From: a virus
IMG/VR virus record: IMGVR_UViG_3300046028_003260
Coordinates: 1 to 25,739 of that record
Length of the DNA stretch: 25,739 bases
Direction: 5' to 3' (one strand)
Part shown: in pieces, positions 1 to 25,739 of the stretch
Numbering within the stretch: the first letter of the stretch is position 1
Layout: each line of letters opens with the position of its first letter
Translations under genes and position numbers: made by a program
The notes under the pieces: model-generated
Told to the model about the DNA's origin: nothing
Database searches by the model: none
Seen by the model: the letters and a program-made list of their open reading frames with translations, nothing else

Positions 1-53
1 GACGTGCTGTTGGGACTTCTTGCGCTAATCCGCCCCAGAAAAGGTTTTTCCAT
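1..53. other. Leader upstream of the terminase genes
   Basis: Short non-coding start of the window. It ends in an AAAAGG ribosome binding site (39-44) nine bases before the terminase small subunit start. I see no convincing promoter, cos site or tRNA here; the upstream flank is cut off. Confidence 0.5.
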
Positions 54-461
54 ATGAAAACGCGCGGCAGAACGTCTGCGGCGGCGCTTGAGGTTGCGGC
101 GCTTGGCAAGGTTGAGGCAATCCAGCGCCCCGACGCCCCCTACGACCTGACGGATGAGCAGACCGAGGAGTGGTGGGCGGTGGTCAATCGCCTGCCGGCC
201 GACTGGTTCCCCCGTGAGACGCATGGGGTTCTGGCGCAATACTGTCGCCATGTCATCGCAGCGCGCCGTGTGGCGCAACTGGTGGCTGCGGAAGAAGCGG
301 GTGAGTTCGACTTGAGCCGCTACGACCAGCTTCTGAAGATGCAGGAGCGGGAAGGGCGGGCGCTGTCGTCCCTGGCAACCCGTCTGCGCATCACTCAGCA
401 GGCGACCGTGGACAAGCGGACGCAGAAGCCGACGCAGGCGAAGAAGCCTTGGGAAGCGTGA
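54..461 (+). CDS. terS: Terminase small subunit (P27-like)
   Basis: This 135-residue protein probably recognises the phage DNA and regulates the large terminase during packaging into the procapsid. It has the size and layout of P27-family small terminases: a basic N-terminus, a helical middle with a W-W pair in 'TEEWWAVVNRLP', and a basic tail ending in KKPWEA. Its stop codon overlaps the likely GTG start of the large terminase (GTGA at 458-461), so the two are translationally coupled. The ATG at 54 follows an AAAAGG at 39-44. The assignment rests on both sequence style and position directly before TerL; the P27 label is from memory of the family, not a search. Confidence 0.8.
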   Translation: MKTRGRTSAAALEVAALGKVEAIQRPDAPYDLTDEQTEEWWAVVNRLPADWFPRETHGVLAQYCRHVIAARRVAQLVAAEEAGEFDLSRYDQLLKMQEREGRALSSLATRLRITQQATVDKRTQKPTQAKKPWEA

Positions 462-2014
462 AGCGTAAACCCGCACCGCAGACGCGGGCGGAAAAGAACA
501 TTGCGTGGATTCAGGAGTACTGCCGGATCCCAGAGGGGCGCGACGTGGGCAAGCCCGTTCGCCTGCGGGATTGGCAGCAAGCTGAACTGACGCGCATCTA
601 CGACAACCCGCACGGCACCCGCCGCGCAATCTTAAGCTTCGGACGCAAAAACGGGAAAACCGCGCTTTCGTCGTTCATCCTCTTGCTGCACCTGTGCGGG
701 CCGGAATACCGGGCCAACTCGCAGCTGTACTCGGCCGCACAATCGCGGGAACAGGCTGCAATCCTGTTTTCGCTGGCGGCCAAGATCGTCCGCATGTCGC
801 CCGCGCTGGCGTCGTTCGTCGTCGTTCGCGACACGGCCAAGCAGTTGGCCTGCCCTGAACTCGGCACGCTCTACCGGGCGCTGTCGGCCGAAGCGTCTAC
901 GGCCTATGGCCTGTCGCCCGTGCTTATCATCCACGACGAACTCGGCCAGGTGAAAGGCCCGCGTTCTGAACTTTACGAGGCGCTTGAGACGGCCACCGGG
1001 GCGCAGGACGACCCGCTGTCCATCGTCATCTCGACGCAGGCGCCGACCGACGCAGACTTGATGTCGCTGCTGATTGAGGACGGGTTGTCGGGGCAAGATC
1101 CGCGCGTCGTGGTGTCGTTGCACACCGCGCCGATGGACTCGGACCCGTTCAGCGAGGAAGCCATCAGGGCGGCAAACCCGGCCTTTGGCGACTTCCAGAA
1201 CCCGGTCGAGACACTGGCGATGGCCGAAGACGCGCGGCGGATGCCGAGCAGGGAAGCAGAGTACAGAAACCTGATTTTGAACCAGCGCGTTGACATGAAC
1301 GCGCCGTTCATCAGCCGCAGCGCCTGGACGGACTGCAGCGCGCCTGTCGTGCCGTCCTTCGATGGCCTGCCGGTGTTCTGTGGTTTGGACTTGTCCGAGG
1401 TGTCGGACCTTACCGCGCTTGTCTGTGTCGCGCCCGTCGATGGCGTCTGGCATGTCAAGCCGACCTTCTGGCTGCCGGGTCACAACCTGGCCGACAAGGC
1501 ACGGGCCGACCGGGTGCCATACGACGTCTGGGCGAAAGACGGCTGGCTGCAAACGACGCCGGGCAAGACGGTCGATTATGAGTTCGTCGCCGGTTTCATC
1601 TGGAACCTGTGCCAATCGCAAGATGTGCGGAAGATTGCTTTCGACCGCTGGAACTGGCGGCACTTCAAGCCGTGGCTGCTGAAGGTGGGCTTTCCCGAAG
1701 CGCAGCTTGAGGGCGACACGGCCATTTTTGAGCAGATGGGGCAGGGGTTTCAATCCATGTCTCCCGCCCTGCGCGATCTGGAAAGCGCCATTCTGAACCA
1801 GCGGATTGCCCACGGCGGGCATCCCGTCCTGACGATGTGTGCCGCGAACGCGACGGTGCAGGCCGACCCTGCGGGCAACCGCAAACTGAGCAAGATCAAA
1901 TCACATGGGCGGATCGACGGCATGGTTTCCTTGGCGATGGCAATGAGCGTGGCGGGGACGTTCAGCGCCGCCGCCGAGCCTATTGCCGAACCCCGTATTA
2001 GGTTCTTCGCATGA
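458..2014 (+). CDS. terL: Terminase large subunit, ATPase/nuclease
   Basis: Packaging motor that translocates DNA into the head and cuts the concatemer. With the GTG start at 458 it is 518 residues; a TTG at 449 adds three residues but the GTG overlaps the preceding stop (GTGA) and is preferred. A Walker A motif (GRKNGKT, about residues 62-68) and Walker B (VLIIHDE, about 155-161) mark the N-terminal ATPase. The C-terminal RNase H-like nuclease shows acidic clusters in 'GLDLSEVSDLTALV', 'AFDRWN' and 'GRIDGMVSLAMA'. Length and motifs fit the Terminase_1 (HK97-like) family. It overlaps the portal gene by ATGA at 2011-2014. Confidence 0.95.
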   Translation: MKRKPAPQTRAEKNIAWIQEYCRIPEGRDVGKPVRLRDWQQAELTRIYDNPHGTRRAILSFGRKNGKTALSSFILLLHLCGPEYRANSQLYSAAQSREQAAILFSLAAKIVRMSPALASFVVVRDTAKQLACPELGTLYRALSAEASTAYGLSPVLIIHDELGQVKGPRSELYEALETATGAQDDPLSIVISTQAPTDADLMSLLIEDGLSGQDPRVVVSLHTAPMDSDPFSEEAIRAANPAFGDFQNPVETLAMAEDARRMPSREAEYRNLILNQRVDMNAPFISRSAWTDCSAPVVPSFDGLPVFCGLDLSEVSDLTALVCVAPVDGVWHVKPTFWLPGHNLADKARADRVPYDVWAKDGWLQTTPGKTVDYEFVAGFIWNLCQSQDVRKIAFDRWNWRHFKPWLLKVGFPEAQLEGDTAIFEQMGQGFQSMSPALRDLESAILNQRIAHGGHPVLTMCAANATVQADPAGNRKLSKIKSHGRIDGMVSLAMAMSVAGTFSAAAEPIAEPRIRFFA

Positions 2015-3306
2015 GCATCCTTGACCCCATCCGCCGGCTTTTCGCCGCCCGCAACGACATCGGCAGCGCCGAAATCCGTCGTGGCGATGGCGTCTGGGAA
2101 TCCTTCACTGGCAGCGCCTCAGCGGAAGCCCCGAGCGAGTCCGCCGCGCTTGCGGTGACGGCCGTCTACGCCTGCACCACGCTTGTCTCCGGGGCCATTT
2201 CTTCGCTGCCCATGCACGTCTATCGCCGCAGCAAGGACGGCGACCTGTCGCGCGACTACAATTCCGACCTGTGGTGGATGCTGAACGAAGAATTCTGCCC
2301 GCGCTGGTCCGCCGCCGCCGGCTGGTCGTTCCTGACGCAGTCAAAGCTGCTGCACGGGGACGCCTTCGCGGAAATCCTGCGGGACCGTAACGGCGGCATT
2401 CGTGGGCTTCTGCCCATCCACCCCGTCCGCGTGCGCGTCATCTGCGAAGGCGAAGGCAGTCAGCTTCTGTATGAGGTGCAGCCGGACAGCACGATAACGC
2501 TGCCTACAAATTCCAGCATGCGCGTCATTAGCCAGGACGACATGCTGCATGTCCCCGGCTTCGGCTTCAACGGCCTTCGCGGGCTGTCGGCGCTCAAGAA
2601 TTCGCTGCGCGGGGCAGGGCGGCTGGCAATATCGGCGCAGGACTTCAGCAGCAACTTCCTGAAGAACTCGGCGCGGCCCGACTATGCGCTGAAAGCCTCG
2701 GGAAACCTTGACCAGACGCAGTTCGACCGGCTGCAGGAATTCCTCGCCCAGCATCAAGGCCCGCTGAATTCGGGCAAGCCCATGCTGCTGGAAGGTGGGC
2801 TGGAAATTCAGGCGCTGACGATGCCGCTGGAGGAAATGCAGCTTCTGGAAACCCGCAAGTTCCAGGTTGAGGAAGTGGCCCGCGCCTTCGGGGTGCAGCC
2901 GTTCATGATCGGCCACACGGAAAAGACGTCGTCCTGGGGGACAGGCGTCGAGGCTATGGGTTCGGGCTTCGTGCGCTACACCCTGCGCGACCACCTGAAC
3001 GCCTTCCAGAACGAGATAAACCGCAAGTTCTTCCGCACCACCCGCAACGTGGCGGAATTTGACACGACGGAACTTGAGCGGGGCGACACTGCGGCCATGT
3101 TCTCAGCCGTCCGCATTGCCCTTGGGCGTGCCGGTGAACCGGCCTTCATGTCGGTGGAAGAAGCCCGCACGCTGCTGCGCCTGCCGCGCAAGATAACTGG
3201 CACGATGCCCAATCACGCTGAAGCAGCCCCGAAACCCGCTGAACCCGCCCCGGAACCTATGGAACCGGAAGAAGAAGACGATGTTGCCGAGGGGGCCGCA
3301 GAATGA
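2011..3306 (+). CDS. Portal protein, HK97 type
   Basis: Forms the dodecameric ring at one capsid vertex through which DNA enters and leaves. The 431-residue length and motifs such as 'VYACTTLVSGAISSLP' near the N-terminus, 'HVPGFGFNGLRGLSAL' in the wing region and 'VARAFGVQPFMIG' followed by a Trp-rich stretch in the stem/crown are characteristic of HK97-family portals. The C-terminus is a low-complexity Pro/Glu/Ala tail, commonly variable in this family. It starts by ATGA overlap with terL and ends by ATGA overlap with the protease gene, the canonical HK97 order. Confidence 0.95.
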   Translation: MSILDPIRRLFAARNDIGSAEIRRGDGVWESFTGSASAEAPSESAALAVTAVYACTTLVSGAISSLPMHVYRRSKDGDLSRDYNSDLWWMLNEEFCPRWSAAAGWSFLTQSKLLHGDAFAEILRDRNGGIRGLLPIHPVRVRVICEGEGSQLLYEVQPDSTITLPTNSSMRVISQDDMLHVPGFGFNGLRGLSALKNSLRGAGRLAISAQDFSSNFLKNSARPDYALKASGNLDQTQFDRLQEFLAQHQGPLNSGKPMLLEGGLEIQALTMPLEEMQLLETRKFQVEEVARAFGVQPFMIGHTEKTSSWGTGVEAMGSGFVRYTLRDHLNAFQNEINRKFFRTTRNVAEFDTTELERGDTAAMFSAVRIALGRAGEPAFMSVEEARTLLRLPRKITGTMPNHAEAAPKPAEPAPEPMEPEEEDDVAEGAAE

Positions 3307-4040
3307 ACCCGTTTATGAAAATGCAGCTTGCCAACAAGGGCAAGGGCGACGGCATCCGCGCTGACGCATCCACAATCTGGATATACGACGTCATCGCCAC
3401 GGACAGCGAGGAAGCGTCGTTCTTCGGCGGTATCTCCCCGGACCAGTTCATTCAGGCGCTGGCGCAGACGACCGGCCCGGTGACGCTGCGCATCAACAGC
3501 CCCGGCGGCTCGGTGTTCGGCGCGCAGGCGATGGTTGCGGCCATGCGGGCGCACCCGGCCCCTATCACCGCCCGCGTTGACAGCTTGGCCGCCTCTGCCG
3601 CCAGCGTCATTGCCGCCGAAGCTGCCACGCTGGAAATCGTCCAAGGCGGAATGCTCATGGTTCACAAGGCTTGGGGCATGGCAATCGGCAATGAGGCCGA
3701 CATGCGCGACACCGCAGACTTGCTGGCGAAGATAGACGGCCAGATTGCCGCAACCTACGCGCGCCGCTCTGAGGGCGACGTTGACGAATGGCTGGCGACG
3801 ATGGCCGCAGAAACGTGGTTCGACGCCGCCGAAGCCGTTGCGGCTGGCCTCGCCGACCGCGTGATTGACGAAAACATGCAGCGCCCCAAAGCGCAGTGGG
3901 ACTTGTCGGCCTATGCCGCAGCCCCGGCGATTGAGGCTGTCGTGGCGGAACCCGCCCCGGCTGAAGTCGAAGAACCGAAAGACCTGCGGCCCATGCGCGC
4001 CCGGCAACTCGCCGCCCGCCTGGTCGCACCAGCTATCTGA
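3303..4040 (+). CDS. Head maturation protease, ClpP-like (S14/S49-type)
   Basis: A 245-residue serine protease expected to process the capsid protein and scaffold during head maturation. The fold is ClpP-like: 'INSPGGSVFGA' (residues 64-74) forms the oxyanion region, the nucleophile is probably Ser98 in 'DSLAASAASV', and the base is His121 in 'MLMVHKAWG'. An acidic residue in the following helix (around 134-145) would complete the triad. A charged/Ala-rich tail of about 40 residues follows. It lies between portal and capsid genes, as in HK97-type phages whose protease is of the ClpP class rather than the HK97 U35 class. Confidence 0.93.
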   Translation: MNPFMKMQLANKGKGDGIRADASTIWIYDVIATDSEEASFFGGISPDQFIQALAQTTGPVTLRINSPGGSVFGAQAMVAAMRAHPAPITARVDSLAASAASVIAAEAATLEIVQGGMLMVHKAWGMAIGNEADMRDTADLLAKIDGQIAATYARRSEGDVDEWLATMAAETWFDAAEAVAAGLADRVIDENMQRPKAQWDLSAYAAAPAIEAVVAEPAPAEVEEPKDLRPMRARQLAARLVAPAI

Positions 4041-4100
4041 GCGCAGCCGCGCGCAGAAGAAGCCCATTCCGGGCACCCACAGACATAATGGAGAACCCAC

Positions 4101-5312
4101 ATGTCTATTCAAGCTCTGCGTGAGCAGCGCGGCACAGTCGCGCGCGCACTTCACGAACTGGTGAACAAAGCCGATTTCGACACCGTCACCGACCAGGCGA
4201 TCTACGAAAATGCCATGAGCGAAATTGAGGCGATTGACGCCAAGATTGACCGCATCGCTGCTGCAAACGAAAAGATTGCAGCCGAAACCCGCACCCAGAA
4301 CGTGGCCGACCTGTCGGCAAAAAAGGGCCGTGACGGCAACGACGCCGGTCTGGCTGTCTACGCCAAGTGGCTCAAGGGCGGCGACCGTGCGCTGAACCAG
4401 GAAGACTGGGCGGCCATCCGCAACACCATGTCCACCACGACCAACTCTGAAGGCGGCTTCACCGTTGACAGCGTCGTTGCCAATGCCGTCATTGACGCTC
4501 TTAAGGCGTTCGGCGGGATGCGCGAAGTCTCGACGGTCATCACCACGGCGGGCCACGGCCTGCTGTCGTTCCCGACGTCGGACGGCACTTCGGAAGTGGG
4601 CGAAATCATCGCGGAAAACACCACCGCGACTGACCTCGACCCGTCCTTCGGAACTGTGGGCCTGCCCGTCTATAAGTTCTCGTCCAAGGTTGCGACGGTC
4701 CCCTTCGAACTGCTGCAGGACTCGTCGGTGGACATCGAAGCGTTCATTCAGAGCCGCCTCATCGCCCGTCTGAGCCGCACCACCAACCAGATGTTCACGA
4801 CCGGCACTGGTTCCTCGCAGCCCAACGGCGTTGCCACGGCTGCGACCATCGGCGTCACCGCTGCGAACTCCACCTCGCAAGTCACTGCAGTCACCTACGA
4901 CTCGCTGATTGCAACGCAGCACTCGCTGGACCCGGCCTATCGCCGGAACGCCGGCTGGATGTTCGCCGACTCGACGATGCGTAGCATCCGCCAACTGAAG
5001 GACGGGTCCAGCCGCCCGATCTTCGTCCCCGGCTATGAAACCGGCGTTCCCGGCGGTGTGCCGGACTCGCTGCTCGGCGCCCCGGTCTACATCAACCAGG
5101 ACGTCGCCGCGATGGCCGCTGGTGCCAAGTCCATCCTCTACGGTGATTTCTCGGGCTACTACATCCGCGACATCATGGCCGTGGAAATGTTCCGCTTCAC
5201 GGACTCCAACTTCACCAAGAAAGGTCAAGTCGGCTTCCTGGCGTGGATGCGCTCGGGCGGCAACCTTGTCGATGTCGGCAAGGTCCGCGCGTTCAAGAAC
5301 GCCGCGTCCTAA
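4101..5312 (+). CDS. Major capsid protein, HK97 fold
   Basis: Builds the icosahedral head. The 403-residue protein has an N-terminal coiled-coil/delta domain of about 100 residues ('AIDAKIDRIAAANEKIAAE'), which in this family acts as scaffold and is removed by the protease, then the mature domain beginning near 'TTTNSEGGFTVDSVV'. The C-terminal part contains the typical 'LLGAPVYINQD' and 'ILYGDFSGYYIRD' strands of HK97-type capsids. A good ribosome site (ATGGAGAA) precedes the ATG at 4101. A 60-bp gap separates it from the protease gene, one of the longest in this operon, which may allow higher expression. No separate scaffold gene is seen. Confidence 0.95.
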   Translation: MSIQALREQRGTVARALHELVNKADFDTVTDQAIYENAMSEIEAIDAKIDRIAAANEKIAAETRTQNVADLSAKKGRDGNDAGLAVYAKWLKGGDRALNQEDWAAIRNTMSTTTNSEGGFTVDSVVANAVIDALKAFGGMREVSTVITTAGHGLLSFPTSDGTSEVGEIIAENTTATDLDPSFGTVGLPVYKFSSKVATVPFELLQDSSVDIEAFIQSRLIARLSRTTNQMFTTGTGSSQPNGVATAATIGVTAANSTSQVTAVTYDSLIATQHSLDPAYRRNAGWMFADSTMRSIRQLKDGSSRPIFVPGYETGVPGGVPDSLLGAPVYINQDVAAMAAGAKSILYGDFSGYYIRDIMAVEMFRFTDSNFTKKGQVGFLAWMRSGGNLVDVGKVRAFKNAAS

Positions 5313-5332
5313 GAACTGAAAGGGGCGACGGG

Positions 5333-5887
5333 ATGACCTATCGGCCAAGAAACCGGGTGTTCACGCCCGTCGCCCTTTCTGCTTCTGCCGTCACTTTGGC
5401 GGAAATGAAGCTGCATCTGCGCGTTGACGACACTGCGGAAGACACGCTGATTGCTGGCATTTCCATTGCGGCAACGGCTGCGGTGGAAAGCTGGACGCAC
5501 CGGCTGCTTATCCAGCGGCAAGCCGTGCTGAACCTGCCGGGCCTGCCCATCGGGCTTGAGCCTGTCGAACTGCCGGGCGGTGCCGTTGCCAGCGTGGCAT
5601 CGGTGGGCGCGGAAGGCACGACGGTCACGGGCGCTGCGGTGTTCGGCGACTCCCCGGCGCTGCTGGTGCCGGCTGCAGACTGGCCTGTCGTCACGGCAGA
5701 AGGCTTCCCGGTGACGATTACCTACACGGCGGGCTTTGCGGCCGTGCCGGAGGATTTGAAGGCGGCAGTCAAGCTGATTGCGGCCGACCTCTATGAGCGG
5801 CGCGGGCAAAGCACCGAAGAAGCCGTCAACACCGTTGCCATATCCGCCGAATGGCTGATGGCGCGCCACCGCATCCAGGCAATCTAA
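5333..5887 (+). CDS. Head-tail connector (gp6 / phiE125 gp8-like)
   Basis: Expected to sit under the portal as the adaptor ring. The ATG at 5333 has an AAAGGGG ribosome site at 5319-5325; a longer reading frame upstream runs into the capsid gene and is discarded. The 184-residue protein has the typical helical start 'VTLAEMKLHLRVDD' with 'EDTLIAGISIAATAAVE', then a beta-rich insertion and a helix 'LKAAVKLIAADLYERRGQ', the layout of gp6-like connectors. It ends one base into the next gene (TAATG at 5885-5889). Confidence 0.88.
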   Translation: MTYRPRNRVFTPVALSASAVTLAEMKLHLRVDDTAEDTLIAGISIAATAAVESWTHRLLIQRQAVLNLPGLPIGLEPVELPGGAVASVASVGAEGTTVTGAAVFGDSPALLVPAADWPVVTAEGFPVTITYTAGFAAVPEDLKAAVKLIAADLYERRGQSTEEAVNTVAISAEWLMARHRIQAI

Positions 5888-6213
5888 TGGAAGCCGGCAC
5901 CCTCGACCGCCGCGTCCAGTTCCGGCGATTCACGCTGACCGACGACGGCTTCGCGCAGGTTGAGGCATTCGCGGATCTCGGCACCCCAGTTTGGGCGTCA
6001 AAGACGGACGTCAGCGACGGCGAACGCTACCGCGCAAACGAAGTTTCGGCGTCTGTCACCGCGCGTTTTGTCGTGCGTTATTCGCCGTTTACGGCATCAA
6101 TTACACCCGCCGACCGAATGGTCTGCGCCGGGCGCGAGTACGACATCACCAATGTGAAGGAAATCGGCAGGCGCGAAGGGCTTGAGATGACCGCAAGCGC
6201 GAGGGCTGACTGA
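5887..6213 (+). CDS. Head closure / head-tail adaptor protein
   Basis: A 108-residue protein likely forming the stopper ring that seals the filled head. 'GTLDRRVQFRR' at the N-terminus, 'VWASKTDVSDGERYRANEV' in the middle and 'DRMVCAGREYDITNVKEIG' near the end match the head-tail joining family that includes SPP1 gp16 relatives. The ATG at 5887 overlaps the previous stop by one base. Its stop overlaps the next start (TGATG at 6211-6215). Confidence 0.88.
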   Translation: MEAGTLDRRVQFRRFTLTDDGFAQVEAFADLGTPVWASKTDVSDGERYRANEVSASVTARFVVRYSPFTASITPADRMVCAGREYDITNVKEIGRREGLEMTASARAD

Positions 6214-6683
6214 TGTCCGCGAGCCTGAAAGTCATTGGCTTCAAGGAGATGGACGCGCTTTTGCAGGCAATTCCGCGCCAACTGGCGGGGCAGGGCGTGT
6301 CATCCGGTATGCGCCGCGCCCTACAGCCCGTGGCCGCAGCCGCACGCAGCTATGCGCCGGGCAGCCTGTCCGAGCGCATCCGCATCGCCCCGACAATCAA
6401 GCGAGGCCAGCAGGCGCAGTCGCTGGAGAAGCCCGGCAAGGGCCGCAAGGTCATGTACGTCGGCGCAACCGCACCGCACGCGCACCTCGTCGAATTCGGC
6501 ACAGGCCCGCGCTACCAGGCAAGCGGCAAGTATGTGGGCATAATGACGCCAGACCCGTTCCTGCGCCCCGCCTGGGACGCGAACAAGGACGAGGTGCTGG
6601 CGAACCTGGCAACGGCCATCCGCGACGAAATCGCCAAGGCGCTGGACCGGCGCACCGCGCGCGCAATCAAGGCGGGCTATTGA
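6213..6683 (+). CDS. HK97 gp10-like tail completion protein
   Basis: A 156-residue neck protein of the HK97 gp10 family, involved in joining head and tail. Seen directly: an N-terminal 'FKEMDALLQAIPRQLAG', a basic loop 'APTIKRGQQAQSLEK', and the family hallmark 'APHAHLVEFGTGPRY' followed by 'PDPFLRPAWDANKDEVL'. The gene sits exactly where gp10-like genes occur, after the head closure gene and before the DUF3168-like gene, and overlaps the next start. Confidence 0.9.
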   Translation: MSASLKVIGFKEMDALLQAIPRQLAGQGVSSGMRRALQPVAAAARSYAPGSLSERIRIAPTIKRGQQAQSLEKPGKGRKVMYVGATAPHAHLVEFGTGPRYQASGKYVGIMTPDPFLRPAWDANKDEVLANLATAIRDEIAKALDRRTARAIKAGY

Positions 6684-7048
6684 TGGACGAACTGCTCCGC
6701 GCGCGTCTCCGGGCGCAGATTACCGGCGTTCCCGTTGACTGGGGCATGACGGCGCAGGGCGTGAACCCGCCGCGCATTGTGCTTTACCGTATCAGCGGCG
6801 GCGACGATTACACCATGTCGGGGCGCACCGGCTACACGCAAACCCGCGTGCAAGTTGACTGCTACGCCACATCCGTTGGGGCCGCGAAGCTGCTGGGCCG
6901 TCAGGTAAAAGCGGCATTGTCAGGCTATCGCAGCGGCGCCATCAAGGGCGCGTTTCTAAGCAACGAACGCGACCTCTCGCCCGAAACGACCGACGCGCAA
7001 ACCATCGGCCGCGTCTCCCTCGACTTCTTCATTCATCACCAGGAGTAA
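6683..7048 (+). CDS. Tail terminator-like protein (DUF3168)
   Basis: A 121-residue protein expected to cap the tail tube and interface with the head. The ATG at 6683 overlaps the previous TGA; an in-frame TTG one codon upstream is less likely. 'PPRIVLYRISGGDDYTMSGRTGYTQTRVQVDCYA' in the first half and 'SPETTDAQTIGRVSLDFFIHH' at the end are typical of DUF3168 (HK97 gp11-like) proteins. Position before the tube protein supports this. Confidence 0.85.
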   Translation: MDELLRARLRAQITGVPVDWGMTAQGVNPPRIVLYRISGGDDYTMSGRTGYTQTRVQVDCYATSVGAAKLLGRQVKAALSGYRSGAIKGAFLSNERDLSPETTDAQTIGRVSLDFFIHHQE

Positions 7049-7053
7049 CCCCG

Positions 7054-7404
7054 ATGCCTGCAATCGTCGCAACATCGCTTCAGGGGGTCGGGCAGCGTGC
7101 ATCCACACGCACGACCCTTGGCGCAACCGGCAATCCCTTCACCTATCGCCCCGGCGCGGGCGACATCCTCATTCTGCACAATGCGACGGCTGGCGCGCTT
7201 TCGCCGGTCATTGACGGCGCGGACGCGACAACCGCCGATGTGACGGGCCTCGGCACTGTCACCGTGTCGTCGGGCTATGCCGTGGGGTCAATCGCTGTCG
7301 GCGCTCAAGCCGTCATTCCGCTGGATTCCATCGCGCTCTACCTGAAGGGCGTCATCGACATCACCACCGGCACCGGCCTGGTTGCGACCCTTCTGACGAC
7401 CTGA
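7054..7404 (+). CDS. Unknown small structural protein
   Basis: A 116-residue protein with its own strong ribosome site (AGGAG, 7041-7045) and a beta-rich, Gly/Thr/Val-rich sequence without charged clusters ('HNATAGALSPVIDGADATT', 'VTVSSGYAVGSIAVGAQ'). I do not recognise a named family. Its position between terminator and tube genes and its composition suggest a virion component such as a decoration or tail-associated protein, but that is inference. Confidence 0.7.
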   Translation: MPAIVATSLQGVGQRASTRTTLGATGNPFTYRPGAGDILILHNATAGALSPVIDGADATTADVTGLGTVTVSSGYAVGSIAVGAQAVIPLDSIALYLKGVIDITTGTGLVATLLTT

Positions 7405-7459
7405 CCCTTCACCCCCACAAGGCTGGCGCGAACGCTGGCCCTTTATCTGGAGTTTCCCC

Positions 7460-7882
7460 ATGCCCGATATTGGATATGGCATTGCGCTGGCCGTCAGCGA
7501 TGTCTCCCCCGCCACCACGCCGACAAACGCAATCGGCACCATCATGTCGTTCACGCCGCCTTCGCCGACCCGCGACATCATCGACGTAACCTCGTCGTCG
7601 TCGGCGAACATGGCGCGCGAATTCATCGCTGGTCTCATCGACTACGGCGAAGCGTCTTTTGAGATGCTGTGGGACACCGGCAGCACCGCCGACGCGCTTC
7701 TGCGCGGCATCACGCTGGAGCGGGCGCCCCGCACCTACCGCGCGACGTTCTCGCAGTATTCCCCGGCCCGCACCATCACGTTCTTGGCCTATCTCACGGG
7801 CTATGAGCGCAGCGCGCCGATGGAAGACAAGATGACCGCCACCGTGACGCTCAAAGTCACTGGCGCGCCTGTGTTCGCCTGA
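7460..7882 (+). CDS. Major tail tube protein
   Basis: A 140-residue protein that should polymerise into the tail tube. It begins 'YGIALAVSDVSPATTPTNAIG', contains the family-typical 'PSPTRDIIDVTSSSS' and 'FIAGLIDYGEASFEMLWD', and ends with 'MTATVTLKVTGAP', a pattern shared by lambda gpV-like tube proteins of siphoviruses. A GGAG site lies seven bases before the ATG. It directly precedes the tail chaperone genes, as expected. Confidence 0.9.
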   Translation: MPDIGYGIALAVSDVSPATTPTNAIGTIMSFTPPSPTRDIIDVTSSSSANMAREFIAGLIDYGEASFEMLWDTGSTADALLRGITLERAPRTYRATFSQYSPARTITFLAYLTGYERSAPMEDKMTATVTLKVTGAPVFA

Positions 7883-8202
7883 TGCGGGGCGGCGTCAGCT
7901 TCGACGCTCTCGGCAAGCCGTTTGAACTCCGGTTCACCACGAACGCCATTTGCCGGGTCGAAGAACGCAGCGGGCAGTCGCTGGAGGCCTTGCTTGCCGA
8001 TACTGCCGTGTCTGGCAAGCGCACCCTGTCATTCCGCCTGCTTCTTTGGGCGGCTATTGGCGGCATCACGCTGGAAACAGCCGGCGAGATTATGGACGAC
8101 ATCGGCCCCGTCGAAGTCGACCGCATTCTCGCCGAAGGGCTGCGCTTGGCGTTCCCGCCAAAGGACGACGCACCGGGAAACGGCGAAGCGCCGACGGCCT
8201 AG
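7882..8202 (+). CDS. Tail assembly chaperone, short form (GTA gp10-like)
   Basis: The unshifted 106-residue product, equivalent in role to lambda gpG: it binds tape measure and tube protein during tail assembly and is not in the finished tail. 'ICRVEERSGQSLEALLAD' and 'LLLWAAIGGITLETAGEIMDDIG' resemble the chaperone family named after gene 10 of the Rhodobacter gene transfer agent. It starts by TGATG overlap with the tube gene. The last codons carry a frameshift site (8175-8181), and the TAG at 8200-8202 lies in the loop of the following hairpin. Confidence 0.88.
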   Translation: MRGGVSFDALGKPFELRFTTNAICRVEERSGQSLEALLADTAVSGKRTLSFRLLLWAAIGGITLETAGEIMDDIGPVEVDRILAEGLRLAFPPKDDAPGNGEAPTA

Positions 8203-8522
8203 ACTGGTCGGCGCTTCTGCGGACGTGGGTTGGCCTTGGCCTCGCCCCGCCTGACTTCTGGGACATCACGCTGCGCGAGGCCGCGGTTGTCATGCAGGCC
8301 GCGTCTGACCGCGAGGTCCGCCTGAAGCGCGTCGAAGACGGGCGCGTCTACAGCCTGGCCTATCTGGTGTCGTTCGCCGTGAATGACCCCAAGCGGATGC
8401 CGAAATTCGACAAGGTCTTCCCAGACGGGAAACCGAAGCCCGCGCAAGACCCGGATGAAATCTGGGCGTCGATGCAGGCGTGGGGCGACATGATACAAGC
8501 AGCGGAGGCGCGCGATGGCTGA
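7882..8522 (+). CDS. Tail assembly chaperone, frameshifted long form (G-T type)
   Basis: Predicted 213-residue fusion made by a -1 shift at 8175-8181: residues 1-100 of the short chaperone, then 113 residues read from 8181 to 8519 in the other frame, with stop TGA 8520-8522. The second part contains 'LGLAPPDFWDITLREAAVV', typical of the Phage_TAC_1 family, and a helical 'DEIWASMQAWGDMIQAAEA'. The downstream frame has no ATG or GTG until 8292, well inside the conserved domain, so separate initiation is unlikely. The stop overlaps the tape measure ATG at 8515. In lambda the analogous gpGT recruits tube protein to the tape measure through its T part. Confidence 0.82.
8175..8217 (+). promoter_or_regulatory. 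Programmed -1 ribosomal frameshift signal
   Basis: A slippery heptamer G GGA AAC (8175-8181) is in the correct zero-frame phase, almost the G GGA AAG used in lambda G/GT. Three bases later an 11-bp perfect stem, GAAGCGCCGAC (8185-8195) with GTCGGCGCTTC (8207-8217), closes an 11-base loop that holds the zero-frame TAG. Slippage would pair the tRNAs on GGG AAA and continue at CGG (8181). Confidence 0.85.
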
Positions 8523-10413
8523 AGAAATTGGCGCTCTCCGTGCCGTTCTTGCGTTGGAATCCGCCGCGTTCGACAAGGGCGTGGCATCGGCCCGGCGGCA
8601 GCTTGGCGCAATGGACGGCTCACTGCAGAAGACCGGCGGGCAGGTTGGCCAGTTTGGTTCTCGGATGCGCGACATTGACCGGGGGTCGCGGTCGGCCAGC
8701 GGCGGCCTGCAGAACCTCGGCTTTCAGGTCCAAGACTTTGCAGTCCAGGTTGGCGCCGGGACATCGGCATCGCAAGCTTTGGCGCAGCAGTTGCCGCAGT
8801 TGCTTTCGGGCTTCGGTATGCTTGGGATTATTCTCGGCACTGCTTCAGCGGTTCTGATTCCGCTTGGGGCGGCCATACTGGGCCTCGGGACTAAAGCGTC
8901 CACGCTGAAAGACGCATTGGATGCAGTAAACACCGCCATCCAAGGCACCAGCGACCTGGCTAAGATTGCGCAGGGCGATCTGGACGGGCTGCAGGAGCGA
9001 TATGGGGCCTTAACGCCCGAAGTTATGAGGCTCGCCGAGGCGCAGCGACAGGTCGGGCTGCGCGAACTGGCCGATTCCGCGAAGGTGCTGAACGAAAACC
9101 TGACGGCCCTTTACAGCGGGAGCGCATTTTTCAACGTTAGTCGCGCTGAAGATTTGAGCAACGGCTTGGGGCTTGGGACGAAGGCGGCGCGCGAACTTGC
9201 TGGCGCCCTTGAGGACTTGGGGCAGGCGGAATCACTGGACACCCAGCTTTCCATCGTTGCGCAGATGCGTGAGCGTTTTGTGGAAATGGTCGGCCCGGTA
9301 GGGGAAATGACCGCCGGGCAGCGTGACTTCTATTTTTCGCTGGTCGAGAGCGAAGGCAAGATGCGCGAACTGGAAACGCGCATCAATATGGTTGCTGCAT
9401 CCGCTGAACCGCTTGGCGGCCTGCTGGAAGTGGCGCAGCTTGCGACCAACGGCCTAGCGGCGTCTGCGTCGGCTTTGGCCGGGTATTTCTCCTCTGCGGA
9501 TGGCGCTGCGGCGGGGCTGGCTAACACTTTGGTTGCCGCCGCGAAGAATGCTTGGGCGCTGGCGCAGGCGCGCGTTGCTGCGGAGCAGGCGCAGGACCAG
9601 ACAAACCTTGCTGCGGCCTATGGCCTCAACGCCTTCACGCGAATGCGCGCCCCGGAAGTGCCTGTCGTGGCCGCTGTCAAAGGCGGTGGAGGCGGGGGCG
9701 GCGGGGCGCAGAAAGAAGCGAACGATCTGCAGAGCGAGGCAGCGCGCATCTTTGCCCAAACGCGCACAGAGGCGGAAAAATACGCAATCGAAGTGGAAAA
9801 GCTGAACGGGCTTCTGGCCGCTGGCGGCATCAGCCAAGACACGTTCAACCGGGCTGTCGATGACCTGAAGGACAAGGCCGGCGAAGCGGGCGATGCAGCA
9901 AACCAACTACAATCATCCTTCCAAGACGCATTCACCAGCTTCGTCACCGGCGCGTCAACGGCGCAGGAAGCCGTTTCCAGCCTGCTGTCCAGCCTAGCTT
10001 CAATGCTGGCGAACAAAGCCTTTGAAAGCCTTCTGGGTGGCGGCAAGGGCGGCGGCATCTTCGACACGATTTCAAGCTCCCTTGGCTTTGCAGACGGCGG
10101 CGCGTTCAGCAATGGCCGCGTCACCGCCTTCGCCCGTGGCGGCATCGTCAACAGCCCCACCGTGTTCCCGATGGCGAACGGCGCGGGCCTGATGGGCGAA
10201 GCCGGGCCTGAAGCAATCATGCCGCTCACCCGCGTGGGCGGGAAGCTGGGCGTGCGAACTTCGGGCGGCGGCGGCACGGTGGTGAACATCGACGCGCGCG
10301 GCGCCGTTGAAGGAACGGCCGCGCAGATTGACGCGCGCTTGCGCCAGGCGATGCCAGACATTCTGCGGCAGTCCGTATCTGCGAACCGGGCTGCGGGCGC
10401 GAGGGGCTACTGA
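8515..10413 (+). CDS. Tail tape measure protein
   Basis: Sets tail length and is ejected with the DNA. The 632-residue protein is the largest tail-shaft gene and follows the chaperone, as in lambda. The N-terminus is helical/coiled ('AAFDKGVASARRQLGAMDG'); 'GLQNLGFQVQDFAVQVGAG' leads into a hydrophobic segment 'GMLGIILGTASAVLIPLGAA' likely to insert in the host membrane. A Gly-rich linker is near residues 388-396, and the C-terminus has the recurring 'MGEAGPEAIMPLTR' motif of tape measure proteins. At about 1.5 angstrom per residue a tail near 95 nm would be expected. Start ATG 8515 has GGAGG at 8504-8508. Confidence 0.93.
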   Translation: MAEEIGALRAVLALESAAFDKGVASARRQLGAMDGSLQKTGGQVGQFGSRMRDIDRGSRSASGGLQNLGFQVQDFAVQVGAGTSASQALAQQLPQLLSGFGMLGIILGTASAVLIPLGAAILGLGTKASTLKDALDAVNTAIQGTSDLAKIAQGDLDGLQERYGALTPEVMRLAEAQRQVGLRELADSAKVLNENLTALYSGSAFFNVSRAEDLSNGLGLGTKAARELAGALEDLGQAESLDTQLSIVAQMRERFVEMVGPVGEMTAGQRDFYFSLVESEGKMRELETRINMVAASAEPLGGLLEVAQLATNGLAASASALAGYFSSADGAAAGLANTLVAAAKNAWALAQARVAAEQAQDQTNLAAAYGLNAFTRMRAPEVPVVAAVKGGGGGGGGAQKEANDLQSEAARIFAQTRTEAEKYAIEVEKLNGLLAAGGISQDTFNRAVDDLKDKAGEAGDAANQLQSSFQDAFTSFVTGASTAQEAVSSLLSSLASMLANKAFESLLGGGKGGGIFDTISSSLGFADGGAFSNGRVTAFARGGIVNSPTVFPMANGAGLMGEAGPEAIMPLTRVGGKLGVRTSGGGGTVVNIDARGAVEGTAAQIDARLRQAMPDILRQSVSANRAAGARGY

Positions 10414-10997
10414 TGAACGACGAACTACCCCTGACGCTGGTCACGAACATGACGCGCACCCTGCGCGCCGCCGTTGCCGTCACCACCAGCCCATTTACCG
10501 GCACGCAGCAAGTGCAGGACTGGGGCGGACGCTGGTGGGAGTACGAGATTGAATTCGCCGCCACGCAGACGCGCGACGGGCGCAAGCTGTCCGCCTTCTT
10601 TGCAGCCCTTGGCGGCGCGGCCGGCACGTTCGTTCTGCGCGACCCCTACATCGACAACCCCACCGGCCTCGGCACCCCCCTCGTCAAAGGCGGCGGACAG
10701 TCGGGGACGACATTGCTGACAGACGGCTGGACGGGAACGGGGCTTTACGCGGGCGACTGCTTTTCTATCGGCACGGGCGCCGACTTCCGCCTGTACCAGT
10801 TGACGGCAGACGCGCCCCCGACGGCTGGCAACGCAACGCTGAACTTCGTGCCGCCGCTGCGTTCGGTGCCGGCTGACAATGCGGCGCTCAACGTCACGCT
10901 GCCGGGCGTCCTGCTGCGCGCCACATCGCCCATCCCGGCGCAAATCGGGCTTGGCGACATCTACCGCTTCAGCATCACCGCGCGGGAAGCGATATGA
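10413..10997 (+). CDS. Distal tail (Dit-like) protein
   Basis: A 194-residue protein placed directly after the tape measure, where the distal tail protein that starts the baseplate is encoded. 'GGRWWEYEIEFAATQTRDGR' and 'FFAALGGAAGTFVLRDPYID' resemble phage proteins with this role; the second half is beta-rich. It is not obviously the DUF2460 protein of gene transfer agents. Function is assigned mainly from position and fold-like composition. Overlaps: one base with tape measure, ATGA with the next gene. Confidence 0.7.
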   Translation: MNDELPLTLVTNMTRTLRAAVAVTTSPFTGTQQVQDWGGRWWEYEIEFAATQTRDGRKLSAFFAALGGAAGTFVLRDPYIDNPTGLGTPLVKGGGQSGTTLLTDGWTGTGLYAGDCFSIGTGADFRLYQLTADAPPTAGNATLNFVPPLRSVPADNAALNVTLPGVLLRATSPIPAQIGLGDIYRFSITAREAI

Positions 10998-11554
10998 GCC
11001 GGAACGCGTCATCGGCGTTTGTCACCGCGCTTGCGGCAAAGGAAATCCGTCCGGCCATCTTCTTTGAGGGTGAGTTCGTCGGCGGCTTCCTGCGGCTTTG
11101 GTCTGGCACGGCGGATATTACATGGGACGGCAAATTCTGGACCGGCGCTGGCACGCTGCTTGGCATCGGGGCAGTTGAGGAAACCACCTCAATCGTCGCG
11201 TCTGGCCTAACAATCACGCTGTCGGGCGTCCCGCCTGACGTGGTGTCGGCCTGCATCAGCGCGGCACGCCAGGGCCTGCCGGGGCAAGTCTGGGTGGCGC
11301 TGATGACGGAAGGCGGCGCGGTTGTGGCCGACCCGGTGCTGGCCTTCGCGGGCCGCCTGGACGTGCCAACCATCGCCGACGGGCAGGACAGCGCAATTGC
11401 GACTATCACCTACGAAAGCCGCCTCATCGACCTGACCCGCCCGCGCGAGTGGCGCTACACCGACGAAAGCCAGAAAGCGCTTTATCCCGGCGACCGTGGC
11501 TTTGAGTACGTCACTGCCCTGCAGGAGCAGGAAATCACTTGGGGCAATGCGTAG
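10994..11554 (+). CDS. Baseplate hub-like tail protein (DUF2163-like)
   Basis: A 186-residue protein between Dit-like and peptidase genes. In gene transfer agents and related phages this slot is occupied by a hub component with a DUF2163-type N-terminal domain. Visible features are 'LRLWSGTADITWDGKFWTGAGTLLGIG', a beta-rich 'SGLTITLSGVPPDV', and a C-terminal 'RYTDESQKALYPGDRGFEYV' seen in many siphovirus tail proteins that precede a cell-wall peptidase. It overlaps both neighbours. The general role in the tail tip is fairly safe; the exact family is less so. Confidence 0.7.
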   Translation: MSRNASSAFVTALAAKEIRPAIFFEGEFVGGFLRLWSGTADITWDGKFWTGAGTLLGIGAVEETTSIVASGLTITLSGVPPDVVSACISAARQGLPGQVWVALMTEGGAVVADPVLAFAGRLDVPTIADGQDSAIATITYESRLIDLTRPREWRYTDESQKALYPGDRGFEYVTALQEQEITWGNA

Positions 11555-11939
11555 GCACGGCTGGGAGGCAGTGCTGCACGCGGCCATCGCCGACACGGCG
11601 CCCTTCGCTTGGGGTTCGCGCGACTGCGCCACATGGGCGTTCGACGTGCGGCGCCAGCTCACCGGCATCGACGCGGCTGCGGAATGGCGCGGACGCTACA
11701 GCACGGCACGGGGCGCGGCGCGAATGCTGCGGCGTCTCGGCGTGTCGTCCGTCGAAGGACTGGCCTGCCGCGTCATGGGGCCGCCGATACCGCCTAAAAC
11801 AGCGCAGCGCGGCGACCTGGTACTTGCCGGGGACGATGACGCGCTCGGTGTCTGCATAGGCCCTCACGGGCTGTTTCTCGCGCCGCTGGGGGCCACCCTG
11901 CGGCCATTGTCATCCTGCCGCGCCGCCTGGAGGGTTTGA
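11547..11939 (+). CDS. Tail-associated cell-wall peptidase (DUF6950/NlpC-P60-like)
   Basis: A 130-residue protein likely to open the host peptidoglycan during DNA entry or to act in tail tip assembly, as lambda gpK and GTA gp14 do. Cys in 'FAWGSRDCATWAFDV' is the candidate nucleophile, and the His in 'CIGPHGLFLAPLG' a candidate base; 'TGIDAAAEWRGRYSTARGA' is typical of DUF6950 proteins. I chose the ATG at 11547, which overlaps the hub gene by eight bases; AGGAG at 11523-11527 is distant, so translation is probably coupled. The end abuts the J gene ATG at 11940. Confidence 0.75.
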   Translation: MRRHGWEAVLHAAIADTAPFAWGSRDCATWAFDVRRQLTGIDAAAEWRGRYSTARGAARMLRRLGVSSVEGLACRVMGPPIPPKTAQRGDLVLAGDDDALGVCIGPHGLFLAPLGATLRPLSSCRAAWRV

Positions 11940-14522
11940 ATGCCGTTTCTTGCTCCCCTCTTTACGGCAATCTCAACCTTTGCCGCGTCCAGCGTCTTGG
12001 CGGGGTTCGTCGTCAACCTCGGCGCATCGCTTTTGCTGTCCACGGCAGCGGCGGCGCTGACGCAGAAGAACGTCGAATCCGCGACAATGAAGGGCCGCAC
12101 GGTTACGTCGCGCCAGCCCGTAGCGCCGCACAAGATTATCTACGGCGAAGCGGTTGTCGGCGGCACGATTGTCTATCTGAACACGCGCGACGCCGGGGGA
12201 ATTACGGACCAAGCGCTCGACATGGTCATCGCCCTCGCAGCGCACCCGGTCGAAATGATTGGCTCGGTCTACCTGAACGGCGAACTGGCAATCGACTTCG
12301 ACGGCAACGTGGTGGGGCGCTACGTCGGCTGGCTGTCCTATGAAAAGCACACTGGCACCGGAACTGGCGGCGCTTTTGCCTCGCTGCGGGCTGCGTCCCC
12401 CGAACTCTGGACAACCGCGCACAAGCTGCAGAACCGGGCGGCGATATTCCTCAACTTCGGCTTCAATCCCGACATCTATCCCAATGGAATCCCAAACGTA
12501 TCCGTCTACGTCAAAGGCAAGAAAGACATCCTCGACCCGCGCACGGGTTCGCGCAGCTATAAGACCAACCCGGCGCTGTGCCTTGCGGACTACATGGCCG
12601 ACCCAATCTACGGCCTAGGCGCGGAAATCGGGGCTGCTGACGGGATAAACGAAGCGGATTTGATTGAGGCGGCGAACGTCTGCGACGAAACGGTTGCCAA
12701 GGTGGGCGGCGGCACGGAGCGGCGCTATACCTGCAACGGCCTCATCGACACCAGCGTTGCGCCGCAAGAAGTCATTGAAGGGCTGCTGACTTCAATGGCC
12801 GGAACCTGCGGCTGGCAGGCGGGGCAATGGCACATCTATGCCGGAGCCTACCGGACGCCCACGCTTGCCCTGACGGCAGACGACTGCACCGAGGCGGGCC
12901 TGTCCGTTGCCACGCGAATCAGCCGGGCGCAGAACTTTAACGCTGTGCGCGGAACATTCGTGTCGCCAGATAACGACTGGGTAGCAGACGATTTTCCGGC
13001 GTATCAGTCGGCGACTTACATCACGGAAGACGGCGGTGACGTTGTCTGGCGCGACATTACGCTGCCATTCACGATTTCGGCATCTATGGCTCAGCGGCTG
13101 GCAAAGATTGAACTTGAGCGCAACCGCCGGCAAATGACGGTGCAGGTTGACGGCAAGCTGCGCGCGTGGCTGGCGACGGTCGGCGACACCGTGACGCTGG
13201 ACTATGCGCGCTGGGGCTTCTCAGCAAAGCCGTTCGACGTCGCGGCCGTGAACCTGCAACTCAGCAGCGGCGAGGCCGGTGCCGTGATTGCGCCGCAATT
13301 GACGCTGCGCGAAACCTCGCCGCTCGTCTATGACTGGGCCTCAAGCGAATTCCAGATATACGCCGCAGCCCCGCGCACGACGCTGCCCAACGCCTTCAAA
13401 GTCACCCCGCCGGGTTCCCCCACCGCCGCCGAAAGCCTTTATCTGACGCGCGACGGGGCAGGGGTGAAGACGCAGGTCGCCCTGACTTGGCCGCGCTCGA
13501 CGTCGCCTTACGTTGACCAGTATATCATCGACGCCCGCGTAAACGGCGGCGCTTGGGTTCGCCAGGGCAGGACGGAAAACCTGTCGTTCACGCTGTTGGA
13601 CTGGACGCCGGGGCAATGGGAATTCCGCGTCAAGGCCATATCTCGGCTTGGCGTGTCGTCGGCCTTCGCGTCATGCGCGCTTGAGGTGTCTGGCCTGGGC
13701 GCGCTGCCTGCCGCAATTACCGGCCTCACGCTGCAGACGGCGGGCGGGCTGGCCGTCCTGAAGTGGACGCTGCACCCCGACTTGGACGTCAGATACGGCG
13801 GCACAATCGTCATCCGGCATTCGGCGGCATCCTCTCCAAGCTTCGCCAATGCCGTCAGCATGGACGAAGTGCCAGGCTCAACGGCGATTGCCGTCGTTCC
13901 CCTGAAGCCTGGCGCATATGTTCTGCGCGCCCGCGACAGCGGCGACAACTACGGGCCAAGCGTCGTCATCTCCACCAGCGGCGCGACGGCAATTGGCTAC
14001 ACCGGCATTGCCACGCTGCAGGAAGACGCAACCTTTACCGGCGCGAAGTCGGGCGTCACCCTTGTCGGCTCAACGCTGAAGCTGGACAGCGGCAGCCAGA
14101 TTGATAGCTGGGCCGACGTGGACGCGGTCCCCGACATCGATTTCGAGGGCGGGATACTCCCGACAGGCACTTACACCTTCGCCACTGGCATCAACGCGGG
14201 GCTTGTGAAGCGGATGCGGCTGCGCTCGGTCATCGACATGGTCTCGGACAATGTCTTCGACCAGATTGATACCCGCACCGGCAACATCGACACCTGGCTT
14301 TCGTTCGACGGCGTGGACGGCGGCGAAGTGGACGTCGAGGTGGAATTCCGCACGACGCAGACAAGCCCCGCCGGGTCGCCAGTCTGGTCGGACTGGGGCC
14401 GCGTCGAGAATACCGAAACCTCGGCCTGGGGCGTGCAGGCCCGCGCGATACTCACATCAAACGACGCCAGCTTCACGCCTGTCGTCTCACAACTGCGGCT
14501 TGTCGCCGATGAGGTTATATAA
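11940..14522 (+). CDS. Tail tip / host specificity protein J-like
   Basis: An 860-residue tail tip protein expected to cap the tail and contact the cell surface. A hydrophobic N-terminus (residues 1-42) is followed by 'VAPHKIIYGEAVVGGTIVYL', then 'RSYKTNPALCLADYMADPIYGLG' and 'LIEAANVCDE', all hallmarks of lambda gpJ-type proteins. The middle carries fibronectin-III-like beta regions around residues 490-600 ('WPRSTSPYVDQYIIDARVNGG', split here by description only), and the C-terminal half is beta-rich. It begins directly after the peptidase stop and ends with TAATG overlap into the fibre gene. Confidence 0.9.
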   Translation: MPFLAPLFTAISTFAASSVLAGFVVNLGASLLLSTAAAALTQKNVESATMKGRTVTSRQPVAPHKIIYGEAVVGGTIVYLNTRDAGGITDQALDMVIALAAHPVEMIGSVYLNGELAIDFDGNVVGRYVGWLSYEKHTGTGTGGAFASLRAASPELWTTAHKLQNRAAIFLNFGFNPDIYPNGIPNVSVYVKGKKDILDPRTGSRSYKTNPALCLADYMADPIYGLGAEIGAADGINEADLIEAANVCDETVAKVGGGTERRYTCNGLIDTSVAPQEVIEGLLTSMAGTCGWQAGQWHIYAGAYRTPTLALTADDCTEAGLSVATRISRAQNFNAVRGTFVSPDNDWVADDFPAYQSATYITEDGGDVVWRDITLPFTISASMAQRLAKIELERNRRQMTVQVDGKLRAWLATVGDTVTLDYARWGFSAKPFDVAAVNLQLSSGEAGAVIAPQLTLRETSPLVYDWASSEFQIYAAAPRTTLPNAFKVTPPGSPTAAESLYLTRDGAGVKTQVALTWPRSTSPYVDQYIIDARVNGGAWVRQGRTENLSFTLLDWTPGQWEFRVKAISRLGVSSAFASCALEVSGLGALPAAITGLTLQTAGGLAVLKWTLHPDLDVRYGGTIVIRHSAASSPSFANAVSMDEVPGSTAIAVVPLKPGAYVLRARDSGDNYGPSVVISTSGATAIGYTGIATLQEDATFTGAKSGVTLVGSTLKLDSGSQIDSWADVDAVPDIDFEGGILPTGTYTFATGINAGLVKRMRLRSVIDMVSDNVFDQIDTRTGNIDTWLSFDGVDGGEVDVEVEFRTTQTSPAGSPVWSDWGRVENTETSAWGVQARAILTSNDASFTPVVSQLRLVADEVI

Positions 14523-15115
14523 TGGCTCAGCTTACAAACTGGACGATTCCCAACAGCGGCGGCTCGGCCTTCCGCACAGCCGTCAATGCCGCGCTTGCGG
14601 CGCTGCAGTCCAACAGCAGCGGCGCGTCAGCCCCTTCCCCGACAGTTGCGGGCATGACGTGGTTTGACACCACGACGCTCACCCTGAAGCGGCGCAACAA
14701 CGCGAATACGGCATGGGTTGACGTCTCGTTCGACACTGTCGCCGCAAACACGCTGCGCGGGAACCCGACGGGGTCGGCGGCGGCGGAAACTGCCGTTACA
14801 GTGGCGCAACTGCAAACGATGCTGGGTTTCGCAAAGTCGCTTGGCGCGCCAACCTGGCAACAATTCCCGGGCGGCCTCATTCTGCAAAGCGGGTTCACTG
14901 CTACTATCGCAGGCAGCGGGAACGTGTTTGTGACTCTCCCGCTGACATTTCCGAACGCCATAATTGCAGCTTTTGCAACGCCACGCCCGACTGCGAACAA
15001 CTCGTCAGTGTTTAGTGTCGGAACGCGAAGCGAAGGAACTAGTGGCTTCAACGTCACGAACAACAGCAACACATCTGGCGCAGTCGCGGCATCTTGGCTG
15101 GCCTTGGGGTACTGA
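14522..15115 (+). CDS. Tail fibre with gp53-like C-terminal domain
   Basis: A 197-residue fibre. The N-terminal part ('LTNWTIPNSGGSAFRTAVN', 'AGMTWFDTTTLTLKRRN') looks like a virion-attachment segment common in alphaproteobacterial phages. The last 90 residues have the pattern of the gp53-like tail fibre C-terminal domain: 'WQQFPGGLILQSGF', 'VFVTLPLTFPNAI' and a terminal 'VAASWLALGY'. This domain is usually the receptor-binding tip. From about 14860 the DNA looks less GC-rich than the 5' part, suggesting domain exchange. The next gene is its probable assembly chaperone. Confidence 0.82.
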   Translation: MAQLTNWTIPNSGGSAFRTAVNAALAALQSNSSGASAPSPTVAGMTWFDTTTLTLKRRNNANTAWVDVSFDTVAANTLRGNPTGSAAAETAVTVAQLQTMLGFAKSLGAPTWQQFPGGLILQSGFTATIAGSGNVFVTLPLTFPNAIIAAFATPRPTANNSSVFSVGTRSEGTSGFNVTNNSNTSGAVAASWLALGY

Positions 15116-15117
15116 GC

Positions 15118-15570
15118 ATGAGCATTTCATACAGCCCCGACCGTCGCGGCTTCTTCGCGTCTGATGTCGTCTATGCAAACCCGCCGACCGACCTGATTGA
15201 GATTGACGCGGAATATCACGCGGAACTCATGGCCGCGCAGGAACAAGGCGCAACCATCACGCCCGACAGCGAAGGCGTCCCGCAGGCGGTGTTTCCTGTC
15301 GCCCTGACGGAAGCAGAAGTCCTCGCCGCTTGGCGGGCGACGGCGGAAGTCTCGCGCTTTCAGGCCATCGCCGCGCTCTATACGGCGGGCAAGCTGGACG
15401 ACGCAGAAGCGGCAGTCACAGCGGCTGGCGGGCTGACGGTTATCGCCTGGCAGAACGCCCAGGTGTTCCGCCGCACCTCGCCTATGATGAACGCGCTGGC
15501 CCCGGCGCTGGGGCTGGACGATGAGGCGCTGGACGAACTGTTCCTCGCTGCGGCGCTTATCGAAGCCTGA
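15118..15570 (+). CDS. Tail fibre assembly protein-like
   Basis: A 150-residue protein starting at ATG 15118 (the upstream in-frame codons overlap the fibre gene). The opening 'ISYSPDRRGFFASDVVYAN' followed by 'DLIEIDAEYHAELMAAQEQG' matches the N-terminal pattern of tail fibre assembly chaperones, which help fold or attach the fibre encoded just before. The C-terminus 'VFRRTSPMMNALAPALGLDD' and 'ALDELFLAAALIEA' is helical. It is followed immediately by a terminator. Confidence 0.75.
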   Translation: MSISYSPDRRGFFASDVVYANPPTDLIEIDAEYHAELMAAQEQGATITPDSEGVPQAVFPVALTEAEVLAAWRATAEVSRFQAIAALYTAGKLDDAEAAVTAAGGLTVIAWQNAQVFRRTSPMMNALAPALGLDDEALDELFLAAALIEA

Positions 15571-15588
15571 CGCCACCCACATAACCAC

Positions 15589-15619
15589 GCACAGCCCGCC
15601 TCGCGCGGGTTTTTTCATG
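15589..15619 (+). terminator. Intrinsic terminator after the fibre genes
   Basis: CCCGC-CTCGC-GCGGG hairpin (15595-15609) followed by six T. It separates the tail-tip/fibre block from the lysis cassette. A 29/31-identical inverted copy of this 31-base segment lies at 25621-25651. Confidence 0.8.
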
Positions 15620-15640
15620 CCCAAATGAATGGAGCGCGAC

Positions 15641-15952
15641 ATGCCGGAATCCCCGAAATGGCACCAGACTTTGCCGGCATGGCTGGCCGTCTGCATTACT
15701 GTCGTCGTGCAGACTGTTGCCGTGTCTTTCTTCCTCGCCAATGTCCGCGCCGACGTGGACCGGGCGAACGGGGCGATTGAGCAGCAGGACACCCGGCTGA
15801 AGGAAGTCGAAGGCCAGACGCAGCGGATGGCCGTCGGGGCCGCAACTGTCGGGGCGCAACTGCAGTCGGTGCAGGACGCTATCGCGGAACTCAAAGAAGA
15901 AACCAAGCAGACGAACCAGCTTCTGCGCGACCTTATCGGGGCCAAGCCATGA
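15641..15952 (+). CDS. Membrane protein with coiled coil, putative lysis gene
   Basis: A 103-residue protein with one N-terminal membrane segment (about residues 11-33, 'LPAWLAVCITVVVQTVAVSF') and a long amphipathic/coiled-coil region (about 36-98). The ATG at 15641 has GGAG at 15631-15634; the in-frame ATG at 15629 overlaps that site and is rejected. Immediately upstream of the endolysin with ATGA overlap (15949-15952), it is probably part of the lysis module, either a one-TM holin-type or an i-spanin-like protein. Neither is proven by sequence. Confidence 0.75.
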   Translation: MPESPKWHQTLPAWLAVCITVVVQTVAVSFFLANVRADVDRANGAIEQQDTRLKEVEGQTQRMAVGAATVGAQLQSVQDAIAELKEETKQTNQLLRDLIGAKP

Positions 15953-16350
15953 GGGCCTGGTCCGCGCGCAGCCTTCGCAGCTTGTGGGGCATTCACCCGG
16001 ATTTGCGCCGGGCGCTCGACAGGGCGCTGAAGGATAGCCCCATCGATTTCGTTGTCATCGAAGGGCTGCGCACCAAGGAACGGCAGAAGCAGCTTGTCGC
16101 TGCCGGGGCGTCGAAGACGATGAACTCCCGCCACCTGACGGGCCACGCCGTGGACCTCTGCCCGCTCTTGGACTTGGACAAGGACGGCAAGATTGAGACG
16201 GCTGAAATGTTCAACGTCCCGCTCATGCGCCGGCTGAACACGCACATCGCGGCAGCCTTCGCAGCCGAAAACGTCCCGTTTGAATGGGGTGGCGATTGGG
16301 GCTGGGACTTCCCGCATTACGAACTTCACCGCAGCAAATATCCCGCCTGA
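15949..16350 (+). CDS. Endolysin, M15-type L-alanyl-D-glutamate/D-Ala-D-Ala peptidase
   Basis: A 133-residue zinc peptidase that should cleave peptidoglycan cross-bridges at lysis. The M15 motif 'SRHLTGHAVDL' gives zinc ligands His66 and Asp69, and 'FPHYEL' gives His123; 'EGLRTKERQ' (38-46) is also typical. Unusually, residues 75-86 (DLDKDGKIETAE) fit the 12-residue EF-hand calcium loop: Asp at positions 1, 3, 5, Gly at 6, Ile at 8, Glu at 12. The T5 endolysin of the same family is a known calcium-dependent enzyme, so calcium activation after lysis onset is plausible. No signal peptide is present, so a holin is needed. Confidence 0.92.
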   Translation: MRAWSARSLRSLWGIHPDLRRALDRALKDSPIDFVVIEGLRTKERQKQLVAAGASKTMNSRHLTGHAVDLCPLLDLDKDGKIETAEMFNVPLMRRLNTHIAAAFAAENVPFEWGGDWGWDFPHYELHRSKYPA

Positions 16351-16361
16351 AAGGATACGAC

Positions 16362-16565
16362 ATGCAGCCCTTCCTCCCGCAATTGGCGCGCGTTCTCGCC
16401 CGCTATCTGTCGTCGGCCCTGATGACCGTCGGGTTCATCGCCCCCGAACTCGGCGCGCAGCTTTCGCGTGACCCGGAGGTTATCGGCCTCATCGGCCTGG
16501 CGCTTGGCGCTGGCACTGAAACCGCGTGGGCGCTGGCCGTCCGCAAGGGGTGGGCGGCCAAGTAG
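16362..16565 (+). CDS. Small two-segment membrane protein, holin candidate
   Basis: A 67-residue protein with two hydrophobic stretches (about 16-33, 'YLSSALMTVGFIAPELG', and 41-60, 'EVIGLIGLALGAGTETAWAL') and a basic C-terminus (RKGWAAK). The ATG at 16362 has AAAGGA at 16350-16355. Size, topology and position right after the endolysin make it the best holin candidate; sequence alone cannot prove pore formation. Confidence 0.75.
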   Translation: MQPFLPQLARVLARYLSSALMTVGFIAPELGAQLSRDPEVIGLIGLALGAGTETAWALAVRKGWAAK

Positions 16566-16616
16566 CCCCGCCACGACTGAACAACTTCCTGCATCCTCAA
16601 TGAATGGAGCGACCCC

Positions 16617-16901
16617 ATGGCCCAGAACACGACAGTTGATATCCCCGCCGCAACTTGGACGCAAATCACGGATGGCAACGTGACCACCATCACGTTCCAG
16701 AACATTTCGGGCAACTTCGTCCGCGTCAAAGGCACCGTTGGCGCAACCGCACCGACGCACCTTGCCGGCGCACTGCGTTACAACCCGGGCCAGGGCGAGC
16801 GCAACGTCGCGTTGGCGGACCTGTTTCCCGGCGTTTCCGGCGTCAATCGCGTTTATGTGTTCGCCGACGGTGGCGCGCAGGTGGTGGTGTCGAATGCTTG
16901 A
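16617..16901 (+). CDS. Small beta-rich virion-type protein
   Basis: A 94-residue protein of unknown function, beta-rich and low in charge ('AATWTQITDGNVTTITFQN', ending 'VYVFADGGAQVVVSNA'). The ribosome leader AATGAATGGAGCG (16599-16611) is identical to that of the lysis gene at 15624-15636. It overlaps the next gene by eight bases. Composition and location between lysis and adhesin-like genes suggest a fibre tip or decoration protein; this is inference. Confidence 0.65.
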   Translation: MAQNTTVDIPAATWTQITDGNVTTITFQNISGNFVRVKGTVGATAPTHLAGALRYNPGQGERNVALADLFPGVSGVNRVYVFADGGAQVVVSNA

Positions 16902-17961
16902 TATCAGCCCCCTCGACGGCATTCGCAGCCCGTTCGGGCCACGGCGGGGGCGGGCCTTCTCCCCCTCCGCCCTCTTCGCCCTCGCCGAACCCGGCGTCTG
17001 GTACGACCCCTCGGATTTGCCGACGCTGTTCACCGACACCGCTGGCACCACCCCCGTGACGACGCCGGGCAACACCGTGGCGCGCATGAACGACAAGTCG
17101 GGCCGAGGGAATAACGCCACGCAAGCCACAGCCGCATCCCGCCCGACATACGGTGTGGTGCCACTGGGTGGGCGGCGGAATTTGCTGACGTGGAGTGAGG
17201 ATTATAGCGTTGCGCTTGGGTCTGGCGGCTGGACTAAAAGCGGGGTCACAGCGTCCGGGCAGCGGATAACCGCAAACGCGGCTACAGGTGCAGCATATGT
17301 TGAAACTACCTCTGCGTCTGCGCCAGCAAGCGCGGTAACAATAAGCGCCACGTTCCCGTCAACCGCTGGGCGGAATCGGTATGCTTGGGTAGCCGACAGA
17401 AGCGTTTCGCCTATTGCGTCCGCAACCTTTGATTTGGATTCTGTTTCTGTTGTGGGCAAGGCCACCGCAGTCACTGCTTTGGTGGTCACACTGCCAGATG
17501 GCTCGGTGAAATGCTCAGTCACCCACACTCGCGCAAGCGTCGGCACATCCAGCCCTCAATTCGCTCTTGCTGGTGCAACGCACACCGCTGACCGTCCGTC
17601 CCGAACTTGGGTTGGCGGAGAGTTTCTTGACGCAAAGCTGCAGTTTGAACACAACTCCACCGCCACAGACTACCAGCGCGTCACCACGCAATACGACGTT
17701 ACTCAAACCGGGGTGCAGTCGGTGTCGTATCTGTTTGACGATCTGGATACACTGAACTGGACGGCATCGGCTGGCACATACACGGTGGCCTATGTCAACT
17801 CGGCAGGCACGGTGACGATCGAAACCGGGCAGTCGTTGTCCGGGGCTACAGACGTGCTCAAAGTATTGTCGCTGTCCGGGTATTTGGCGATTAACCGCGC
17901 GCTGACGGGAACGGAGACAACCGACTTGACAGCGTGGCTGGCAGCGAAAGGCGGTGCGTGA
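16894..17961 (+). CDS. Fibre/adhesin-like protein
   Basis: A 355-residue protein starting at ATG 16894. The first 100 residues have 'WYDPSDLPTLFTDTAGTTPV' and 'MNDKSGRGNNATQATAASRP', a pattern common to phage proteins with lectin-like (LamG/concanavalin-type) domains. The middle 'NLLTWSEDYSVALGSGGWTK' opens a module like the head-spike/carbohydrate-binding domain of phage fibres, with 'AYVETTSASAP' and beta-rich sequence. The C-terminus 'SLSGYLAINRALTGTETTDL' resembles ends of such proteins. Codon use after about 17160 appears less GC-rich than the 5' part. Probable role: receptor binding or surface decoration. Confidence 0.7.
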   Translation: MLDISPLDGIRSPFGPRRGRAFSPSALFALAEPGVWYDPSDLPTLFTDTAGTTPVTTPGNTVARMNDKSGRGNNATQATAASRPTYGVVPLGGRRNLLTWSEDYSVALGSGGWTKSGVTASGQRITANAATGAAYVETTSASAPASAVTISATFPSTAGRNRYAWVADRSVSPIASATFDLDSVSVVGKATAVTALVVTLPDGSVKCSVTHTRASVGTSSPQFALAGATHTADRPSRTWVGGEFLDAKLQFEHNSTATDYQRVTTQYDVTQTGVQSVSYLFDDLDTLNWTASAGTYTVAYVNSAGTVTIETGQSLSGATDVLKVLSLSGYLAINRALTGTETTDLTAWLAAKGGA

Positions 17962-18344
17962 TGCGGATCGTAGCAGCCCCATCTGAGGCCCTTGTTGCCG
18001 ATGCAAACCAGCTTGCCATGTGCTTGGCATATGGCCCGGCAGACGCCGAAACATTTATGGGCCTCGACTGGCAGGACGCTGACGGCAACTTGTACGCAGC
18101 CGCAAGCTGGGAAGCCTCAGACGAATGGGTCTCAGGCGCTACACAGCCCCTCGTCAGGCCCGCATGGGACATGGACAGCATCATCGACATGACGGCTGCT
18201 GGACGCGCACAGGCGGCGCTGGTGTTCGCTGTGGAGCCTGTGGCGGCGTTGCCGGGGACGCTGACGGCTATCGGCGGGATGGATGGGGTGGCGGCGCTGC
18301 AGGCGATGGGGCTGACGGCGGTGCAGCCCGATGCAACTCCGTGA
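17961..18344 (+). CDS. Unknown protein of the adhesin block
   Basis: A 127-residue protein of no named family. The start overlaps the adhesin gene (TGATG at 17959-17963). 'MRIVAAPSEALVADANQLAM' and 'WQDADGNLYAAASWEASDEW' look like proteins accompanying tail fibres in related phages, perhaps an assembly factor. The stop lies within the phosphoesterase gene, which starts at 18331. Confidence 0.6.
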   Translation: MRIVAAPSEALVADANQLAMCLAYGPADAETFMGLDWQDADGNLYAAASWEASDEWVSGATQPLVRPAWDMDSIIDMTAAGRAQAALVFAVEPVAALPGTLTAIGGMDGVAALQAMGLTAVQPDATP

Positions 18345-19449
18345 AGGAGAGGCTGAACGTCGGCGCGAGGTGGTCAATCGCCACCTCGCCGCTGGCGGGA
18401 CTTTCCGGGCCGCCGCCAAAGAACTAGGCATCGCGCCGAACACGCTCGTCATGTGGTGGCGTGATAATGACCGGGACCGCGCCGTACAGACAGCGATGGA
18501 TGCGGTCGGCACGGGGCTGGTTCCGCACTCAATGTGGACGAAGGTGCCGCCGAAGGACGGCGAGCCGGGTTTTTCAGTCTATCATAAAATCGAGCAGGCC
18601 GAGCCGGAAGACGTCGCAGAGCGCATCAGGGCGGCGCTGGACGCCGTTCCCGCCATCGCGGCAATACCTCCCCCGGAATATGCAGATGACGACCTCCTGA
18701 CCGTCTATCCTCTCGCTGACGTCCACCTGGGCGCCATGTCTTGGGGAAAGGAAACCGGCGCGGATTACGACCTGTCGATAGCGGCGGCACGTGTCGTGTC
18801 TTGGGTGGGCCGCTGCGTGTCGGCTTCCCCGGCATCCGGCACGGCTATCCTGCTGGACGTAGGCGACCTGACGCACGCCAACGACCAGACCAACCAGACG
18901 CAGAAAAGCAAGCACCAGCTTGATACAAGTTCGCGTTACTTCCTCACGACGCAGACGGCCATCCTCACGCTTGCCATCGCAGCGGAAACCATCGCGGGCA
19001 GACACCGGGACGTCATCGTCAGGATTTTGCCGGGGAACCATAATCCCGATGCCTATCTGGCAATCCTGTTTGCGTTGAGCCAGCGGTTTCGGTCAAACCC
19101 GCGCATTACGGTTCAGGAAGTCCCGGGCGAGTTCTTCGCGCACCAGTTCGGCGAGGTGATGATTGCGGCGCACCACGGCGACAAGGCCAAGGCCGAGCGG
19201 CTGGTGTTCTTCCTAGCCGACGAATACGCGCCGATGTGGGGCAGCACCAAGTATCGGTTCCTGTTCACCGGCCACCTTCACCACCACAAGTCGGCCGACA
19301 TCGGCGGGGTGCAATGGGAGCAACTGCGCGCGGTGACGGAGCGGGACGCCTACGCGGTGAGCCACGCCTACTCGGCGAGGGCGCAGTTGCAGGCCATCAC
19401 CTACCATCGGACGAAGGGCGAGGTCCAGCGGGTTAAGGTGGGGGTGTGA
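18331..19449 (+). CDS. Metallophosphoesterase with N-terminal HTH
   Basis: A 372-residue calcineurin-like phosphoesterase preceded by a helix-turn-helix (about residues 10-45, 'TFRAAAKELGIAPNTLVMWW'). All metal-binding motifs are present: D130-x-H132 ('LADVHLG'), GD at 178-179 ('LDVGDLTHAND'), GNH at 235-237, HH at 281-282, and GHLH at 314-317. Likely acts on nucleic acid or nucleotides, a role guessed from the DNA-binding domain. The C-terminal 'LQAITYHRTKGEV' is homologous to a second, stranded end at 20106-20195, so this 3' end may have been replaced when the HNH cassette arrived. The ribosome site is weak; translation is probably coupled to the overlapping upstream gene. Confidence 0.88.
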   Translation: MQLREGEAERRREVVNRHLAAGGTFRAAAKELGIAPNTLVMWWRDNDRDRAVQTAMDAVGTGLVPHSMWTKVPPKDGEPGFSVYHKIEQAEPEDVAERIRAALDAVPAIAAIPPPEYADDDLLTVYPLADVHLGAMSWGKETGADYDLSIAAARVVSWVGRCVSASPASGTAILLDVGDLTHANDQTNQTQKSKHQLDTSSRYFLTTQTAILTLAIAAETIAGRHRDVIVRILPGNHNPDAYLAILFALSQRFRSNPRITVQEVPGEFFAHQFGEVMIAAHHGDKAKAERLVFFLADEYAPMWGSTKYRFLFTGHLHHHKSADIGGVQWEQLRAVTERDAYAVSHAYSARAQLQAITYHRTKGEVQRVKVGV

Positions 19450-20008
19450 CCCTGCCGTGGTTTGCGTGAAACCCCAGCGCGACTTCGGCTGCTTGGCGGG
19501 CTGAAATTGCGTCTGCTTTCTCAGCAAAATGACCTAAGCAGGTTTCGATGCCATTTAGGCGAATACGCGCCCGCCACACCCCACGAGACTGGCGAAACGA
19601 AACTCCGTGATGGCCTGACGAATTGTCAGACCTAAGCTTGGTATTGCAGGCATTTTGCACAATAGTCACCTCGCGCAAGTTGACGCGCCTGTTGTCCGAC
19701 TTCACACCGTTGATGTGGTCAACAACCTCCGGCCACCTGTCTAGTTCCATCGCCAAAATGGCGCGATGCGCGTAGACCTTAACCCACTGCACAGACCCAT
19801 GTTTGTAGGTCTTCCCGCCGCCATAGTATGACAGGGCTTCCTTCCCGGCGTTCCCGGCGTTCCATGTGACTTGGCGTCGTTGTGCCGAATATGCTCCATC
19901 TTGAAACAGATGAAGCGGGGCCTCTCTCCAAAACAACTTGCCCGTGTCTGGTTCGTACCGGAGCAACTGGCGCAAGGTTTCAGGCGATGGTAACTCTCTA
20001 GCAGCCAT
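19433..20008 (-). CDS. HNH homing-type endonuclease with AP2 domain
   Basis: A 191-residue endonuclease of the HNH + AP2 type found in mobile homing cassettes. The HNH core includes His81 ('VYAHRAILAME') and 'VVDHINGVKSDNRRVNLRE' (95-113, His98 and Asn residues), followed by an AP2 DNA-binding repeat 'GVSFRQSRGVWRARIRLNG' (135-153). The start at 20008 has AAGGA seven bases upstream (20016-20020). The gene runs opposite to the late operon, its 3' end overlaps the phosphoesterase by 17 bases, it has its own promoter, and its base composition is lower in GC than the neighbours. All of this marks it as a moron-like insertion. Confidence 0.93.
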   Translation of the reverse strand: MAARELPSPETLRQLLRYEPDTGKLFWREAPLHLFQDGAYSAQRRQVTWNAGNAGKEALSYYGGGKTYKHGSVQWVKVYAHRAILAMELDRWPEVVDHINGVKSDNRRVNLREVTIVQNACNTKLRSDNSSGHHGVSFRQSRGVWRARIRLNGIETCLGHFAEKADAISARQAAEVALGFHANHGRVTPPP

Positions 20009-20076
20009 GACGTGGTCCTTCCGTGACCTGTGGTGGTTAGAGCCGTGCTGGTGGTGAGACACCTCGCGGCTCGTTT

Positions 20077-20105
20077 ATTATAGCGATTCCATTAACTTAT
20101 CTCAA
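20077..20105 (-). promoter_or_regulatory. Sigma70-type promoter for the HNH gene
   Basis: On the minus strand TTGAGA (20100-20105) and TATAAT (20077-20082) are 17 bases apart, nearly a consensus promoter. The -35 box directly abuts the stranded gene end at 20106, so the promoter marks the edge of the inserted cassette. The leader to the ATG is about 60 bases. Confidence 0.75.
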
Positions 20106-20195
20106 GCGCGCAGGCGGGCGCTGCAGTCGTTGACGTTCCATAAGGCCGACGGGCTGGTGCTGCGCGCGCTGGACCCGATTGAGCGGATGGCTTGA
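20106..20195 (+). pseudogene. Stranded 3' end of the metallophosphoesterase gene
   Basis: Reads in one frame to TGA at 20193-20195. The 15 residues 'RALQSLTFHKADGLV' align with 'AQLQAITYHRTKGEV' at the end of the phosphoesterase (identical or conservative at most positions, with L-Q, T, H, G, V kept). It has no start codon. It is most simply the original end of that gene, displaced by the HNH cassette; a relic of a different copy is possible. Confidence 0.75.
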
Positions 20196-20213
20196 AAGAA
20201 CAACACCGGAACT

Positions 20214-20259
20214 GCTTCGGGACTTACTTCGGGACTCTTTGGGATATTATGTCCCGAAG
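20214..20259. promoter_or_regulatory. Integrase arm-type sites, left arm
   Basis: CTTCGGGAC occurs at 20215-20223 and 20227-20235 (12-base period, about one helical turn) and inverted at 20251-20259. The 24-base block 20214-20237 is repeated (23/24) at 20442-20465 on the other side of the core, the layout expected for arm-type integrase binding sites. Confidence 0.7.
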
Positions 20260-20359
20260 TGGCCGTTTCTGGCCTTTCCTGCCGTTTTCGCCGCATTGCT
20301 GAAATAGCGCAAAACAGCAGAAAACCTTAGACATTTCAAACGCTTGCAGTGGGGGATTT

Positions 20360-20406
20360 TGGAGCGGGTGAAGGGAATCGAACCCTCGTATTCAGCTTGG
20401 GAAGCT
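20360..20406 (-). other. attP core: 3' half of tRNA-Gly(CCC)
   Basis: On the minus strand this 47-base segment runs from AGC TTCCCAA GCT (anticodon loop, CCC) through the variable region, T-arm (GAGGG TTCGATT CCCTT) and acceptor strand CACCCGC to T-CCA. The 5' half of a tRNA is absent: the bases to the right are AT-rich phage DNA and the 5' anticodon stem does not pair fully. So it is a partial tRNA used as attachment core that would restore the gene on integration. Confidence 0.85.
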
Positions 20407-20422
20407 AGGGGCAAACTATATA

Positions 20423-20435
20423 TATCAGTTATTTA
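20423..20435 (+). promoter_or_regulatory. IHF binding site
   Basis: TATCAGTTATTTA matches the IHF consensus WATCARNNNNTTR at every defined position. It lies between the attP core (ending 20406) and the right arm sites (from 20443), like H' in lambda attP, in a locally AT-rich stretch. Confidence 0.7.
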
Positions 20436-20441
20436 CGAGGC

Positions 20442-20465
20442 GCTTCGGGACTTATTTCGGGACTC
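20442..20465. promoter_or_regulatory. Integrase arm-type sites, right arm
   Basis: CTTCGGGAC at 20443-20451 and TTTCGGGAC at 20455-20463, again with a 12-base period. The block repeats 20214-20237 with one mismatch. Confidence 0.7.
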
Positions 20466-20553
20466 GCCTTCTCGGAGTCGTGGTTTTTGCGGAAGCCAGG
20501 TTTGATTTCCCCCACCTTTCTGGCCGCGATTGCAGCCTCAATATCGTAGTGGG

Positions 20554-20808
20554 TCAGCCTGCAAATTCTTTGTATCCTCTGTATTCAGCGAGTAGCCGTC
20601 TGCCGAACAATGCCGACTCCTCAATCGTGAAAGTCACGATGTGGCTTGGGCCTGCCAGAGGCGGGCCTTCGGAAGCCGGCGGGGATGCTTGCGCCGTCAG
20701 GTCAATGACCGGGATGCGAATGCTTCCATTTATGGTGAGGTGCGCGTAAAGATAGCGGTCCTCTAGTAGAGTGAGCTTTGCTTTCTCGATAGCCTGACTC
20801 GGCGTCAT
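20554..20808 (-). CDS. Unknown 84-residue protein between attP and int
   Basis: Last gene of the leftward operon. Its ATG overlaps the integrase stop (ATGA) and a strong AGGGAGAAGGAA lies upstream. It begins with an amphipathic helix ('SQAIEKAKLTLLEDRYLYAH'), has a Pro/Ser/Ala-rich linker at about residues 39-52, and ends 'ALFGRRLLAEYRGYKEFAG'. No helix-turn-helix or known domain is visible. Its location next to attP could fit a recombination accessory protein, but nothing in the sequence proves it. Confidence 0.65.
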   Translation of the reverse strand: MTPSQAIEKAKLTLLEDRYLYAHLTINGSIRIPVIDLTAQASPPASEGPPLAGPSHIVTFTIEESALFGRRLLAEYRGYKEFAG

Positions 20809-21872
20809 TTCCTTCTCCCTTCCAAGGTGTTGAGCTTTACGACAAAATAACTGTCCATCGCCTCCGCCAGATCGTCGTCCATGACATGCGCATATCGGGT
20901 CGTTGTTTCGACGGACGTATGCCCCAGCAGCTTGGACACCAGCTTCAGGTTCTTGGTCTGTCGCAGCATCCGCGTAGCGAAGGTGTGCCGCAGATCGTGG
21001 AAGCGAAAATCTTCAATCCCTGCCTCAATCACGGCTTTGTGAAAGTCGTCGTGAACGCCGCCCCCGCCCGTCGTGATGCGCCGGCGCGGGTTCCCTTTCG
21101 TCCTCTGATCGGCATAGGTCAGCACAAACGGCTTTTCGCTGGCGATGTCTGAGCGGGGCAGGGTGGACAGGAATGCCCGCATTTCGTTGTTGATGGGGAA
21201 GAACATTGTCAGCCCGCCCTTGAGCGCAAAACGAATGCGGGCGTTGTCCATGTCCACGTCGCGCCAGCGCAGGACGCAGATGGTTGCGCGCCTGGCGCCG
21301 GTCATCAGCGCGAACTTGACGAAGGGGTGCAGGTCAACGCGAAGGTGCTGGTATAGCGCGTCCTGCTCGGCCCATGTCAATTCGCGGATGCGCTCGGTCG
21401 GTTCCTTGGCCTGGGGGCGCTTCCAATCCAGCCGGGGAACCTCGGCCTTGTGATAATGGGCCATGTGCCGGATGGCGCGGGCCATGAACTGCAACTCGCG
21501 GTTTGCCGTGGCATCGGCGACAGCCGCGCGGCGTCGGGCCACATAGTGCAGCAGGTCCGCGTCGGTCATTTCCTCCAGCCGCTTGGGCTTGCTGAAGATG
21601 CCAAGAATGGCCTTCGCTTGCGACATGCTGGTGCGCGCGCTTGGCTGCTGAGTGCATACGTCGGCGTAATAGGTGCCGATGGCCTCGGACAAGGTGAAGA
21701 TGCCCACCTTCTCGTCGGTTCGGTGCAGCCCGGCCTTGGCCTCGACGCGGGCTTGCGCCTCTACGGCCTTGGCCGTCTCGAAATCTTCGGTGCCGCAAGT
21801 GCCATGAAATCTACGACCCCCGATCTGAAAGTCGTAGTGCCAGAAGCGCGAGTTTTTGGGGCGGAACGGCAT
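20805..21872 (-). CDS. int: Tyrosine recombinase, phage integrase
   Basis: A 355-residue integrase that should recombine attP (20214-20465) with the host tRNA-Gly(CCC) gene. A long upstream extension is discarded in favour of the ATG at 21872 with GAGGA about ten bases upstream. Catalytic residues are all visible: Arg194 in 'MTGARRATICVLRW', Lys218 in 'FALKGGLTMF', His292/Arg295 in 'FHDLRHTFATRML', His318 in 'LLGHTSVETTTRY' and nucleophile Tyr327. The N-terminal part ('SRFWHYDFQIGGRRF') resembles arm-binding domains, and residues 60-155 the core-binding domain. It overlaps the HTH gene upstream by 112 bases. Confidence 0.96.
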   Translation of the reverse strand: MPFRPKNSRFWHYDFQIGGRRFHGTCGTEDFETAKAVEAQARVEAKAGLHRTDEKVGIFTLSEAIGTYYADVCTQQPSARTSMSQAKAILGIFSKPKRLEEMTDADLLHYVARRRAAVADATANRELQFMARAIRHMAHYHKAEVPRLDWKRPQAKEPTERIRELTWAEQDALYQHLRVDLHPFVKFALMTGARRATICVLRWRDVDMDNARIRFALKGGLTMFFPINNEMRAFLSTLPRSDIASEKPFVLTYADQRTKGNPRRRITTGGGGVHDDFHKAVIEAGIEDFRFHDLRHTFATRMLRQTKNLKLVSKLLGHTSVETTTRYAHVMDDDLAEAMDSYFVVKLNTLEGRRK

Positions 21873-22045
21873 TCCAATGTCCTCGCTTCGATGAAGGCTA
21901 CCAGGTCGTCGGGTTTGTACCGGATAGACCCAGCACTGAGCATGACATAGCGTAACCCGCGATCCCGCAGCCGACGCAAGGTCTTTTCGCTGATGTTTAG
22001 CTGCGCGGCTGCTTCTGCCGGAGTGAGCAAGGCCCGCGCGGTCAT
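21761..22045 (-). CDS. xis: Excisionase-like HTH protein (MerR/HTH_17 type)
   Basis: A 94-residue protein whose first 50 residues, 'LLTPAEAAAQLNISEKTLRR' and 'SIRYKPDDLVAFIEA', form a winged-helix of the HTH_17/excisionase class. Placed directly upstream of int in the same operon, it is the best recombination directionality factor. The C-terminal 35 residues overlap the integrase gene in another frame and are Ser/Thr/Arg-rich, so the true functional end may be the HTH itself. Start chosen at 22045, where ATGA overlaps the preceding small gene; the longer upstream frame overlaps that gene and is rejected. Confidence 0.75.
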   Translation of the reverse strand: MTARALLTPAEAAAQLNISEKTLRRLRDRGLRYVMLSAGSIRYKPDDLVAFIEARTLECRSAPKTRASGTTTFRSGVVDFMALAAPKISRRPRP

Positions 22046-22203
22046 GGCAACGCCATTTTGATATCCACCACTTCCGGCGCCTGGACGTCCTTCCACTTCC
22101 GCACAGTCTCAAGGGCCTCAAGCGCTGCTTCCTTGCCGGTACGTGCGTTTCTGATGCTGATGACCCGCACAAGGGTGTAGCTGACGGTGACTGCGTATTT
22201 CAT
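22042..22203 (-). CDS. Unknown 53-residue protein
   Basis: A short gene linked at both ends by ATGA overlaps (22203-22200 and 22045-22042). The product begins 'MKYAVTVSYTLVRVISIRNA', then a charged helix 'GKEAALEALETVRKWKDVQ' and a tail ending KMALP. The alternating hydrophobic N-terminus suggests a beta-strand or small alpha/beta fold. Its precise fit in the overlapped operon supports it being real; function unknown. Confidence 0.65.
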   Translation of the reverse strand: MKYAVTVSYTLVRVISIRNARTGKEAALEALETVRKWKDVQAPEVVDIKMALP

Positions 22204-22670
22204 GTCTTAGCCATCCGCATCTCAGCCTTCCGCACCATCTGCCGCGCCCGCTCTCGCGTGACGCCCGCTGCCTTCGCAAGTTCTTCCAGGCGAACGCCGC
22301 GCTGGTGGTTGCGCCACATCACCTCGGCGGCCGTTTCTCCGGGGTGGGGCAGCAAAGCAGTCAGCCGGGCTACTTCCGCCTCGGCCCGCTCGGCGCGCTC
22401 CATCACCATCACGAAGCTGCGGTCGCGTTCCTCAAGGATGCGCTTGCGGTCGGCCATTACGGCATCGACGGCGGCTGCGAGGCGGTCGCGCTCGGCGGTG
22501 AGCGTTAACATGTTTGCGGCGTCATGTTCGCTTTTCGGCGTTTTGTTAACATGAGGCAGGGTGTCGGCGCGGACATATTCAGGCCAGCCGCCGTTATTGC
22601 CGCCGCTGACGAACATTCCAACCATCGGGCCGCCCATGCAGGCCCAGATGCGTTCGGGCAGGTCACTCAT
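22200..22670 (-). CDS. Coiled-coil protein with C-terminal HTH
   Basis: A 156-residue protein. Residues about 1-40 contain 'IWACMGGPMVGMFVSGGNN', 52-106 form a coiled coil rich in Glu/Arg/Ala, and 126-152 make a helix-turn-helix 'RLEELAKAAGVTRERARQM' similar to sigma-70 region 4 type HTHs. It could be a phage regulator. The ATG at 22670 has AAAGGAG upstream, inside a 44-base block repeated at 22848-22891, and overlaps the Lar-like gene by ATGAGTGA. Confidence 0.72.
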   Translation of the reverse strand: MSDLPERIWACMGGPMVGMFVSGGNNGGWPEYVRADTLPHVNKTPKSEHDAANMLTLTAERDRLAAAVDAVMADRKRILEERDRSFVMVMERAERAEAEVARLTALLPHPGETAAEVMWRNHQRGVRLEELAKAAGVTRERARQMVRKAEMRMAKT

Positions 22671-22891
22671 GGCTCGGCTCCTTTCCGGTGAGGGAGGTGC
22701 GTCGGTTCCACTGTTCAGGCATATTCCAGCCTCCAAGGTAATGCCCAGCAATCGGACAAGTGTCGTGGTTTGGATGCTGCCAGCGAGGTTGTCCCGCCAT
22801 TCCAGCGGACATGGGGAATGGGACTTCACCGCAGAATGGGCAGGGCAGCAGGTCACTCATGGCTCGGTTCCCTTCCGGTGAGGGCGGCGCG
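22658..22891. repeat. Direct repeat of a gene-junction cassette (44 bases, two copies)
   Basis: 22658-22701 and 22848-22891 match at 40 of 44 positions, 190 bases apart. Each copy encodes, on the minus strand, the last residues of one gene (LTG-K/R-EPSHE), a ribosome site and the start MSDL of the next, including an identical ATGAGTGA overlap. Confidence 0.85.
22663..22860 (-). CDS. Lar-like zinc-ribbon protein
   Basis: A 65-residue protein opening 'LLPCPFCGEVPFP', a CxxC knuckle, with a later His/Cys group 'HPNHDTCPIAGH' and the ending 'MPEQWNRR' typical of Lar-family (restriction alleviation) small proteins. In that family the protein blocks type I restriction of the incoming phage DNA; here the second cysteine pair is replaced by a His/Cys arrangement, so function is tentative. 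The ATG at 22860 lies in the repeated 44-base start cassette. Confidence 0.72.
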   Translation of the reverse strand: MSDLLPCPFCGEVPFPMSAGMAGQPRWQHPNHDTCPIAGHYLGGWNMPEQWNRRTSLTGKEPSHE

Positions 22892-23248
22892 GGCAATATG
22901 TCCGCTATCGTCCCCGTAAATGTGGATTATTGGCTCGTCCCATGTCGTGCAGCAGCCACAGGGATCGGTGGAGAGACGGCTTTTGTAGTTTTCTTCGTCT
23001 GCGTAGAACGTCAGCGCTTTCCGAAGCCGCGCGTTGTCTGCCTCCGTTACCGACAGGGCCTGCTCATATGCCGCACGCTGTTCGTCGGTGCGCTGGACTT
23101 GGAGGGCGAAGTCTGCTGTCAGGGCTTCGATGCGGTCGGCGACAGCCGCACAAAAGCATCCGCTGGCAGCTTCAATGGCCCGACACCGGTCGCCGAGTTC
23201 GGCACAAGGACCGCCTTTGCGGGCTTCTGTCACCAGATCATCAGTCAT
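22853..23248 (-). CDS. Unknown 131-residue protein
   Basis: Starts at ATG 23248 (a TTG eight codons upstream is less likely). The N-terminal half is rich in Ala/Cys/Glu ('RCRAIEAASGCFCAAVADR'), then a coiled-coil helix 'ERTDE..' type segment around residues 50-80, and a Cys-rich 'DPCGCCTTWDEPIIHIYGDD'. Six cysteines in a small phage protein suggest metal binding, but I recognise no family. The end LTGREPSHE is nearly the same as that of the following gene, part of the repeated junction. Confidence 0.68.
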   Translation of the reverse strand: MTDDLVTEARKGGPCAELGDRCRAIEAASGCFCAAVADRIEALTADFALQVQRTDEQRAAYEQALSVTEADNARLRKALTFYADEENYKSRLSTDPCGCCTTWDEPIIHIYGDDSGHIARAALTGREPSHE

Positions 23249-23390
23249 CTGCGCGCCCTTTCCAAACCGCAATCATCCGCAGCACGCCCCGCAAATCGGC
23301 TTGCGGCAGGTTCGCAATCTCCCGCACGATTTCCTCCCGCAGCGCCTCGTTCTGGGCGCGCATGTGCTTCAGCAGCGGGCCTTCAGTCAT
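23241..23390 (-). CDS. Unknown 49-residue protein
   Basis: Short gene overlapping both neighbours (ATGACTGA at 23390-23383 upstream). The product 'MTEGPLLKHMRAQNEALREE' continues as an amphipathic helix and ends AVWKGRADD. It has the look of a small helical adaptor. No function can be assigned; the overlaps are the main support. Confidence 0.6.
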   Translation of the reverse strand: MTEGPLLKHMRAQNEALREEIVREIANLPQADLRGVLRMIAVWKGRADD

Positions 23391-23739
23391 CGTCGTGGTC
23401 CCGCTTCTTGTCGCGCCGGTCATCGTCGTGTTCCTCGTCAAAGTCGGGGCCTTCGTAATGGTCGTCGTGATCCTCATGCTCGTCGTCATGGTAGTCGGGC
23501 TTAGGGTCCGGTTTCGGATCTGGGTCAGGCGCAGGAGCGGGCTCTGGCTGCGGGTCAGGCTTCGGCGGCTCTGGGCGAGGCGCTGGGGCGGGGTCGGGCC
23601 TCGACGGCACATTGTCCCGCGCCAATAGCGCAAGGCCGCCACCGCCGCTCTGAGAGCATTCTGGCGGCAGCGGGAACGTCAGGCACGTCTCAGCGTGCGG
23701 GGCGCAGGCGGCGAGGGGCAGGAGCAGCAGCCACTTCAT
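23383..23739 (-). CDS. Pro/Asp/His-rich lipoprotein
   Basis: A 118-residue protein with a lipoprotein signal (MKWLLLLPLAAC, lipobox LAAC, Cys12). After a short Cys-containing segment it becomes a repetitive Pro/Asp/Glu spacer (about 48-82, PDP/PEP repeats), then a tail rich in Asp, His and Glu (about 83-118, e.g. 'YHDDEHEDHDDHYEGPDFDE'). A proline-rich lipoprotein could resemble an outer-membrane spanin, but here it lies in the early/lysogeny operon, and the acidic His tail suggests metal binding. A surface or periplasmic role, perhaps exclusion, is speculation. Confidence 0.75.
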   Translation of the reverse strand: MKWLLLLPLAACAPHAETCLTFPLPPECSQSGGGGLALLARDNVPSRPDPAPAPRPEPPKPDPQPEPAPAPDPDPKPDPKPDYHDDEHEDHDDHYEGPDFDEEHDDDRRDKKRDHDDD

Positions 23740-24011
23740 TGCACGAACCCCGCCAGCAGCGTCGCCACCCCGAAGCACGCGAAGGCCATCACAGCGACTG
23801 TCACTGCGGCAACCTTCGCCCCCGGATACGGCACCATCCACATCTCGTCCTCGACAACCCGGCACAGCGCGCGGTCGGCGGGGTCTTGGCTGTGGGCAAG
23901 GACTTCGAAGGCCGCATCGATGGCTTCCAGGTCGTGGAAGCTGTGATTGCGCAGGATGTAGCGGGCGGTGCTGTAGCCCTGGTGGAGCGGGGGCAGGGGG
24001 ATGATGGTCAT
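23736..24011 (-). CDS. Small protein with C-terminal membrane segment
   Basis: A 91-residue protein with a soluble N-terminal helical part ('HSFHDLEAIDAAFEVLAHSQ') and one C-terminal membrane segment ('VAAVTVAVMAFACFGVATLL'). Start at ATG 24011 has AAAGG upstream; its stop overlaps the lipoprotein start. Being next to the lipoprotein, the two may work as a pair in the envelope. Family not recognised. Confidence 0.68.
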   Translation of the reverse strand: MTIIPLPPLHQGYSTARYILRNHSFHDLEAIDAAFEVLAHSQDPADRALCRVVEDEMWMVPYPGAKVAAVTVAVMAFACFGVATLLAGFVQ

Positions 24012-24022
24012 GGCGGAACCTT

Positions 24023-24595
24023 TCATGCTGCGACCCAAAGCGGCGCCCGCCACTGGTCGGCCATTGCGGTTGCGATGCCGGAAAAGGTTCGGCTGCGTTC
24101 GTTCGCGCGGTTAGGACCGGGCGGCATCTTGTGAATGCGCTGCTCCCGCCCCTCGACAATGTTGGTCGCCTTCAGCGTCGGAAGGTTCTTCAGCCAGAGG
24201 CACGTCGCCTTGGTTTCGCCGTGGCCGTACTGCCAAGGCTGAATGACTTGGTCGGGCTTGCGCCACAGGCTGGACATGATGCCGACCGGGTTTTCGATGG
24301 CAATCATCGGGATGTCGGCGCGGGCCAGAAGCATGAAGAACGACACGCTGGCCTGCTGGCGTCCGTCCATGCGCTTTTCCGCGAACCAGCGCGCCCCGCT
24401 GACGGTGAGGTCTGTGCATGGAGGGAAGGCAATCATTGCATCCCACGGGTAGTTCAGCACATCGCGGACATCGCCCTGATAGTGCGGGCCGGGGCGTTCG
24501 GTCGGCAGCAAGTCGCAAGACATGGCGTCATGCCCCCCCCGGATGAAGGCATCGCGGACAGAGCCGGAAAACTCGCAGGCGACCAGAACCCTCAT
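24023..24595 (-). CDS. Cytosine-methyltransferase-like protein
   Basis: A 190-residue Dcm-like protein. 'VLVACEFSGSVRDAFIRGG' is a motif I-like SAM-binding start, 'AFPPCTDLTVSG' has the PPC catalytic-type motif (Cys60), and 'AIENPVGIM' is the ENV/ENP motif. It ends 'RSRTFSGIATAMADQW'. At 190 residues it lacks the long target recognition domain of full C5-methyltransferases; such short phage versions are often called methyltransferases or nucleotide-modifying enzymes. It overlaps the 50-residue gene by ATGA, and an in-frame G8 run lies near its 5' end. Confidence 0.8.
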   Translation of the reverse strand: MRVLVACEFSGSVRDAFIRGGHDAMSCDLLPTERPGPHYQGDVRDVLNYPWDAMIAFPPCTDLTVSGARWFAEKRMDGRQQASVSFFMLLARADIPMIAIENPVGIMSSLWRKPDQVIQPWQYGHGETKATCLWLKNLPTLKATNIVEGREQRIHKMPPGPNRANERSRTFSGIATAMADQWRAPLWVAA

Positions 24596-24744
24596 TCCCG
24601 CCCCCAAAAAGCTGCCGAGGACGAATCCCCGGCAGAGGTCACGGCGGGAGGCCAAGCCGACATTACCCGGGCCGCGCGGGGTTCGTTGCGCGCTGCAGCA
24701 ATGCGGGCGCGCTGTGTGGCGAGTGCTGCGGCGAGGGCGGTCAT
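24592..24744 (-). CDS. Unknown 50-residue protein
   Basis: Ala/Arg-rich small protein starting 'MTALAAALATQRARIAAARN' and ending FWGRE. ATGA overlaps with both neighbours (24744-24741 and 24595-24592). Function unknown; the exact coupling supports it being translated. Confidence 0.58.
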   Translation of the reverse strand: MTALAAALATQRARIAAARNEPRAARVMSAWPPAVTSAGDSSSAAFWGRE

Positions 24745-24872
24745 GTCTGACCACCCGTGTGCGGCTTGAGCGCATCGCGGATGGCCCGGCGCACTGCCGC
24801 CATCAGGACGGGATCTGCTTTGCGCTCGGCAAGGCACTGCATCACGGCAAGCTGGACGGCGTCGGCGGTCAT
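24741..24872 (-). CDS. Unknown 43-residue protein
   Basis: Predicted helical peptide 'MTADAVQLAVMQCLAERKAD' continuing through 'PVLMAAVRRAIRDALK' and ending with HTGGQT. Framed by ATGA overlaps with neighbours on each side. No family recognised. Confidence 0.55.
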   Translation of the reverse strand: MTADAVQLAVMQCLAERKADPVLMAAVRRAIRDALKPHTGGQT

Positions 24873-24955
24873 GCCGTCACCGCGAGAAACAGCGCCAGCA
24901 GCGCGAAGATGGCGGCAACGCCAATGGCGTCGGCGATCAAGTCAGCTTTGCGCAT
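24869..24955 (-). CDS. 28-residue putative membrane peptide
   Basis: Tiny frame encoding 'MRKADLIADAIG' followed by a hydrophobic stretch 'VAAIFALLALFLAVTA', a likely single membrane helix. It overlaps the upstream gene by 14 bases and the downstream gene by ATGA. Could be a regulator of a host membrane protein or chance; only position supports it. Confidence 0.45.
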   Translation of the reverse strand: MRKADLIADAIGVAAIFALLALFLAVTA

Positions 24956-25118
24956 TTTCGCGCTCCTCAATCTTGGATTTCAGGTGGTGGACCGCTTCGT
25001 CTGGCGTGCTGCCGTAACCAATCGGGTCAAGCGCGGGGTTGAAGCCGATCTGCATGGCGAACCAGTCGCGCTTGCGGCTGCAGGGCGGGTCGAACCGCAC
25101 GATGATGCCCCGCGTCAT
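24942..25118 (-). CDS. Unknown 58-residue protein
   Basis: 'MTRGIIVRFDPPCSRKRDWF' leads to 'DPIGYGSTPDEAVHHLKSKI', a strand-then-helix ending reminiscent of small HicB-like folds ('GxTPxEAxxxL'), though no toxin gene is adjacent. Coupled to the upstream gene by ATGA (25118-25115). Function unassigned. Confidence 0.6.
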   Translation of the reverse strand: MTRGIIVRFDPPCSRKRDWFAMQIGFNPALDPIGYGSTPDEAVHHLKSKIEERENAQS

Positions 25119-25468
25119 TCGGCGGCACTCAGATAGCGGCGCTCTGCGGCCATTTCGTAAAGGTGGTCGCCCCGGTCGTTGACGTAGTCTTCGGCGGCGC
25201 CTTCGTAAGATTTTACCAGCCAGTCGCGCAGGTTTTCGTTGTCCAGAAGCTGCTCCAAGAGCGGGTTCGCGCCCCACGCAAACTCGGGCTTGCCCTTGGG
25301 CGCGGGGTGGCGGAACTCGATGAAAACGTTCGTCGCCTCGGCGGCCCAGCCTGGCTCGTCGCGGGTGTCGTCTGCGCCAGGCTCGTATTCGTAGCTGATC
25401 TTCGCTTCGCACCAGGTATCAACGTGGCCGTCGAGGCTCAGGTGCAGGTCGAGGTATTCCGTTGCCAT
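25115..25468 (-). CDS. First gene of the leftward operon, unknown
   Basis: A 117-residue acidic protein without recognised domain. Start ATG 25468 has a GGGAGAAG ribosome site. 'YLDLHLSLDGHVDTWCEAKI' suggests a beta-rich N-terminal half; 'NPLLEQLLDNENLRDWLVKS' is helical. Being first behind the regulated promoter, it would be the earliest leftward product after infection. Possibly an anti-host or regulatory protein, by analogy only. Confidence 0.72.
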   Translation of the reverse strand: MATEYLDLHLSLDGHVDTWCEAKISYEYEPGADDTRDEPGWAAEATNVFIEFRHPAPKGKPEFAWGANPLLEQLLDNENLRDWLVKSYEGAAEDYVNDRGDHLYEMAAERRYLSAAE

Positions 25469-25501
25469 GATCTTCTCCCGTTGCCGTTGTGGCTTGGGAG
25501 T

Positions 25502-25529
25502 AGAATATCCGCTATCGCGGACAAGTCAA
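25502..25529 (-). promoter_or_regulatory. Leftward early promoter
   Basis: Minus strand -35 TTGACT (25524-25529), spacer 16, -10 TATTCT (25502-25507). Transcription would start near 25495, about 25 bases before the ATG at 25468. It drives the whole leftward operon down to int. Confidence 0.7.
25506..25523. promoter_or_regulatory. Operator 1 within the promoter
   Basis: TATCCGCTATCGCGGACA, an inverted repeat of half-site TATCCG (one mismatch in the right half), lying between the -35 and -10 boxes and overlapping the -10. Binding would block RNA polymerase. Confidence 0.68.
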
Positions 25530-25535
25530 CATGAA

Positions 25536-25553
25536 TATCCGCAAAAACGGATA
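25536..25553. promoter_or_regulatory. Operator 2 upstream of the promoter
   Basis: TATCCGCAAAAACGGATA, a perfect TATCCG-N6-CGGATA inverted repeat, 30 bases (about three helical turns) from operator 1, suitable for cooperative repressor binding. Confidence 0.68.
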
Positions 25554-25620
25554 CTGATGGATGCGGCCCATGCGCCAAGTCGCTTCAACCGTATGAGCCG
25601 CAAGTCCCGCAACCCGCGCG

Positions 25621-25651
25621 CATGAAAAAACCCGCGCAGGGCGGGCTGTGC
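25621..25651 (-). terminator. Intrinsic terminator for a gene lying to the right
   Basis: On the minus strand a GC-rich hairpin (CCCGC/GCGGG arms) is followed by six T. It is a 29/31 inverted copy of the terminator at 15589-15619. It would stop leftward transcription entering from beyond the window before it reaches the early promoter. Confidence 0.72.
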
Positions 25652-25665
25652 TGGTGCAATCTTGC

Positions 25666-25690
25666 GATATTGTATTGAAAAATCAATATC
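25666..25690. promoter_or_regulatory. AT-rich inverted repeat, possible operator
   Basis: GATATTG (25666-25672) pairs with CAATATC (25684-25690), and inside it TATTGA-AAAA-TCAATA (25673-25688) is a perfect palindrome. It contrasts with the GC-rich surroundings and differs from the TATCCG operators. Role unknown. Confidence 0.4.
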
Positions 25691-25700
25691 TTGTACCGCG

Positions 25701-25739
25701 CCCCCCCCCCCCCCCCCCCCCCCGCGGGGGGGGGGGGGG
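25701..25739. other. Poly-C/poly-G end, probable assembly artefact
   Basis: 23 C, then GCG and a long G run up to the last base. This is unlikely to be natural and probably marks a contig end. Confidence 0.8.

Follow-up and report, generated by a model that had tools for sequence, protein, structure and literature searches.

A very probable lambda-type G/GT tail assembly chaperone gene in a phage record, and putative slip sites or separate starts at the homologous junction of gene transfer agents

The window that is analysed here, i.e. a complete IMG/VR virus record of 25,739 bases, carries two overlapping open reading frames between its major tail protein and tape measure genes, as is expected of a G/GT tail chaperone gene pair; the features of this region are collected in Table 1. 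The upstream frame, which we refer to as G, matches the tail protein family phrog_2115 in a profile search (E 2.8e-7). The downstream frame, which we refer to as T, is open in the -1 frame from 7950 to 8522, overlapping the start of the tape measure frame, and contains a domain that the first-pass annotation had called Phage_TAC_1-like; this is PF09550 (named Phage_TAC_6 in the Pfam copy used), with an E of 8.5e-6 and 26.5 bits against a curated cut-off of 23.4. The tape measure frame itself has a weak match to Tape_meas_lam_C (E 0.013). Outside the tail region, a tyrosine integrase gene is located at positions 20805-22172 on the minus strand (PF00589, E 1.5e-26), so the phage is probably temperate.

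Table 1. Coordinates of the tail chaperone region in the window, with the loci that have C_CCU_UUN at the homologous junction of gene transfer agents.
Feature	Position	Strand	Remarks
Major tail tube protein gene	7460..7882	+	Lambda-type; Phage_TTP_12, E 2.5e-14; just upstream of G
G gene (zero frame)	7882..8202	+	106 aa; tail assembly chaperone G domain; stop TAG 8200-8202
Slippery heptamer G_GGA_AAC	8175..8181	+	Phased for a -1 shift; heptamer kept in phase at 25 homologous loci
T part of the predicted G-T fusion	8181..8522	+	113 aa post-shift; -1 frame; PF09550 domain
Spacer	8182..8184	+	GGC, 3 nt; between heptamer and hairpin
Candidate hairpin stimulator, 5' arm	8185..8195	+	GAAGCGCCGAC
Hairpin loop	8196..8206	+	11 nt; holds zero-frame TAG
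Candidate hairpin stimulator, 3' arm	8207..8217	+	GTCGGCGCTTC
Tape measure gene	8515..10413	+	632 aa; assigned mainly from position and length; just downstream of T
C_CCU_UUN loci of other genomes			L076, L077, L079, L080, L087, L090, L097, L135-L139, L140-L142, L148-L160, L162, L163, L165-L174

The AlphaFold model of G (pLDDT 81) has a fold like that of known tail chaperones: among its matches are several viral proteins that bear the name tail assembly chaperone (E 1e-3 to 1e-2, prob 1.0). No relative of G has been found in the PDB, either by sequence or by fold. In direct tblastn searches of phage records, G gives no matches and T gives distant relatives only.

Near the 3' end of G, the context ccG GGA AAC is phased for simultaneous -1 slippage. 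In-phase heptamers of the form X_XXY_YYZ (Y=A/T) are rare in the window, occurring only five times in the 5075 codons of its structural genes; the other four, at positions 2700, 4319, 12491 and 14824, are followed by -1 extensions of 1, 2, 21 and 61 codons, respectively. There is no ATG, GTG or TTG in the -1 frame between the heptamer and the ATG at 8292, and this ATG falls within the PF09550 domain. The first-pass annotation had described the heptamer and its phase, the spacer, the stem, the stop codon in the loop, the open -1 frame and the missing early start of T, all of which hold.

The alignment of homologues that had been proposed as a check of this arrangement reveals that the heptamer is conserved and that the hairpin is kept in some lineages. 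An in-phase -1 heptamer, followed by a T frame without an early start of its own, occurs at 25 phage and prophage loci, a count that includes the window and near-copies; the heptamer is GGGAAAC in 15 loci, GGGAAAG in six, AAAAAAC in two and AAAAAAG in two. These loci, taken from IMG/VR, from the isolated phage Psul1 and from the genomes of one alphaproteobacterial family (reached through Pseudophaeobacter flagellatus), are mostly 25-50% identical at the protein level, apart from some near-copies. Both heptamer and hairpin are identical to those of the window in the near-copies L002 and L003 (T 90-95% identical), and in L005, where T is about half identical, the GGGAAAC heptamer, the 3-nt spacer, the 11-pair stem and the TAG in the loop are all kept.

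Two relatives are exceptions to this pattern. The isolated Agrobacterium phage Rivra (L009) has no canonical heptamer; it has a strong hairpin around its zero-frame TAG and a CC CCA AGA AGG region (L009:2998-3045), and its public record annotates the T part with a late start. In the second exception, L032, G and T form a single uninterrupted frame (L032:1123-1791), which appears to be a natural G-T fusion without a frameshift, as would be expected if the fusion is the needed product. Taken by itself, L032 would also fit a sequencing error in the window, i.e. a single gene that has been split by an artefact; the probability of such an error is negligible, and the relatives refute it, as independent assemblies and isolated phages, e.g. 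Psul1, have the same -1 relation with an in-phase heptamer. In the public record of this Paracoccus phage (L008, psul1_p36), the annotated start of T is located about 95 nt past the G stop, the T homology reaches back over a G_GGA_AAG site, and the frameshift of the tail chaperone is apparently unannotated.

It could alternatively be proposed that T is made as a separate protein, by translational coupling past the G stop from the ATG at 8292 or from a non-standard start, with the heptamer being incidental; this ATG is in the T frame, and the gene transfer agents (GTAs) of Rhodobacteraceae do start their T equivalent on its own, at ATGA overlaps. We regard this as very unlikely: a start at 8292, inside PF09550, would lose the conserved DW...FWD..RE part, the T frame upstream of this ATG is conserved as protein among the homologues, the heptamer is present in phase at the 25 loci, and in GTAs, a separate start and a heptamer exclude each other, as described below. 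The reading that we favour, with very high confidence, is that positions 7882-8522 are a lambda-type G/GT tail assembly chaperone gene, in which a minority of ribosomes would slip by -1 on G_GGA_AAC. It is the conservation in relatives that identifies the gene pair as such, and the lambda-type -1 frameshift that had been suggested from the window alone is supported by the phase, the heptamer and the missing T start across the 25 loci, as well as by the compensated changes in the hairpin.

The hairpin begins directly after the 3-nt spacer, with all of the 11 pairs of its stem being perfect. It is the only perfect stem of at least 11 bp (loop 3-15) on the plus strand of the window, with the end of the record left aside, and first-order Markov simulations give an expectation of 0.15 such stems per window. 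The end of the record (positions 25701-25739) is a long poly-C, then GCG, then poly-G, and is probably a sequencing or assembly artefact. The TAG is located in the loop because of what the T frame encodes there: its bases overlap, with an offset of one, the codons of a conserved [V/L/I]-D-W motif. In the window, the bases cTA GAC of the loop encode, in the -1 frame, the L-D of an LDW motif (cTA GAC TGG). The stop may in addition tune the ratio of the products, as the first-pass annotation had suggested. The first-pass annotation had singled out the spacer as unusually short; its length is correct, but it is not peculiar to the window, because stems that begin 1-4 nt past the heptamer, with the stop in the loop or at its edge, recur across several homologous lineages.

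It is possible that the hairpin is a by-product of overlapping frames or of GC-rich sequence, and that the heptamer alone gives the shift. A strong hairpin is missing from many homologues that have the heptamer (z about -1 to +1), and is therefore not a general feature; in the window, folding over 161 nt is unexceptional (z -0.9), compared with z -2.8 over the 55 nt past the heptamer and z -2.2 over 61 nt. We nevertheless consider such a by-product unlikely, since the window clade, L005, L028/L039, L036, L041 and L009 all have a strong stem at this position that surrounds or adjoins the stop (z -2.0 to -9.0), and since the pairing survives changes on both sides. When the window, L005 and L028 are compared, 33 out of 33 cells pair, all 11 pairs are kept and four of the 11 are changed on both sides, against 0-1 in slid-register controls; these three divergent lineages have been registered by hand around their hairpins, and a choice of alignment of this kind makes the covariation statistics lean towards structure.

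The frameshift of tail chaperones is of an already known kind, and the window adds one more case, with an unusually clear hairpin. In lambda, the subject of the G/GT work of Levin 1993 and of Xu, Hendrix & Duda 2004, 2013 and 2014 (as summarised in PMC5009743), the order is likewise tail tube - G - T - tape measure, T is in the -1 frame and a heptamer of the G_GGA_AAR/C type is located close to the 3' end of G; the hairpin directly past the heptamer (3 nt) is a difference of the window from lambda, and no sequence-level link from the genes of the window to lambda G or T has been found. In virus HCTV-1, the g-t genes shift at the same heptamer as in the window, G_GGA_AAC; in E. coli, ribosomes are highly prone to shift on G_GGA_AAG (PMC5009743). 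Among phages of Gram-positive hosts, the TP901-1 relatives TP712, PLgT-1, BL3 and phiFL3A have a T protein that is longer than that of the window and resembles it at 35-37% over 65 aa; these distant relatives have T_TTU_UUC in phase for the -1 shift instead of G_GGA_AAC. In TP901-1 itself, no tails are made when the slippery site is lost, and the particles are non-infectious when G and T are permanently fused (PMC4493119). A -1 frameshift in the tail chaperone is also reported as usual for most phages of Rhodobacter capsulatus (PMC8601537, PMC4882933), alphaproteobacterial siphophages that are likened to the window here by their description.

By analogy with lambda and TP901-1, we infer the following course of events. 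Most ribosomes would stop at the zero-frame TAG to give G, while a minority would slip by -1 at the heptamer, with the aid of the hairpin at 8185-8217, to give a G-T fusion protein of about 213 aa. G would coat the tape-measure protein, the T part of the fusion would recruit the tail tube protein, and the ratio of G to GT would matter for the assembly of the tail.

Gene transfer agents are domesticated phage remnants, and one of them, RcGTA, has a gene pair, g10/g10.1 (rcc01692/rcc01693; PF09550, TIGR02216), to which both halves of the window pair are homologous, in the same gene order. In profile-profile comparisons, phage G matches GTA g10 with a probability of 98.4% (E 6e-15) and phage T matches GTA g10.1 with a probability of 96.5% (E 8e-10), whereas the crossed controls between phage G or T and GTA g10 or g10.1 fail. 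Against TIGR02216, the rcc01693 equivalog, the T of the window reaches 14 bits, below the cut-off of 56.1; it is a homologue of g10.1, but not that GTA gene itself. In the GTAs of Rhodobacteraceae, unlike in the window, g10.1 is shorter and is started separately, mostly at an ATGA overlap. The tape measure of the window (632 aa, against about 215-245 aa in GTAs), together with the integrase, points to a temperate phage.

The comparison of g10/g10.1 junctions has revealed two arrangements. In Rhodobacteraceae-type genomes, sampled by TIGR02216, the start codon of g10.1 is located at or just before the xDW motif in 30 out of 30 GTA loci, mostly as an ATGA over the g10 stop, and none of these 30 junctions has an in-phase heptamer; a single genome holds both arrangements, with a heptamer in its prophage pair (L022) and an ATGA in its GTA pair (L024). 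In other Alphaproteobacteria, RcGTA-type loci have been found by searching the class, as well as four orders, with PF09550; for those that were sampled, GTA identity has been established from RcGTA_tape, TIGR02217, TIGR02218 and TIGR02219, from the gene layout and from g9 similarity. At 40 of these loci, C_CCU_UUN is located exactly at the junction, in phase with g10, the seventh base being C in 27 loci, T in nine and G in four. No ATG or GTG for T occurs within 60 nt upstream in 39 of the 40, the remaining locus, L156, having an in-frame GTG. The first-pass annotation had taken the equivalent GTA domains to be separate genes, which stands for the 30 Rhodobacteraceae loci and does not extend to these 40.

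The -1 frame at the C_CCU_UUN sites codes for P-F-x-W, and all of the 40 sites read CCC TTT, although in the same genes CCC makes up 22% of the Pro codons and TTT 28% of the Phe codons. The 40 sites have been picked by the CCC TTT motif, so the unbiased figures are those per order: C_CCU_UUN is present in five out of five loci of order G520, in 25 out of 28 of order G534 and in eight out of about 30 of order G537, and the remaining loci of G534 and G537 lack the heptamer and do have a start codon. For the first 15 slip-type loci, the argument from the Phe codon is weak, as their start-type relatives often use TTT too; it becomes strong once the preceding CCC and the 25 loci from a TTC-preferring order are added. 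In order G520, five out of five loci have a strong hairpin past the heptamer (z -2.2 to -5.4, better than shuffled sequences), and a consensus fold of the five junctions has mixed covariation only.

Overall, about 40 loci have a heptamer without a start, about 60 have a start without a heptamer and seven have neither, an exclusion with a Fisher p of about 1e-22 (L156 being counted as start-less, and the statistic ignoring relatedness). G_GGA_AAG occurs in three of the seven loci with neither, one of the three being a non-GTA prophage; in the RcGTA-type loci L081 and L100, it is located near the g10 stop in place of C_CCU_UUN. In slip-type GTAs, an NTG that overlaps the zero-frame stop could be read as a coupled start of T, a reading that we have rejected: whenever the zero-frame stop is TGA, the T frame necessarily has NTG|A, such a start would fall past the conserved F-x-W motif, and the base N at those sites is C or T, never A or G.

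With C_CCU_UUN and no T start at their junctions, the GTAs outside Rhodobacteraceae probably frameshift too. On this comparison of sequences, we hold it likely that RcGTA-type GTAs outside Rhodobacteraceae fuse g10 and g10.1 by a -1 shift at C_CCU_UUN, or in a few cases at G_GGA_AAG, and that several lineages, among them Rhodobacteraceae, have switched to a separate start that overlaps the g10 stop. For the family as a whole, a slip site seems to be the common arrangement, and separate starts seem to characterise Rhodobacteraceae together with some other GTAs. In a quick tree of g9+g10+g10.1 from 58 GTA loci (unrooted, 301 columns), four changes between slip type and start type are needed, and slip-type loci are located on several deep branches; as the tree is unrooted, it does not by itself distinguish gain from loss of the slip site, but all of the close phage relatives are slip-type, which would favour its loss in several GTA lineages. 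It had been proposed that this phage links a GTA chaperone family to the lambda mechanism; both halves are indeed homologous, but the C_CCU_UUN junctions within GTAs mean that it is not the lone bridge between the two. A limited literature search, which does not prove novelty, has found no papers that report g10/g10.1 frameshifting in GTAs.

The GTA comparison outweighs the case of the window, as it ties g10/g10.1 to the G/T chaperones in both halves and brings out a natural switch within one family, with a slip site in some GTAs and a separate start in others. If the proposed shift is real, g10.1 is probably mis-annotated, i.e. truncated or missed, in many GTA clusters. The switch would also be a natural experiment on the long-standing question of why tailed particles require G and GT in a fixed ratio as well as a physical fusion: start-type GTAs, of which RcGTA is the studied relative, would build their tails without the fusion, and slip-type GTAs would not.
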